Below, piece after piece: positions 1 through 53,030 of a stretch of 53,030 nt of DNA (the first letter of the stretch is position 1; each line of letters starts with the position of its first letter). The DNA comes from Methanomicrobium sp. (lineage in GTDB: Archaea; Halobacteriota; Methanomicrobia; Methanomicrobiales; Methanomicrobiaceae), in contig JAFPWZ010000017.1 in the NCBI GenBank assembly GCA_017412625.1, forward strand, positions 1 through 53,030, given 5' to 3'. The position numbers and the translations under genes were made by a program. The notes under the pieces are model-generated. The model saw only the letters and a list, made by a program, of their open reading frames with translations, ran no database searches and was not told the origin of the DNA.

Positions 1-49
1 CGCCTGACTTTTAATCAGGTGGTCGGGGGTTCAAATCCCCTTGGGCCCG
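1..49 (+). tRNA. tRNA-Lys (anticodon TTT), 5' part missing
   Basis: The window opens inside a tRNA. Bases 3-19 form an anticodon stem CCTGA/TCAGG closing the loop CTTTTAA, which places TTT at positions 34-36 and so reads lysine. A T-arm follows with five-base stems around the loop TTCAAAT, then the 3' acceptor strand TGGGCCC and discriminator G at 49. No CCA is encoded. The D-arm and 5' acceptor strand lie upstream of the window, so the acceptor pairing cannot be checked. Confidence 0.85.
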
Positions 50-140
50 CTGTTTTGCTGTGATGCTGTTTTATTGTTAAGTTGTCCTGTTGTTTTTACG
101 GCTTTCCGTCGCTAAAAAGTTTTTTTTAGTTTTTAAGAAT

Positions 141-389
141 TCAGTGACCTTTTGCCGCACAGAATGCGTCATACATGCCGTAAAGCCAGATGAATATGCA
201 TATTACGAGCGGTATCAGAGAGATTATCGGCAGACCCACGAGCAGTGAGACGCTTGAAAACAGTGTTATACCTCCGAATATTACCCATAAGACGAATAAA
301 AATACAGCCTTAAGAAACTGTCCCGTATAGAACTGACCGAGTCCGGGTATGAAAAATGACAGAATTACTGCCAGAATTGCCGATGCCAT
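141..389 (-). CDS. Small two-helix membrane protein (copy A)
   Basis: An 82-residue hydrophobic protein. The N-terminus carries a helix followed by the motif PGLGQFYTGQFLKAV, then a second hydrophobic stretch of about 50 residues and the ending YGMYDAFCAAK. The Pro-Gly-Leu-Gly-Gln-Phe-Tyr turn and the terminal Trp/Tyr-x-x-x-Asp-Ala motif resemble TM2-type small membrane proteins, whose function is mostly unknown. It is followed upstream by a near copy (449-709); the first 29 residues are identical in the two proteins and the DNA differs at only a few positions there, so this is a recent tandem duplication or a gene-conversion tract. No enzymatic function can be proposed. Confidence 0.7.
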   Translation of the reverse strand: MASAILAVILSFFIPGLGQFYTGQFLKAVFLFVLWVIFGGITLFSSVSLLVGLPIISLIPLVICIFIWLYGMYDAFCAAKGH

Positions 390-448
390 AACTAAAAAAA
401 TGATTTTATTATAATAAAAATGTTCTCAAATCAGATTAAAAATAAAAT

Positions 449-709
449 TTATCTGTTTTTTGCCGAACAGTAAGCGTCATACATGCCGTATACCCACAGG
501 AATAAGTATATTAAAAATGCCAGAAACGCAAAGCCTCTGCCCAACGAATATGACAGGTATGTGCCCGTTACATATAATGTGTATGACGCATGCCCGAAAA
601 ACATAGTCAGAACGAATAATCCGACTGCTTTCAGAAACTGTCCGGTATAGAACTGACCGAGTCCGGGTATGAAAAATGACAGAATAACTGCCAGAATTGC
701 TGATGCCAT
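449..709 (-). CDS. Small two-helix membrane protein (copy B)
   Basis: An 86-residue paralogue of the gene at 141-389. The reading frame is open further upstream, but the start at 709 (ATG, beginning MASAILAVILSFF) aligns exactly with the start of copy A; the extra 45 upstream residues are not hydrophobic, have no counterpart in copy A and overlap the end of the preceding trm5 gene. After residue 29 the two copies diverge strongly while keeping two hydrophobic segments and the ending YGMYDAYCSAK. It reads in the same direction as trm5, 76 bases after it. Confidence 0.68.
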   Translation of the reverse strand: MASAILAVILSFFIPGLGQFYTGQFLKAVGLFVLTMFFGHASYTLYVTGTYLSYSLGRGFAFLAFLIYLFLWVYGMYDAYCSAKNR

Positions 710-785
710 AGATAAAAATGATTTCCCCTGCAATAAATAGATTGCCGCTTTTACATTTTGAAACTCAATTCGAACACTCCGAAAA

Positions 786-1730
786 TCATTCGCAGACAAT
801 GTCGTAGACCGCATGGTGCTGAGTCGGCGAATAGGACCGCACAATCTTCTCGTCTATCCTTCCCGACGTAAATCCGCGGAGAACGGGGAGCATCTCGCCC
901 TTTTCGGACTGCAGTGTATAGTAATGGATAACGCCGCCGGTCTTCGCAAGCGAGAACGCCGTCTTAAGAAACGCCGTTGACGTCATCGGCAGATTCATGA
1001 TAATCCTGTCAAACGAATGCGGCGCAAGATACCCCCCGAGGTCAAGAGCATCGGCAAGCATGGGTATTACGTTATCGGCGCGGTTAATGCGCAGATTTTC
1101 GCAGAGCAGTTCTACTGCGCCCGGGTTTATGTCCCCCGCATATATGACCGAGGCTTTCTTCGAGAGCGCAATCGGGAAGGGACCCACGCCCGTGAACATA
1201 TCCAGAACACGCTCGCCCTCTTTCATCAGCCCCAGAATTCTCTGACGCTCGTTTGCGAGGCGTGCGGAGAAGTATGCGACCGCAAGATCTATGGTGAAAC
1301 GGTTATTGTATTCGATATAGTTTGTTCGGGTCGTGTCCCTGCCCGCAAGGACCTTGAATTTCTTTATCCTGTATTCCCCGAAGACGGGGCTCTCGCAGTG
1401 AAGGACGGTATGGATGGACGGCCGCGACTTTAAGAGATATTCGGCTTCCTCCCTGTCATCGTCCTGCATGATTGCGATGCCGCCGATGAGCTCGTGGCGT
1501 GCGGGCTCGCGGCCGCGTTCCCGTGACTCGAACTCGTATCTGCCGATATCGTAATCGCAGCCCAACTCATCGGGTAAGGTAATCTCATCCGAGACTATCG
1601 GAAATACCAGAAAATCGCCGTCGGCTATGGGTTTCAGATTGGGGCACCACTCGCCGCTTCCGAGAAGATACCTCCTGAAACTCTCGCCTTTTGATTTCGG
1701 AACTTTAATTCCCCACTGACCGACCGTCAT
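786..1730 (-). CDS. trm5: Trm5-type tRNA (guanine37-N1)-methyltransferase
   Basis: A 314-residue class I S-adenosylmethionine methyltransferase of the archaeal Trm5/TYW2 group, which methylates N1 of guanosine 37 next to the anticodon, protecting the reading frame and starting wyosine synthesis. Visible features are the family segment EYNNRFTIDLAVAYFSARL at about 140-158, the SAM-binding motif DMFTGVGPFPIALS at 177-190, the acidic ribose-binding region AGDINPGA at 198-205 and the catalytic-type motif NLP at 246-248. An N-terminal domain of about 110 residues precedes the catalytic domain, as usual in the family. The ATG at 1730 is 52 bases from the divergent hmgA start. Trm5 is preferred to Trm5/Taw22 or TYW2 subgroups from the NLP motif, but the subgroup is not certain. 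Confidence 0.85.
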   Translation of the reverse strand: MTVGQWGIKVPKSKGESFRRYLLGSGEWCPNLKPIADGDFLVFPIVSDEITLPDELGCDYDIGRYEFESRERGREPARHELIGGIAIMQDDDREEAEYLLKSRPSIHTVLHCESPVFGEYRIKKFKVLAGRDTTRTNYIEYNNRFTIDLAVAYFSARLANERQRILGLMKEGERVLDMFTGVGPFPIALSKKASVIYAGDINPGAVELLCENLRINRADNVIPMLADALDLGGYLAPHSFDRIIMNLPMTSTAFLKTAFSLAKTGGVIHYYTLQSEKGEMLPVLRGFTSGRIDEKIVRSYSPTQHHAVYDIVCE

Positions 1731-1782
1731 GAAACCGTTTAACCGTCATAATATAGTATCTGATAGAACAAATAGTTAGAGA

Positions 1783-2991
1783 ATGAAAGAGTATATCGAG
1801 AGGCTCAGAGACGGCAGTCTGAAGATGCATGCCATTGAAAGTGAGGTTGAGGACACTGACAGGGCAATCGCGATAAGACGCGCATTTATCGAAGAGGAGA
1901 CCGGCAATTCCTTTAAGACCGCGGGCAGCTACTCCATGTCGACGGAGAGGGCGGCAAGGAAGAACTGCGAGAATATGATTGGTGCGGTTCAGATACCCCT
2001 CGGAGTCGCGGGAAAACTGAAGGTCAACGGCGAATACGCAAACGGCGAATTCTATATCCCGCTTGCAACGACGGAGGGCGCACTCATCGCCTCAATCAAC
2101 CGCGGCTGCAAGGCGATAACAAAGGCGGGCGGCGCCGATGTGAGGATTCAGCGCGACGGCATGACAAGAGCGCCCGTATTTGCGGCAAAGTCCGTTGCAC
2201 ACGCCATGGATATAATCCGCTGGGTGGAGTCGCACCGCGATGAGCTCAAAGCCGTTGCCGAGTCGACGACTTCGCACGGAAAGCTCACCGATATCACCTG
2301 TTTCATAGTCGGAACAAGCGTATACACAAGGATTGAGTTCTCCACAGGCGATGCCATGGGCATGAACATGGTGACCATAGCCTCCGAGAAGATAGCGGAG
2401 GTAATCGCGGAAAAGACCGGCGCCGTCCTCGTCGCCCTCTCGGGCAATCTCTGCTGCGACAAGAAACCCGCGGCCGTAAACCTTGTCATGGGACGCGGAA
2501 AGACCGTTGCCGCGGGCGTTTTCCTCTCCGACGATATGGTAAGGGACATATTCAAGACGGATGCGAAGACGATGATGGAGGTAAACAACCGCAAGAATCT
2601 CACGGGCTCGGCACGTGCGGGCGCACTGGGATTCAATGCCCATGCTGCAAACGTCATCGCCGCCATGTTCCTCGCATGCGGTCAGGACCCCGCTCATGTC
2701 GTCGAAGGCTCGAATACAATCACGACCGTAGATCTGGTCGAAGGCGGCGTCTATGTCTCGGTTACGCTCCCGTCACTTCAGGTCGGAACAATAGGCGGCG
2801 GAACGGGTCTGGATACCCAGCACGAATGCCTCTCCCTCCTCGGCTGTGCGGGCGGCGGAGAGAAGTCGGGCGATAACTCGAAGAAGCTTGCCGAGATAAT
2901 CGCATCCGCTGTTCTTGCCGGCGAACTCTCGCTTATAGGAGCTCTCGGCGCGGGTCACCTCGCACGCGCACACAAGACGCTCGGCAGATAA
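1783..2991 (+). CDS. hmgA: HMG-CoA reductase (class I), mevalonate pathway
   Basis: A 402-residue NADPH-dependent 3-hydroxy-3-methylglutaryl-CoA reductase, which makes mevalonate for archaeal isoprenoid lipids. Family landmarks are present in order: the dimerisation motif ENMIGAVQIPLGVAG near 63-77, TTEGALIASINRG with the catalytic Glu98, GDAMGMNM with Asp190, CDKKPAAVN with the catalytic lysine near 227-228, GTGLDTQHECLSLLG in the C-terminal third, and a catalytic-type histidine in GHLARAH about 10 residues from the end. The length is the normal archaeal one without a membrane anchor. The ATG at 1783 follows a short divergent spacer shared with trm5. The 3' flank (2992-3080) is A-rich and contains repeated AAATCTA units. 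Confidence 0.95.
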   Translation: MKEYIERLRDGSLKMHAIESEVEDTDRAIAIRRAFIEEETGNSFKTAGSYSMSTERAARKNCENMIGAVQIPLGVAGKLKVNGEYANGEFYIPLATTEGALIASINRGCKAITKAGGADVRIQRDGMTRAPVFAAKSVAHAMDIIRWVESHRDELKAVAESTTSHGKLTDITCFIVGTSVYTRIEFSTGDAMGMNMVTIASEKIAEVIAEKTGAVLVALSGNLCCDKKPAAVNLVMGRGKTVAAGVFLSDDMVRDIFKTDAKTMMEVNNRKNLTGSARAGALGFNAHAANVIAAMFLACGQDPAHVVEGSNTITTVDLVEGGVYVSVTLPSLQVGTIGGGTGLDTQHECLSLLGCAGGGEKSGDNSKKLAEIIASAVLAGELSLIGALGAGHLARAHKTLGR

Positions 2992-3111
2992 TTCAAAAAA
3001 TAACAAATAAAAATCTAAAAATCTACAAATCTAAAATACTAAAAAATTAAAAACAGGCGCAAGGCGTCAAAACCGATAAAACAGTCAATAATGCGTCAAT
3101 GAGTCAAAAAC

Positions 3112-3588
3112 TCATTCGCAATAATCAAAACTTTTCAGCATTATAATCGCATCTTCGCCGTCGGGGTAGTAGCCGCCGATGAGAAAGACCTGCGAGAAGC
3201 CCATTTTCTGATAGATGCGCTGTGCCGTGATATTCGAGACTCTTACCTCCAGTTGCAGACCTCCGGCACCGAGGACGGCGCATTCGTATTCCACACGCTG
3301 AATCAGACGCCCTCCTATCCCTCTCCCGCGGAACTCGGGCGCAACCGCGATATTCATGATATGGCCGTAGATTGTACTGCCGCCGTCCTCGATGCCGGCG
3401 CAGACGAAACCGACAATCTGTCCGCAGAGATCGGCGGCAAAGAATGTCCCCGGATAATAGAAGAGTGCGTCCATGAAGCCCTTCTCGTCCCACGGGTTTT
3501 TGAAATACTCCTTTTCCATCGCCGCTATTGTCGGAATATCCTTCATCTCGACCCGTCTTATTATGATACCGTCTGACACCGTTCTCAA
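3112..3588 (-). CDS. rimI: RimI-type N-alpha-acetyltransferase
   Basis: A 158-residue GNAT acetyltransferase, full length for the RimI/archaeal Ard1 group that acetylates protein N-termini using acetyl-CoA. The acetyl-CoA loop is seen as PEFRGRGIGGRLI at about 85-97, followed by EVRVSNITAQRIYQKMGF, the classic RimI segment with the conserved Asn and Tyr, and the ending YYPDGEDAIIMLKSF. The frame starts with TTG at 3588; a GTG three codons later (3579) would also fit and no clear SD decides. Divergent from the DUF1015 gene. Confidence 0.88.
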   Translation of the reverse strand: MRTVSDGIIIRRVEMKDIPTIAAMEKEYFKNPWDEKGFMDALFYYPGTFFAADLCGQIVGFVCAGIEDGGSTIYGHIMNIAVAPEFRGRGIGGRLIQRVEYECAVLGAGGLQLEVRVSNITAQRIYQKMGFSQVFLIGGYYPDGEDAIIMLKSFDYCE

Positions 3589-3721
3589 GCCCGCCGAATA
3601 TCTCCGAAGCCTGCCGCGGCAGGCGAACTCGGATATGCATATTAGTCGTAATGAGAAATAAATATCACATAAATCTCAGGCGAGAATATCCGTGAGATTC
3701 CTGAGAAGATATGGTGAGACA

Positions 3722-4987
3722 ATGGTAGACATATACAGTTTTCCCGCACTCCGTCCGATAAAAGAGAAAGCAGAGGCAGTCGCATGCGTCCCTTACGACG
3801 TTGTGACCGCAAAAGAAGCCCGCGAATGCATTGAAAAGCACCCGCAGTCGTTCATGAGAGTCACGAGACCCGACTCTATTATGCCCGATGTCGACCCGAA
3901 AGACCCGAAGGTCTACGCCGCCGCGAAAAAAACCTTTGAAGAGATGATTAATTCGGGTGTCTTCGTCCGCGATGACAAACCCTCGATATACGTATACCGT
4001 GCGGATTACGGTCATGCCGTCTATACGGGTTTTGTCGCCGACGTCTCGGTAAAGGACTACGAGGAGAACAAAATCCGCCGTCACGAACTCACCCGCTACG
4101 ATAAGGAGGAGGACAGAACAAACCATATCGATGTTACAAACGCAAATACAGGGCTTGTCATCCTTCTCTACCGCAATATCGACAAAATCTCCGAATACAT
4201 CTGTTCTCTTATCGAGGGAAAGGATGCCGACGGCACTGCATCGGGGGATACCGGCGTAAAGCACGAGATCTTCAGGATCAGCGACGAGAAAGTGATCGGA
4301 AAAATCATTGAGACCTTTAAGGGCATAGACACTCTCTATATCGCCGACGGCCACCACAGGGCAAAATCCTCGGTGAACGTGGCACAGAGGCGCAGAAAAG
4401 AGGGCCGGGACACGGAAGAGTCCGAACGTTTCATGGCGGTAATCTTCGCTGAGGACACCGTAAGAATTCACGGATACTCGCGCCTGCTCGCGGATCTGGG
4501 AGAATACAGCGAGGAATCCTTCATCGCCGCCCTCAAAGAAAGGTATACCGTGACGCCGTATGACAACCCCGACAGGACAAAGTCGCGTATAGTTCCCAAG
4601 ACCGTGCAGACCGCAGGTAAGCCGCTTCACATCTTCCACATGTATATCGGCGGCAGGTGGTATGAGCTGACCGCGCCCGTAAAGGCGCCGGAGAAGATTA
4701 TCGAGTCGCTTGACGTCTCGGATCTTCAGGAGAGAGTTCTTGACGGCATGCTCGGAATAAAAGACCCGCGCGGCGATAAGAGGCTTGATTTCATGGGCGG
4801 TTCATATCCGATATCCGAGCTCGAAAGACTCGTGGACGCGGGCGAATACATTGCCGCATTCTCGATTCAGCCCGTAAGCGTCGGAACCGTCCTCGATGTT
4901 GCCGACCGCGGCGAGATAATGCCGCCGAAGTCCACATGGTTCGAGCCTAAGGTTCTCTCGGGACTTGTGATTCACACGCTTGAGTGA
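3722..4987 (+). CDS. DUF1015 family protein
   Basis: A 421-residue soluble protein that matches the DUF1015 family, widespread in bacteria and methanogens and of unproven function. Supporting segments are the N-terminal IYSFPALRPIKEKAEAVACV with the following Pro-Tyr-Asp-Val, a central domain ending in IADGHHRAKSS (a His-His-Arg motif typical of the family) and a C-terminal region with LDVSDLQERVLD. A GTG start 30 bases upstream (3692) is possible, but the ATG at 3722 is preceded by GGTGAG at a suitable distance and yields the conserved N-terminus, so it is preferred. The 3' flank holds imperfect repeats of AATCATCAAT. I make no claim on substrate. Confidence 0.8.
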   Translation: MVDIYSFPALRPIKEKAEAVACVPYDVVTAKEARECIEKHPQSFMRVTRPDSIMPDVDPKDPKVYAAAKKTFEEMINSGVFVRDDKPSIYVYRADYGHAVYTGFVADVSVKDYEENKIRRHELTRYDKEEDRTNHIDVTNANTGLVILLYRNIDKISEYICSLIEGKDADGTASGDTGVKHEIFRISDEKVIGKIIETFKGIDTLYIADGHHRAKSSVNVAQRRRKEGRDTEESERFMAVIFAEDTVRIHGYSRLLADLGEYSEESFIAALKERYTVTPYDNPDRTKSRIVPKTVQTAGKPLHIFHMYIGGRWYELTAPVKAPEKIIESLDVSDLQERVLDGMLGIKDPRGDKRLDFMGGSYPISELERLVDAGEYIAAFSIQPVSVGTVLDVADRGEIMPPKSTWFEPKVLSGLVIHTLE

Positions 4988-5092
4988 CGGAGATCTATAC
5001 AGATCATCAATAAAATCATAAATAGAATCATCAATTCAATAATTCTTTTATTTCAATAAACGACAGAAAAAGAGGGGTCAGACATTTCCGAT

Positions 5093-6208
5093 ATGATTAA
5101 GGATGATTCGGGTCTGATCTCTCTTGATTTTATCGTGGGGTTTACAGTTTTTCTGGCGGCATTCATAGTCGTAATCAGCATGCTGCCGGGAGTTTACGTC
5201 AATATCCAGAGTTCATCCGCGGACTCCGGCCGCGACATGACGGCATACAGGACCGGCGTAATCCTTGCCGAAGATTCGGGTATCTCTTTAAACGGCATAC
5301 CGTGGGAGCAGCAGCCCCCGATGCGCCCCGAAAACATCGTAAGATTCGGTCTTGCCGTCTCAAAGGAGACCCCGAATATCCTCTCGCCCGAAAAGACAGA
5401 GCGGTTCTTTAACGTTCCCGCGTATTTCAACCTGACCGCCGATGAATATCGCGGGAAACTGATGTTCGGAGAGCGCCCGCGCAGCTTCAATATCTCGTTC
5501 AAAGAGGACGGCAAAGAGACTTTGTATATCGGCGACCGCGTTCCGGACGGCATGTACGGGTTTTCCAAACGATATGTGAAGGTAAAGGGTGCGGGCAGGC
5601 TGGTTGTGCCCGCCGAAAATCTCACCCGCGACGGCGTGAACATAAAACTGCCCGAGGGTGCGGACGAATACATCTGCGGGAACACAACCTCGTTCATCCT
5701 GTCCTATGCGAATCTCTCCGACAGGTCGGTCCCGCCGGCATACAGGATTGATCCGAAGACGGAGAGGGCGTTTATCGTGATCGGAGGCATAAACACGGTT
5801 CTGGGCGCTCAGGACGGGATATCTTCGGCGGTAATCGGGAGCGTCGAGCTTTTGAAAGACGGCGATCCGATAACGGCGGCGGATTACGATTACGGCGTAA
5901 AAGGCTCCGCATATTCGTCATATCCGTCATACCCGCCGTATATCTGCAAGGTTGACGGCGTTCCGGTTGAAAACGGCACTGAGATACCTATAAAGGATGC
6001 GGATGTTTTGGAGTTCGTACTCTTCCCGAACGCGATGTATTTCCCGAATCCCGACTCAAAACTCGAGATTCTGTTTGAGATGCGGTATACCTGTATCACG
6101 GACGGCGAATACCGTTTCATTCAGGGCGAGACCGATTACGGTTATGACTCGCCGTATCTGGTTCCGCCGCATCTGACCGACGGCGTTCTGGAGGTCTGTA
6201 TATGGTAA
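5093..6208 (+). CDS. Type IV pilin-like protein, first gene of a five-gene cluster
   Basis: A 371-residue exported protein. After the short charged leader MIKDDSG comes an uninterrupted hydrophobic helix beginning LISLDFIVGFTVFLAAF, the layout of an archaeal class III (prepilin) signal in which the leader is removed and the helix stays as the pilus or membrane core. The N-terminal helix and the following LPGVYV resemble the haloarchaeal family called DUF7287. The rest is a soluble beta-rich domain with no recognised enzyme motif. It overlaps the next gene by 7 bases, so the five genes 5093-8535 form one transcription unit. Function in surface adhesion or secretion is inferred from the pilin-like ends only. 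Confidence 0.72.
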   Translation: MIKDDSGLISLDFIVGFTVFLAAFIVVISMLPGVYVNIQSSSADSGRDMTAYRTGVILAEDSGISLNGIPWEQQPPMRPENIVRFGLAVSKETPNILSPEKTERFFNVPAYFNLTADEYRGKLMFGERPRSFNISFKEDGKETLYIGDRVPDGMYGFSKRYVKVKGAGRLVVPAENLTRDGVNIKLPEGADEYICGNTTSFILSYANLSDRSVPPAYRIDPKTERAFIVIGGINTVLGAQDGISSAVIGSVELLKDGDPITAADYDYGVKGSAYSSYPSYPPYICKVDGVPVENGTEIPIKDADVLEFVLFPNAMYFPNPDSKLEILFEMRYTCITDGEYRFIQGETDYGYDSPYLVPPHLTDGVLEVCIW

Positions 6209-6795
6209 ACGGCGTCCGCAACGAAATTTCTGCGGGCGTTTCTGCGGGTATTCCTGCTTACGACCGCGAATGCGGTCAGCTCTTCGCCATGGAAGGTCTG
6301 ATTGCGGCGGCAATCATGATCACTGCCGCATATCTGGCTTTGGGGACGGTGATTCCGCATACAAACGCCGATATGCACGTATCCGAGATGCAGCTCAAGC
6401 AGATTGGAGATGATATCCTGTATATGATGGATCTGCCCGACGGCAACGGGGGCAAGGGGTATCTGGAGTCCGTCGTGTATAATGCGAGCCCGAATCGCGG
6501 TCCTGTCGCAAATTCGCAGGCATGTGCCGCGTTCAATGCCACTTTCATGAATTACCTGAGAATGAGCACGGGGGCGACGATAAACTTGGACACACTGCGT
6601 TATTCCGCGGCGATATACTGCGTTGACGACTCGGGAGAGGTAATACGCCTGCCTTTCGCAAACTTTGGCGACAACCCGTGCAGAAACCCGTCGGTATGCT
6701 GTGCAAGGTATGTCGCGGCGGAGGACTGGGGACTTATAGGGCAGAGTTCTTCGGATACCGTCGTCAGACTTGAAGTTATGATATGGAGAGATTAA
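6202..6795 (+). CDS. Type IV pilin-like protein, second gene of the cluster
   Basis: A 197-residue protein with a hydrophilic leader of about 26 residues followed by CGQLFAMEGLIAAAIMITA, a pilin-type helix with a glutamate near its start, as used for subunit register in type IV pili. It resembles the haloarchaeal DUF7288 group, in which GQ-x-x-x-x-E begins the helix. Five cysteines are spread along the protein, three of them close together near residues 160-172, which is unusual for pilins and could allow disulfides or metal binding. The ATG at 6202 sits inside the end of the previous gene, preceded by GGAGG. Confidence 0.7.
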   Translation: MVNGVRNEISAGVSAGIPAYDRECGQLFAMEGLIAAAIMITAAYLALGTVIPHTNADMHVSEMQLKQIGDDILYMMDLPDGNGGKGYLESVVYNASPNRGPVANSQACAAFNATFMNYLRMSTGATINLDTLRYSAAIYCVDDSGEVIRLPFANFGDNPCRNPSVCCARYVAAEDWGLIGQSSSDTVVRLEVMIWRD

Positions 6796-7200
6796 ATGAG
6801 GTCAAAGACGAAGATATCGGACGATAACGCCGAGTGGATACTTCTTATGGGTTTTGTCGTAAGTTTTGCGATAATCTTTCTGGCAATCCTGCTCAACCTT
6901 TCTGTTGCCGCGGGTCAGACTCCCTCGGATTCGGTCACGGAGTTTCCCAAGAGTCAGATCCGGGATATTCGGGCGGAGCTGACCGATGCCGCGGTCAAAT
7001 CGGAATCCGAATCCGATTTTGAGGCAAAACTGGATGCAATACGAAAACTTGCGCTCGCAAGGGACAACGCGGTCGTTGAAGCAAACCTCACATACGTCGG
7101 ATATGCGGATGCGGAATACGGTTACGCGGAATTGACCGTGCATTACAACAACGGAGTTACGGAATATGACGGGACATACCTCCTGCCGAAGAAGCTTTGA
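6796..7200 (+). CDS. Type IV pilin-like protein, third gene of the cluster
   Basis: A 134-residue protein. Its leader (MRSKTKISDDN) is followed by a helix starting AEWILLMGFVVSFAIIFLA, then an extracytoplasmic domain with a charged alpha-helical stretch rich in Glu, Ser and Lys. The ATG directly follows the stop codon of the previous gene, with GGAGA just upstream, implying coupled translation. No closer family is recognised; the position and size suggest a minor pilin. Confidence 0.65.
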   Translation: MRSKTKISDDNAEWILLMGFVVSFAIIFLAILLNLSVAAGQTPSDSVTEFPKSQIRDIRAELTDAAVKSESESDFEAKLDAIRKLALARDNAVVEANLTYVGYADAEYGYAELTVHYNNGVTEYDGTYLLPKKL

Positions 7201-7627
7201 GAACGAAGAGGCGGTCATCACCGCCGTTGAATACGTCCTCATCACCGGCATACTGATGGTTATGCTGATAATTACGGTTCTGACCGTAAATCATCTGTTT
7301 ATTGAAGGACCTTCGGATACGCTGAGATATAATTCATATCTCGATGCGGGCGAGAGATTGAGCACGAGAATGGTCGATATGGAGATGCTCGCACCCGAAT
7401 CGGGAAGAATTGTCACGCGATTGGATATCCCGCGGGAAATTGCGGGAAAGGGCTTTAATGTCAGCCTCTCTCCAGAGATCTCCGGAAGCGGTGATCTGCG
7501 CATGATTGCGGTCGGCGACGGGCGCGTGACCTGTTTTGTGCCCGCAGGCGGAATCGGGGACGGCGTTCTCAAAGGAAATTTCACGGGCTACGGGTATACT
7601 CTCGAATACGATTCGGGAGGGAGATGA
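7166..7627 (+). CDS. Type IV pilin-like protein, fourth gene of the cluster
   Basis: A 153-residue protein whose leader ends in ENEEAVITAVEYVLITGI, a pilin-type helix with Glu at about position 6 of the mature form, continuing for about 25 hydrophobic residues. It resembles the haloarchaeal DUF7266 type. The only in-frame ATG lies 35 bases inside the preceding gene, so translation is probably coupled by re-initiation at the TGA at 7198-7200. It overlaps the last gene of the cluster by an ATGA. Confidence 0.66.
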   Translation: MTGHTSCRRSFENEEAVITAVEYVLITGILMVMLIITVLTVNHLFIEGPSDTLRYNSYLDAGERLSTRMVDMEMLAPESGRIVTRLDIPREIAGKGFNVSLSPEISGSGDLRMIAVGDGRVTCFVPAGGIGDGVLKGNFTGYGYTLEYDSGGR

Positions 7628-8535
7628 TCGCGGATATGTTGCAAAGAACTGAGTCGAAAAATGCCTGTCTGCGGACCGTAAAGAGCACTGGCATCACGGG
7701 CAATACGGGCGAAGATGCCGTATCTGAAGCGATAGGCTATATTCTTATTTTCATGATTACGGTAATCGGAATTGCGATGATAACCGTCTGTGCCTATCCG
7801 ATCCTTCTCCAGTCGCAGATTCATGCGGATGAGCACTCCGCGGAGCAGACCCTGGTCACGCTTCGCAACGATATCGGGGCGCTGACCTTCGGCAATGTGC
7901 CGTATCGCGAGACAACCGTCCGAATCGCCGGCGGAAGCCTTGAACTCATCCCTGCGGCGGATTCCGCGGATAAGTTCGTGCTGGAGTATCCGCTGGCCTC
8001 GGGAGGTGTCGTGACCCGCGATTTCGGCACGGGGGAACTGCGCTGCAGCCAAAACGCCGTGACGGGTGCGGGGACTGCCGTATTCTCGCTTGAGAACGGC
8101 GCCGTTCTGAAGAGGGAAAAAGGCGCGGCAGGCTCGGTCATGACGGCAGAACCGCGGTGGTATTTCGATACCTTCGACGGCGAAACCTGCGGCACCCTCG
8201 TCATCATAATGACAAAACTGGAAGGCGAGCGGCGTTATTCGTCGGGGGGCATCCGTGATATCCGTCTCGGCATGACGACCGCGCCCGCGACCGTGGACGA
8301 GAATTACATGACGGCAGAGGGCGGACATGCGCCGCTCGGAGCACAGACAATAGTTCTGGAATACATTCCCGACCGCGATAACGATCTCTCGAAAGGCTGG
8401 GAGAACTACCTCACTGGCGGCATCGCGGGAGGTATCAGCGGCGGCGGTTTCACAAAATCGGGCACAAAATACGTATTCGGGAATGTAGGTCGCCTTGTTG
8501 TCAGGACTTACACGATTACCGTCGAAGATATGTGA
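7624..8535 (+). CDS. Type IV pilin-like protein, fifth gene of the cluster
   Basis: A 303-residue protein. A leader of about 35 residues is followed by EDAVSEAIGYILIFMITVI, close to the archaeal pilin consensus (charged residue, Ala-Val-Ser, then a long helix) and to the haloarchaeal DUF7289 group. The large C-terminal domain is beta-rich and glycine-rich with no known catalytic motif. The start overlaps the previous stop (ATGA) and is preceded by a strong GGGAGGGAG. The cluster contains neither the assembly ATPase nor the membrane platform nor the prepilin peptidase, which must be encoded elsewhere. Confidence 0.7.
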   Translation: MIADMLQRTESKNACLRTVKSTGITGNTGEDAVSEAIGYILIFMITVIGIAMITVCAYPILLQSQIHADEHSAEQTLVTLRNDIGALTFGNVPYRETTVRIAGGSLELIPAADSADKFVLEYPLASGGVVTRDFGTGELRCSQNAVTGAGTAVFSLENGAVLKREKGAAGSVMTAEPRWYFDTFDGETCGTLVIIMTKLEGERRYSSGGIRDIRLGMTTAPATVDENYMTAEGGHAPLGAQTIVLEYIPDRDNDLSKGWENYLTGGIAGGISGGGFTKSGTKYVFGNVGRLVVRTYTITVEDM

Positions 8536-8589
8536 CCGCACGGCGCCGGTTCGGGCGGGTGCGGGATCGCGTGGATCGATATATTAAAG

Positions 8590-8603
8590 TTCACAATTGT
8601 TAA
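8590..8603. promoter_or_regulatory. Operator-like palindrome, site 1
   Basis: The sequence TTCACAATTGTTAA differs by one base from a perfect palindrome. With site 2 (8611-8628) it brackets the TATA-like GTTAAATACT at about 8599-8608; the two centres are 23 bases apart. A perfect version lies at 11793-11810, upstream of the cysteine-containing HTH gene. A repressor site is the natural reading, but binding is inferred only from the arrangement. Confidence 0.55.
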
Positions 8604-8610
8604 ATACTAT

Positions 8611-8628
8611 TATTCACAATTGTGATTC
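8611..8628. promoter_or_regulatory. Operator-like palindrome, site 2
   Basis: TATTCACAATTGTGATTC shares 16 of 18 bases with the perfect palindrome at 11793-11810. It lies between the probable TATA box and the TTG start at 8665, where bound protein would block the transcription start. Confidence 0.6.
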
Positions 8629-8664
8629 ACACATAAGATTCAAAGTGAAAGAGGGTAGTCTGAA

Positions 8665-9165
8665 TTGAGAATAGTATCGATTCATGTCGACAGCATGAAA
8701 TATCGTGCGGTAAGCCGGACGAAGTTCGCCGAACCGCTCGATGATGATGCCGGCAGGGAAGGCAGCATGACGGAAGGCGTCGTTCTCATGACCTGTGTCG
8801 AGTTAAACGACGAGTTCTGTCCCGAAGAAGTGGTAAAGAGCGCGGTTGACAACATTTTAAAGCGTCTGGACAAGATAAAGTGCAGGAGGGTCATGATCTA
8901 CCCGTATGCGCATCTCTCCAGCGGTCTTGCATCGCCGGACCGCTCCCTCGAGATCCTCAAAGGTCTTGAAGCGGCACTGAAGGATGAAGGGCTTGAGGTA
9001 AAAAGAGCGGCGTTCGGCTGGTACAAGGAGTTCGAGATGAAGAGCAAAGGTCATCCGCTTGCCGACCTTTCCATGACGATATGTCCAAAGACAAACAAGA
9101 CTTCGGACTTCAACTGTCACTGCCCGTACTGCCGCAGTCCGCTGAAGAAAGAAGAACTTGCATAG
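8665..9165 (+). CDS. Free-standing archaeal threonyl-tRNA editing domain with a C-terminal cysteine motif
   Basis: A 166-residue protein matching the N-terminal editing domain of archaeal threonyl-tRNA synthetase, which hydrolyses Ser-tRNA(Thr). The match runs over the whole domain: the first strand RIVSIHVDSMKYRAVSRTKF, the segment IYPYAHLSSGLASP near 93-106, and AAFGWYKEF followed by KGHPLADLS, which line the active site in known structures. The aminoacylation and anticodon domains are absent, so the protein acts in trans or has another role. After the domain comes CHCPYC near residue 152, a likely metal site not found in the usual editing domain. The TTG start is supported by GAGGG about eight bases upstream. 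Two operator-like palindromes precede it; nifS follows after 178 bases. Confidence 0.8.
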   Translation: MRIVSIHVDSMKYRAVSRTKFAEPLDDDAGREGSMTEGVVLMTCVELNDEFCPEEVVKSAVDNILKRLDKIKCRRVMIYPYAHLSSGLASPDRSLEILKGLEAALKDEGLEVKRAAFGWYKEFEMKSKGHPLADLSMTICPKTNKTSDFNCHCPYCRSPLKKEELA

Positions 9166-9202
9166 GAGAATCCTGCACGGGAGAAGATGTAAGTAGACAA
9201 TT

Positions 9203-9272
9203 CGTTAACCGTTATATCGTTAAAATCGCCGTATCGCAAAATCACATATCGCATATCGCAAAATCGTTAACC
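9203..9272. repeat. Direct repeats in the nifS upstream region
   Basis: TATCGCAAAATC occurs at 9232-9243 and again at 9254-9265, a 22-base period, with a further TATCGC core between them. The block is flanked by two copies of CGTTAACC (9203-9210 and 9265-9272). The spacing of two helical turns would suit a DNA-binding protein on one face; slippage is the alternative. Confidence 0.5.
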
Positions 9273-9343
9273 ATTAAAACGCAATCACAAATCCGTATAA
9301 TAGGAATAATCTTATTCGAATATAACAGAATTTGGAGTACACA

Positions 9344-10525
9344 ATGACAGAGAGTCACTTAATATACATGGACAATGCAGCCACGACGCCCATGCGACAG
9401 GAGGTTGTGGACGCAATGATACCCTATATGAGGGAGAATTTCGGAAATCCGTCCTCATTGTATGATATCGCGAAGACTAACCGCGAGGCCGTCGCACTCG
9501 CGAGAAGCCGCGTTGCACGTGCGCTGAATGCCGAAGACAAGGAGATCTATTTCACGAGCTGCGGCACGGAATCGGACAACTGGGCAATCAAGGGAACGGC
9601 GTTTGCCAACCGCGACAGGGGTAAGCACATCATCACGAGCGCCATCGAGCATCATGCCGTTCTTTACACGTGTCACTGGCTCGAGAAGCAGGGTTTTGAG
9701 GTCACTTACCTGCCCGTCGACGAATTCGGCATGGTAAACCCCAAAGATGTCGAAGCCGCAATCCGCCCCGATACAATTCTTATAACGATAATGTTCGCGA
9801 ACAATGAGATAGGCACGATTCAGCCGATTGCCGAGATTGGTAAGATTGCCCGCGAACACAACGTACTTTTCCACACCGACGCCGTTCAGGCGGCAGGACA
9901 TGTCCCGATAGATGTCAGGGCAATGAACATCGATATGCTCTCAATCTCGGGGCACAAGTTCAACGGACCCAAAGGAACGGGTGTTCTCTATATCGGAAAG
10001 AGGGTCAAGCTCGATTCGCTCATGCACGGCGGCGATCAGGAGAGAAAGAGACGTGCGGGCACGGAGAATGTCGCGGGCATTGTGGGTATCGGACTTGCAC
10101 TCGAGCTTTCGGTAAAGGAGATGGATGCGACCACGAAGAGGCTTGACGCTCTCAGAAAACGCCTTGTAGACGGTCTTCTGACGATACCCAAGTCGCGTCT
10201 GAACGGTCATCCGACAAAGCGCCTGCCCAATAACGTCAATGTCATCTTCGAATACATCGAAGGCGAGTCCATCCTGCTCATGCTCAACAGAAGAGGAATC
10301 TGTGCATCCACGGGAAGCGCCTGTAACTCGGCATCGCTTGAACCTTCGCATGTTCTGACCGCCTGCGGCATTCCGCACGAGGTCGTTCACGGCTCTCTGA
10401 GGCTTACGCTCGGCGAGATGAACACGGAGGAGGATGTTGATTTCGTGATAGACGCGGTTAAGGATATCGTTCAGAAACTCAGAAACATGTCCCCGCTGAC
10501 ACCGGATGAGCTGAGGAAATATTGA
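9344..10525 (+). CDS. nifS: Cysteine desulfurase (NifS/IscS type)
   Basis: A 393-residue PLP enzyme that removes sulfur from cysteine as a persulfide for Fe-S cluster and other sulfur-carrier synthesis. Landmarks: YMDNAATTP at the N-terminus, a PLP-stacking histidine in AIEHHAVLYT, HTDAVQAAGH, the PLP lysine in SGHKFNGPKG, the AGTENVAG loop and the catalytic cysteine in ICASTGSACNS. A TTG four codons earlier (9332) opens the frame, but GGAG sits six bases before the ATG at 9344, which is therefore preferred. The scaffold gene iscU follows after 37 bases, so the two form an operon. It could supply sulfur to MoaD as well as to Fe-S scaffolding (inference). Confidence 0.95.
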   Translation: MTESHLIYMDNAATTPMRQEVVDAMIPYMRENFGNPSSLYDIAKTNREAVALARSRVARALNAEDKEIYFTSCGTESDNWAIKGTAFANRDRGKHIITSAIEHHAVLYTCHWLEKQGFEVTYLPVDEFGMVNPKDVEAAIRPDTILITIMFANNEIGTIQPIAEIGKIAREHNVLFHTDAVQAAGHVPIDVRAMNIDMLSISGHKFNGPKGTGVLYIGKRVKLDSLMHGGDQERKRRAGTENVAGIVGIGLALELSVKEMDATTKRLDALRKRLVDGLLTIPKSRLNGHPTKRLPNNVNVIFEYIEGESILLMLNRRGICASTGSACNSASLEPSHVLTACGIPHEVVHGSLRLTLGEMNTEEDVDFVIDAVKDIVQKLRNMSPLTPDELRKY

Positions 10526-10562
10526 AGAAATAAAACATAACAGTTTCACAAGGAGGAAAAAC

Positions 10563-10985
10563 ATGGATTACAGCGAGAAAGTAATGGATCACTTTGAGAA
10601 CCCGCGAAATCAGGGCACACTGGAGAACCCCGACGGCATCGGCGTGGAAGGAAATCCGCAGTGCGGCGATATCATGAAGATATACATCAAGGTCGCGGAC
10701 AACAGGATAGCGGATGTCAAGTTTCAGACCTTCGGCTGCGGAGCGGCAATTGCGTCCAGCAGCATGGCGACCGAGATGATAATGGGCAAGACCCTCGAAG
10801 AAGCGTGGGAGCTCTCGAACAAGGCGGTTGCGCAGGCACTGGACGGGCTGCCGCCGCAGAAGGTTCACTGCTCGGTGCTTGCCGAGGATGCGATTCACAG
10901 GGCAATCAATGACTACCGCGTTAAACAGGGTCTCGAGCCCTGGGAAGAGAAACCCGGCAAGAAGCACTGTCACGAATCCAAATAA
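10563..10985 (+). CDS. iscU: Fe-S cluster assembly scaffold IscU/NifU
   Basis: A 140-residue scaffold protein on which Fe-S clusters are built from iron and the sulfur delivered by the desulfurase encoded just upstream. The three cluster cysteines are visible in NPQCGD, FGCGAAIASSS and HCSVLAED. The N-terminal YSEKVMDHFENPRNQG is standard for the family. A strong AGGAGG lies about nine bases before the ATG. The C-terminus ends in an added Lys/His-rich segment with one more cysteine. The stop codon region begins an imperfect 18-base direct repeat (10971-11006) running into an A-rich terminator-like tract. Confidence 0.94.
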   Translation: MDYSEKVMDHFENPRNQGTLENPDGIGVEGNPQCGDIMKIYIKVADNRIADVKFQTFGCGAAIASSSMATEMIMGKTLEEAWELSNKAVAQALDGLPPQKVHCSVLAEDAIHRAINDYRVKQGLEPWEEKPGKKHCHESK

Positions 10986-11029
10986 AATCACGAGTCAAAA
11001 AGAATACAAAAATACAAGAATAAAAGAAT

Positions 11030-11055
11030 AAAAAAATAAAAAAATATTTTTTTCA
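11030..11055. terminator. Bidirectional A/T tract between convergent iscU and moaE
   Basis: Runs of A on one side and T7 at 11047-11053 provide oligo-T on the transcript of each convergent gene, the usual archaeal intrinsic termination signal. No strong hairpin is needed or seen. Confidence 0.5.
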
Positions 11056-11057
11056 GA

Positions 11058-11453
11058 TTATTGTTCAACCCAGCGTGAGCCGTTTTTGAGGTGTTCTTTC
11101 TTCCATATGGGCGCACGTGTCTTTATCTCTTCGAGTATGTATTCGCAGCCGCCGAATGCCTCTTTGCGGTGTCCGGCGCCGATTACGATGATAAGGATAT
11201 TCTCGCCGACTTCGAGGACGCCGATTCTGTGAATTACCTCGACGCTCAGCAGGTTATACTTCTTTTGCGCATCGGCGACAATCTCCTCTATCTCCTTTGT
11301 TGCGCCCTCGATGTATGCGGAGAGTTCTATTTTGTCGATTCCGTCGTTGCGGACAATGCCGTCGAAGACCACAATCGCGCCCATGCTCTCCTTCTTGCTC
11401 TCTTCAATCAGCTTTGCGATATCGACGTCTTCCTTTATGATTCTGACAGGCAT
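11058..11453 (-). CDS. moaE: Molybdopterin synthase large subunit MoaE
   Basis: A 131-residue MoaE, which with thiocarboxylated MoaD converts precursor Z to molybdopterin for molybdenum or tungsten enzymes such as formylmethanofuran and formate dehydrogenases. Supporting segments are GAIVVFDGIVRND near the N-terminus, VEVIHRIGVLEVGENILII and the active-site region HRKEAFGGCEYILEEIKTR followed by IWKKE, with the conserved lysines. A TTG five codons upstream is possible, but the ATG at 11453 gives the normal N-terminus and lies one base after the moaD stop, with GGGGA upstream. Confidence 0.93.
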   Translation of the reverse strand: MPVRIIKEDVDIAKLIEESKKESMGAIVVFDGIVRNDGIDKIELSAYIEGATKEIEEIVADAQKKYNLLSVEVIHRIGVLEVGENILIIVIGAGHRKEAFGGCEYILEEIKTRAPIWKKEHLKNGSRWVEQ

Positions 11454-11454
11454 C

Positions 11455-11763
11455 TTATCCCCCCGCAACCGGCGGATATATGGCTATCTCGTCGCCGTCG
11501 GCGAGTTTTACCCCGCCCGCATCATTGCGGTCAATCCTTGCGAGGTTGTGCATAATGAGCACGTAGTCCTGAAATTCGCCGTCCTGCGTGAATACCTCGC
11601 CGTATTTTTCGGGATAGCGGCGGCAGAAAGTGCCGACCGCGTCCTTCAGGCTGTTGGTCTCTTTGCCTTCGTATTCGAATATTGCCTCTTTGCCGAAGAT
11701 CTCCGTGAATCTTGCAAAGAATTTTATCTTTATCTTCATCTTCCGAATCATTCCCTGTAGCAT
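11455..11763 (-). CDS. moaD: MoaD-type ubiquitin-like sulfur carrier
   Basis: A protein of up to 102 residues with the beta-grasp fold of MoaD, ending in the diagnostic Gly-Gly (PPVAGG), whose terminal carboxylate is adenylated and thiolated. In archaea such proteins may double as SAMP protein modifiers. The start is uncertain: ATGs occur at 11763, 11751 and 11739, and the last gives MKIKIKFFARF, the normal N-terminus. The TATA-like box at about 11773-11785 favours one of the two later starts. It is co-transcribed with moaE and divergent from the HTH gene, with one perfect palindrome between them. Confidence 0.88.
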   Translation of the reverse strand: MLQGMIRKMKIKIKFFARFTEIFGKEAIFEYEGKETNSLKDAVGTFCRRYPEKYGEVFTQDGEFQDYVLIMHNLARIDRNDAGGVKLADGDEIAIYPPVAGG

Positions 11764-11792
11764 AATATCTAAATATTATACGCACAAATAAC

Positions 11793-11810
11793 TATTCACA
11801 ATTGTGAATA
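11793..11810. promoter_or_regulatory. Perfect 18-bp operator-like palindrome
   Basis: TATTCACAATTGTGAATA is a perfect inverted repeat placed in the divergent region between moaD and the HTH regulator gene. Near copies occur at 8590-8603 and 8611-8628. The regulator is the obvious candidate to bind it, giving autoregulation; this is inference from position. Confidence 0.65.
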
Positions 11811-11851
11811 TTGATCATACGATTCATAATGATAAATAGATTGTGATAATC

Positions 11852-12166
11852 ATGCAGTTACCGTGTCAACAGATAGTCTGGGATGTAATTCCGGCAATAA
11901 GAGCATCGATTGCGACCGAACTCGGAAATATGGGAGTGAGCAATCTCGAGATAGCGAGGATGCTTGACATAGCGCCATCCGCCGTATCCCAATACCGCTC
12001 GAAGAAGCGTGGATACAGGATAGAGTTCGACGACGACATCAAGGAAGAGATCAGGCACATCGCCGACGACCTCAATTCCGGCGCCGAGGTAAGCGTCAAC
12101 AAAAGAATATGCAAAATCTGCGGTATGATCCGGACCGACGGCGGTTGCGGAACCGAAGAAGCTTAA
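11852..12166 (+). CDS. Small XRE-like HTH regulator with C-terminal cysteine cluster
   Basis: A 104-residue predicted transcriptional regulator of the archaeal COG2522 type. The N-terminal half has the family pattern PCQQIVWDVIPAIRASIA and a helix-turn-helix NLEIARMLDIAPSAVSQY with KKRG after it. The C-terminal part has ICKICG and a further cysteine in GGCG, three cysteines that could bind zinc or an Fe-S cluster. The same HTH type precedes a ThiN domain in archaeal thiamine regulators, but no ThiN domain is present here. The frame opens at GTG 11843; ATG 11852 is preferred because a TATA-like GATAAATAG lies about 20 bases upstream, suggesting a leaderless message. It is divergent from moaDE. 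Confidence 0.8.
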   Translation: MQLPCQQIVWDVIPAIRASIATELGNMGVSNLEIARMLDIAPSAVSQYRSKKRGYRIEFDDDIKEEIRHIADDLNSGAEVSVNKRICKICGMIRTDGGCGTEEA

Positions 12167-12417
12167 ATCACCTTTTTGCAGCGATATTATCGGGTATTAC
12201 CGATCCTGTATTGCCAATCGGTTATTACTGATTATCATTAATCACTTTTTTCGGAGATGTATCTGCGCAGGCGAAGCGCAAACAAATCACTAACGAATTA
12301 CACACACGCAACGAATGACATCTCGAAATGGCATCTCGTGTAACGAAAGAGATATCGTGCAACTAATGTCCGAATGAATGTGAAAAGAAACGTCTGAAAA
12401 AAGAATATTTTGGAGAT

Positions 12418-12738
12418 TTACAGGTAGTTGTTCTTCATAAGCCACTCGACCTGCGGCTTGGTATATCTGTAAATAATGTCACACTTGTCATCCTGGAAGT
12501 CCCACGGAACGACAACGAGGACATCACCTTCGCGAATCCAGACTCTTTTCTTGATCTTACCCTTGATTCTGCCCACACGGGTAACTCCGTCATAGCTCCT
12601 CACACGGATGTGATTGGCGCCGAGCATCAAATCAGCGGTCGCAAACTGCTCTCTGTTCTTTTTGTTAGGAAGTCGGACGCGGACTATGACATCCTCCTCT
12701 TCTTCCTCCTGTGGTTTACCTTTTTTTGCTTCTACCAG
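12418..12738 (-). CDS. eif1A: Translation initiation factor 1A (aIF1A)
   Basis: A 106-residue S1/OB-fold initiation factor that binds the ribosomal A site of the small subunit. The body from DVIVRVRLPNKKNREQFA through MLGANHIRVRSYDGVTR to VVPWDFQDDKCDIIYRYTK is typical. The frame stays open upstream to an ATG at 12846, but that region contains a clear TATA box on this strand (about 12776-12790), which would place transcription start near 12756. The family N-terminus (Val-Glu-Ala-Lys-Lys) begins right after a CTG codon at 12738, nine bases downstream of GGAG; a TTG at 12747 abuts that GGAG. No ATG or GTG is available, so initiation is at CTG or TTG. Confidence 0.85.
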   Translation of the reverse strand: MVEAKKGKPQEEEEEDVIVRVRLPNKKNREQFATADLMLGANHIRVRSYDGVTRVGRIKGKIKKRVWIREGDVLVVVPWDFQDDKCDIIYRYTKPQVEWLMKNNYL

Positions 12739-12775
12739 AAATCCCAACTCCAGTCTGTACTTGTTTGTTTTAATG

Positions 12776-12790
12776 AAATATATATAATTC
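12776..12790 (-). promoter_or_regulatory. TATA box of aIF1A
   Basis: On the minus strand GAATTATATATATTT is an extended TATA box. It lies about 40-50 bases upstream of the CTG/TTG candidate starts and downstream of the longer open frame, which decides against the long start. Confidence 0.55.
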
Positions 12791-12953
12791 TCATCAACGG
12801 CATTATATATCGGTTGGGATATCCGCGTGTGCAGGTGCGGGTGCACGGGAAACGGTCCGTCGGGTATTTCCGCCCGTGAAAGCGTATTGCGGCAGAAATA
12901 ATATCTTTAAGTGCTTATAGACAGGATATCAGTTATCCGTAAGTGTGACTCAA

Positions 12954-13898
12954 ATGATGGAGATATATACAACACGGAAGAACGGCACGTCCGACACTTT
13001 ACAGTTATGCGGCAGTGCGGAGAAAGGCGCATGGATTAACATGAGTTCGCCAAACGAGGACGAACTCGCGGAAATCTCGGAGGTTACCGGATTTCCGGCG
13101 GAATACCTCAAAGCCGCTCTCGATGAAGAGGAAAGCCCGCGTATCGAGTCCGATAACGGCAATACTCTTATCCTAATCGACCTTCCCGAGATCATCGCCG
13201 ACGGCGACGACAAAATCTATTCCACAATTCCGCTGGGCATTCTCATAAACGAGGACTATATCGTGACCGTATGCCTGCGGGATAACGTCGTCATCGACGA
13301 TTTCAGAAACGGCAGAATCGCGGGATGCAACACCCTCAAACGCACGCGGTTTCTGCTTCAGGTGCTCTACAAGAATTCACAGTATTTCCTGCGCTATCTT
13401 CGCTCAATCGACAGAAAGACCAACGCGGTCGAGGACTCGCTCCACAAATCGATGAAGAACAAGGAGCTGATTGAGCTCCTCGGCATCGAGAAGAGTCTGG
13501 TCTATTTCTCAACCTCGCTCAAGGCAAACGAGGTCGTTCTCGAGAAGATAATGAAATTCAGGCAGATAAAGATGTACGAGGATGATGCCGACCTGCTCGA
13601 AGACGTCATTATCGAGAACAAACAGGCTATCGAGATGGCAAACATCTATTCGAATATCCTTTCCGGCATGATGGATGCTTTTGCCTCAATCATCAACAAC
13701 AATATGAACAGGATAATGAAGATCCTCGCTTCCGTGACGATTATCCTCTCGATTCCGACGATGATTGCAAGTTTCTTCGGCATGAACGTCCCGCTTCCGT
13801 TTCAGGAAAGCCCGATGATGACCGTTGCCCTTTTCCTCATCTCTCTGGGTATCGCGCTTGCCCTCGGTCTTTACATGCTGAAGAAGGAGTTTATCTGA
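12954..13898 (+). CDS. corA: CorA-type magnesium/divalent cation channel
   Basis: A protein of about 314 residues with a large cytoplasmic domain, a long alpha-helical region and two C-terminal membrane helices. The signature Gly-Met-Asn is present in FFGMNVPLPF at the end of the first helix, as in all CorA channels, and the second helix ends with positively charged KKEF. CorA pentamers conduct Mg2+ or Co2+ across the cell membrane. Starts at GTG 12945, ATG 12954 or ATG 12957 are all possible; no SD is clear. Confidence 0.92.
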   Translation: MMEIYTTRKNGTSDTLQLCGSAEKGAWINMSSPNEDELAEISEVTGFPAEYLKAALDEEESPRIESDNGNTLILIDLPEIIADGDDKIYSTIPLGILINEDYIVTVCLRDNVVIDDFRNGRIAGCNTLKRTRFLLQVLYKNSQYFLRYLRSIDRKTNAVEDSLHKSMKNKELIELLGIEKSLVYFSTSLKANEVVLEKIMKFRQIKMYEDDADLLEDVIIENKQAIEMANIYSNILSGMMDAFASIINNNMNRIMKILASVTIILSIPTMIASFFGMNVPLPFQESPMMTVALFLISLGIALALGLYMLKKEFI

Positions 13899-13984
13899 AA
13901 ATCGGGTATTTTGCTGATATGGCGTAAATATGACTCCATCGTCAATATCTGTCCTATTATTTTCACCATTTATTGCTGTCTATC

Positions 13985-14066
13985 CAATTTCATCTGATAC
14001 TACTTTCCGTCAATTTCATCCGGGACTACTGTCCACCTAAAGTCATACGGGACTACTTTCCCCGCC
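13985..14066. repeat. Three degenerate copies of a 26-27-base repeat
   Basis: The unit, roughly CAATTTCATCCGGGACTACT followed by TTCC, appears at 13985-14010, 14011-14037 and 14038-14066, with the core ACTACT-N-TCC in all three. The spacing is almost constant. Such closely spaced repeats resemble the multiple terminal repeats of IS21-like insertion sequences, but no transposase or second end is present, so this may be a remnant or a protein-binding array. It occupies most of the informative part of the 299-base gap after corA. Confidence 0.5.
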
Positions 14067-14197
14067 CGCCCCATAATTTGGGAAATGTGATAGGGTTTAA
14101 TATTGCAAAAATTAAAAATTTGAGGGAATAATATTCTATCATCCTCAAAAATTGTGAATATATTCGTGACTAAAATCGATACCGAAACCGTGATAAA

Positions 14198-14836
14198 ATG
14201 CTGACTTCCATTGAGACATCGCTCCCTGCCGATTTCATAATAAATTCGATAGGTATAGCCGTATTTGCCGTAACGGGTGTGCTTGCGGGCGCAAAGAAAG
14301 GCATGGATCTCTTCGGCATCGTTGTTCTGGCGCTTATCACGGCTTTCGGAGGCGGAACCATACGTGACATCATACTCGATGCGCCCGTATTCTGGGTTGA
14401 AAACTTTTCATATGTCTATATTGCGATAATTGCGGCAATCGCGGCATTTTACCTTCAGGAACAGTTCTGGAAGACGTATAAGCCTCTGCTGCACTTCGAT
14501 GCTCTCGGAGTTGCGCTCTTCAACGTCGAAGCCATAGACAAGACACTCGCGCTCGGATACGGCGCCGAGGTTGCGGTCACAATGGGGCTTATCACGGGTA
14601 TCGCCGGAAGTATCATCCGAGATGTCCTAGCGGATCGTCCGAATCTGCTTCTCAAGAAAGAGATGTATGCAACGCCGATATTCACCGGCGGCATCGTCTA
14701 TGTGACTCTGCTGATTTTCGTCCCGCAACTCGGACTCATAAATGCGGGCATAGGAATACTTACGGTCTTCGTCATCCGCGTCGCCGCCATCAGATGGAAT
14801 ATCACCTATCCCAAGTTCATGCAGATACCCGAGTGA
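14198..14836 (+). CDS. UPF0126/TRIC-type membrane channel protein
   Basis: A 212-residue integral membrane protein built of two similar halves of three helices each, as in prokaryotic TRIC channels (UPF0126, YicG-like). The repeated signature appears as AFGGGTIRDI in the first half and ITGIAGSIIRDVL in the second, plus GALKG-like AVTGVLAGAKKGMDLFG. The family includes trimeric monovalent cation channels; some members were proposed to carry glycine. A right half-palindrome AATTGTGAATA lies 38 bases before the start and resembles half of the operator at 11793-11810. Confidence 0.88.
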   Translation: MLTSIETSLPADFIINSIGIAVFAVTGVLAGAKKGMDLFGIVVLALITAFGGGTIRDIILDAPVFWVENFSYVYIAIIAAIAAFYLQEQFWKTYKPLLHFDALGVALFNVEAIDKTLALGYGAEVAVTMGLITGIAGSIIRDVLADRPNLLLKKEMYATPIFTGGIVYVTLLIFVPQLGLINAGIGILTVFVIRVAAIRWNITYPKFMQIPE

Positions 14837-14958
14837 GCCCGTACGGAAGATGCGCAGACCGCGAATGAGGGTAAAATTTGCAAAGTCATATTATCTAATG
14901 ATTAAAAATAATAAGTGATATGCGCTATGGCGGGTAGTTGTACCCCAAGGTGATTGTT

Positions 14959-15312
14959 TTGGTAATTAAGACAGCAAAATCGGCCTTTGAACATTACGAC
15001 AGGCATTTCGGGAAGAAGAATGTCCCCCCTGAGAAGAAAAGGCAGGACAAGATTGTGATGGCACTTTACTTCATGGGCGATGAAGGAAGAAAGAGCGTTC
15101 TGAGACAGGATATAGAGCATAAATGCTCGATTCCGAAGAACGAGATTATGTCGGGTGTCGAGGAACTTACCGAGAAGAACTACCTTATCGACGAATCCAC
15201 AATGTCGGGCATGAAATGGCGTCTGAACAGGCACGGCATCTCCTATGTGGAGAGCATCGTCGAAGAACTCGAGATGGACAGCTCGGCGTTTTACATTCCC
15301 GATTCCGAATAA
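14959..15312 (+). CDS. Small predicted winged-helix protein, unknown function
   Basis: A 117-residue protein. Residues in the middle, from DIEHKCSIPKNEIMSGVEEL to KNYLIDESTM and WRLNRHGISYVESIV, give the helix-helix-strand-strand pattern of a winged-helix domain, suggesting DNA binding; no named family is recognised. The frame is open from a TTG at 14938 and a GTG at 14950, but AGGTGAT at 14948-14954 is well placed for the TTG at 14959. The stop codon lies inside the first copy of a 3 x 12-base tandem repeat. Confidence 0.6.
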   Translation: MVIKTAKSAFEHYDRHFGKKNVPPEKKRQDKIVMALYFMGDEGRKSVLRQDIEHKCSIPKNEIMSGVEELTEKNYLIDESTMSGMKWRLNRHGISYVESIVEELEMDSSAFYIPDSE

Positions 15313-15342
15313 TCACAAGAATAGTCACAAGAATAATCACAA
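15307..15342 (+). repeat. 3 x 12-bp tandem repeat across a stop codon
   Basis: GAATAATCACAA, GAATAGTCACAA and GAATAATCACAA follow one another. The first copy holds the last sense codon (GAA) and the stop TAA at 15310-15312 of the winged-helix gene; the unit is a multiple of three, so each copy repeats Glu-stop in frame. Confidence 0.85.
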
Positions 15343-15442
15343 TACTGTCGTTAAAAAAGGCATCAATATTTTTTAAGAAATACTCTTTTGTATCGGTTTT
15401 ATCCGATGTATTCGGTTTACCTGATTTAGCGGTTTTAACGTT

Positions 15443-15772
15443 TTACAGTTTTTTCAAGGCGCTGCGAATCTCCGCTATCTTATCGCCGGTGAGTTTGCCC
15501 TTCTTGCCGACGATCTCGGTCTTGCGCACGGTGAAAATTCCGGAGACTATCAGATAGCTCTCCTCGAAGAGACTCAAGCCCCCTTTCTCGAAGTCATCGA
15601 GTTCTACGGTGATTACGGGACCCTCACGCGGAGTGCGGCTTGTAATCGGGCAGATTTTCACCATATCCCTGCCGCAGTCACCCATTACGACGGCGGGGCG
15701 GACTTTCAGCTCGCTGCCGGCACCGAGATAAACGGGTGCAAGGACAACGTCGCCGATAAAATACTCAGACAT
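15443..15772 (-). CDS. PemK/MazF-like protein
   Basis: A 109-residue protein of the MazF/PemK fold: the N-terminal strand pattern YFIGDVVLAPVY, then LKVRPAVVMGD (the RPA-V-V motif of the family) and KICPITSRTPREG. Typical MazF toxins are RNA endonucleases paired with a small antitoxin; no antitoxin gene of usual size is adjacent. The frame is open further upstream through the end of the preceding gene, but the ATG at 15772 gives the conserved N-terminus. It lies 43 bases after the ribose-1,5-bisphosphate isomerase gene on the same strand. It may be a housekeeping ribonuclease or an orphan toxin. Confidence 0.75.
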   Translation of the reverse strand: MSEYFIGDVVLAPVYLGAGSELKVRPAVVMGDCGRDMVKICPITSRTPREGPVITVELDDFEKGGLSLFEESYLIVSGIFTVRKTEIVGKKGKLTGDKIAEIRSALKKL

Positions 15773-15805
15773 ACTCAAACTCCGGCATACTCCTAAAATA
15801 TCGCT

Positions 15806-15829
15806 GTTCATCGTTTTACGAATCGTTTT
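15806..15829 (-). repeat. 12-bp-period direct repeat across the R15P isomerase stop
   Basis: On the minus strand AAAACGAT is repeated exactly 12 bases apart, once before and once after the TAA at 15818-15816 (AAAACGATTCGT, AAAACGATGAAC). It is shorter and weaker than the repeats at 15307 and 47746. Confidence 0.55.
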
Positions 15830-16784
15830 TGCCGTTCCGTATCGTGTCAAATTCGCCGATCTCCCAGCCCAGATATTCGCGTATGACGAGATATGCCATG
15901 GCGGGGGGAATAGCGCCCTTCTCCGTGATGATATAATCGACATACTCCGCGGGCGTGACGTCAAAGGCGGGATTGCGTATGGTGACGTTTTTGAGCAGGG
16001 CTGCTTTCTCCGCCGGCATTATCTCGGAGGCATCGCGCTCTTCGATATCGATATGCCCGCCCATGACGGTCTTCGGAGCGAACTTGTAGGTCTCGCCGAC
16101 GACGATGAAAGGAACGCGTGCCTCCTGTGCGCAGAGAGCTATCTGGGATGTTCCTATCTTGTTGATAACGGCACCGTTGACCGTCACGGCATCGCAGCCC
16201 GTGATTACGAGAGAGACCTTCTTCATGAAGTATCGCACCGCGGAATCGACTATGAAGTTTGTCTTTATTCCGGCATCGGAGAGCGTTTTTATTGTAAGAT
16301 AACCCTGATTTCGCGGTCTGACCTCGGTGGCAAAGACCTCGAAGTCCTTGCCCTGCTCATGGGCTTTGAGCATACAGGAGATGGCGGCATTCGAGTTGCA
16401 GTGCGTCATTACCGTATCGCCGTCCCTGATGTAGCGTGCGCCGATCTCCGCGATGTTCTGCAGGGCAAGCTTTGAGCTTTCGATGAATTCCGAGGCGTTC
16501 TTCTGAAGGAGCCTGTCGGCATCCGCCGTGTCCGTGACTGTCGCGGAGTCGATGCCGCGAAGTGTGATATTGACGGCATTGGGAAGCGAGACCGCCGTCG
16601 GGCGCGTGCCTTTCAGTATATCCGCGGCTTTGTGCATGCTCTGCAGATATTCATTCAGCGGCATGTTTCGGGCGGCAATCTCTGCGGAGTATTCCGAGAG
16701 TGCCCCCGCGGCGGAACGGGCGATTTTTCCGGCGCCGCGAATTTCCATATTTCGTATTTTTTCGGCGGTATCTGCGACTGACAT
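15816..16784 (-). CDS. Ribose-1,5-bisphosphate isomerase (AMP pathway)
   Basis: A 322-residue eIF2B-alpha-like enzyme that converts ribose 1,5-bisphosphate to ribulose 1,5-bisphosphate. The isomerase subgroup is indicated by RNMEIRGAGKIARSAA at the N-terminus, MTHCNSNAAI with the catalytic cysteine, EVRPRNQGYLT, and VITGCDAVTVNGAVINKIGT with the catalytic aspartate. The substrate comes from AMP phosphorylase, encoded at 18252-19772. The frame is open far upstream over the divergent lipoprotein gene; ATG 16784 is chosen because TTTATATGG on this strand lies about 25 bases upstream and the family N-terminus follows. A translation-factor role is unlikely given these residues. Confidence 0.9.
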   Translation of the reverse strand: MSVADTAEKIRNMEIRGAGKIARSAAGALSEYSAEIAARNMPLNEYLQSMHKAADILKGTRPTAVSLPNAVNITLRGIDSATVTDTADADRLLQKNASEFIESSKLALQNIAEIGARYIRDGDTVMTHCNSNAAISCMLKAHEQGKDFEVFATEVRPRNQGYLTIKTLSDAGIKTNFIVDSAVRYFMKKVSLVITGCDAVTVNGAVINKIGTSQIALCAQEARVPFIVVGETYKFAPKTVMGGHIDIEERDASEIMPAEKAALLKNVTIRNPAFDVTPAEYVDYIITEKGAIPPAMAYLVIREYLGWEIGEFDTIRNGKNDS

Positions 16785-16893
16785 AACATATTCTTGACCT
16801 GTATCCATATAAATAAAGCACTGCGGCGGCAACTTACCGCAGTATTTCCTGCGCAAAAATTCTATAACAGAAAGATCCATCCTTAAATACAGA

Positions 16894-18207
16894 ATGGCTC
16901 CCGCAAGATCTTCGAAAATATCTCTGGCAATCCTCGGTTTTATTCTTCTGACCGCCTGCATTTTTGCCTGCGGATGCGTAAACGGCAATAACGGCGACAG
17001 CGGCAACGGCGGCATCGGGGATATCGGCGACAACAGCGCGGGCAATCCCGACAATACGGTCCCCGAAGCAACCGTAAGTTCGGGAAGTACTGTAAATTCG
17101 GGATCTGCGGGAACCGCGCAGTCGTCTGCGGGTGACGGCACGGGAACGGGCGCCGATACGGGAAACAATGCATATGCAGGCGGTGCCGATATTGCGGCGG
17201 ACACAAAGGTCTATCCCGTGCTTGTTCCCGACGCCGCTTATGAAGGTCAGACCGTGCGCAGGACTTTCACCACGAAATTCGAGAATACCAAGTTCACGAT
17301 CGATTTTGATGTCGATATGGCACTGCTCAGGGGCGCACGCAATGCCGACAAAAGTCTGGGCAGAAAGATTGCGAAGGAGTCACCCGAAGTCCAGTATAAG
17401 TTCTACAGATCGTATTTCGAAGGCATGGAAAACAGCGATTTCTTCGACGCTCTCATAAAACAGCTCCGTTACATAAAGATCACGGAACGCCTGAGCGACG
17501 AGGAATATCTGGAGTATCTGGTTAACTTCGTCCAGCAGATACCCTATAACTCGCCCGAGGGCAATACCCGCTTCCCCGTCGAGGTCATCTATGACGGGAT
17601 GGGGGACTGCGATGAGAAAAGCATGCTCCTCATGGGACTTCTGGAGAAGAGCGGCTACGACACCGCACTTCTTCTCTTCCCGAAATTGGGTCATGCCGTC
17701 TGCGGAATCAAGATTGTCCCGCAGGGTGATGTAAGTTTCACGACGTACAGTGCCGATGACGGCAGAAAATACCTCTATATCGAGGCGACGACGCCGTATT
17801 ACATCGGACTTTACCCGGATGCCTTCGCAAATACCGACGTTCTCGTAATACCGCTCTCGGACGGCGGCATGCCCTATACCAAGTATAACTACGTCGCATA
17901 TATCATCGACAGCAAAAAGAAGATTGAAAAGAGGATTGATTTCTTCAAGAGGACGCTCGACAGCTGGTATGACGAGCTTGAAGACCAAAAATACAAACTG
18001 ATAAATTACAAGCAGTATTACTCGACGCAGCTCGAATACGATACGGCATATCAGAGGTATAAGAACCGCGTTGACGAATACAACAAATATTTCGAGTATT
18101 ATCAGAAGAATATCGAGGTCTGGAACGAGATTGTGGATCGCCCCTACGATGTCGAGGGAGTTAGGAGAACGATTTTCAACAGCAAGGTCAACGAGATAGA
18201 ATACTGA
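16894..18207 (+). CDS. Lipoprotein with transglutaminase-like domain
   Basis: A 437-residue exported protein. The N-terminus is a signal peptide with possible lipobox cysteines at 22 (LTAC) and 28 (ACGC). Residues 30-100 are a low-complexity Gly/Asn/Ser/Asp linker. A transglutaminase-like domain follows, with the catalytic cysteine in GDCDEKS (Cys239), the histidine in LGHAVCG (His267) and an acidic third residue in YIEATTP (near 296), the order of this fold. The C-terminal 110 residues are helical and unusually rich in Tyr, Lys and Glu. Such archaeal proteins may be surface cysteine peptidases or cross-linkers. It lies divergently beside the isomerase and convergent with AMP phosphorylase, without an evident metabolic link. 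Confidence 0.75.
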   Translation: MAPARSSKISLAILGFILLTACIFACGCVNGNNGDSGNGGIGDIGDNSAGNPDNTVPEATVSSGSTVNSGSAGTAQSSAGDGTGTGADTGNNAYAGGADIAADTKVYPVLVPDAAYEGQTVRRTFTTKFENTKFTIDFDVDMALLRGARNADKSLGRKIAKESPEVQYKFYRSYFEGMENSDFFDALIKQLRYIKITERLSDEEYLEYLVNFVQQIPYNSPEGNTRFPVEVIYDGMGDCDEKSMLLMGLLEKSGYDTALLLFPKLGHAVCGIKIVPQGDVSFTTYSADDGRKYLYIEATTPYYIGLYPDAFANTDVLVIPLSDGGMPYTKYNYVAYIIDSKKKIEKRIDFFKRTLDSWYDELEDQKYKLINYKQYYSTQLEYDTAYQRYKNRVDEYNKYFEYYQKNIEVWNEIVDRPYDVEGVRRTIFNSKVNEIEY

Positions 18208-18251
18208 TTGATTCAGAGGAGCATGAAACCTGAAAAAATAACCAGAAAAAA

Positions 18252-19772
18252 TCAGTTGAGGGAGGTTATTCTCTCAAGGAGCATTCCCTCAACGGCGACC
18301 GGCATGTATTTTCTTGCCTCGGCAAGTGCTTTTCCCAGACGCCATTCTTTATCGGCGTAGATTGTATAGATTGTCTCGCCCTTCTCGACTCTCTCGCCGA
18401 GGAGTTTATGGATGTATATGCCCGCACCTTTGTCCGCAGGCGCACCCGCGGTTCTGGCAATCGTTATAAGCGCACGGTTCTTGATTCCGACTATGTATCC
18501 GCTCTCTTTTGCATTCACATTGAAGGAGTATTTTCCGGGCAGAATGTCATTTGAGGTCACGTTCGGGTTGCCGCCCTGAATCGCGATTATCTCTTTCATC
18601 TTGGCGAGCGCTTTGCCGCTGTTGAGGATTTCTTCGGCGAACCTGTAGCCCTCACCCTTCTCGACTCTGCCCGCCATCTCGAAGGCAATTCCTGCCATCG
18701 TAAGGCTCTTCTGGGTGAAGGGGTTCTGCTCGACATTACCCTCAAGCGCCCGCAGTGCCTCTCTTACCTCGAGATTTACGCCGATAGAACGTCCGATGGG
18801 GGTGTCTCCGAAGGTGATGGCGCATTCTACCTTTACCTTGAAGCGCTCTCCCAGTTCTATGAACTGGCGGGCAAGTCTTCTGGCATCTTCCATGTCCTTT
18901 ACTTTTGCATCGGCACCGACGGGTATGTCGATGACAACGATCTCGGCTCCGCAGGCGATCTTCTTTGCCATGACGCTGGCCATCATGATTCCGCGTGCGT
19001 CTATCTTAAGGGGGAATTCGTGGACGATTATTTTGTCATCGGCGGGTGCAATGTTCGTGGCGCCGCCCCAGACAATGACGCCGCCGACCTTCTCGGTCAT
19101 ACGCTCGATATCGGCGGCTTTGAACTCCACCGGCGCAAGTGCTTCCATCAGGTCGGCAGTGCCGCCGGCGCCCGTGATTGCCCGCGAGCTTGTCTTGGGT
19201 ATCTTAAGGCCTGCGGCGGCGATGATCGGGACGACAAGGAGGGTAATCTTATTTCCGGGAACGCCGCCGATTGAGTGTTTGTCGACGATCGGGTGTGTAT
19301 TGAACTTGAGCTGTTCGCCGCTTTTGACCATGGAACGGGTCAGATATTCGACCTCGTCCGTGTCAAGTCCGTTGATGTAGACGGCGGTGATAAATGCGGT
19401 TGTCTCGCCTGCCGAGAGGACGTCGTTTGTTATATCTTGGATTATCGTGTTGAGCTCATTTTCCGTGAGTTTTCCGTTATCCATTTTCTTTCGGATGTAT
19501 TCCAGCGAAATCGGTCTGTCCGCGGCGCGAACCGCAAGTTCCACCTTCTCATCGGCATCAAGCTGGCTGATAAATCCACTGCTGAGTCCGATTGTTCCTT
19601 TCTCAATAACGGTGTCCGTGATCTGAATGAATGCGGTAACCGACCTGCCGCTTTCCTCATTGAGCATATTGATTCTTCCGCCGTTTTTCAAGCCGATTTG
19701 GTTGGCATCCTCTTTGTTTATGACCGCCGTCTGTATTCCGGCGTCGATCCTCTTTACTTTAAGTTTTACCAT
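18252..19772 (-). CDS. deoA: AMP phosphorylase
   Basis: A 506-residue member of the thymidine phosphorylase family in the archaeal AMP phosphorylase branch, which splits nucleoside 5'-monophosphates with phosphate to give ribose 1,5-bisphosphate. Evidence: the extra N-terminal domain of about 85 residues (MVKLKVKRIDAGIQTAVIN) that marks the AMP enzyme, the segment VDKHSIGGVPGNKITLLVVP, SSRAITGAGGTADLMEAL, and GAPADKGAGIYIHKLLG near the end. Substrate flows to the isomerase at 15816-16784 and then to RuBisCO, which is not here. The start is preceded by GGGAG and a leader of about 75 bases after GCTATATAATAAC at 19875-19887. Confidence 0.93.
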   Translation of the reverse strand: MVKLKVKRIDAGIQTAVINKEDANQIGLKNGGRINMLNEESGRSVTAFIQITDTVIEKGTIGLSSGFISQLDADEKVELAVRAADRPISLEYIRKKMDNGKLTENELNTIIQDITNDVLSAGETTAFITAVYINGLDTDEVEYLTRSMVKSGEQLKFNTHPIVDKHSIGGVPGNKITLLVVPIIAAAGLKIPKTSSRAITGAGGTADLMEALAPVEFKAADIERMTEKVGGVIVWGGATNIAPADDKIIVHEFPLKIDARGIMMASVMAKKIACGAEIVVIDIPVGADAKVKDMEDARRLARQFIELGERFKVKVECAITFGDTPIGRSIGVNLEVREALRALEGNVEQNPFTQKSLTMAGIAFEMAGRVEKGEGYRFAEEILNSGKALAKMKEIIAIQGGNPNVTSNDILPGKYSFNVNAKESGYIVGIKNRALITIARTAGAPADKGAGIYIHKLLGERVEKGETIYTIYADKEWRLGKALAEARKYMPVAVEGMLLERITSLN

Positions 19773-20198
19773 CGTTATCTCCCTTTTTCCCGTTTACGTC
19801 GCTTTCGTTCTCGTTTCTTCGTGACGTAACGTCTTGTCTCTGTTCCTTGGGTAATGTAGAATAATCCCTGTTATTATATAGCCTTTTACAATCCGAAGAT
19901 GCCTTTGCGGTATGTCAGGTGCCGTATGCAGGGTATGATTCTTCATCTTGAGGGCAATTTTTTTAAATTATTCTGGCTTAATTTACGTTTTTATCGGATG
20001 ATTGCGGGTTATTTCAAGTACATGATTTTTTGTCCCATATTCCCAATAAACCGTATGTGAGTTTATGAAACATATCCTGTATCAGATCCAACATCTGATC
20101 CCCATCTGATCTCATACGTCGGTAAGGGGGTTTCACCGGCTTTCCGTAGTCTGTAAATGTGGTAAATATTAAGCCCGATAAGCCGCAATTACTTTAAG
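19773..20198. other. Gene-free divergent region between AMP phosphorylase and an unknown gene
   Basis: This 426-base stretch contains the promoter and leader of AMP phosphorylase (TATA near 19875-19887, minus strand), a short repeat block around 20092-20130 with ATCTGATC three times at 10-11-base spacing, and a TATA-like AAATATTAAG at 20163-20172 in front of the gene at 20199. No RNA gene was recognised. Confidence 0.5.
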
Positions 20199-20906
20199 AT
20201 GAGGGTTATCTCCTTTATGTCGATAATGGCGGCAATGCCGGCGTTCTTCCTGCTCGTGCACGAGAAACTCTACTCCGGCGGAGTTGAGAAAAAAGAAGTC
20301 CCCGATACGGTTTTTACGCATCTGTCAAGAACTGAAGCGGCATTCGACGAGCTTTCGAAGTGTTCTACGCTGCTTGTAGGCTCTTTCGTCCTGGGTTTCA
20401 TTGCGGACCCGCCGAATGCCAAAGACAAGGCCGATACGGTTTTCACGGAATTTAAGGCGAGTTATCGTAATTTCATCTCGGAGTTCGGGGAATTTGTCGG
20501 ATGCCTCATGAATCACAAGGATGCGGTATACGACTTCTTCGGCGGCGAATGGCCTAAAGTAGAGCAGTTCAAGTCCCTTTTGGACAGACATCTGCTCGAT
20601 ACGTCCATACTCAACGATACCTCCGAGATGATCTGCGAGAGTATGCTTTTGAAGAACGAAAGAGGCTACAATTCGCGATTGGCGGACAATATGAAGGGTT
20701 TCATCGCGGAGGAATTCGGCATGAATTCTCTCGATCCCAATACGATTACGGGTATGATTCTGAACAATGTCTCGGTGGGCTCCCTCTCGGATTGTCTTGC
20801 GGATATATCGGACTACGCGGAGACGGCAGTCGAATCCTATGACAATTATTTCTCGAAAGAGAAAAAGACGGACGATTTCAAGTATAAGGGATATCCCGAA
20901 TACTGA
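20199..20906 (+). CDS. Hypothetical protein, unrecognised family
   Basis: A 235-residue protein that I do not recognise. It begins with a moderately hydrophobic helix (MRVISFMSIMAAMPAFFLLV), which could be a membrane anchor, followed by a mainly alpha-helical, acidic, aromatic-rich body with several Asp-Phe-Phe or Tyr-Asp motifs and four cysteines. The start lies about 27 bases after AAATATTAAG, consistent with a leaderless transcript. Codon use matches its neighbours. It converges with the aldo/keto reductase gene, leaving 29 bases between stops. Confidence 0.6.
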   Translation: MRVISFMSIMAAMPAFFLLVHEKLYSGGVEKKEVPDTVFTHLSRTEAAFDELSKCSTLLVGSFVLGFIADPPNAKDKADTVFTEFKASYRNFISEFGEFVGCLMNHKDAVYDFFGGEWPKVEQFKSLLDRHLLDTSILNDTSEMICESMLLKNERGYNSRLADNMKGFIAEEFGMNSLDPNTITGMILNNVSVGSLSDCLADISDYAETAVESYDNYFSKEKKTDDFKYKGYPEY

Positions 20907-20935
20907 AAAATCAATCAAATAATTTTTCTTTTAAT

Positions 20936-22162
20936 TTATTTCTTTTTTCGACCGAGCATTGCCAGTTTCGCCTGAAGCGGCATTACCAGTTTCATTAAGA
21001 AAATCTGGGCCCCGAATGTCGGTCCTTCCATCTCGGAAGAGACTTTTGCGAGCTCTTTGGGAACATCTATCCCCTGCGGGCAGGCTTTTTTGCATTTGCC
21101 GCATTTTCTGCACATGCCTGCGTAGCTCCTGTCGGAGAGTACTCCGCCCATTCGGGCAAGATACTGGAGTTTATTCGTAAAATTGCGGTTGAACATGTGG
21201 TAGTTGTTGTATGCCGCGAAGCATTCGGGAATATTTACCCGGAACGGGCAGGGCATGCAGTATCGGCATCCCGTGCAGGGAACTTTGATTTTTGCGGCGT
21301 ATTTTTGCTTTACAGCCGCGATTACGGCGAGTTCCTCTTCGGACATAGCGTTAGGCAATGCGTCCGATGCCGTCGCCGTGTTCTCGTAGATCTGCTCAAT
21401 CGAGTTCATTCCCGACAAAACAACGGCAATTTCGGGGCGGTTGAGTATCCAGCGGAATGACCATTCTGCAGGCGTCCGCTTTACCGACGCGGATTCAAAG
21501 ATGTCGGTAACATCTTTAGGGAGGTTTTTTGCCAGAATGCCGCCGTGAAGCGGCTCCATTACAATTACGGGTATTCCTTTCCGACCTGCGTATTCTATGC
21601 CTTCCGTTCCCGCCTGCGAGTCGGCGTCTATGTAATTGTATTGAACCTGGCAGAATTCCCAGTCGAAATCGTCCAAAATGTCTTTGAATGAGCGTTTGTC
21701 GCCGTGATACGAGAATCCGTAATGGCGTATCCTGCCGCATCTCTTAGCTTCGGTCAAAAACTCTTTTACGCCGAGATTTTTTAGTTTTTCCCATGAATCC
21801 GCGGCAATGCTGTGCAGGAGGTAGTAGTCTATGTAATCTGTCTGAAGGTTGGCAAGCTGTCTGTCGAGGATTGCGTCCATGTCATCGCGGCTCTTTACTG
21901 CCCAGTGCGGCAGTTTTGTCGCGATATTGGCCTTTTCCCGCAATCCTCCCGAGAGGGCACGTCCGAGAAAGGGCTCGCTTGCGCCGAGATGGTAGGGTAC
22001 CGCCGTGTCAAAATAGTTGATCCCCTTTTCGATTGCGTAGTGAATCTCGCGGATTGCCTCTTTCTCGTCTATAAGCCCTGCTTTCTGCGGCAGTCTCATG
22101 CAGCCGAAACCGATTGCCGAGAGTTTTTCGCCGTCGGGCCCCTCTCTGTAAAGCATACTCAT
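20936..22162 (-). CDS. Aldo/keto reductase with C-terminal [4Fe-4S] domain
   Basis: A 408-residue fusion of an aldo/keto reductase TIM barrel with a ferredoxin-like tail. The barrel shows IGFGCMRLPQK, the catalytic Asp and Tyr in NYFDTAVPYH, DYYLLHS and IRHYGFSYH. Near residue 295 comes CTGCRYCMPCP and near 350 CRKCGKCKKACPQ, which would bind one or two [4Fe-4S] clusters. Fusions of this kind are frequent in methanogens and anaerobes; the substrate is unknown, and electrons may pass through the clusters instead of NADPH alone. The C-terminus ends in a basic amphipathic helix. Confidence 0.88.
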   Translation of the reverse strand: MSMLYREGPDGEKLSAIGFGCMRLPQKAGLIDEKEAIREIHYAIEKGINYFDTAVPYHLGASEPFLGRALSGGLREKANIATKLPHWAVKSRDDMDAILDRQLANLQTDYIDYYLLHSIAADSWEKLKNLGVKEFLTEAKRCGRIRHYGFSYHGDKRSFKDILDDFDWEFCQVQYNYIDADSQAGTEGIEYAGRKGIPVIVMEPLHGGILAKNLPKDVTDIFESASVKRTPAEWSFRWILNRPEIAVVLSGMNSIEQIYENTATASDALPNAMSEEELAVIAAVKQKYAAKIKVPCTGCRYCMPCPFRVNIPECFAAYNNYHMFNRNFTNKLQYLARMGGVLSDRSYAGMCRKCGKCKKACPQGIDVPKELAKVSSEMEGPTFGAQIFLMKLVMPLQAKLAMLGRKKK

Positions 22163-22577
22163 GGATTATTTTATTATCTTAAATATCCTCGCGTTTACGT
22201 TTCGTGACGCCGATGGCGGGCGTATGGGGGTATTCTCATGGCACATGTCAAACAATCTCGGCAAATTGCGCATCTGTTTTATAAACCTGTATATGGTTTA
22301 TTGGCGTCGGCAGCTGGTTAAATGCCTATGCTGCCGCAAAAAAACAACCTTAAAGCATCCTGAAATCGTGCATGAAAATCGTGCCTCAACGGCGTCATAT
22401 TCGGAAAAAGCATGATAAATGGATAATATAATATGTGCAGGATATATGCCGGATATATGCCGGATATATGCCCGATATACGCCCGATACTTCGCTGTTGC
22501 GGGGTAGGGGACTAAGAAAGGATGTCGCCGCGGGAATGCAAAACCTGCGTTTCACTCCCGAATTGTAATTTGAAAAG
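22163..22577. other. Gene-free region before tRNA-Ser
   Basis: This 415-base stretch has no convincing coding region: short open frames exist on both strands but lack ribosome sites or recognisable products. It contains the 11-base tandem repeat at 22440-22494 and an AT-rich patch around 22415-22440. Confidence 0.5.
22440..22494. repeat. 5 x 11-bp tandem repeat
   Basis: Three perfect copies of GGATATATGCC (22440-22472) are followed by two degrading copies, CGATATACGCC (22473-22483) and CGATACTTCGC (22484-22494). The period is close to one helical turn. It lies in an intergenic gap and has no spacers, so it is not a CRISPR array. Confidence 0.85.
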
Positions 22578-22664
22578 CGCTGAGGGGGAGATTTGAACTC
22601 CCGAGGGACATTAGGTCCCACGGGCTTTCCAGGCCCGCGCCCTACCGGTCTAGACTACCTCAGC
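22578..22664 (-). tRNA. tRNA-Ser (anticodon GGA)
   Basis: An 87-base tRNA. The acceptor strands GCTGAGG and CCTCAGC pair fully, the anticodon loop CTGGAAA is closed by CGGGC/GCCCG and reads GGA, and a long variable arm, typical of serine tRNAs, folds from TGGGAC to GTCCC. The T-loop is TTCAAAT. The discriminator is G as expected for Ser; CCA is not encoded. An AT-rich box upstream (22675-22695) is the likely promoter. Confidence 0.95.
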
Positions 22665-22766
22665 ATAAAACCGTGCTCTTAATTATTGCACCGTGAATTT
22701 ATTAATTCTATCCATTTAATGCACCGCAGACGGTGTGAAAAAAGAGGGGATGCCGGTTCGGGGGCT

Positions 22767-24752
22767 CTATTCGCGTCGGGTCCTGTTCTTCCCCGATTTG
22801 CGCAGTTTGTAGCCGTTTCTGTTGTTGACCCTCGGCGTATTCGGATTCGAGAACCAGGGCTCCGAATCCCTCGAATTATCGCGGCGGAATCCTCCTTTCT
22901 CACCCTTCTCTCTTCTGCCGCCGTCGTAACCGCGATCCTGTGAGCTGCGGCGTTTCTGACCACTGTTTGCGGAATGACCCGAATGTCCCCCATGTCCCGA
23001 ATGACCGTAATCTCCGCTCTCGCGGCGGTTTTTGTTGGAGACAAAGTCCTCGGAGAGCGAATACTCGCTGGCATCTATACCCTCGGCGGTAGTGCCGCGG
23101 ATAATCTCCCTCTTATACTGTCGGTCGAGAAGTTCGGAAGCATAGCTCTTATTGCCCGTTTCGTAGGCTTTTCGCGGTTTATACGCCGCGGCTTTCGAGA
23201 GGACGCGACCGCTGGGGACCTCGTCATCCGATGATCCGCGATCCCTGCGATCATACTGCGGTCTTCCCGATCTGCGGTCTTTTAGACCGGAGAACTCTGA
23301 ATTGTAATCGTTTCTGCCGCGACCTTCGTGTCTGTCGCGTCCGCTATCTCTGCTTCTGCCGTCGCGATTATCCCTGTAGCCGTCCCGGTCTCTGTTGCGG
23401 TTTCTCTCGTTCTTTCTGCCGCCGAACTCCTCATCGTCGTCGAAACGGCGCTTTTTACCGGAATCGTGTCTTCCGTAACCGCGACCGTCATAGCCGTCGT
23501 CGTAATCACGCCCGTTAAAGCCGTGTTTACCCGATTTGCGCCTGTCGTAAACGCGGTCGTCGTAATCACGGTCATCAAATCCGCGTATGTCGTATCCGCG
23601 TTCATTGTCGCGGTTTCTCTCGCGGTATCCGCGGCCGCCGTCGGCATCGTTCCTGCTCTTATTGAATTTGCCTTTTTTCTGTTCGTCTCTCTTAAAATTC
23701 GGCTTAATAACCTTGGGTCCGGAATATTCTTTCTTTGTCCAGCCCTTTTCGTAATTTCCTCTTTCCATAATCACTGCCTCCAAATTGAGGACAATACCCG
23801 TATCGCCGGGCTTATACTCCTCGGATGATTTGATTGCTCTTCCTATACAGACAAGTTCGTCTTTCTCGGTCATCACCGCGACCAGAGCATCGCGTTTGTA
23901 GTTTTCGCGGGAGATAACCCCCGTTCCTGCGAGGGAAGCGCCGCAGCAGAGCGCTTCAACGGCGGTATCGCGAATTTTCACGGTCGGAATCTGCCCGGTA
24001 AGGCGTTCTGCGGGCAGAAGCATCGATAATAACGGCTCGGAATTGCCGTTCCGCGCAAAGACAAAAGCATCTTTAATGTCCTGCAAAGTGTGAACGTCCG
24101 CGTCCGTAACCGCGCCCGACTTCGTCCGCCTTAACTCCTCCATCTGACCGCCGACACCCAAAGCAAGCGCAATATGGGTGCAGAGCGACCTTATGTAAGT
24201 TCCCGCCTCGCAGTCAATCCGAAGCAGAACAAGGCGGTCGGCACAGTCAAGGACCTCAATCTCGTGTATTGTGCGTATTCGAAGCTGTCTTCGGACCGCA
24301 CTCCTCCGCGGCGGTCGCTGATAGACGCGGCCCGTCATCTCTTCGGCAACCTTCTTCACGGCATCTGGGCTGACATCGGCATGGAGCCTTAAAACCGCGA
24401 TATACTCTTTTCTGTGCTTTAAAATGACGGGTGCAAGCCGCACGGCACGACCGAGCATTATAATGAGAACGCCCGAGACCATTGGGTCAAGCGTGCCGCC
24501 GTGACCGATTTTGGTGACGCTGTCACCGAATATCTCTTTGACCCACGCCGTTACCTGATGGCTTGAAGGTCCCTGCGGTTTGTCCACCGCGATAATGCCG
24601 CAGTTCAGGAGTTTTTGAACCTCGGGACTCAAGTCGTTAAAACCCGGATTTAAATCATGATTTAAACCCTGTAAGTCCTGTTTTTCTTCGTTCCCGTCGG
24701 TCCCGTTCATCGCATCGCCCGTCGCATTCTCTCGTACTCTCGTATTTTCCAA
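22767..24752 (-). CDS. cbf5: tRNA/rRNA pseudouridine synthase Cbf5 with a long disordered tail
   Basis: A 661-residue protein, about twice the usual archaeal length. Residues 45-330 are a normal Cbf5: IIAVDKPQGPSSHQV, the catalytic aspartate in GHGGTLDPMVSG (Asp89), KEYIAVLRLH, YIRSLCTHIALALG and a PUA domain from about 256 to 330. Cbf5 is the catalytic subunit of H/ACA guide RNPs and also makes Psi55 in tRNA. Residues 331-661 are a low-complexity tail rich in Arg, Gly, Asp, Tyr, Asn and Ser with many RG, RD and DR pairs and a His-Gly-Ser patch near 600. Residues 1-44 are an added hydrophilic segment. The frame is intact without any break. It follows hemD by 51 bases. Confidence 0.93.
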   Translation of the reverse strand: MENTRVRENATGDAMNGTDGNEEKQDLQGLNHDLNPGFNDLSPEVQKLLNCGIIAVDKPQGPSSHQVTAWVKEIFGDSVTKIGHGGTLDPMVSGVLIIMLGRAVRLAPVILKHRKEYIAVLRLHADVSPDAVKKVAEEMTGRVYQRPPRRSAVRRQLRIRTIHEIEVLDCADRLVLLRIDCEAGTYIRSLCTHIALALGVGGQMEELRRTKSGAVTDADVHTLQDIKDAFVFARNGNSEPLLSMLLPAERLTGQIPTVKIRDTAVEALCCGASLAGTGVISRENYKRDALVAVMTEKDELVCIGRAIKSSEEYKPGDTGIVLNLEAVIMERGNYEKGWTKKEYSGPKVIKPNFKRDEQKKGKFNKSRNDADGGRGYRERNRDNERGYDIRGFDDRDYDDRVYDRRKSGKHGFNGRDYDDGYDGRGYGRHDSGKKRRFDDDEEFGGRKNERNRNRDRDGYRDNRDGRSRDSGRDRHEGRGRNDYNSEFSGLKDRRSGRPQYDRRDRGSSDDEVPSGRVLSKAAAYKPRKAYETGNKSYASELLDRQYKREIIRGTTAEGIDASEYSLSEDFVSNKNRRESGDYGHSGHGGHSGHSANSGQKRRSSQDRGYDGGRREKGEKGGFRRDNSRDSEPWFSNPNTPRVNNRNGYKLRKSGKNRTRRE

Positions 24753-24803
24753 ATCAAAATCTCTTCTTTCAAGTCTTCTTAATATCGCTGTAAATTGTCT
24801 TAA

Positions 24804-25487
24804 TCAGCCGTAAACGTCGTTAAGCGCTTTTAACGTCCCCTCAAGCGAACCGTCGCCGACAACAGACGGCGTAATACCGTCATCTCTCATCCTTTTGGCG
24901 GTTACCTCGCCGATAGCGGCGGCAATAATCGGTTTTGTTCTGTCCCAGACCGAATATGTAAATGAGTTGGCGCTGGTAAACAGTATCACATCGCATCCAG
25001 ATAAGTCAAGCGGTTCTTTTGACGGGATGAGTGCATATATCGGTGTCTCGAAGACAACGCCGCCCGCGTTCTTTATCCCTTCCATAAGGTTCGGATTGGG
25101 GACATCGGCACGCGGAATGCCGATATTTTTGCCCTTTATCCAGTCTCCGAGATACGAGGTGAAGTCGTTTGAGTAGAACGACGTAAGCGTCTCGCATTCG
25201 ACGCCGAAGTTCTTTACGGTCTTTGCCGTCTGCGGTCCTATTGCTACGAGACGCGCTTTTCTTCCCGTATCATCCAGTAGCGGCGTTATTGACTGCGCCG
25301 GAAGTGCGCTCGTGAAAAATATGCAGTCGAACGCTCCGGAATTGGCTTTGGCAACAAAATCACGGATATTTTCCGGGTATAATTCGGCTTTCATGGGGGA
25401 TACGGTCCGGCACCCGTGACCGTATTTCCTGCACATTTCGTTGTCCTTTCCGGACTTTTCCTTGAGGCGGGTTATGGCAATTAACAT
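24804..25487 (-). CDS. hemD: Uroporphyrinogen-III synthase
   Basis: A 227-residue HemD, which cyclises hydroxymethylbilane to uroporphyrinogen III for F430, cobamide and haem-like cofactors. HemD is poorly conserved in sequence; the support is the two-domain layout with IAITRLKEK at the N-terminus, DCIFFTSALPAQSI, LVAIGPQTAKTVKNFG, CDVILFTSANSF and AAIGEVTAKRMRDDGI, which form the standard repeat pattern. TTG at 25496 opens the frame, but ATG 25487 lies about 30 bases after AATATTATC and is preferred. Probably co-transcribed with cbf5. Confidence 0.87.
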   Translation of the reverse strand: MLIAITRLKEKSGKDNEMCRKYGHGCRTVSPMKAELYPENIRDFVAKANSGAFDCIFFTSALPAQSITPLLDDTGRKARLVAIGPQTAKTVKNFGVECETLTSFYSNDFTSYLGDWIKGKNIGIPRADVPNPNLMEGIKNAGGVVFETPIYALIPSKEPLDLSGCDVILFTSANSFTYSVWDRTKPIIAAAIGEVTAKRMRDDGITPSVVGDGSLEGTLKALNDVYG

Positions 25488-25595
25488 TAAATTCAATTTG
25501 GCGCGATCTGATGATAATATTGCCGCATTCGATAACGGTATTCAACGCCGACATTTCAAAATCTCTATATTCCGTGATGACAATTATGCAGAAAT

Positions 25596-26945
25596 ATGAT
25601 CTCTGCCGCAATTTCGGTGATAATCCCTCTCTTTATCGGCATAATTCTGGGCATGATAAGCGGGCTTATCCCCGGGATTCATTCGAATACCGCGGCAGGA
25701 CTCATTTTATCGGCGGGAACGGGCATTTTTGCGGTATACGGTGATACCGGACTTGCCGTCTGCATGGTGGCGGTCCTAATCGTCCACACTTTTCTGGATA
25801 TCGTTCCCGGAACGTTTTTCGGCGTTCCCGACGCTGATACGGCGCTTTCCGTCCTGCCTGCGCACAGGTTGTGCCTGCTGGGTCACGGCGAAGAGGCGGT
25901 GCGGCTCTCGGCAATCGGCAGTGCCTACGGAACGGTCTTCGGACTCGCAATTCTCTCGGTATTCCTGCTTGTTCTGCCCGCCGTTCAGGACATGATAGAC
26001 TGGTGGAGCGGCATAATACTGATAATCGTGGCGGGCGTCCTCATAGTCTGGTCGGAATCGCCGGAATGGTCGTTTGCGGTCTTTTGCCTCTCGGGAATTC
26101 TTGGCGTGTTTGCCTTTGAGTATTCATGGCTTTGCGTCCCGCTGACGGAGGCAATCAGCCCGTCATCGGCATCGGTTCTGATGCCGCTTTTAACGGGACT
26201 TTTCGGCATTTCAGTCCTTATCTTTTCGAAGAAAGGGAGCATGCCGACGCAGACCTTCGACGGACTTCACATTGAGCGGCGAAGCATCCTGAAATGCGGT
26301 CTTATCGGGACTTTTGCCGGCAGTGTCGTCGGATGGCTGCCCGGGCTCTCGAATGCCTCGGCAAACGCGGTCATCGCGTCCTTTGTCAGATTTGAGGAGC
26401 CGCAATACTATGAATCGGGGTCAAAGTCCGCAGTGCCCGCAGAGTCAGGGGAGTCCGGGGATTCTGATGATTCTGCGGTTTCTGCGGTGCCTGAGAGCAA
26501 CGGCAGACCGGACGGCAGTCGGGGATATATAATAGCCGCAAGTGCGGCGAACACGGCGAATGCGTTCATATCAATCGGTGCCTTCTATGCGATAATGCGC
26601 ATGAGAAACGGCGTTATGGCGGCGTTTTCGCACCTGAAGGAACTGCCCGAGATGACCTTCGTCATAATCGCCGCCGTAATCGCGGCAATATCGGGTTATC
26701 TCCTCACAATCGGCTTTTCAAAGGCGGGCAGACTGTTTTCGGACCTCAATGTCCGCAGTCTGGGAATCTCGGTAATAATCTTCATGACCGCGGTTACCCT
26801 GCTCTTTACGGGCATATTCGGGCTGTTCATACTGATTCTGGCGACCGTTGTCGGCAGTCTGACGCAGATTATCGATATAAGGAGAGTTCCGTGCATAGGT
26901 GCGGTTATGATTCCCGTAATTCTGTTCTCGTTCGGCATTCTATGA
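25596..26945 (+). CDS. TctA-like permease, archaeal type
   Basis: A 449-residue polytopic membrane protein related to the TctA permease of tripartite tricarboxylate transporters. The hallmark N-terminal glycine- and proline-rich segments are present: GMISGLIPGIHSNTAAGLIL and the later DIVPGTFFGVPDADTALSVLP and GSVVGWLPGLSNASANAV. Members in archaea usually stand alone, without the TctB and TctC partners, as here, and their substrate is unknown. A Ser/Glu/Asp-rich loop of about 35 residues is inserted near residues 270-305 and is unusual. The stop codon begins a short tandem repeat. Confidence 0.82.
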   Translation: MISAAISVIIPLFIGIILGMISGLIPGIHSNTAAGLILSAGTGIFAVYGDTGLAVCMVAVLIVHTFLDIVPGTFFGVPDADTALSVLPAHRLCLLGHGEEAVRLSAIGSAYGTVFGLAILSVFLLVLPAVQDMIDWWSGIILIIVAGVLIVWSESPEWSFAVFCLSGILGVFAFEYSWLCVPLTEAISPSSASVLMPLLTGLFGISVLIFSKKGSMPTQTFDGLHIERRSILKCGLIGTFAGSVVGWLPGLSNASANAVIASFVRFEEPQYYESGSKSAVPAESGESGDSDDSAVSAVPESNGRPDGSRGYIIAASAANTANAFISIGAFYAIMRMRNGVMAAFSHLKELPEMTFVIIAAVIAAISGYLLTIGFSKAGRLFSDLNVRSLGISVIIFMTAVTLLFTGIFGLFILILATVVGSLTQIIDIRRVPCIGAVMIPVILFSFGIL

Positions 26946-27010
26946 GGATGTTCTGAGGATGCTCGGAGTATGCATCCACTGAGTATGCATTTTCCAAGTA
27001 TGCATTTAAT
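26943..27010 (+). repeat. Two tandem-repeat families after a stop codon
   Basis: The stop TGA begins TGAGGATGTTC (26943-26953), repeated as TGAGGATGCTC (26954-26964). Directly after come three 15-base units GAGTATGCATCCACT, GAGTATGCATTTTCC and AAGTATGCATTTAAT (26966-27010). The last copy includes the TATA-like CATTTAAT about 26 bases before nop5. Confidence 0.75.
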
Positions 27011-27037
27011 CATTCCTCGGGACAAATCCATACAGAT

Positions 27038-28042
27038 ATGCAGACTGTGCAGTATTGGTTCGGCGACGCGGAGATCGACGACGGCAGGGTTCGCAGCGTA
27101 AAATTCCTCAAGAAGAGCGGGTCGGAGGAGTATGCGGAGCGCTGCCGTAATATTGAGTCCGATATGGCGGATTTTGTTCCGCTCAGGGTTGCGGATGCGA
27201 TTGCGGGCGATAACGGAGATACCGCCGGTTTTAAGGACGAAGCCGAATACTTTGAGACCCTTCGTCTTACAACGATTGCGCTTGCGGAGTCAAAGATAAA
27301 GCTCTACTACACCAAAGGGGATATCGAGCTTGTCCAGATGGTGCGTGTGCTCGACGAGATGGACAATGTCATTAATCGCCTGATTGAACGCGCTACTGAG
27401 TGGTATATCGTTCAAAACCCCAAATTTTCGCGTAAATACAAATCCGTCAGCGCCAAAAAGATGGTCGATATCATGCGGCGCGAGAAGAACTCTCTCGGCA
27501 GGCTCGGTTACGAGATTGACAGGCTCTCGATTGAGAGAACGCGCCTTATGCGCGAGATATCCGACAGAGCGGACATCATCGCTCCGAATTGCAGTGCGCT
27601 GGTCGGCGGTCTCGTTGCCGCAAGACTCATCTCTCGTGCCGGCAGTCTGTCGCGGATGGCGATGATGCCTGCTTCCGCTGTTCAGGTTCTGGGCGCGGAG
27701 AGCGCTCTTTTCACTCATCTTCGCGGGAATACGCCGTCACCCAAGCACGGCATAATCTTCCAGCACCGCAGAATACACAATGCGGGCATCGGGGTTCGCG
27801 GAAAGGTCTCGCGTGTCCTCGGCGGCAAGCTGGCAATCGCCGCAAGACTCGACTATTATCGCGGCGAGATTGCGCCCGAATTCATAGAAAAAGCACAGGA
27901 GCGGATAGATTATGTCTTTGCCGCGGGTGATGAAGGGGGCAAAGATAATGGAAATAATGGTAAAGCTGACGGGAAAGTCGACGGCAAAGATGACGGCAAA
28001 AAGAAGAACGATAAAAGCGATAAAAGGAGGTCTGCCGAATGA
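27038..28042 (+). CDS. nop5: Nop5 (NOP56/58-like) C/D RNP core protein
   Basis: A 334-residue Nop5, the scaffold that joins fibrillarin and L7Ae on C/D guide RNAs for 2'-O-methylation. The Nop domain is evident: the coiled-coil region from about 85 to 170, IAPNCSALVGGLVAARLIS, GSLSRMAMMPASAVQVLGAE, HGIIFQHRRIH and GKVSRVLGGKLAIAARLDYY. After about residue 292 there is a tail of some 40 residues built of Asp, Gly, Asn and Lys, ending in KKKNDKSDKRR, similar in character to the KKE/D tails of eukaryotic Nop56 and Nop58. The stop overlaps the fibrillarin start (ATGA). Confidence 0.93.
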   Translation: MQTVQYWFGDAEIDDGRVRSVKFLKKSGSEEYAERCRNIESDMADFVPLRVADAIAGDNGDTAGFKDEAEYFETLRLTTIALAESKIKLYYTKGDIELVQMVRVLDEMDNVINRLIERATEWYIVQNPKFSRKYKSVSAKKMVDIMRREKNSLGRLGYEIDRLSIERTRLMREISDRADIIAPNCSALVGGLVAARLISRAGSLSRMAMMPASAVQVLGAESALFTHLRGNTPSPKHGIIFQHRRIHNAGIGVRGKVSRVLGGKLAIAARLDYYRGEIAPEFIEKAQERIDYVFAAGDEGGKDNGNNGKADGKVDGKDDGKKKNDKSDKRRSAE

Positions 28043-28641
28043 TACGGATTGACGGAGTTCTGCTCTCAAAGGGCTCGGGCGGCGTTTACGGCGAGAAGAT
28101 GATGAAAGGTCTTCGCGTCTGGGACCCGTATCGCAGCAAGTTTGCGGCACTTGCGATGATTAAACCCGAGACCGATCTGGACGAAGACCTGCGGGTTCTC
28201 TATCTCGGCGCAGCCAACGGAACCACGGTCTCTCATTTCGCAGATTACGTGAAAACGGTCTATGCCGTCGAGTTCGCACCGCGACCGATGCAGGATCTCA
28301 TAGAGGTCTCGCGGCGCAGGAAAAATATCATCCCCATAATGGCTGATGCAACAAATCCGCGTGAATACGCGCCGTTTGTCGAGGAAGTCGGGATGATCTA
28401 TCAGGATGTCGCACAGCCCAATCAGGCGGAGATTGCTCTCGTCAATCTGCCGTTTCTGAAGAAGGGCGGCGTTGTGATTCTCATGCTTAAAGCCCGCAGT
28501 GTCGACGTAACGGCGGATCCTAAGGTAATCTTTGAGGATACTATAAAGACGCTTGAGGACGGCGGTCTTATCGTAGAGGATACATGCCGCCTTGAACCGT
28601 ATCATCATGATCATGCATGTATAATCTGCCGCAAGCCGTGA
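28039..28641 (+). CDS. flpA: Fibrillarin-like rRNA/tRNA 2'-O-methyltransferase
   Basis: A 200-residue fibrillarin homologue, the SAM-dependent methyltransferase of C/D guide RNPs. Motifs: RVWDPYRSKFAALA, VLYLGAANGTTVSHFAD (SAM-binding), YAVEFAPRPMQDL, IPIMADATNPREYAP, MIYQDVAQPNQAE with the catalytic aspartate, and LMLKARSVDVT with the catalytic lysine. The N-terminal GAR domain of eukaryotic fibrillarin is absent, as in other archaea. It overlaps nop5 by four bases with AAAGGAGG upstream, so the partners are translated together. Confidence 0.96.
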   Translation: MIRIDGVLLSKGSGGVYGEKMMKGLRVWDPYRSKFAALAMIKPETDLDEDLRVLYLGAANGTTVSHFADYVKTVYAVEFAPRPMQDLIEVSRRRKNIIPIMADATNPREYAPFVEEVGMIYQDVAQPNQAEIALVNLPFLKKGGVVILMLKARSVDVTADPKVIFEDTIKTLEDGGLIVEDTCRLEPYHHDHACIICRKP

Positions 28642-28729
28642 TGGCACGAAGTGGCTCAAAAAAGACTATATTAATAGAATTTATAGTAAATCCCGTAACG
28701 AGGTTTGGCATACAGCGAGGTCCTAAAGC

Positions 28730-29434
28730 ATGGTTAGGTATTTCTTCAGTCCGGTATCGGTAATCCTTCTCTTATTTCTGATAGCAGCGGCAATATTCTT
28801 AATCCCTTTGCTCTTTCTGGGATTGATAGGAAGTGCCCTCGCCAAGCTCGGTTTCAATATATTCTGGATTATTCTGCTCATCATCGGCATGATCGTCGGC
28901 AGTTTTATCAATATTCCGCTGATGAAGGTCAAATCCGAGCAGCAGTTTGTCCGCGTCGAGCACGGGCGGCTCATGGACAGACTTTACAGAGCACCAGAGT
29001 TCTCCAACGAGACGGTTATCGCCGTTAACGTGGGCGGATGCGTAATTCCCGTTTTCGTATCGCTGTATATCCTGCTCAGTGCATTGACGTTTGCCGACCC
29101 TGCCGGACTTTATCTCCGCTGCCTTGTCGGAACGGCAATAGTCGCCGCCGTCGTCTTCAAGACCTCAAAGCCGATTGCGGGGCTAGGTATTGCGACGGGT
29201 TTTCTGATACCGCCTTTATGCGCGCTTATCTGCGGCATTGTGCTCTCATCCGGCGACCCGTTTACCGCGGTCGCGGTTGCATACATAAGCGGCACAATAG
29301 GCACTCTTATAGGTGCGGATATAATGAATCTCAAGAATCTCGCCAATGCCGGCGCTCCCGTTGCGTCCGTCGGCGGTGCAGGGACTTTCGATGCGATATT
29401 CCTGAGTGGCATCATAGCGGCGTTTCTGGCGTAA
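28730..29434 (+). CDS. DUF1614 family membrane protein
   Basis: A 234-residue membrane protein with about six helices. The layout, VRYFFSPVSVILLLFLI at the start, a central VNVGGCVIPVFVSLY and a C-terminal LIGADIMNLKNLANAGAPVA and GGAGTFDAIFLSGI, fits DUF1614, a conserved family in methanogens and some bacteria without known function. The acidic, glycine-rich C-terminal motif GADI...FDAIF is conserved in the family and could form a metal or ion site (inference). Confidence 0.82.
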   Translation: MVRYFFSPVSVILLLFLIAAAIFLIPLLFLGLIGSALAKLGFNIFWIILLIIGMIVGSFINIPLMKVKSEQQFVRVEHGRLMDRLYRAPEFSNETVIAVNVGGCVIPVFVSLYILLSALTFADPAGLYLRCLVGTAIVAAVVFKTSKPIAGLGIATGFLIPPLCALICGIVLSSGDPFTAVAVAYISGTIGTLIGADIMNLKNLANAGAPVASVGGAGTFDAIFLSGIIAAFLA

Positions 29435-29527
29435 AAACCCGTAATACAGAAACCTTATTTTTCGAAATCAGTGCATAATTTCTGAAGAAACTATGTAACT
29501 ATTTTCAAAAAATTCCAAAACAAGCGA

Positions 29528-29600
29528 TAGTCCGGAGCAGATTCGAACTGCTGTCGCAAGATCCAGAGTCTCACATGATTGACCGCTACACTACCGGACT
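29528..29600 (-). tRNA. tRNA-Gln (anticodon CTG)
   Basis: A 73-base tRNA. The acceptor strands AGTCCGG and CCGGACT pair fully, discriminator A. The D-arm GTGTAGCGGTCAATCAT and the T-arm around TTCGAAT follow the archaeal tRNA-Gln pattern. The anticodon loop CTCTGGA reads CTG, glutamine, closed by a five-pair stem with two G-U pairs. No CCA is encoded and no intron is apparent. Confidence 0.93.
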
Positions 29601-30172
29601 GAAATAATTGCAACCTGTTAAAACCCTTTACAGGAAGCATTAACATATAGTCTCTTTTGACTAATTAATGTAACTGTTTTTGTGAATTTCATGGATCTTT
29701 TTTTGAGCTTGGATTTCCTTGATTATGGCATATTTTAGGATAACGGAGAATAAAATTGATTTAACGGTAATACACAACATTGCCAGCATCGAATTATGCG
29801 GATGCGTGGTGTGTCGGTATGTGGATGATTGAAAGATCACTTCATCCGGTACAGTATATAAACTGCTTTTGTGATTGTCGATAACATGATGCTGTCGCAT
29901 CACCAATATTATCATCACATGCGGACATGTCATACTCGCACCGAAATATCATGCGGTTGTGCAACTCTTTTAGCGATATTCGCATATGCCTGCGATATTT
30001 TCACCCGCGATTCACACCTGCGACCACAAAGGATATATTAAGGGGTCTACAAATATTCCTGTATATTCCGTCGTTCGGAGTATGGGGCATAGCGTATTGT
30101 CATTCGTCAAATGACGAATCAGATGCGATATGTCTATATGAGAACCTTAACTCGTAAATTAAGGAGGTTTAA
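29601..30172. other. Gene-free upstream region of the major S-layer gene
   Basis: This 572-base stretch has no supported gene. It carries the tRNA-Gln promoter region, an extended TATA-like GGATATATTAAG at 30031-30042 that would give a leader of about 110 bases, an inverted repeat at 30102-30119 inside that leader, and a strong AAGGAGG just before the S-layer start at 30173. Confidence 0.5.
30102..30119. promoter_or_regulatory. Perfect inverted repeat in the S-layer leader
   Basis: ATTCGTCA and TGACGAAT pair perfectly around AA. In the mRNA it would be a short hairpin with a two-base loop, too tight to fold fully, so a DNA-level protein site is also possible. It lies about 55 bases before the start of the S-layer gene. 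Confidence 0.45.
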
Positions 30173-33028
30173 ATGACAAGCAAAAAATTAGGAATAGCAC
30201 TGTTATCCCTTGTTGTTCTTGCAATTTTCGCTGTTGCACCTGTTGCTGCAGTAGCCAATGAGTTTGCAACGAACATTACAACAGGCGATACAATATTTGT
30301 CGGTGAGTCCGGTTTGAATATTGACTGGACACTCTTACCGCAAAATAATGGTGCCATTGCATGGTATTCATCAGGTGCATCATATGCAGCTGGAGATTCC
30401 CCTGCAAAAGTACTGACTCTTACAGACGCGGCAATAAAGAGTTTCTATGTAAATCCTGGAGACTTTGATGGTTATACAGGACCATGGTATTCATATAATG
30501 CCACAACGCCTTCAAACACGACACTGGCATTCTATGTTACACAGCCTTCATTATCAGTGGGTATCTACAGAAATGACGGAACAACTTCTGTTGACGGCAA
30601 GAAACTCATCGCTGATGAAGCTATGAAACTTAGAATCGACAGTTCGTTCTCAACACTCTTCCAGCGTGCAAGAACGGTTTCAAACCTCATTGATGGAAAT
30701 GAATATTTTGATTTCTATGCACTTAACCTGACTGGTGATATAAACTACACAGAGAGAAATGTTGCCGGTTATGAGGAGTACAAAGATGCATACAGTGATG
30801 CTTTGAATGCTTCTTTAAATCATCCGGAGAATGTTACTGTAATCCTCAGTAAGATCAACCCAGGTATTAATGCATATGGAATAACGCCTAACAATGCGAA
30901 GCTTGAGTCATTAATTTTTACAAGTGATGCAAGTATTGTATATCATACATCACTGACAAATCTGCATCCCGATGTGTCTAATTATTATGTAAACTACTAC
31001 TCAACAGACTATTTAGATGATCTGGAAGCCTATGACCACTACTTCAGCGATCGATCGATCCCGGTCTGGAGTGCAGGACGTATTGTTGATGAGAAAGAGA
31101 AGCTTGGTTCTAAGATTCTTACAGGAGAGTATCGGTTCTATGCAGATATTAACATAAACGGTATGAAAGATAACCTCAATTCGATCACCGGTAAGACTGT
31201 TTCCAACACTGCAACTGTTACAATCGACAAGGAAACCGTAACAATAACGGCAGACAAAGAGACTGTTATCCGCAACAACGGATTCTCTGTTAAAGTCGAA
31301 GGTAATCCGAAGACCGATTATGTTGTCTGGTTCACAGGTGTAAACGGCTATATCTATACAGAAGTCCCTGCATTTATCCAGAATCAGAAAGATGTAGTGG
31401 GTATGTCTTGGGATGATGCTGCGAATACGACCTATAAGACCTCAGGTACAACGGTCTCAAGTGATCTTCCTGACAAAGTTACGGCTGAGGGCGTTCTGAC
31501 CGGCAATTATGCAGTTGTTGCAACGACCGATGCATCAGGTATCATTAACATCGGTATAATGACTAATGAGGATACAAAGGACACAACCTTCACAGTTCGT
31601 GCACAGAGAGTTCTTAATCCGAAATTCCCCGATGGTTACAAGCTTGACGATCAGCTTTACGACACAGTAAAGGTAAAGGTCGAGAAAGGAGCAGTTACAG
31701 TCTCAGCATCAGGTGACGGTTCATACTATCTCGGTGAAGAAATTACACTCTCAGGTACAAACACCGACTCAGATGACGTTTATATCTTCATCACAGGTCC
31801 GAACCTCCCGGTTAACGGCGGTAAACTTGACGATCCTAAGAGAAGCCCGGTAAATGCATCACAGAGTACAAAGATCAATGTTAAATCTGATGACACTTGG
31901 GAATACAAGTGGGATACATCCGGTTCAGTACTTGATGCAGGTACATACACTATCTATGCAACTTCTGCATTTGCGTTAAAGGACGATCTCTCAGATGTTG
32001 AGTATGACACTGTATCCGTAGTAATCAAGAAGCCGTTCGTTACGGCAACAACCTCGGCATCCACAGTTGCAAAGGGTGACAAACTCTTCATCCGCGGAAC
32101 CGCAGAAGGTAACCCGACAAAGGGTGTCGCAATCTGGATTCTCGGAAAGAACTACTGGAACGGTGAAGACCGTAAAGATCTCTGGAAATCAACAATGAAG
32201 ACCGAGACCGTTAACGATGACGGTTCGTTCGAATTTGAATTCGGCACTGCTGATACAAAGAACCTTGCATCAGGACAGTACTTCGTAGTTGTCCAGCACC
32301 CGATGTACAACGGTGAATTTGATGTTAAGACATCAGGTAACAATGATGATCCTGCAAAATCTGATGCAATACAGGTAGTCACAAACCCGAAGGGAGCCGA
32401 AACTAAGGATACTGGTGTTGCCTTCATTATCGCAGGTAACAACAAACTTCAGGGTTCAGATGCTGCTGAAGCTTTAATTCAGGCAATCAACTCGGCAAAC
32501 GTTGATGATACCTACACCAAGCTCACATTCCTGGTTGAAGAGCCATGGATCAGAGTTAACTCCGTAGGTGACCACTACATCGGTGACCAGTTCAAGATTA
32601 CAGGTACAACCAACCTTGCAGTCGGCGATGACCTCATTGTAGAAGTTACATCATCATCCTTCCAGCCAACCCAGAAGACACAGAGCGGAGAGTTCTCCGG
32701 TGTTTCTTCAACCGTAAAGGTTACCGAAGGTTCCTCATACAATGAGTGGGCACTCGATGTTGACGCATCAACCTTCAAGGCAGACGAATACATTGTAAAC
32801 GTCGAAGCAATTGAAGCAGATGTTACAACAACCACAACATTCAACATCCTTACTGGATCAGCAACCGTTGCACCGACCAGTGCACCGACCTCAGCACCGA
32901 CCTCTGCACCGACCAGTGCACCCACAACAGCACCGACCCCGGCAGCAACAGCTTCACCCGGATTCGGAGCACTTGTTGCACTCATTGGTCTTGGAGCAGT
33001 AGCTGCTCTGATCATCAGAAAGGATTAA
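30173..33028 (+). CDS. Major S-layer protein, DUF3821 type, PGF sorting signal
   Basis: A 951-residue exported protein. A signal peptide of about 27 residues ends near AVAPVAAVA. The N-terminal motif DTIFVGESGLNI marks the DUF3821 surface-protein family of Methanomicrobiales. Repeated beta-domains follow, with segments such as ISGTNTDSDDVYIFITGPN-like and FVTATTSASTVAKGDKLFI. Near 905-928 there is a Ser/Thr/Pro/Ala linker made of repeated TSAP units, a typical glycosylation spacer, then PGFGALVALIGLG, a hydrophobic helix and RKD: the PGF-CTERM signal processed by an archaeosortase and lipid-anchored. The gene is AT-richer and prefers GCA, ACA and TCA codons unlike its neighbours, in line with very high expression. 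AAGGAGG precedes the ATG. Confidence 0.9.
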   Translation: MTSKKLGIALLSLVVLAIFAVAPVAAVANEFATNITTGDTIFVGESGLNIDWTLLPQNNGAIAWYSSGASYAAGDSPAKVLTLTDAAIKSFYVNPGDFDGYTGPWYSYNATTPSNTTLAFYVTQPSLSVGIYRNDGTTSVDGKKLIADEAMKLRIDSSFSTLFQRARTVSNLIDGNEYFDFYALNLTGDINYTERNVAGYEEYKDAYSDALNASLNHPENVTVILSKINPGINAYGITPNNAKLESLIFTSDASIVYHTSLTNLHPDVSNYYVNYYSTDYLDDLEAYDHYFSDRSIPVWSAGRIVDEKEKLGSKILTGEYRFYADININGMKDNLNSITGKTVSNTATVTIDKETVTITADKETVIRNNGFSVKVEGNPKTDYVVWFTGVNGYIYTEVPAFIQNQKDVVGMSWDDAANTTYKTSGTTVSSDLPDKVTAEGVLTGNYAVVATTDASGIINIGIMTNEDTKDTTFTVRAQRVLNPKFPDGYKLDDQLYDTVKVKVEKGAVTVSASGDGSYYLGEEITLSGTNTDSDDVYIFITGPNLPVNGGKLDDPKRSPVNASQSTKINVKSDDTWEYKWDTSGSVLDAGTYTIYATSAFALKDDLSDVEYDTVSVVIKKPFVTATTSASTVAKGDKLFIRGTAEGNPTKGVAIWILGKNYWNGEDRKDLWKSTMKTETVNDDGSFEFEFGTADTKNLASGQYFVVVQHPMYNGEFDVKTSGNNDDPAKSDAIQVVTNPKGAETKDTGVAFIIAGNNKLQGSDAAEALIQAINSANVDDTYTKLTFLVEEPWIRVNSVGDHYIGDQFKITGTTNLAVGDDLIVEVTSSSFQPTQKTQSGEFSGVSSTVKVTEGSSYNEWALDVDASTFKADEYIVNVEAIEADVTTTTTFNILTGSATVAPTSAPTSAPTSAPTSAPTTAPTPAATASPGFGALVALIGLGAVAALIIRKD

Positions 33029-33047
33029 ATTAATCCCTAAAATCAAA

Positions 33048-33057
33048 TTTTTTTTTT
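33048..33057 (+). terminator. Oligo-T terminator of the S-layer gene
   Basis: Ten consecutive T follow the stop codon by about 20 bases, a strong archaeal intrinsic termination signal. Confidence 0.65.
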
Positions 33058-33120
33058 GCGATTTTCTCAGACTTTTATTTTATTGTTTAGCGATTATACT
33101 GCTGATGTAATATTCTAATC

Positions 33121-33138
33121 AATCAGAATATTATAAAA
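33121..33138 (+). promoter_or_regulatory. Shared 18-bp promoter element, copy 1
   Basis: AATCAGAATATTATAAAA, containing the TATA box ATTATAAAA, ends 22 bases before the ATG at 33161. An identical copy with identical spacing lies before the gene at 36159. Confidence 0.7.
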
Positions 33139-33160
33139 CCAATAAAACGAATAGTATTTT

Positions 33161-36058
33161 ATGCACAGTCGTATGATTCCGTTTTTGGTATTGATTGGAA
33201 TAGTCTTTACATTCGGAATCGTTCAGGCATACGATACGGGAAATAAACTCGCAGTGAATATTTATCCGGGAGATACTGTATTTATCGGCGAATCCGGGTT
33301 GAATATCTCCGCTGCTCTCGGTTTGGAGACTGAGATAGCATATTTTTTCGAAGGTTCCAATGTAAAAACGGATGAACCTGAGAAAGTAGTTACACTCACC
33401 AATGCGGAAATAAATAATTTTTATGTGGATTTGGCAACATTTGAGGGCTATGAAGGTCTCTGGTATACATATAATTCCTCGAATCCCGCAAATATCGAAT
33501 TGGCATTCTATGTGGAACAGCCTTCATTATTCATAAGTCTTTACAAAGAGAATGAAACCTATCCTATCGGCGACTATAAGGTCGTTGCCGATGAATCGTT
33601 GATGCTTAAAATTGAAAGTCCGTTCGAGAGACTTTTCGAGCGTGCGTCCACCGATGCGAATAAGCCATACGGCGTTTTTGATTTCTTTGCAACCAATACC
33701 AGCGGTGCCGTAAATTATACGAATTTATCGGTCCCTGGTATCTACTATGGTCTTGCGTATTCTCAGGCTTTTGAAGCGGCTGATGAGCATCCGGATAATA
33801 TTACCGTGACCCTTTCCGATTCAATGCCGGGTGTCAACGTATATGCGGTTGCGCCGAACAAAGCGACACTTTCATCCTTGATTGTGGTTCCCGATATATT
33901 CAGCCCCGACTATAATGTGGCATCTCTCCAAAAATGGCATCCCGATCGCACCGACTATATGATTAATTACGATCATCCTGTCTGGAGTGCGGGACGTGTG
34001 GTTGATAATGAGAATGTTATCGGTCATAAGATTATTACAGGGGAATACCGGTTTTATGCCGACATTAACGTAAACGGCATCAAGGATAACCTAGGCGAAA
34101 TTGAGGGGGAGACCGTTTCATTCGTTGAAACGGTTAATGTCGAGAAGGAAGACATTACCATCAAGGCGGAGAAAGCAGTCATAACCCGTAATAATGATTT
34201 CTCGGTGACTCTCGACGGTACTCCCAAAGGACTGTATGCCGTCTGGATTACGGGCGTAAGAGGGTATGATCATAAAAAAGTGCCTGCGTTCATGAGGGAT
34301 CAGAACGATGTTACCGCGATGACCTATGCTCAGGCAGTTAACACGACTTATATGTCTAAAGATATCGCTTCCGATCTGCCCCGTGACGTTTATGAAGAGG
34401 GTGAGGACGAACATGATTACACGGGCAATTACGCTGTCGTTGCCAAAACTGCGGAAGACGGCACTATTAACTTAGGTCTGATGACGGATGAGAATACAAA
34501 GGAGACTATTTTTACAATCCGCGCTCAGAGAATTCCGAATCTGCGCAATCCTTATTCGAAAGATGACCCGAGCGGTTACAAACTTGACGATCAGCTTTAT
34601 GATTACGTAAAGGTAACCGTGGAGAAAGGAGCCGTAGCTATCTCGGCAAAAGGCGACGGTTCATACTACCTTGGCGACGACATCACCATCTCGGGCACGA
34701 ATACGGACTCCGATTACGTATATCTCTTTATCACCGGACCCAACCTGCCCGTTGCCGGGGGCAAACTCGACAATCCGAAGGTAAGCCCGCAGAATGAAAG
34801 CGACAGCCTGAGGATAACCGTCAATAACGATGATACCTGGAAATATCTGTGGGAGACAACACTGGGTTCGACTCTTGATGCGGGAACATACACAATCTAT
34901 GCAACATCGGGATTTGCGCTTAAGAGCGGCACCGAAAACACGCTTTCGGATGTGGAATACGACAGTCTAACCATCCTGCTTAGGAAACCCTTCGTTACGG
35001 CAACAACATCCGCCGCCACGGTGGCAAAGGGCGACAAACTCTTCATCAACGGAAAGGCGGAAGGAATGCCTTCAAAGGGTGTCGCCATCTGGATTCTCGG
35101 AAAGAACTACTGGAACGGCGAGAAAGATGATATCGGAAGTTCGGCAATGGTTACCGAGGGCGTAAACACTGAAGGCGAATTCCAATACGAGATAAGTTCC
35201 GCGGTTACAAGAGAACTTGCCTCGGGTCAGTACTTCGTTGTTGTCCAGCATCCGATGTATAATGAGGAGTTCGATGTCAGGGCCGAGGTCAACGAAGATG
35301 AAAACGCCGTTGAGGTAATCACGAATCCCTATGGGGCGAAGGATGCGAACGGAATTGCGTTCATCATCGCCGGCGCCGGCAAACTTCAGGGTTCCGATGC
35401 CGCGAATGCCCTGATTGCCTCGATAAATTCGGCGAACATCGACGATACCTATACCAAGCTCAGCTTCATCGTCGAAGAACCGTGGATAAGGATTAATACA
35501 ATCGCCGATCATTACGTCGGTGACAAATTCCAGATTACGGGCACGACCAACCTTGCGGTCGTCGACAGTCTTATTGCGGAAATTACATCTTTATCCTTCA
35601 AGCCGACCGATAAGACACAGAGCGGCGAATTTACCGGTATTTCTTCAATGATAGTCATTAATGAGGGTTCGGAATACAATGAATGGGCACTCGATGTCGA
35701 TGCTTCGACTTTCAAGCCGGACGAGTATATATTTACCGTAGAATCCGTGGATGCGGATATCAAAGCAACCACGGTGTTTAACGTCCTTGAAGGAACATCC
35801 GTGACTTCGCAGGCAAACGAACAGGAAAACGAACGTGCAGACGAATCTGTAAACGAAACCGAAGATGAATCCGCCGATGAATCGGCAGACGAGTCGGAGA
35901 GCGATTCCGCATCCGCAACTCCATCAGCCTCACCCGTCGCGACGACTGTGCCTACTCCAGCGGCAACGACAGCGCCCGGATTCGGGGCACTGATTGCATT
36001 AATCGGGCTTGGGGCAGCGGGGGCTGCGGCTTTTGTAATCGGAAAACATATCCGGTGA
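33161..36058 (+). CDS. Second S-layer-type protein, DUF3821 type, PGF sorting signal
   Basis: A 965-residue paralogue of the preceding gene, similar along its whole length: the N-terminal DTVFIGESGLNI, the segments PSLFISLYKENE and VTATTSAATVAKGDKLFI, and IWILGKNYWNGE, which is nearly identical in both. The linker differs: here it is acidic (Glu/Asp/Ser/Asn, about 830-915 onward) rather than TSAP repeats. The C-terminus again has PGFGALIALIGLG, a helix and basic residues, for archaeosortase processing. The codon use is that of the average gene in the window, so this copy is probably less expressed than the first. The start fits a leaderless message from the element at 33121-33138. Confidence 0.88.
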   Translation: MHSRMIPFLVLIGIVFTFGIVQAYDTGNKLAVNIYPGDTVFIGESGLNISAALGLETEIAYFFEGSNVKTDEPEKVVTLTNAEINNFYVDLATFEGYEGLWYTYNSSNPANIELAFYVEQPSLFISLYKENETYPIGDYKVVADESLMLKIESPFERLFERASTDANKPYGVFDFFATNTSGAVNYTNLSVPGIYYGLAYSQAFEAADEHPDNITVTLSDSMPGVNVYAVAPNKATLSSLIVVPDIFSPDYNVASLQKWHPDRTDYMINYDHPVWSAGRVVDNENVIGHKIITGEYRFYADINVNGIKDNLGEIEGETVSFVETVNVEKEDITIKAEKAVITRNNDFSVTLDGTPKGLYAVWITGVRGYDHKKVPAFMRDQNDVTAMTYAQAVNTTYMSKDIASDLPRDVYEEGEDEHDYTGNYAVVAKTAEDGTINLGLMTDENTKETIFTIRAQRIPNLRNPYSKDDPSGYKLDDQLYDYVKVTVEKGAVAISAKGDGSYYLGDDITISGTNTDSDYVYLFITGPNLPVAGGKLDNPKVSPQNESDSLRITVNNDDTWKYLWETTLGSTLDAGTYTIYATSGFALKSGTENTLSDVEYDSLTILLRKPFVTATTSAATVAKGDKLFINGKAEGMPSKGVAIWILGKNYWNGEKDDIGSSAMVTEGVNTEGEFQYEISSAVTRELASGQYFVVVQHPMYNEEFDVRAEVNEDENAVEVITNPYGAKDANGIAFIIAGAGKLQGSDAANALIASINSANIDDTYTKLSFIVEEPWIRINTIADHYVGDKFQITGTTNLAVVDSLIAEITSLSFKPTDKTQSGEFTGISSMIVINEGSEYNEWALDVDASTFKPDEYIFTVESVDADIKATTVFNVLEGTSVTSQANEQENERADESVNETEDESADESADESESDSASATPSASPVATTVPTPAATTAPGFGALIALIGLGAAGAAAFVIGKHIR

Positions 36059-36082
36059 GTATTTTTCCGGATTTATTTCATA

Positions 36083-36101
36083 TTTTTTGCACACTTTTTT
36101 T
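36083..36101 (+). terminator. Oligo-T tracts after the second S-layer gene
   Basis: T6 at 36083-36088 and T7 at 36095-36101 follow the stop by 25-45 bases, just before the promoter of the next gene. Confidence 0.5.
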
Positions 36102-36118
36102 AAGACAACCCCCCATTC

Positions 36119-36136
36119 AATCAGAATATTATAAAA
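36119..36136 (+). promoter_or_regulatory. Shared 18-bp promoter element, copy 2
   Basis: AATCAGAATATTATAAAA, identical to 33121-33138, ends 22 bases before the ATG at 36159. The conservation covers the TATA box and the bases upstream of it where TFB and regulators bind. Confidence 0.7.
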
Positions 36137-36158
36137 GCTATGAAAAGAAAAGTAATTC

Positions 36159-37592
36159 ATGTATAAACGTATAATTTCGGCGTTCATACTGATACTCGGA
36201 TTAATCCTTGCGGTCGGCACGGTTTCGGCGGCGACAACGACCGTAATAATCACCGTCGTTGATGAAACCAACAACCAGCCGGTATCCGGGGCATCGGTAT
36301 ATGTGGACGGAAGCTATGTGGGATTGACAAACGTTGACGGACAGCTTGAGCATACACATTCCTTTGTATCAACTTACCGTCTCGGCGTCAAGAAGAACGG
36401 CTATGAATACTGGAGCAATCAGGTATCTCCGGGTCAGACAGCCGTCAAGGTCGAATTGACGCGCGAAAAGGGATCGCTTACAGTAAACGTCCTGCAATCC
36501 GACAATCTCGAGCCGCTCGAGAACGCTATCGTTGAGGTAGTCGGCATCGATGTGGATGCGCGCAAATCCACGGACTTTAACGGCAAAGCGGAATTTGCAG
36601 TCTCTTTTTACACTCCGTATGTCGTCACGGTAAAACTGACGAACTATGAGACGATTGTCAAGACGGTCGAGATGTCGGACATATCCAAGAGCGTCGACTA
36701 CCTCATGCAGAGAAACGATCTGGTCATATTCCAGATCCTTGACGGCGAAAGCGCTTCGAAAGCACCTCTGGCTGGCGCCGAGCTCTACATTGACGGCAAA
36801 CTCGCGGGGGAGACGGGCAGTGACGGCAAGGTAAACCTCAATCTCGAGCATGAGAAGTCATATCAGATTGCCGTGAAGAAAACCAACTACGAGCCGTTTG
36901 AGGAGAATCATTACTTCTCCAGCGATGAGATTATCTATACCGCGACACTCTACAAGTCGCTTAATCCCGTAACCGTCTCGGTATACGATGCGCAGAAGCG
37001 CCCGCTCGGCGAGGCCGAGATTTACATTGACGGCAGTCTGACGGGACTTACGGATTCATACGGCAGAAGCGGAGTAAAACAGCTCTCCTCGGGAAACCAT
37101 GAACTCCTCGTAAGGAAAGCGGGATACAACGATTATAAGGCAAATATTGATGTAAACCCGACAACCGACAACATAATCGTCGAACTTTCGTATTCGTCGG
37201 CGAAGATCTCGATTCTCGTCATCGACAAGGACAATAATCTGGTCGGGGATGCTACCGTAACCGCGAACGGCAAGGTTCTCGGTGTCACGGATGCGACGGG
37301 AAAACTTTCGACCGAGCTTATAACAAACGAGGATTATGCCTTTACCGTAAAGGCGAAGGACTATAAGGACTATTCCGACATGCGTCAGGTGCCGCTGGGA
37401 TGTACCGAGATGAATATTACGTTCATCATCGAGAAAGACTCCACGCTTATGACGATCATCGGCGTCATTGCGGTCATTGCCGTGATTGCCGTGGTTGCAT
37501 ACGTCGTCATGAACCGTAGCGGCGGTTTCGGTCGCGGCGGACAGGGCGGTCAGAGAAGAGCACCGCGCAGACGCGACGACGGCGGGCTGTAA
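36159..37592 (+). CDS. Surface protein with repeated PEGA/carboxypeptidase-regulatory-like domains
   Basis: A 477-residue type I membrane protein. A signal peptide of about 25 residues (MYKRIISAFILILGLILAVG) is followed by about five beta-sandwich repeats of 75-85 residues, each with the pattern of an Ala/Val-x-Val/Ile-Asp/Asn-Gly segment then GLTN or GLTD and a Gly turn (VYVDGSYVGLTNVDG; IYIDGSLTGLTDSYG; LYIDGKLAGETGSDG), typical of PEGA or carboxypeptidase-regulatory-like domains found in S-layer-associated proteins. A membrane helix at about 425-450 is followed by a cytoplasmic Gly/Arg-rich tail (GGFGRGGQGGQRRAPRRR). It shares its promoter element with the S-layer-type gene upstream and probably anchors or links the cell envelope. 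Confidence 0.82.
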   Translation: MYKRIISAFILILGLILAVGTVSAATTTVIITVVDETNNQPVSGASVYVDGSYVGLTNVDGQLEHTHSFVSTYRLGVKKNGYEYWSNQVSPGQTAVKVELTREKGSLTVNVLQSDNLEPLENAIVEVVGIDVDARKSTDFNGKAEFAVSFYTPYVVTVKLTNYETIVKTVEMSDISKSVDYLMQRNDLVIFQILDGESASKAPLAGAELYIDGKLAGETGSDGKVNLNLEHEKSYQIAVKKTNYEPFEENHYFSSDEIIYTATLYKSLNPVTVSVYDAQKRPLGEAEIYIDGSLTGLTDSYGRSGVKQLSSGNHELLVRKAGYNDYKANIDVNPTTDNIIVELSYSSAKISILVIDKDNNLVGDATVTANGKVLGVTDATGKLSTELITNEDYAFTVKAKDYKDYSDMRQVPLGCTEMNITFIIEKDSTLMTIIGVIAVIAVIAVVAYVVMNRSGGFGRGGQGGQRRAPRRRDDGGL

Positions 37593-37858
37593 CCGGCATG
37601 ATGTCGGTATGGGGACGGGTTAAAGTCCAATCAGAATAAATCCGGGCAGATCTCAATAATCAATTACCAATTCCCAATTACTTTTTTGTCGGAATTTTCG
37701 CAGGAATATGGATTAAAGTACTTCATTGTACTGACCAACTGAAAATTGAAGAACTGAAAATCCGAAAAACTGAAAAATTATTGAATCGGGTTAATTGTCG
37801 CATAATGCAACCGCGTTGAAGACCGTTTGCACCATGCACCCGCTGTTTTGTTATCCGT

Positions 37859-39361
37859 TTATCCGATGTGGATATACTTCTGAACAAGCTTTGCAAACTC
37901 TTTTTCGTTGCCGAGGAGTTTGTCGGAGAGACCCGCGTCCTTGAATGCCTTTAACTTCTTTGCCTGGGCATCGATGACGCCGGGCGGGAAGATTCCGTCC
38001 TTCTCGAAGAGCTTGCGGTTCTTTAAGAGAACATCCGCGGACTCGCTGCATGATGTCGGAAGCTGTCTGAGTTTCTTTAAGAATGAGGCATATTCCTTGT
38101 CGAAGATGTTGCCGGACGCATAGAACTTGTCGGCCATCTCGAGAGCATTGGGCATGGAAAGACCGTGCATTGCGCCGATGATTAAGGATGCGACAGTCTC
38201 GTAGACATCCGCGGCACCGTCTGCAACACGATACTCAAAGGTCTGCTTGGAAGCCTTCTCGACTCTTCTCTTAAGACCGAAGTTGGCTTCGATTGCCATA
38301 TCGGTGGAACCTGTCCATCCGAGCGGAACGCGGACAACCACCGAGCGGTTTCTGTCGCCCCAGCAGATGTAGGTCGGCGCTTCCTGGTGCGGAACGAGTC
38401 TTAAGTAGGATGTCGGAATCGGGTTGCCGAATGCTGTAATCGCGTCGCCGATGTCGAGGATACCCGCGATCATCTTCTTTGCGGTGTCCGAGAGCTTGCC
38501 GTCCTTAACCATCACGTTTCTGCCGTTCTTCTCGGCAAGCATGTGGAAGTGCATTCCGGAGCCTGCCTTGCCGACCGTGATCTTGGGCGCAAAGGAGACT
38601 TCGACGCCGTACTGGCTGCCGAGCATTCTTAGGACCCACTTTGCGATGATAAGCTGTTCGACCGCGAGAATCGGGTCGCAGGGGAGGAACTCGATCTCAT
38701 GCTGCTCGTAGTATTTTCCGTCCTTTGTGAAACAACCGACTTCGGAGTGGCCGTATTTGATCTTACCGCCGGCACGCGCAACCATGAGCAGAGCCTGTGT
38801 TCTCATCTCCGCAAACTTGCAGTAGGGTGCGGATTCGTGGTAACCTTTCTGGTCGACGCCGGGGTAGATGTCGTCAACGTCGCTGATTACGTAGTATTCA
38901 AGTTCGCCGAGGCACTTGTAGTCCATGCCGGTCTCTCTCTTGAATGCGGTTGCCGCCTGCCTGAGGATATACTCCGGCGACGACGCCAGCGGCTTACCCG
39001 TGTTGTCGTAGAACGAACAGAGTATGTCGAGTGTCGGCACTTCCGCGAACGGGTCCATGAAGGCCGTGGAATAGCGCGGAATTACGTAAAGGTCGGAGCT
39101 TCCTGCCTCGATGAACGGGAAGAGACTGCTGCCGTCTACCCTTTCGCCGTCCGAGAGAATTGTGTCCAGATACTCCTTTGAAGAGAGAACAAAGTTAAGT
39201 GTCTTGAGTCTGCCGTCCGCGGCAACGTAGCGGAAGTTGACCATTTCAATCTTATTCTCTTCACAGAATCTGATAATATCGTCCTTGGTGAAGTCTTTGG
39301 GATCTTTCTTAAGGAACTGTACCAGATCGTTTGGATTCATCAAAATTTCAGAGTCATTCAT
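37859..39361 (-). CDS. glnA: Glutamine synthetase family protein
   Basis: A 500-residue protein with the glutamine synthetase fold, which makes glutamine from glutamate, ammonia and ATP. Landmarks are VDGSSLFPFIEAGSSDLYV, the metal-binding glutamates in GELEYYV and EQHEIEFLP, GSGMHFHM with the catalytic histidine, NPIPTSYLRLVPHQEAPTY, and GDRNRSVVVRVP. The C-terminal 70 residues, after the TASEE-like region, are divergent and cysteine-containing, so this may be a GS-like subgroup rather than the main enzyme. A TATA-like AATATATACGG near 39387-39397 on this strand lies about 26 bases upstream of the start. The stop codon sits in a short 8-base repeat (37851-37865). Confidence 0.88.
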   Translation of the reverse strand: MNDSEILMNPNDLVQFLKKDPKDFTKDDIIRFCEENKIEMVNFRYVAADGRLKTLNFVLSSKEYLDTILSDGERVDGSSLFPFIEAGSSDLYVIPRYSTAFMDPFAEVPTLDILCSFYDNTGKPLASSPEYILRQAATAFKRETGMDYKCLGELEYYVISDVDDIYPGVDQKGYHESAPYCKFAEMRTQALLMVARAGGKIKYGHSEVGCFTKDGKYYEQHEIEFLPCDPILAVEQLIIAKWVLRMLGSQYGVEVSFAPKITVGKAGSGMHFHMLAEKNGRNVMVKDGKLSDTAKKMIAGILDIGDAITAFGNPIPTSYLRLVPHQEAPTYICWGDRNRSVVVRVPLGWTGSTDMAIEANFGLKRRVEKASKQTFEYRVADGAADVYETVASLIIGAMHGLSMPNALEMADKFYASGNIFDKEYASFLKKLRQLPTSCSESADVLLKNRKLFEKDGIFPPGVIDAQAKKLKAFKDAGLSDKLLGNEKEFAKLVQKYIHIG

Positions 39362-39632
39362 TCATGTAATATGTATGCGGTTTACCGTATATATTCACTG
39401 TTAAGTGTCGATTTTATTCATACGTAAGTATAAAAAAGCGGGGCTGACTGCGGTTTTTCCGCGGCTTTGCACGGTTTTTTCCGCACCGCGGTTAAAAAAA
39501 GCGCATATGATAAAAGTGTAAATTCGCTTGAGTAAATCGCAGTTATCCCATGAGTTACGGTGAGCAAATCCGGGTCGATTCCGTCTAAATCGTGAGTAAA
39601 TCTTTTAATGCGGCGGCTCTAACATAGATTTC

Positions 39633-40145
39633 ATGCAGGAAACAGAAAGATACGACGGAATAACGGGACTGTTGCGCCCGTTCAAAAAATATATCGAGGA
39701 CCTGAAACTGCCCGCCGGCAGTCAGGTTGTCTTTTACGGATGCAGCGGCACATGCCTTCCGATAGTTGAACTTCTGGCATACGCGGCAAGGTCGCTGCCG
39801 TATAAGTTTATCTTCGTGCCCTACCTCAGCGAAGAAAAAGCGGTGTATCTCGAATTAATGGAGGATATCGGGATGCAGACCGTGCCAAGCGGAGCCTGTG
39901 CTGCAGGCGGCGCCTGCGGACCGATAAAGCTCGATCCAAAGGCAGTCGTGATAATGGGCGGGCTTTCGATGAAGTCGACCGGCATCCCCGTCGCCGATGC
40001 GCTAAAGGTAATCTCGAAGTATGACTCAAAGAGAATCGGCGTCTGCTTTATGGGTTTCCTCGAGAAAGAGGGCTGGGCTGATGCACTGGATTTTGATCTG
40101 CTCATAGACGCAACCATAAGCCCCGTAAGAGTAATGAAAAAATAG
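39633..40145 (+). CDS. DUF2124 family protein
   Basis: A 170-residue soluble protein matching the methanogen family DUF2124: VVFYGCSGTCLPIVELLAYA near the N-terminus, FIFVPYLSEEKAV, and GGLSMKSTGIPVADAL. Six cysteines, of which two are in CSGTC and two in CAAGGAC, could bind a metal or cofactor. Function unknown. The last codons (ATG AAA AAA TAG) are the first copy of a 14-base tandem repeat. Confidence 0.78.
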   Translation: MQETERYDGITGLLRPFKKYIEDLKLPAGSQVVFYGCSGTCLPIVELLAYAARSLPYKFIFVPYLSEEKAVYLELMEDIGMQTVPSGACAAGGACGPIKLDPKAVVIMGGLSMKSTGIPVADALKVISKYDSKRIGVCFMGFLEKEGWADALDFDLLIDATISPVRVMKK

Positions 40146-40190
40146 ATATGAAAAAATAGATATGAAAAAATAGATATGAAAAAATAGATA
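40135..40190 (+). repeat. 4 x 14-bp tandem repeat across a stop codon
   Basis: Four exact copies of TGAAAAAATAGATA. The first overlaps the final codons and the TAG stop at 40143-40145 of the DUF2124 gene. Confidence 0.9.
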
Positions 40191-40257
40191 TTCTTTTTAT
40201 TTGTTTATTTTTGGGCAGTTTTTTCGGGCAGTTCACACTATATTTGTGTCTCCCGTA

Positions 40258-41373
40258 TTATGCCGCCTTGAAGTCGAGGCAGATCTTAAGGCCGCGTCTG
40301 TCGCTGCCCGGGTTGGCGTCGGTAATCGCCACATTGCCGTTATAGCGCGTCATGAGCACCTTGACGATGTAAAGACCCGTGCCTTCGCCTTCCTCTTTGT
40401 CACCGTCGTCACTGACGCTCTTATTGAATCGGCTGAAGATATCGGCTTTAAGCTCCTCGGAGATACCGGGACCCTCGTCGGCGACCGAGACGCGGACAAA
40501 CTTATCGTTTTCTTTGATGCTTATATGAATCTTTGAGTCAATGCCGGCGTGAGTGACGCAGTTGGAGAAGATATTGGAGAACAGTTCGGCAATGAGGTCG
40601 TCGCAGAGGATGCGCCTGTCTTCGCCCGTAATCTCGTAGTTGAGACCTTCGAAACTTTTCGCCGCGTCGGTAAGGACCGCTTTCAGCGAGAACGGTCTGA
40701 GTCCCTGCGATTTCTGGCTCATCTTTCTTACGGCGGAGACATTCCTGATGATGTCGTTGATGCCGGTGGACGCAAGCATAATCTTCTTGGCGTAGTTTGC
40801 TATCTCCTCGTTGCCGGACTCGGCGAGTTTCAGGGCATAGCTCATGATAATCGCATTGGTATTCTTGAGATCGTGCGACATTATGCTGATATAGACATTT
40901 GCCTCGTCGTTTGCCCGCACCGTCTCCTTTTCGGCATTAATCTTGTCGTTAAGGGCGATAATCGCGCTGTCCTTCATTCTCCTGTAGGCAGTGACCTCGC
41001 GTTTGAGCTCGGTAACGTCCTCTACGACAATCACGACATATGCCCCGTCATCGGTTGCATAGGGCATCATGGTCATTGTCTGGATGCGGCGTTCGCCGGA
41101 GGGGAGATATGTCGGTATAACGGCGTCGTGGAACTGCGACGAGAACACGGCGGGCGATGCGCCGGAGAAGATGTCTTTGATGCGGTCTTCGAAGGGCGAG
41201 TCTTTTATATTCGGGAATACCTCGTCGAGTCTCTTTCCCGCGACCTCATCCATTGACTTACCGGTCCAGTAACTTATAAGTCTGTTCCAGAACGCTATCC
41301 TGAAATCGCTGTCAATGACGCAGATGCCGGAAGGGAAGAGTTCGGTAATTTTGAAGCGGTTGCTGTCTGTCAT
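40258..41373 (-). CDS. PAS-domain histidine kinase
   Basis: A 371-residue cytoplasmic sensor kinase without membrane helices. A PAS domain (about 8-120, with FPSGICVIDSDFRIAFWN) senses an internal signal, then comes the dimerisation helix with the phosphoryl-accepting histidine in SHDLKN (His167). The ATP-binding domain has the N box NIFSNCVTHAG, G1 DEGPGIS, F box FSRFN and G2 GEGTGLYIVK. No response regulator is next to it; the CheC-like gene lies six bases upstream and is co-transcribed. Confidence 0.9.
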   Translation of the reverse strand: MTDSNRFKITELFPSGICVIDSDFRIAFWNRLISYWTGKSMDEVAGKRLDEVFPNIKDSPFEDRIKDIFSGASPAVFSSQFHDAVIPTYLPSGERRIQTMTMMPYATDDGAYVVIVVEDVTELKREVTAYRRMKDSAIIALNDKINAEKETVRANDEANVYISIMSHDLKNTNAIIMSYALKLAESGNEEIANYAKKIMLASTGINDIIRNVSAVRKMSQKSQGLRPFSLKAVLTDAAKSFEGLNYEITGEDRRILCDDLIAELFSNIFSNCVTHAGIDSKIHISIKENDKFVRVSVADEGPGISEELKADIFSRFNKSVSDDGDKEEGEGTGLYIVKVLMTRYNGNVAITDANPGSDRRGLKICLDFKAA

Positions 41374-41379
41374 AAGCCC

Positions 41380-41985
41380 TCAGGAGAGAATCTCCTTTAA
41401 TTTGTCGAGCAGAATTCTGACCTGACTCTCTTCGAGAACCATGCAGATTCTGCCTTCAATCTTTAAATCTCCCAATTCGACGCAGATTGTCGTCATCTTG
41501 ACAAAAAAGTCCGATACGTATTCCCCGTGATTCAGGAGCGATACTATCGAACCTTTCTCATAGGAGGGGAATGTATAATCAAGATTGCTGTGCAGGGTAT
41601 TTCCGACGGCGATCATGATGCCGTTCATGATGACAGATCCGACCTCTTTTAAGGTCTCTATTCTCAGTCTGTCAAGTTCGGGTGTTCCGGCTTCTTCGCC
41701 GCTGAGAGCCATTACGAGTCTTGCGGCGCTCTCAATCGGAAAAGCGACTCCAATCATTCCGCGGAGATCGCCGGAGAACTCCATTCCCACATTTGCGCAG
41801 ATCTCCTCAAATGATTTGGGGGGAACTTTCAGGAATTCCTTCACGGTATGGATACTGACATCGGTGACTCTCATGGAGATCTCCGATTTCGTAATGCCGT
41901 TTATCATCCGCTCGGAGCGTTTCAGACAGATATTCAGGATAACTTTTGCTCTGTCCGCCGCTTCGGCAGTCATCTCAACTTTCAT
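41380..41985 (-). CDS. cheC: CheC-like phosphatase/chemotaxis protein
   Basis: A 201-residue protein of the CheC/CheX/FliY group, which remove phosphate from CheY-type response regulators. One CheC active-site signature is visible in RIETLKEVGSVIMNG, with the Glu and Asn at the expected spacing; the first signature of classical CheC, expected before residue 50, is not clear. The fold is supported by alternating hydrophobic strands such as GMIGVAFPIESAARLVMAL. A TTG at 41988 is one codon earlier; the ATG at 41985 has AGGTGA four bases upstream. Encoded with a PAS histidine kinase, it probably tunes a phosphorelay whose receiver is elsewhere. Confidence 0.75.
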   Translation of the reverse strand: MKVEMTAEAADRAKVILNICLKRSERMINGITKSEISMRVTDVSIHTVKEFLKVPPKSFEEICANVGMEFSGDLRGMIGVAFPIESAARLVMALSGEEAGTPELDRLRIETLKEVGSVIMNGIMIAVGNTLHSNLDYTFPSYEKGSIVSLLNHGEYVSDFFVKMTTICVELGDLKIEGRICMVLEESQVRILLDKLKEILS

Positions 41986-42173
41986 CAATTCACCTGTATA
42001 CCTTACCGCTGACGGAAAGGATCACTGTCGGTTATAACTTCGGTAAAGGATCATTAGAAGTGTTTCTAAATAAAGGTATTCGCGAAGATTATTTATAATC
42101 GTTCATACTTTTTCAAAAATTTTCAATCTGCGGTAATATCTGTCCGTTAAGGAATCCGCGGATTGCGGGACTT

Positions 42174-42189
42174 AAAAAACGAAAAAAAA
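42174..42189 (-). terminator. Oligo-T terminator of the frh operon
   Basis: On the minus strand T8 and T6 follow the frhB stop within 20 bases, separated by CG. Confidence 0.6.
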
Positions 42190-42190
42190 T

Positions 42191-43054
42191 TTAGATGTAG
42201 GGGTTGCGAAGACCCTTGCCGACACCCATGGTTGCACGTGCTTCGAGTGTCTTCTTGTTCCTGTCGATCTTGCCTGTTGCAAGTTTCGTGACAAGGTCAA
42301 GTCCGGGTTTAACGCTTGCGATGTCCTTGGTCTCGAAGTAGCCTGCCGCTACTGCCTTGGACCAGACATCTTCTCCCTTCTTGGTGCGGACAAAGACCGT
42401 GCTCCATCCGTCGGGGGTTCCTACTGAACCTGTTGAAACATCAGCGAGGTTTGCTACGTAGTCAAGACATACGTGGCATGCCGGCTGCTCATATTTGTGT
42501 GTTGCTCCGAGCGGAATCTGTGTAACTGCTCCGCGTTCGGTGTACACTGTGAATTTACCCTTTCCGATATCCATCTTAACGGCGTTTTCCATCTTTGTAT
42601 TGCAGTGGTCTTCGACGATTGCCTCAAGACCCTGGTACGGGAAGTTCTCCATACAGAAGATACCGATTGCCAGTGCAATCTTGTCGGGCACTTTCCTCAT
42701 ACCGATCGGGTAGAGCTGTGCCTTTCTGAGTGCCTGCATCTGACAGGGTGTACCGACGATACCGACTTTGTCAAGACCGTATGAACGTGTTGCCTCTTTG
42801 ATAAGGCTCATGTTCGGGCTGATTGTGTATTTTGTACCGCGTGCTGCAAGAAGCTCGGCTTTTGTTGTTGCAACGATGGGCTCCGGCTTGAACGGCTCAT
42901 CGCCCGGTCCTGCAACGATTGCTCCGTCGATGATGCCGTTCTCGAGCGCATATGTGAAGAGCTCGGTTACGATACCGCCGTCCTGTGAGCATTTAAGTAT
43001 GTCTGCATCTGTCGCACGTGCACATACTGCTGTCTTGTAATTTCCGAGAACCAT
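42191..43054 (-). CDS. frhB: F420-reducing hydrogenase, beta subunit FrhB
   Basis: A 287-residue flavoprotein that passes electrons from the hydrogenase Fe-S chain to coenzyme F420. Landmarks are [16 protein letters not shown] near the N-terminus, [29 protein letters not shown] and [11 protein letters not shown] with the cluster cysteines, and [17 protein letters not shown]. The start lies one base after the frhG stop, with AAGGAGGTC upstream. In methanogenesis F420H2 is the donor for the two C1-reducing steps. It is the last gene of the operon. Confidence 0.96.
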
Positions 43055-43055
43055 T

Positions 43056-44012
43056 TTACTGACCTCCTTTACCCATTACAGTTGCGATAAGTTCTCCGAT
43101 TGATTCGAACTGTCCTATGACGTCGAAGCTGAAGAAGCTTCTCGGGCACTGTGCATAACATGCACCGCATTTGATACACATCTCGCGGTCAACGTTGGGC
43201 TTACCTGCCTGCATTGATACTGCACGGACAGGACATGATGCGGCACATGTTCCGCATCCCATACAGAGACCCTGGTTGATGACATCGACCATTAAGTCGC
43301 ATCCGCAGGCTTCGGTTCCGCGTTTCGGAAGCTCCATGAGCGGCTTTAAGTAAGCTGCCGCAAGGGCCTTCTGTGACTCGTCGCCTCTGAGAAGCAGGTA
43401 TGCCATTAAACAGACATTTCTGATTGCTTCCGTGCCCGGCGGACATGACGGGAGATAGAGATCCACATCGATTAAGTCGCCGATAGGTACGAATGACTCA
43501 TGCTGGGGCTGGTTCCACTGACCGCCGCGGCTGAATCTTGTTATGTTTCCATATGCTGCACATCCACCGAGAGCAACGACAACTTTCGATTTCTCTCTGG
43601 TTTCTTTAATTTCTCTAACGGAACACTCATCCTGGAGACAGACCGAACCTTCTACCAGTGCTACATCCATCTCTGGGATGTGCCTTACATCTGCAAGTGT
43701 AAGACAGTAGACAAGGTCAGCGTAGTCATCCAGAATCTTGAATAATCCCTCGTAGTTATCTGCAAGAGATATAAGACATCCGGTACATCCGGACATATGA
43801 ACGTGTCCAACGGTAATTTTTTCTACCACAGGCTTATCCTCCTTTATTTTTGCATCCTGTATTCGATTAACCTTCACATCTTCGGGTTTTGAAGCAGGCT
43901 TTGCGGCTGCCGTTTTACCTGCAGCGGGCTCGCTTCTCTTCTCGGGAGCTGCTTTTGATTCAGCTTCCTGATCACCCGTGAAGATCTGTTTGAGACGTGA
44001 TAGCAGTCCCAT
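43056..44012 (-). CDS. frhG: F420-reducing hydrogenase, gamma subunit FrhG, with N-terminal extension
   Basis: A 318-residue small hydrogenase subunit carrying three [4Fe-4S] clusters. The proximal cluster cysteines are in [16 protein letters not shown] and PSCPPGTEA; ferredoxin-like clusters follow as [11 protein letters not shown] and [11 protein letters not shown]. The family region begins at about residue 63. Residues 1-61 are extra: [11 protein letters not shown] can form an amphipathic helix, followed by a Lys/Glu/Ala/Pro linker. This long form starts at ATG 44012 inside frhD (41-base overlap), with GGGGTGG upstream. A GTG at 43829 (codon 62), eight bases after GGAGG, would give the usual 257-residue subunit. 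Confidence 0.93.
43829..43844 (-). promoter_or_regulatory. Internal ribosome-binding site and GTG start in frhG
   Basis: AAGGAGGAT at 43844-43836 lies eight bases before the in-frame GTG (43829-43827) and directly before the conserved FrhG domain ([14 protein letters not shown]). It is the strongest SD in the gene and would begin a short isoform. Confidence 0.6.
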
Positions 44013-44505
44013 AATCCACCCCTACTTCGGCAAGTGCTAACTGCATTGCCTTCGGAATGGCCTTTCTTACGCTTTCAGTGACCCAGAACTCCGCGTCTTC
44101 CGACTCGTTGTCGATCTGGGATATGTCAATGCTTTGCGGCTGGCATCCGAAGATAACCACATCGGTTTTCTGTGCTATCTCCTGCAAAGGCTCTTTGAGT
44201 CCCCATGAATGAGGATCCGTATATGCGCCCGGCATCAGAATGTCGGGTGTTGCACGGGTAATCTCTCCGGGTTCTCCGCCGAAGTCCATTATATCTATGA
44301 TTACCATCTTTTTCACAGGCATTTCGGACTGTGCAATCATGGTAAAGAGAAAGTGCGGACCTGCAAGACCTGCGTCCAGAACTTTTACGTTATCGGGGAG
44401 ATCGAGCTTCTTCAGTTCCGCAATAACGGCGGGACCGAATCCGTCATCGGTCTGGAGCGGGTTTCCGCATCCGATAATCATGTTCTCCGCATACCAGTCA
44501 GACAT
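43972..44505 (-). CDS. frhD: Hydrogenase maturation endopeptidase FrhD
   Basis: A 177-residue peptidase of the HybD/HycI type that removes the C-terminal peptide of FrhA after nickel insertion. The metal-binding acidic residues are seen in IGCGNPLQTDDGFGP and VLDAGLAG, with further conserved DIMDFGGEPG and DPHSWGLKEPL. GTG 44511 opens the frame; ATG 44505 is preferred. It lies 10 bases after frhA and overlaps the long form of frhG. Confidence 0.92.
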   Translation of the reverse strand: MSDWYAENMIIGCGNPLQTDDGFGPAVIAELKKLDLPDNVKVLDAGLAGPHFLFTMIAQSEMPVKKMVIIDIMDFGGEPGEITRATPDILMPGAYTDPHSWGLKEPLQEIAQKTDVVIFGCQPQSIDISQIDNESEDAEFWVTESVRKAIPKAMQLALAEVGVDYGTAITSQTDLHG

Positions 44506-44515
44506 CAACACTCAC

Positions 44516-45886
44516 TCACTGAACAAGCTTCTGGGCCACTACCTTCTTCTCTTCATCGACCACCATCATGTGTGTTGCGCATGATACACATGGGTCGTAG
44601 GCACGAACAATGACCTCTGCAAGCTGCCACGGCGCTCCTTCGAGTGCACGGCTGACTGTCGGGAAGTTCCATGTGGTCGGCACAAGAAGTGAATACCACT
44701 GAACACGTCCGTCTTTGACCTTTGCAAGGTGTACATCTGTTCCGCGCGGAGCTTCGTTTGCTGCCCATCCGAGTGAACCGTCACCCTGCGGGATCTCATC
44801 CGCTACGACAGGTCCTGATGTGTTGAGTGCGTCAACTGCATCCATCATTGCGTATAAGCAGTCCGGATATTCCATCTGACGGGCGATCTGGAGTCCCATT
44901 GCGCCCTTTCTGTCATAGTTGCGGAAGATTGCAAGACGTGCACGCGGACCGACCTCTACAGGTGCTCCGTCATAGAGAGGAACAGCCGTACAGGCTTCCA
45001 TCTGCGGCCATGCTTTTGCACCCGCGGGTGTTGTTGCCTTGTTCGGGTAGTTGGGGTCATCGAGTGTGATGTCCTGCTGTCCCATGTACCAGTCCCACGG
45101 TCTGACTTCTGTCCAGCGCTCGGGGAACCACTTGGGGTCCGCGTCAAGGTTTGTGCTTGCGTAGAGCGGGTCTACAGCCATGTAACCCTGGTCGTGGAAA
45201 CCGAACTTCTCGTTCTTCTCGACTTCGTAGCTGCTTGCAACGGATGCAGTGCTGCGGTTGTCCCAGTCCTTGAAGACGGAGATCATGAAGTCCATGTGTG
45301 CACGTGCAAGCTCTGAGCCCTCTTTTGCGAGGTCATAGATCTTGGATTTTGCACGCGGGGTGATATTCTTGTACATACCGCCGATACGGGGGTTGCTCGG
45401 GTGAATAGGTTCACCGCCGGCAATCTCGCCGATGGTCTGTCCGATCTCACGGAGTCTCTGGATACGCAATGCAACTGAGCGTACGGGTTCCTCCTTTGAG
45501 AACGGGTTGATGTGAATATCAGTTCCCGGAAGATACATATCCGGAAGTGAAAGGATGTTATGCAGTGCAATACTGTGCAGTTTGTTTGCACACTGCAGGA
45601 TTATACGCAGAAGGTATGCATCATCCGGAATTTCACAGCCGATTGAACCTTCCATTGCCTCGATACCGGCAAGGGTGTGTGCAACCGGACATATTCCACA
45701 GACACGCGATGAGATCTTGGGTGCCTGATGCATTGTCTTTCCAACTGCGAGTTTCTCGATACCCCTGACAGGTGTAATACTGAGCCAGTCTCCACGTTCG
45801 ATTATGCCCTCATCGTTTACTTTAAGGACAAGTTTCGTGTGACCCTCATGTCTTGTGGTTGGGGAAATCTCTACAACTTTCGACAA
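44516..45886 (-). CDS. frhA: F420-reducing hydrogenase, alpha (NiFe) subunit FrhA
   Basis: A 456-residue catalytic subunit. The active-site cysteines are in SSRVCGICPVAHTLAG near the N-terminus and DPCVSCATH near the C-terminus; all are cysteine, with no in-frame TGA, so this is not a selenocysteine form. The 17 residues after ATH are the peptide removed by FrhD. The frame is open to 45967, but TTG 45886 gives the normal N-terminus (SKVVEISPTTRHEGHTK) and has GAGG eight bases upstream; the long start would add 27 cysteine-containing residues without support. First gene of frhADGB. Confidence 0.97.
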   Translation of the reverse strand: MSKVVEISPTTRHEGHTKLVLKVNDEGIIERGDWLSITPVRGIEKLAVGKTMHQAPKISSRVCGICPVAHTLAGIEAMEGSIGCEIPDDAYLLRIILQCANKLHSIALHNILSLPDMYLPGTDIHINPFSKEEPVRSVALRIQRLREIGQTIGEIAGGEPIHPSNPRIGGMYKNITPRAKSKIYDLAKEGSELARAHMDFMISVFKDWDNRSTASVASSYEVEKNEKFGFHDQGYMAVDPLYASTNLDADPKWFPERWTEVRPWDWYMGQQDITLDDPNYPNKATTPAGAKAWPQMEACTAVPLYDGAPVEVGPRARLAIFRNYDRKGAMGLQIARQMEYPDCLYAMMDAVDALNTSGPVVADEIPQGDGSLGWAANEAPRGTDVHLAKVKDGRVQWYSLLVPTTWNFPTVSRALEGAPWQLAEVIVRAYDPCVSCATHMMVVDEEKKVVAQKLVQ

Positions 45887-45939
45887 ATTAATCGCCTCAT
45901 TTAAATATTTTTGTTCAAATGTCTGTACTTTGGTGTAAA

Positions 45940-45969
45940 AACACACGTTAAATTTATTGCAACACACGT
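45940..45969. promoter_or_regulatory. Direct repeats upstream of frhA
   Basis: AACACACGT occurs at 45940-45948 and 45961-45969, exactly 21 bases apart, around a TATA-like AATAAATTTAAC on the frhA strand. Two helical turns of spacing at a promoter suggests an activator or repressor site. Confidence 0.5.
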
Positions 45970-46047
45970 ACCTGAAACCATACGGTTCAGTACGCTAAGT
46001 AAAATTTCAGTGTTGCTTTAAAAAAGGCTTTCGTTGTTAACGCAGGA

Positions 46048-46091
46048 TTTTGCTACGTTTTTTCAGTTTCGTGTTACTTTATGTAGCAAAA
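46048..46091. repeat. 9-bp inverted repeat upstream of frhA
   Basis: TTTTGCTAC at 46048-46056 and GTAGCAAAA at 46083-46091 are perfect complements with 26 bases between. They lie between mptA and frhA, about 200 bases upstream of frhA. Confidence 0.45.
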
Positions 46092-46109
46092 CTACCGACA
46101 ATGACAGTT

Positions 46110-46123
46110 TGTTAAGCTTAACA
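46110..46123. promoter_or_regulatory. 14-bp palindrome upstream of frhA
   Basis: TGTTAAGCTTAACA is a perfect palindrome, differing from the TTCACAATTGTGAA sites elsewhere in the window. It may belong to frh regulation or to the 3' region of mptA. Confidence 0.45.
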
Positions 46124-46147
46124 GGTTTGATAAATATATTTTGTGGC

Positions 46148-46174
46148 TGAATTTGCCTTTGAATTGCAAATTCA
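46148..46174 (-). terminator. Hairpin across the mptA stop codon
   Basis: On the minus strand TGAATTTGC and GCAAATTCA form a perfect 9-base stem with a 9-base loop. The first three bases are the mptA stop TGA. An AT-rich stretch follows, so it can act as a terminator or mRNA end-stabiliser. Confidence 0.55.
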
Positions 46175-47110
46175 GGATGTTTCCTGGAGTTCTGCACGAA
46201 GTTCCGCGATTGTTGCTTTTCGTTCCGCGTATGCATCGTGCTGGTGTATGCTTTCCTTGTTTGTCTGGCGGATTCTTATAAGCGAGTCGCCGGGGAGGAA
46301 GGAGAAGTCGTTTACGACACGTTTTGCCATCTCGCGGACGCAGTCCTCGACGAAGCGTGCGTTTTTGTGGGCATTGAGTACGACATAGCTCTCGTCGCCG
46401 CGTTTGAGGAGCTCGTATATTTTTGCGCTCATGGAGTCCTTAAGGATTGCAATGATGTCTTCGAGGTTGACGCACTGGTCGTCGTCGGTCTCGATGCAGA
46501 GGAAGCCTTCTCCGCGCTGGTTGTGTGTCGCCATCGGGACGGCACGGAGGAACTCTTCGATCTTGGAGTCCTCGATCTTGAGATCTCTGAGTTTTGAGGC
46601 GGCAATCTCTTTCATTATATTCTGTGCACAGGGACATGCCGTAATGCCCGTGACCTCGGCTCCGATGCTCTTTCTGACAATCGGGTTTGATTTGTTTCTC
46701 TGCGCAATTGCGCTGGCGACGACTTTTACGACCTCGTCGCATTCCGTTCCCGAGACAGGCGTCTGGCGTCTCATCATGTAGGTGCTGTTCATCCTGACTT
46801 CGGTGCGGTCGGAGTATTCGTGGTGATCCAGAAGTTTTCTGGCGACCGAGTTGCATACGTCCTCGATGCCGTTGACCTTTCCCTGAACCGCCTGCTGCAG
46901 TACTTCGTCGATTACTTCGAAGTTGCGGGACATGTTGGCGCCCTTGAGGCTGCTTGGGAGGTCGACGAAGACATCGAAACTGGATATGAATATCACGGGT
47001 CTCTTTCCGGGTCTGGCAACTTCAACGAGTTTTTTGACGTTCTTGACGCCTACTCTTGTCAGATTGATTCTTACTTCCGGCAGAGTAGACTGGGTGTCCG
47101 GTAATTCCAT
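46172..47110 (-). CDS. mptA: GTP cyclohydrolase MptA (methanopterin biosynthesis)
   Basis: A 312-residue archaeal Fe2+-dependent GTP cyclohydrolase (type IB/FolE2-like) that makes 7,8-dihydro-D-neopterin 2',3'-cyclic phosphate, the first step to tetrahydromethanopterin. Signatures include PVIFISSFDVFVDLPSSLKG, VSGTECDEV, GAEVTGITACPCAQNIM with the metal-binding cysteine region, and MATHNQRGEG. The product is cleaved by MptB, not encoded here. It precedes the frh operon on the same strand but a 285-base gap with its own signals separates them. Confidence 0.95.
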   Translation of the reverse strand: MELPDTQSTLPEVRINLTRVGVKNVKKLVEVARPGKRPVIFISSFDVFVDLPSSLKGANMSRNFEVIDEVLQQAVQGKVNGIEDVCNSVARKLLDHHEYSDRTEVRMNSTYMMRRQTPVSGTECDEVVKVVASAIAQRNKSNPIVRKSIGAEVTGITACPCAQNIMKEIAASKLRDLKIEDSKIEEFLRAVPMATHNQRGEGFLCIETDDDQCVNLEDIIAILKDSMSAKIYELLKRGDESYVVLNAHKNARFVEDCVREMAKRVVNDFSFLPGDSLIRIRQTNKESIHQHDAYAERKATIAELRAELQETS

Positions 47111-47363
47111 TGATTTTTACCTCATAGCTGTGCGCACGCGGGAAGCGGCGGGAATCTTCGCACCATGGCCTCCGTTGAATTTTCTTTCGGAGCGGACGGT
47201 TATGATTGCGGTTTTGACCTGTTTTTTCCGCAATTCCGAATCACTCTCAAAGATCCCGCTGCGCATCTTTGTAGTGCTTTATGTTTTTGTAATCAGTGAT
47301 ATAATATTTATGAAAATGCGTTACACTCTTACAAATGAGTTTACTCGATAATTCGGTGATTAT

Positions 47364-47759
47364 ATGATAAACAGGGATGTTCTGGCGGATTATTTTTCCG
47401 AAAAACGCGGCGGCGGAAATGTGTGCGTGATTGGATACGGCGCGGAGGGTGCCGAATGTGCGGATTGCCTTCGCGGGATTGGTATAGATGCGGTTGTGGG
47501 CGTCCGCCCCGGACCCAGCTGGGAGAGGGCGTCAATTGCGGGTTTTGAGGTCTATTTCATATCCGATGCGGTCGCTATGAGCGATCTCGTGCTGATTACG
47601 CATCCGCCCGATATTTTTGAGGCAATTTTCCCGCGTTTCATAAGACCTTATCTGAAAGAGGGGCAGGAACTGCTGTTTACCGACGCGGGCTGCCTTGAGC
47701 TTATGGGCCGCGGTGATTTTGCCTGCCCCGAGGGTACGGGCATTAAGTGCATTGAGTAA
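47364..47759 (+). CDS. Solitary ketol-acid-reductoisomerase-like Rossmann domain
   Basis: A 131-residue protein covering only the N-terminal NAD(P)-binding domain of ketol-acid reductoisomerase. Matching parts are NVCVIGYGAEGAECADCLR with the Gly-x-Gly-x-x-Gly loop, GIDAVVGVRPGPSW, GFEVYFISDAVAMSDLVLI, THPPDIFEAIF and YLKEGQELLF. The catalytic C-terminal helical domain is absent, and the frame ends normally rather than by frameshift. It may bind a nucleotide in another role, or be a stable relic. The final codons (Lys-Cys-Ile-Glu-stop) are the first copy of a 15-base tandem repeat. Confidence 0.72.
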   Translation: MINRDVLADYFSEKRGGGNVCVIGYGAEGAECADCLRGIGIDAVVGVRPGPSWERASIAGFEVYFISDAVAMSDLVLITHPPDIFEAIFPRFIRPYLKEGQELLFTDAGCLELMGRGDFACPEGTGIKCIE

Positions 47760-47840
47760 AAGTGCATTGAGTAAAAGTGCATTGAGTAAAAGTGCATTGA
47801 GTAAAAGTGTATTGAACAAAAGTGCAAAAGTGTATTGAAC
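47746..47840 (+). repeat. 5 x 15-bp tandem repeat across a stop codon
   Basis: Four exact copies of AGTGCATTGAGTAAA (47746-47805), one variant (47806-47820) and partial units to 47840. The first copy contains the last codons TGC ATT GAG and the TAA at 47757-47759. As the unit is a multiple of three, every copy would again read Cys-Ile-Glu-stop in the same frame. Confidence 0.92.
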
Positions 47841-47895
47841 AGTGTTCGGTACGAAAAAGTATTATTTTTAGTTTTTAACGCCGTCTCAGCCGCTT

Positions 47896-49968
47896 TCAGA
47901 ATCTCATGAGCGCCGTTGTGGAGTTGTACCATTCGTCCATCTCGGACTTTGAGATTGTTATTGCAGTGCCGTCGGCCTTTATCTTCATGGAATCGCCGCC
48001 GACCGTTCCTATTTCTCTTACGCCTTTGGGGGTCGCTCCTTCGTATGCCACGAGGAATCTGCCGTAGGACTCCGAGAATAATTCGGCGAATGCGCCTGCC
48101 TTTGTGCCGTTTACGTCGATGCTGCACTGCGGCGCAAACGATGCGAGCGTTCCGACAAGACCGCCTCTGGAGATATCGGTCGCGGATTTTACGATGCCTT
48201 TGTTGACAAGTTCGCGGACTTCCTTAAGGACGGAGACGTCGGGAATCGAGGGGGCAGTGCCGCCGCACTTAGTTACGAGGTCGAGCATCGAGCCGCCGTA
48301 TTCTTCCTTTGTCTCTCCGAGGATTCCGAGTTTCATGCCCGCGGTCGGTCTGACGAACTTTCTGACCGCACCTTTTCCCGCCATGCCTATGGACGGGGTC
48401 GGCAGGATGCGGGTCTTGAGCTCGTCGGATTCGTTGTAGAGGGAGACGTTTCCGCCGACTACCGGGACGTCGAGTCTGCGGCACATGTCGCCCATACCGC
48501 GGACGCACTCGGAAATCTGCCAGAATATCTCCTCGCGGACGGGGCTTGCGAAGTTGAGGCAGTCGACGACGCAGAGCGGTTCGGCGCCCATTGCCGCGAG
48601 GTTTGCGGCATTCTCGTAGACCGTGTTTGCGCTGCCCTCATACGGCTTGAGTGCAATCTGACGCGGACAGCAGCCGCATGTGAGGTAGAGACCCGCATCG
48701 CCGAGTTTGACGCAGGCGGCGCCGCCTTCCTTCGAGACCGTTCTGAGTTGAACGTCGCTGTCGTACTGGCGGAAGACCCATTCCTTCGAGGCGATGTCGG
48801 GGTGCGAGATGATAAGTCTGCAGAGCTCTTTGATATCCGCGGTCGGTTTCTTATACGCTTTTTCGGCGGAGTAGGGCTTTGCGGGCCATGACTCCTCGGG
48901 ATTGCCGCCGACGAGAAGGTCGATGGGAAGGTCGCAGACGGTCTTTCCTTTGAATGTGACGATGTATCTCGGCTCTTTGATGACCTCTCCGATGTCGCTC
49001 CATTTGAGGTCGTATTTCTCGATGATGGAGGTCATGAGCGGGATGTCCTGCGGCATTACCTCGATGAGCATCCTCTCCTGTGACTCGGCGAGCATAATCT
49101 CGACCTCGTTCATGCCGTTCTCGCGGAGGTGAACCTTATCCGCCTCAATCCTTGCGCCGAAAGAGCTGGACATCTCGGAGGATGCGCCCGCAAGTCCCGC
49201 GGCACCGAGGTCGCGGCACGAGAGGACCTTGCCCGTCGCCGTCATCTCCATGGTGGCTTCGATAAGGAGTTTTTCGGTGTATGGGTCGCCGACCTGAACG
49301 GCGGGTCTGTCAGCCGCTTCGGCATCCTCGGATAAGTCGCGGGATGCGAAGGATGCGCCGCCCAGTCCGTCCCTTCCCGTCGATGATCCGTATAGGAGCA
49401 GGCGGCTGCCGGGGGTCTTGACACGCGCAGTCAGGTATTTGTCCGGGGAGACGACGCCGACGCAGACCACGTTTACGAGCGGGTTGCCGCTGTAGTTCTC
49501 GTCGAAGGTGAGTTCGCCGCGAACGACGGGTACGCCGATACAGTTTCCGTAGTCGCCGACGCCGGCGATGACGTGCTCGAAGAGGTAGCGGTTCTTCTCG
49601 CCTTTAAGGTCGCCGAAGTAGAGCGGGTCCATGAGGGCGATGGGGCGCGATCCCATCGAGATGATATCCCTTACGATACCGCCGACGCCGGTCGCCGATC
49701 CGTCGTAGGGGTCGACGTAACTCGGGTGGTTGTGCGATTCCATGCCGATTGCTATCGCGATGTCGTCGGAAAACGCGACAATCGCCGCATCGTCGCCGGG
49801 TCCCAGCAGGACATTTTTGCCCGTGGTCGGCATGGTGCGCAGAAGTTTCTTTGTGGAGCGGTATGAGCAGTGCTCACTCCAGAGGTTCTCAAAACACGCC
49901 GCTTCCAAATCGGTGAGTTTTCGTCCGATTTTATTTTGAATGAATTCAACGTCACTCGAACATAGCAT
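47896..49968 (-). CDS. purL: Phosphoribosylformylglycinamidine synthase subunit PurL
   Basis: A 690-residue small-type PurL, which uses ATP and ammonia from PurQ to make FGAM in purine synthesis. It shows the family signature ENLWSEHCSYRSTK near the N-terminus, IAIGMESHNHPSYVDPYDG, GVGGIVRDIISMGSRPIAL, the repeated half with GGNVSLYNE, and SATDISRGGLVGTLASF. Purine subunits PurQ and PurS are not adjacent. ATG at 49968 is close to a TATA-like region at about 49988-50000. A 3 x 12-base repeat lies between this gene and the divergent aIF2-beta. Confidence 0.95.
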   Translation of the reverse strand: MLCSSDVEFIQNKIGRKLTDLEAACFENLWSEHCSYRSTKKLLRTMPTTGKNVLLGPGDDAAIVAFSDDIAIAIGMESHNHPSYVDPYDGSATGVGGIVRDIISMGSRPIALMDPLYFGDLKGEKNRYLFEHVIAGVGDYGNCIGVPVVRGELTFDENYSGNPLVNVVCVGVVSPDKYLTARVKTPGSRLLLYGSSTGRDGLGGASFASRDLSEDAEAADRPAVQVGDPYTEKLLIEATMEMTATGKVLSCRDLGAAGLAGASSEMSSSFGARIEADKVHLRENGMNEVEIMLAESQERMLIEVMPQDIPLMTSIIEKYDLKWSDIGEVIKEPRYIVTFKGKTVCDLPIDLLVGGNPEESWPAKPYSAEKAYKKPTADIKELCRLIISHPDIASKEWVFRQYDSDVQLRTVSKEGGAACVKLGDAGLYLTCGCCPRQIALKPYEGSANTVYENAANLAAMGAEPLCVVDCLNFASPVREEIFWQISECVRGMGDMCRRLDVPVVGGNVSLYNESDELKTRILPTPSIGMAGKGAVRKFVRPTAGMKLGILGETKEEYGGSMLDLVTKCGGTAPSIPDVSVLKEVRELVNKGIVKSATDISRGGLVGTLASFAPQCSIDVNGTKAGAFAELFSESYGRFLVAYEGATPKGVREIGTVGGDSMKIKADGTAITISKSEMDEWYNSTTALMRF

Positions 49969-50004
49969 AAGTACAGAAATTATGTGCCTTAAGAAAAGAT
50001 AATA

Positions 50005-50040
50005 CGTGCAGATTAATGTGCGGATTAACGTGCAGATTAA
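50005..50040. repeat. 3 x 12-bp tandem repeat between purL and aIF2-beta
   Basis: CGTGCAGATTAA, TGTGCGGATTAA and CGTGCAGATTAA follow one another in the divergent promoter region, upstream of the TATA box CACTATAAAAT of aIF2-beta and of the purL promoter. Confidence 0.8.
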
Positions 50041-50087
50041 TTCCCATAACGAGTAGTTATTACACTATAAAATCCAACAATATATTC

Positions 50088-50702
50088 ATGACCGATCCAT
50101 ACGAGGCTCTATTGAAGCACGCATATACCAATATTACCGAGAAATCCGGCGATGAGGGACGTTTTATTGTGCCCGAGGCGAAGGTGTTCGTGGAGGGTAA
50201 GACGACCGTTATCGAGAACTTCTCCGAGATTGTCTCGGTGCTGCGCCGCGAGCCCGACGGCGTCCTGAAATTCATCTGCGGCGAACTGGGTACCGCGGGC
50301 AAGAACGAACCGACACGTGCGGTATTCAACGGCAAGTTCGACAAACAGCAGATTGCGGGAATTATCTCAAAATACGTCGAGGACTATGTCATCTGCTCCG
50401 AGTGCGGAAAGCCGGATACCAGACTTGTGAAAGAGGGAAGGACGATTACCCTTAAGTGCGATGCCTGCGGCGGTCACCGCCCGATTCGCAAGAGAAAGGC
50501 AAAGACCGAGAATATCTCCGAGCAGGTCGAGGAGGGCATGGAGATGGAAGTCGATATCCAGTTCCTTTCCAAGCGCGGCGACGGCGTTGCCAAGATAGGC
50601 AAATACACGCTCTATGTGACGGGAACAAAGCCCGGTCAGAGAGTGAAGGTAAGAATCACGAGAGTTGCGGGATCGATAGTATTTACCGAGAAGATGGCGT
50701 AA
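50088..50702 (+). CDS. eif2b: Translation initiation factor 2 subunit beta with TRAM domain
   Basis: A 204-residue aIF2-beta, part of the heterotrimer that brings Met-tRNA to the ribosome. The core includes [19 protein letters not shown] and a zinc ribbon with [10 protein letters not shown] and CDACGG. After about residue 145 a C-terminal TRAM domain follows ([20 protein letters not shown] to the end), a common RNA-binding addition in euryarchaeal relatives. The open frame starts 24 codons earlier, but the ATG at 50088 fits a leaderless transcript from CACTATAAAAT (about 50063-50073) and gives the expected N-terminus [13 protein letters not shown]. Confidence 0.93.
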
Positions 50703-50857
50703 TCAAGGCTGTCAAATATTATACATAAATTAATACATAATTCATTTTTTACCGCGCTTTCACGGGTGCGTGTGCATGCGGGATGCCAATATTATATCCG
50801 CGACCCGCATTTTATGGGAATCTTTTACTTAATGAAAATCGTATATGTATGGTATCT

Positions 50858-51127
50858 ATGGAAATAAAGATCATCGAGCTGACCGAAGATAAGGCAAAGC
50901 TTACATTTGTCGGTGAAAATCATACCTACATGAATCTGTTAAAGGAAGTCATCATCACCAATCCCGATGTGGATGTTGTTCAGTATTACAGCGAATATAC
51001 CTTCTCGGATCCGATTCTTCTCGTAACCACAAAGAACAAGAAGAACCCGATTGACATAATCAAGGCCGCCGCTCAACAGATTTCAAAAGACTGCTCTTCT
51101 CTTCTCGCACAGATTGAGAAGGCATAA
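50858..51127 (+). CDS. rpoL: RNA polymerase subunit L
   Basis: An 89-residue homologue of eukaryotic AC19/RPB11, which pairs with subunit D in polymerase assembly. The match spans IKIIELTEDKAKLTFVGENH, then TNPDVDVVQYYSEYTFSDP and NPIDIIKAAAQQI. ATGs at 50849 and 50858 are both possible; the second gives the standard N-terminus. A TATA-like TACTTAAT lies about 25 bases upstream. The 3' flank has repeated CGATTTTC units. Confidence 0.92.
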   Translation: MEIKIIELTEDKAKLTFVGENHTYMNLLKEVIITNPDVDVVQYYSEYTFSDPILLVTTKNKKNPIDIIKAAAQQISKDCSSLLAQIEKA

Positions 51128-51263
51128 ATCATTTTTAACACGATTTTCAAAAACGAATTTTCAAAAACGAAACTTAAAACGAGTATTATACGATTTTGGG
51201 TGATTTTCAGACGATTTTCGGACGATTATCCTACTATTTGCGATGTTTTTACGATATTAACGG

Positions 51264-51983
51264 TTATATCTCGACGCTGAATCCGTCGTGACAGACGTAT
51301 TTCCAGTCGAGCGGAATGTTGTGGCTCATGTGAACCAGATGGAACTCTTTGGGTTTCACGCGCCTGGCAAACGCAATCGCCTCGGCGTAGTTCATGTGCT
51401 TTCCGATATGGATTGTGGGATTCATGAGGGCGTCGATGAACATGATGTCGCAGTTTTCGAAAGCCGCGACCGTCCTGTCGCTCAGGACGTCGTTGGTATC
51501 CGAGGTGATTCCTATTTTTTTGCCGTTATACTCGATTATGATGCCGCAGGTGTACATCCCCGGGTGGTTGACCTCGACGAAGGTGAACTTTATGCCGAAG
51601 AGCTCGAAGGGAACATAGGGTTCCTGCGGGAATTTTCTGAAATCGATAAAATGGAAGTATTTTGCGATGTCGTCCATCGCTGTCGCCGCCGCATACCCGG
51701 GCGGGAACTTCTGAATCCTGTAGAATTCGTTGAAGCCGGCGATATGGTCATAGTGCGCGTGCGTCCATAAGACCGCGTCGATCTTTGGGCTGCCTGCGAG
51801 GAGAAGCTGTTTCCTTAAGTCCGGCGACGTGTCGATGAGGAGGTGGTGTCCGCCCTCCTCTATGAGATATGTCGAGCGCAGACGTTCTTTCCCCTGCGCA
51901 AGCGCCGCTTTACAGACATCGCAGTCGCAGCCTATCTTGGGTGTTCCCACCGTATCGCCCGTGCCCAAAACCGTCAGCTTCAT
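51264..51983 (-). CDS. Metallo-beta-lactamase-fold hydrolase, PhnP-like
   Basis: A 239-residue metallo-hydrolase of the PhnP/COG1235 group. An N-terminal zinc-type cluster CDCDVC is followed by the metal motif THAHYDHIAG, GITSDTNDV and a C-terminal HLVHMSHN. Relatives hydrolyse cyclic phosphodiesters or are tied to cofactor synthesis; the substrate here is unknown. GTG at 51992 opens the frame; the ATG at 51983 gives MKLTVLGTGDTVGTP, the normal start, and is preferred. Confidence 0.88.
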   Translation of the reverse strand: MKLTVLGTGDTVGTPKIGCDCDVCKAALAQGKERLRSTYLIEEGGHHLLIDTSPDLRKQLLLAGSPKIDAVLWTHAHYDHIAGFNEFYRIQKFPPGYAAATAMDDIAKYFHFIDFRKFPQEPYVPFELFGIKFTFVEVNHPGMYTCGIIIEYNGKKIGITSDTNDVLSDRTVAAFENCDIMFIDALMNPTIHIGKHMNYAEAIAFARRVKPKEFHLVHMSHNIPLDWKYVCHDGFSVEI

Positions 51984-52061
51984 CCTTCGCACCCTACATG
52001 GAATAACGTAATAAATAACGTAATTATCCGTTATTGTTTATTATCGATTTAATCTTTGTTC

Positions 52062-53030
52062 TCAGATTGAGGCGCCGAGGCGGATGTTTTCGCGGTCGCG
52101 GACACTGCTCATGCCCTGCTCGATGTCGCCGTCGTCCATGACGAAACTGTCGCGCATCAGTGCCGAGATAAGGGATTCCTTTATCATAATCTTGAGGTCG
52201 GCGCCGCTGAAGCCTTCGGTCTCGTTGGCAAGTCCGTCGTAGTCGCAGGTGCAGTCGAGGCAGCGCGTGATCTTCTGAAGAATCTCCCTTCTCATCGCAA
52301 AGTCGGGCAGCGGGAACTCGACGACGTCGTCGAACCTTCTCCATGCCGCTTCATCCAGCATTCCCGGGTGGTTTGTGGCGCCGATGAGCAGAACGCCGTT
52401 CTTGACGAAGCTGATTGTGTCGATGTTCTTGAGGAGCATGTTGACGGCACGCTTCATTGCGCCGTTATCCTCGGTAACGCGGCTTCTGGCGACGAAATCG
52501 AACTCGTCGATGAAGAGGATGCACGGGGAGAGTCTGCGTGCGAGGTCAAAGATTCGGTCGATGTTCTTGGAGGTCTCGCCGAGATACTGTGAGGTTATCA
52601 TGGCGAGACGGACTTCGAGAAGCGGCATCTTCAGTTTCTTTGCCATTGCAAGCGCAAGCGAGGTCTTGCCCGTTCCCGGGGGTCCGACGAAGAGGAGCTT
52701 TCCGAACTCGTAGATCTTTCTCTCGCGGAGGAAGTCCAGATTCTTTAAAGCGACGTCTATCTTCTTTATCATCTCTTCCTGGCGCGGTGTGCAGACGAGG
52801 TCTTCGAGCGACATCTCGCCGTCCTCGGAGGCGGAGAAGAGTATGAGGTTTCTTGCCTGTTTGAGTTCTTCGTCGTCGCCGACAATCTCTTCGAGTTTGG
52901 CGTCGAGGTAGTCTTTCGACTCGCAGTAGCGCGGCGTAAGTCTCCTGGCTTCTTCGTAGGAGATTCCGGGCGTCTTTGCCTGCTCGTAGTAGTATGAGAG
53001 TGCGGGGTTTTCGGCTATGAGGTCGGAGAC
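52062..53030 (-). CDS. AAA ATPase, 5' end outside the window
   Basis: At least 322 residues; the open frame runs off the end at 53030, so the N-terminus is missing. An ATG at 52814 is internal, because the same frame continues upstream with a helical region (YYYEQAKTPGISYEEARRLT). The AAA module shows Walker A GPPGTGKT, Walker B ILFIDEFDFV, sensor GATNHPGM and Arg-finger-like AAWRRFDDVVEFPLP. It resembles archaeal AAA proteins of the CDC48/proteasome-regulator class with a single module; no closer assignment is justified. Confidence 0.85.
   Translation of the reverse strand, partial: VSDLIAENPALSYYYEQAKTPGISYEEARRLTPRYCESKDYLDAKLEEIVGDDEELKQARNLILFSASEDGEMSLEDLVCTPRQEEMIKKIDVALKNLDFLRERKIYEFGKLLFVGPPGTGKTSLALAMAKKLKMPLLEVRLAMITSQYLGETSKNIDRIFDLARRLSPCILFIDEFDFVARSRVTEDNGAMKRAVNMLLKNIDTISFVKNGVLLIGATNHPGMLDEAAWRRFDDVVEFPLPDFAMRREILQKITRCLDCTCDYDGLANETEGFSGADLKIMIKESLISALMRDSFVMDDGDIEQGMSSVRDRENIRLGASI

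Follow-up and report, generated by a model that had tools for sequence, protein, structure and literature searches.

A conserved mixed-charge C-terminal tail on the archaeal pseudouridine synthase Cbf5 of Methanomicrobium, a candidate RNA-affine tether

In the window (the whole stretch of Methanomicrobium sp. DNA that was analysed, 53,030 nucleotides), the open frame of the pseudouridine synthase Cbf5 runs on past the conserved domains of the enzyme into a tail of 316 aa that is strongly polyampholytic and, since its gaps relative to the nearest species are in frame, its dS is like that of the enzyme core and its dN/dS is low, can be taken to be translated and selected. We favour the reading that the tail, through its affinity for RNA and its docking motifs, would tether the pseudouridylation complex near nascent rRNA, while stopping just short of calling it probable. 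The gene and its parts are as follows.

22767–24752, minus strand: Cbf5 open frame, 661 codons counted from a TTG.
23718–24632, minus strand: catalytic and PUA domains of Cbf5, 305 aa (Pfam, NF003280/TIGR00425).
22770–23717, minus strand: non-homologous tail, 316 aa, following the Cbf5 domain matches.
23235–23717, minus strand: tail part 1, an Arg/Asp/Gly/Tyr-rich mixed-charge region, 161 aa (composition, codon comparison).
23007–23234, minus strand: tail part 2, the nearly invariant block SSDDEVPSGRVLSKAAAYKPRKAYETGNKSYASELLDRQYKREIIRGTTAEGIDASEYSLSEDFVSNKNRRESGDY, 76 aa, possibly a conditional helix (codon comparison, AlphaFold2).
22875–23006, minus strand: tail part 3, a His-Gly-Ser patch and an R/K/G-rich stretch, 44 aa (codon comparison).
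22770–22874, minus strand: tail part 4, the conserved final 35 aa, SRDSEPWFSNPNTPRVNNRNGYKLRKSGKNRTRRE (codon comparison).

Judged by its family matches, the open frame encodes a genuine archaeal Cbf5. Residues 43–342 match the NF003280 model with 374.3 bits (cut-off 242), the TIGR00425 score is 330.6 bits (cut-off 238.15), and Pfam finds TruB_N, TruB_C_2 and PUA, the last with 43.9 bits. Within the GGTLDP motif, G72, T73, L74, D75 and P76 are invariant in a 34-sequence Cbf5 alignment; D75 is the catalytic residue. AlphaFold2 models the core with pLDDT mostly above 90, and the closest solved chains are Cbf5 of Pyrococcus (2HVY/2EY4) and Methanocaldococcus (2APO), with E of about 1e-77, followed by human dyskerin and yeast Cbf5. 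The protein does carry a long extension after the PUA domain, yet its membership in the Cbf5 family stands, because the family models do not require the protein to end there. Translation probably starts at the ATG at 24710, which gives a protein of 647 aa, since the matching ATG of the RGIG7908 ortholog is closely preceded by a stop codon. The nearest genome is that of Methanomicrobium mobile BP, whose Cbf5 core is 96% identical. A tRNA gene on the same strand as Cbf5 (22578–22664, minus) follows its stop codon after about 100 bp. On the plus strand, a 166-aa open frame (23328–23828) faces the tail; we read it as a by-product of the R/D codons opposite.

The tail consists of 18% Arg, 14% Gly, 12% Asp, 8% Lys and 6% Tyr, with Tyr and Phe together making up 9–10%. 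Its fraction of charged residues is 0.45, the net charge per residue +0.07 and kappa 0.17, so that it is a strong polyampholyte; acidic residues account for 18%, Gly plus Arg for a fraction of 0.32, and RGG motifs number 0. Tail part 1 has a fraction charged of 0.53, and its densest 60-aa window reaches 0.27 Arg, 0.28 acidic residues and 0.23 Asp. The M. mobile tail is nearly identical to that of the window in charge, kappa, Gly plus Arg and RGG figures, and that of RGIG7908 is close. The initial annotation had described a tail of 330 residues with many RG, RD and DR pairs, Tyr residues and a His-Gly-Ser patch. Long the tail is, though at 316 aa past the Cbf5 match it falls short of that figure; the RD and DR pairs, the Tyr residues and the patch (GHSGHGGHSGHS) are present as described. 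RG pairs, of which the R/D-rich part has 6 against 5.4 expected from composition, are not in excess; GR, RD and above all RGY and YD are more frequent there than in shuffled sequences. Neither Pfam nor the PDB yielded a family or structure match for the tail, its 155-aa C-terminal part had no relative among viral contigs, phages and plasmids, and no second copy of the tail was detected elsewhere in the genome to which the window belongs.

Codon comparison with M. mobile revealed how differently the parts of the tail evolve. The two tails are 87% identical with 24 gap codons, all indels are in frame, and dN/dS is 0.19 for the whole tail against 0.06 for the Cbf5 core; dS of every tail part resembles that of the core. 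By parts, dN/dS is lowest in the 76-aa block (0.04, 97% identity) and next lowest in the last 35 aa (0.12, 91% identity); the His-Gly-Ser part has 0.21 and the R/D-rich region 0.25. Against RGIG7908, whose contig ends within the tail, identity over the R/D-rich part falls to 59%, with gaps of 36 codons and a dN/dS of 0.36, and the first residues past the PUA domain (PKVIKPNFKRDEQKKGK) are identical in all three species. The 76-aa block was found only in the window genome and in M. mobile, the RGIG7908 contig stopping before the position of the block. On these comparisons, the tail is a mosaic in which the R/D-rich and His-Gly-Ser parts drift, and the block and the last 35 aa are held nearly as firmly as the enzyme. 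The initial annotation had missed this strong constraint on two segments, which, at the level of sequence, points to docking besides bulk chemistry. Its claim of a real tail in an unbroken frame was borne out by the in-frame indels, by the dN/dS and by the in-frame tails of all six genomes of the genus described below; the absence from sister strains with signs of a frameshift, which would have told against it, was not seen. A chance open frame or frameshift product is ruled out on the same grounds.

The tail is predicted to be intrinsically disordered, both from its composition and from the AlphaFold2 model, in which residues 346–647 have pLDDT below 50 almost throughout and no secondary structure. 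Disorder prediction was among the checks proposed at the outset, and its outcome agrees with the expectation. When the block was folded alone together with its M. mobile partner, helices appeared at residues 18–25 and 29–46 with pLDDT of about 70, which hints that the block folds conditionally; as the AlphaFold2 alignment held two sequences, the predicted helix is weak evidence.

An in-frame Cbf5 tail is found in each of the six genomes of the genus, with lengths of 316, 326, at least 173 (truncated by a contig end), 380, 135 and 108 aa. Past the closest species, the tails are mostly unalignable, and still all of them are strong polyampholytes, with 0.39–0.51 charged residues (0.39–0.46 in the species whose tails do not align) and a slightly positive net charge. 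Physical character rather than sequence thus appears to be kept. The 380-aa tail of genome G003 (L004/L033) consists of tandem repeats of ~25 aa (RTDRPYSAERKSEFQKSDRP, TDRPYSAERKSEFQKSDRPRTTGR), so that a polyampholyte tail was reached there in another way. In genomes G001 and G004 the tails contain about 20% Lys and no KKE/KKD repeats. The tails of G001, G003 and G004 share a final FQPYxK followed by basic residues, although they range from 108 to 380 aa in length (pairwise shuffle p ≤ 0.003); a DNA pattern search of these three genomes located FQPYxK otherwise solely within short frames or well away from any C-terminus. The end of the window tail, TPRVNNRNGYKLRKSGKNR, is weakly similar to the G003 end (shuffle p = 0.015) and not significantly similar to the G001 and G004 ends.

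Outside the genus, an independent Lys/Arg/Gly-rich Cbf5 tail of 87–106 aa is present in five genomes (L027, L029, L038, L041, L042) of another genus of the same family, g6. A sixth g6 genome, about 59% complete, had no tail, and a seventh gave no match. The g6 tails have the motifs PGPK(K/R)RP and KSIQRKK in common close to their ends. The remaining relatives that were read out have 0–20 aa beyond the Cbf5 domain, and the longest tail read outside Methanomicrobium and g6 in the order and phylum screens is 42 aa. Both Thermoplasmatota loci (L034, L035) are without a tail; for Haloarchaea (98 genomes), the screen covers frame lengths. Most of the archaeal Cbf5 proteins examined lack the tail, in line with the premise that archaeal Cbf5 usually ends after the PUA domain. 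That long Cbf5 tails might be common in archaea was considered and rejected: the long frames read in the order and phylum screens are due to upstream read-through, and the apparent tails of L131 and L136 (192 and 251 aa), where the best-scoring domain is internal, came to little or no tail on reading.

Other proteins of this lineage were compared as well, several of them bearing a charged segment or a new tail. The features concerned are as follows.

27038–28042, plus strand: Nop5 (Pfam Nop), with a 41-aa Lys/Asp/Gly/Asn mixed-charge C-terminal tail.
28039–28641, plus strand: fibrillarin, without any GAR extension.
L115, 16254–18047, minus strand: DEAD-box helicase of the DeaD/DbpA type (orthologs L142–L147).
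L113, 17931–19661, minus strand: M. mobile protein of unknown function with a lineage-specific disordered tail.
L114, 12864–14333, plus strand: M. mobile polymerase IV-like protein with a lineage-specific disordered tail.
L106, 2131–3090, minus strand: M. mobile ScpA with a lineage-specific disordered tail.

The charged Nop5 tail pointed out by the initial annotation is real and lineage-specific: its length is 41 aa here and 55 aa in M. mobile, as against 4–21 aa in the other relatives with an intact C-terminus, three of the same genus among them, the RGIG7908 copy being cut by its contig. Its overhang is 0.54 charged. The M. mobile Nop5 (L160), at 377 aa, exceeds the 334 aa of its counterpart in the window and aligns with it in two separate segments, which suggests an insertion near residue 60. 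A long, R/D-rich linker in the helicase is confined to M. mobile, RGIG7908 and the window genome; in G001, G003 and G004 the linker is short and charge-poor. Three among 353 sampled ORFs passed the rule for Arg/acid mixed charge, namely Cbf5, the DeaD/DbpA helicase and an ORF that matches no family. The links with Nop5 and the helicase were drawn from targeted searches and from sampled stretches of sequence, and statements about the proteome are statements about that sample. A few kb separate Cbf5 from Nop5-fibrillarin in the window (22767–28641) and in many Methanomicrobiales genomes, which links the H/ACA and C/D loci. Further along the window (30173–36058, plus strand), there are two tandem genes for MEMAR-type S-layer glycoproteins, with a PGF-CTERM signal detected in the first only.

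As a lineage-wide control, 230 ORF pairs (some of them spurious) were compared in C-terminal length, one member coming from sampled stretches of M. mobile or of the window and the other from 400 kb of G004, a genome of the same genus without R/D-rich tails. The median change was 0, and the gain on Cbf5 was the largest. Other gains of at least 30 aa were those of the unknown protein (+194), the DNA polymerase IV-like protein (+97), ScpA (+79) and Nop5 (+32 to +46). Tail growth is thus unusual, yet wider than RNA modification, and since unrelated proteins have gained tails too, confidence in a dedicated system must be lowered.

For the Cbf5 tail, we infer that it has affinity for RNA, docks on partners and brings the enzyme to rRNA. 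The 161-aa Arg/Asp/Gly/Tyr polyampholyte would make weak, multivalent and sequence-tolerant contacts with RNA, and the block of 76 aa and the final 35 residues would serve as docking motifs, folding on or binding a partner. The H/ACA particle would be kept near nascent rRNA, or beside an rRNA-remodelling helicase, and the rate of modification would be raised at poorly accessible sites, a role demonstrated in yeast for the KKE/D tail of Cbf5. The FQPYxK end shared by tails of very different lengths fits a spacer with a terminal docking site. Alternation of R and D, on the other hand, tends to neutralise charge and can lower RNA affinity (PMC9324279), and the tails gained by ScpA, the polymerase IV-like protein and the unknown protein in the same lineage count against a tether as well. 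They would be expected if the lineage accretes charged disordered appendages that are largely tolerated, with the block as perhaps the sole useful part or the relic of a fused gene. The fast drift of the R/D-rich part relative to RGIG7908 and the growth of the G003 tail by tandem repeats agree with such accretion, which we nevertheless consider rather unlikely: even the fast part has a dN/dS of 0.25–0.36, the block and the C-terminal end are strongly constrained, charge parameters are kept over unalignable tails, every genome of the genus has a Cbf5 tail, and the sampled pairs have a median C-terminal change of 0.

The tail could instead drive a condensate, phase-separating with RNA, in concert with the Nop5 tail and the linker of the helicase, into a nucleolus-like body for modification. 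Its R/Y/G/D composition, with the content of Tyr and Phe given above, and the co-occurrence of charged segments in Nop5 and the DEAD-box helicase speak for this, as do the facts that Arg-rich mixed-charge domains (R-MCDs) enter membrane-less bodies and that yeast KKE/D domains self-interact (PMC9324279, PMC11528048). We regard it as unlikely, however, given that RGG motifs are absent and that charge is fairly well mixed, which, by analogy with R/D peptides, does not favour phase separation without RNA (PMC9324279). In yeast, moreover, the KKE/D domain alone is insufficient and GAR proteins are needed, whereas Gar1 and fibrillarin lack GAR here. A tether is therefore preferred to an autonomous condensate driver, because the tail is closest in composition to the R/D mixed-charge class, in which well-mixed charge disfavoured phase separation; forming a condensate with RNA is possible, but a tether does not require it. 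Another function would be on tRNA, with the tail boosting the guide-free formation of pseudouridine-55 by Cbf5 or stabilising tRNA at the PUA domain. Archaeal Cbf5 can make tRNA Ψ55 without a guide RNA, its PUA domain binds the CCA end (PMC7991803), and the tail leaves directly from that domain. Nothing here links the tail to tRNA, though, and the charged segments gained alongside it belong to the C/D-box protein Nop5 and to a helicase of the DbpA type, so that we hold a tRNA role to be decidedly improbable. DbpA of E. coli acts on 23S rRNA. Finally, the tail might be cleaved off during maturation, or an internal start might yield it as a separate product, the working Cbf5 being the ordinary short enzyme. 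Low AlphaFold2 confidence, the lack of secondary structure and the fact that nothing ties the tail to the core would allow for this, but the continuous in-frame junction is conserved in the genus, with post-PUA residues identical in three species, and removal or separate synthesis seems very improbable.

A 2024 paper describes extensions of this kind as absent from archaeal snoRNPs and as a feature of the eukaryotic nucleolus (PMC11528048), and a review gives N- and C-terminal extensions as setting eukaryotic Cbf5 apart from archaeal Cbf5 (PMC7991803). A cultured archaeon carries a charged Cbf5 tail together with a Nop5 tail and a matching linker on a DbpA-type helicase. It would be a bold and fairly unlikely extension of our data that an archaeal lineage has independently evolved matched charged segments, as in snoRNPs, on Cbf5, Nop5 and a DEAD-box helicase that would concentrate the machinery at nascent rRNA, a minimal nucleolus-like assembly without a nucleus. 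As a natural system, these archaea let one ask whether it was rRNA modification as such, and not the building of a nucleolus, that these tails evolved to serve, and what they do where there is no nucleolus. Ready controls exist in sister species whose tails are short or absent, and the mosaic of constraint, with a drifting charged region next to a near-frozen block and end, provides specific residues to test. A literature search found no papers on archaeal condensates, or on M. mobile and pseudouridine.

Among known systems, the solved archaeal Cbf5 chains (2HVY/2EY4, 2APO) have the catalytic and PUA domains in common with the protein described here and end a few residues past the match, where the window protein has 316 residues more; the yeast and human chains have about 133 aa past the homologous core. 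With the GAR/RGG domains of Gar1, fibrillarin and nucleolin, the tail shares an enrichment in Arg and Gly with interspersed aromatics. The likeness to GAR proteins that the initial annotation had drawn does not extend further and membership in this class was rejected, given the lack of RGG, a Gly plus Arg content of only 32% and 18% acidic residues; the organism's own Gar1 (a 77-aa open frame) has no GAR arms, nor does its fibrillarin have a GAR extension. Among eukaryotic tails, the fitting comparison is with the KKE/D domains of yeast Cbf5, Nop56/58 and Dbp3, which help to bring their proteins to nascent rRNA, make modification efficient, interact with themselves and, under stress, take part in compacting the nucleolus (PMC11528048). 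The hosts are the same (Cbf5, and Nop5 as the archaeal counterpart of Nop56/58), the position after the conserved domains is the same, and a helicase also bears a charged segment, Dbp3 in yeast and the DeaD/DbpA type here. At 0.45 charged, the tail lies above the 0.35 that marks a strong polyampholyte at the C-terminus of Cbf5 or Nop56/58. Unlike the Lys-rich yeast domains, it contains no KKE repeats, being R/D/G/Y-rich (18% Arg, 8% Lys), and it has a constrained 76-aa block and works in a cell without a nucleolus. Its origin is likely independent of the yeast tails, and we claim no sequence homology. By composition, the closest class is that of R-MCDs such as those of SNRNP70 and NELFE, with interspersed R and D/E, high charge density and a near-neutral net charge (PMC9324279); the tail likewise has dense, interspersed Arg and Asp/Glu and low hydrophobicity. 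R-MCDs gather in membrane-less bodies, and of R/D peptides those with blocky charge phase-separated and those with alternating charge did not (PMC9324279). The archaeal tail differs from them in belonging to a pseudouridine synthase, in its Gly/Tyr/His patches and conserved motifs, and in a setting without nuclear speckles.
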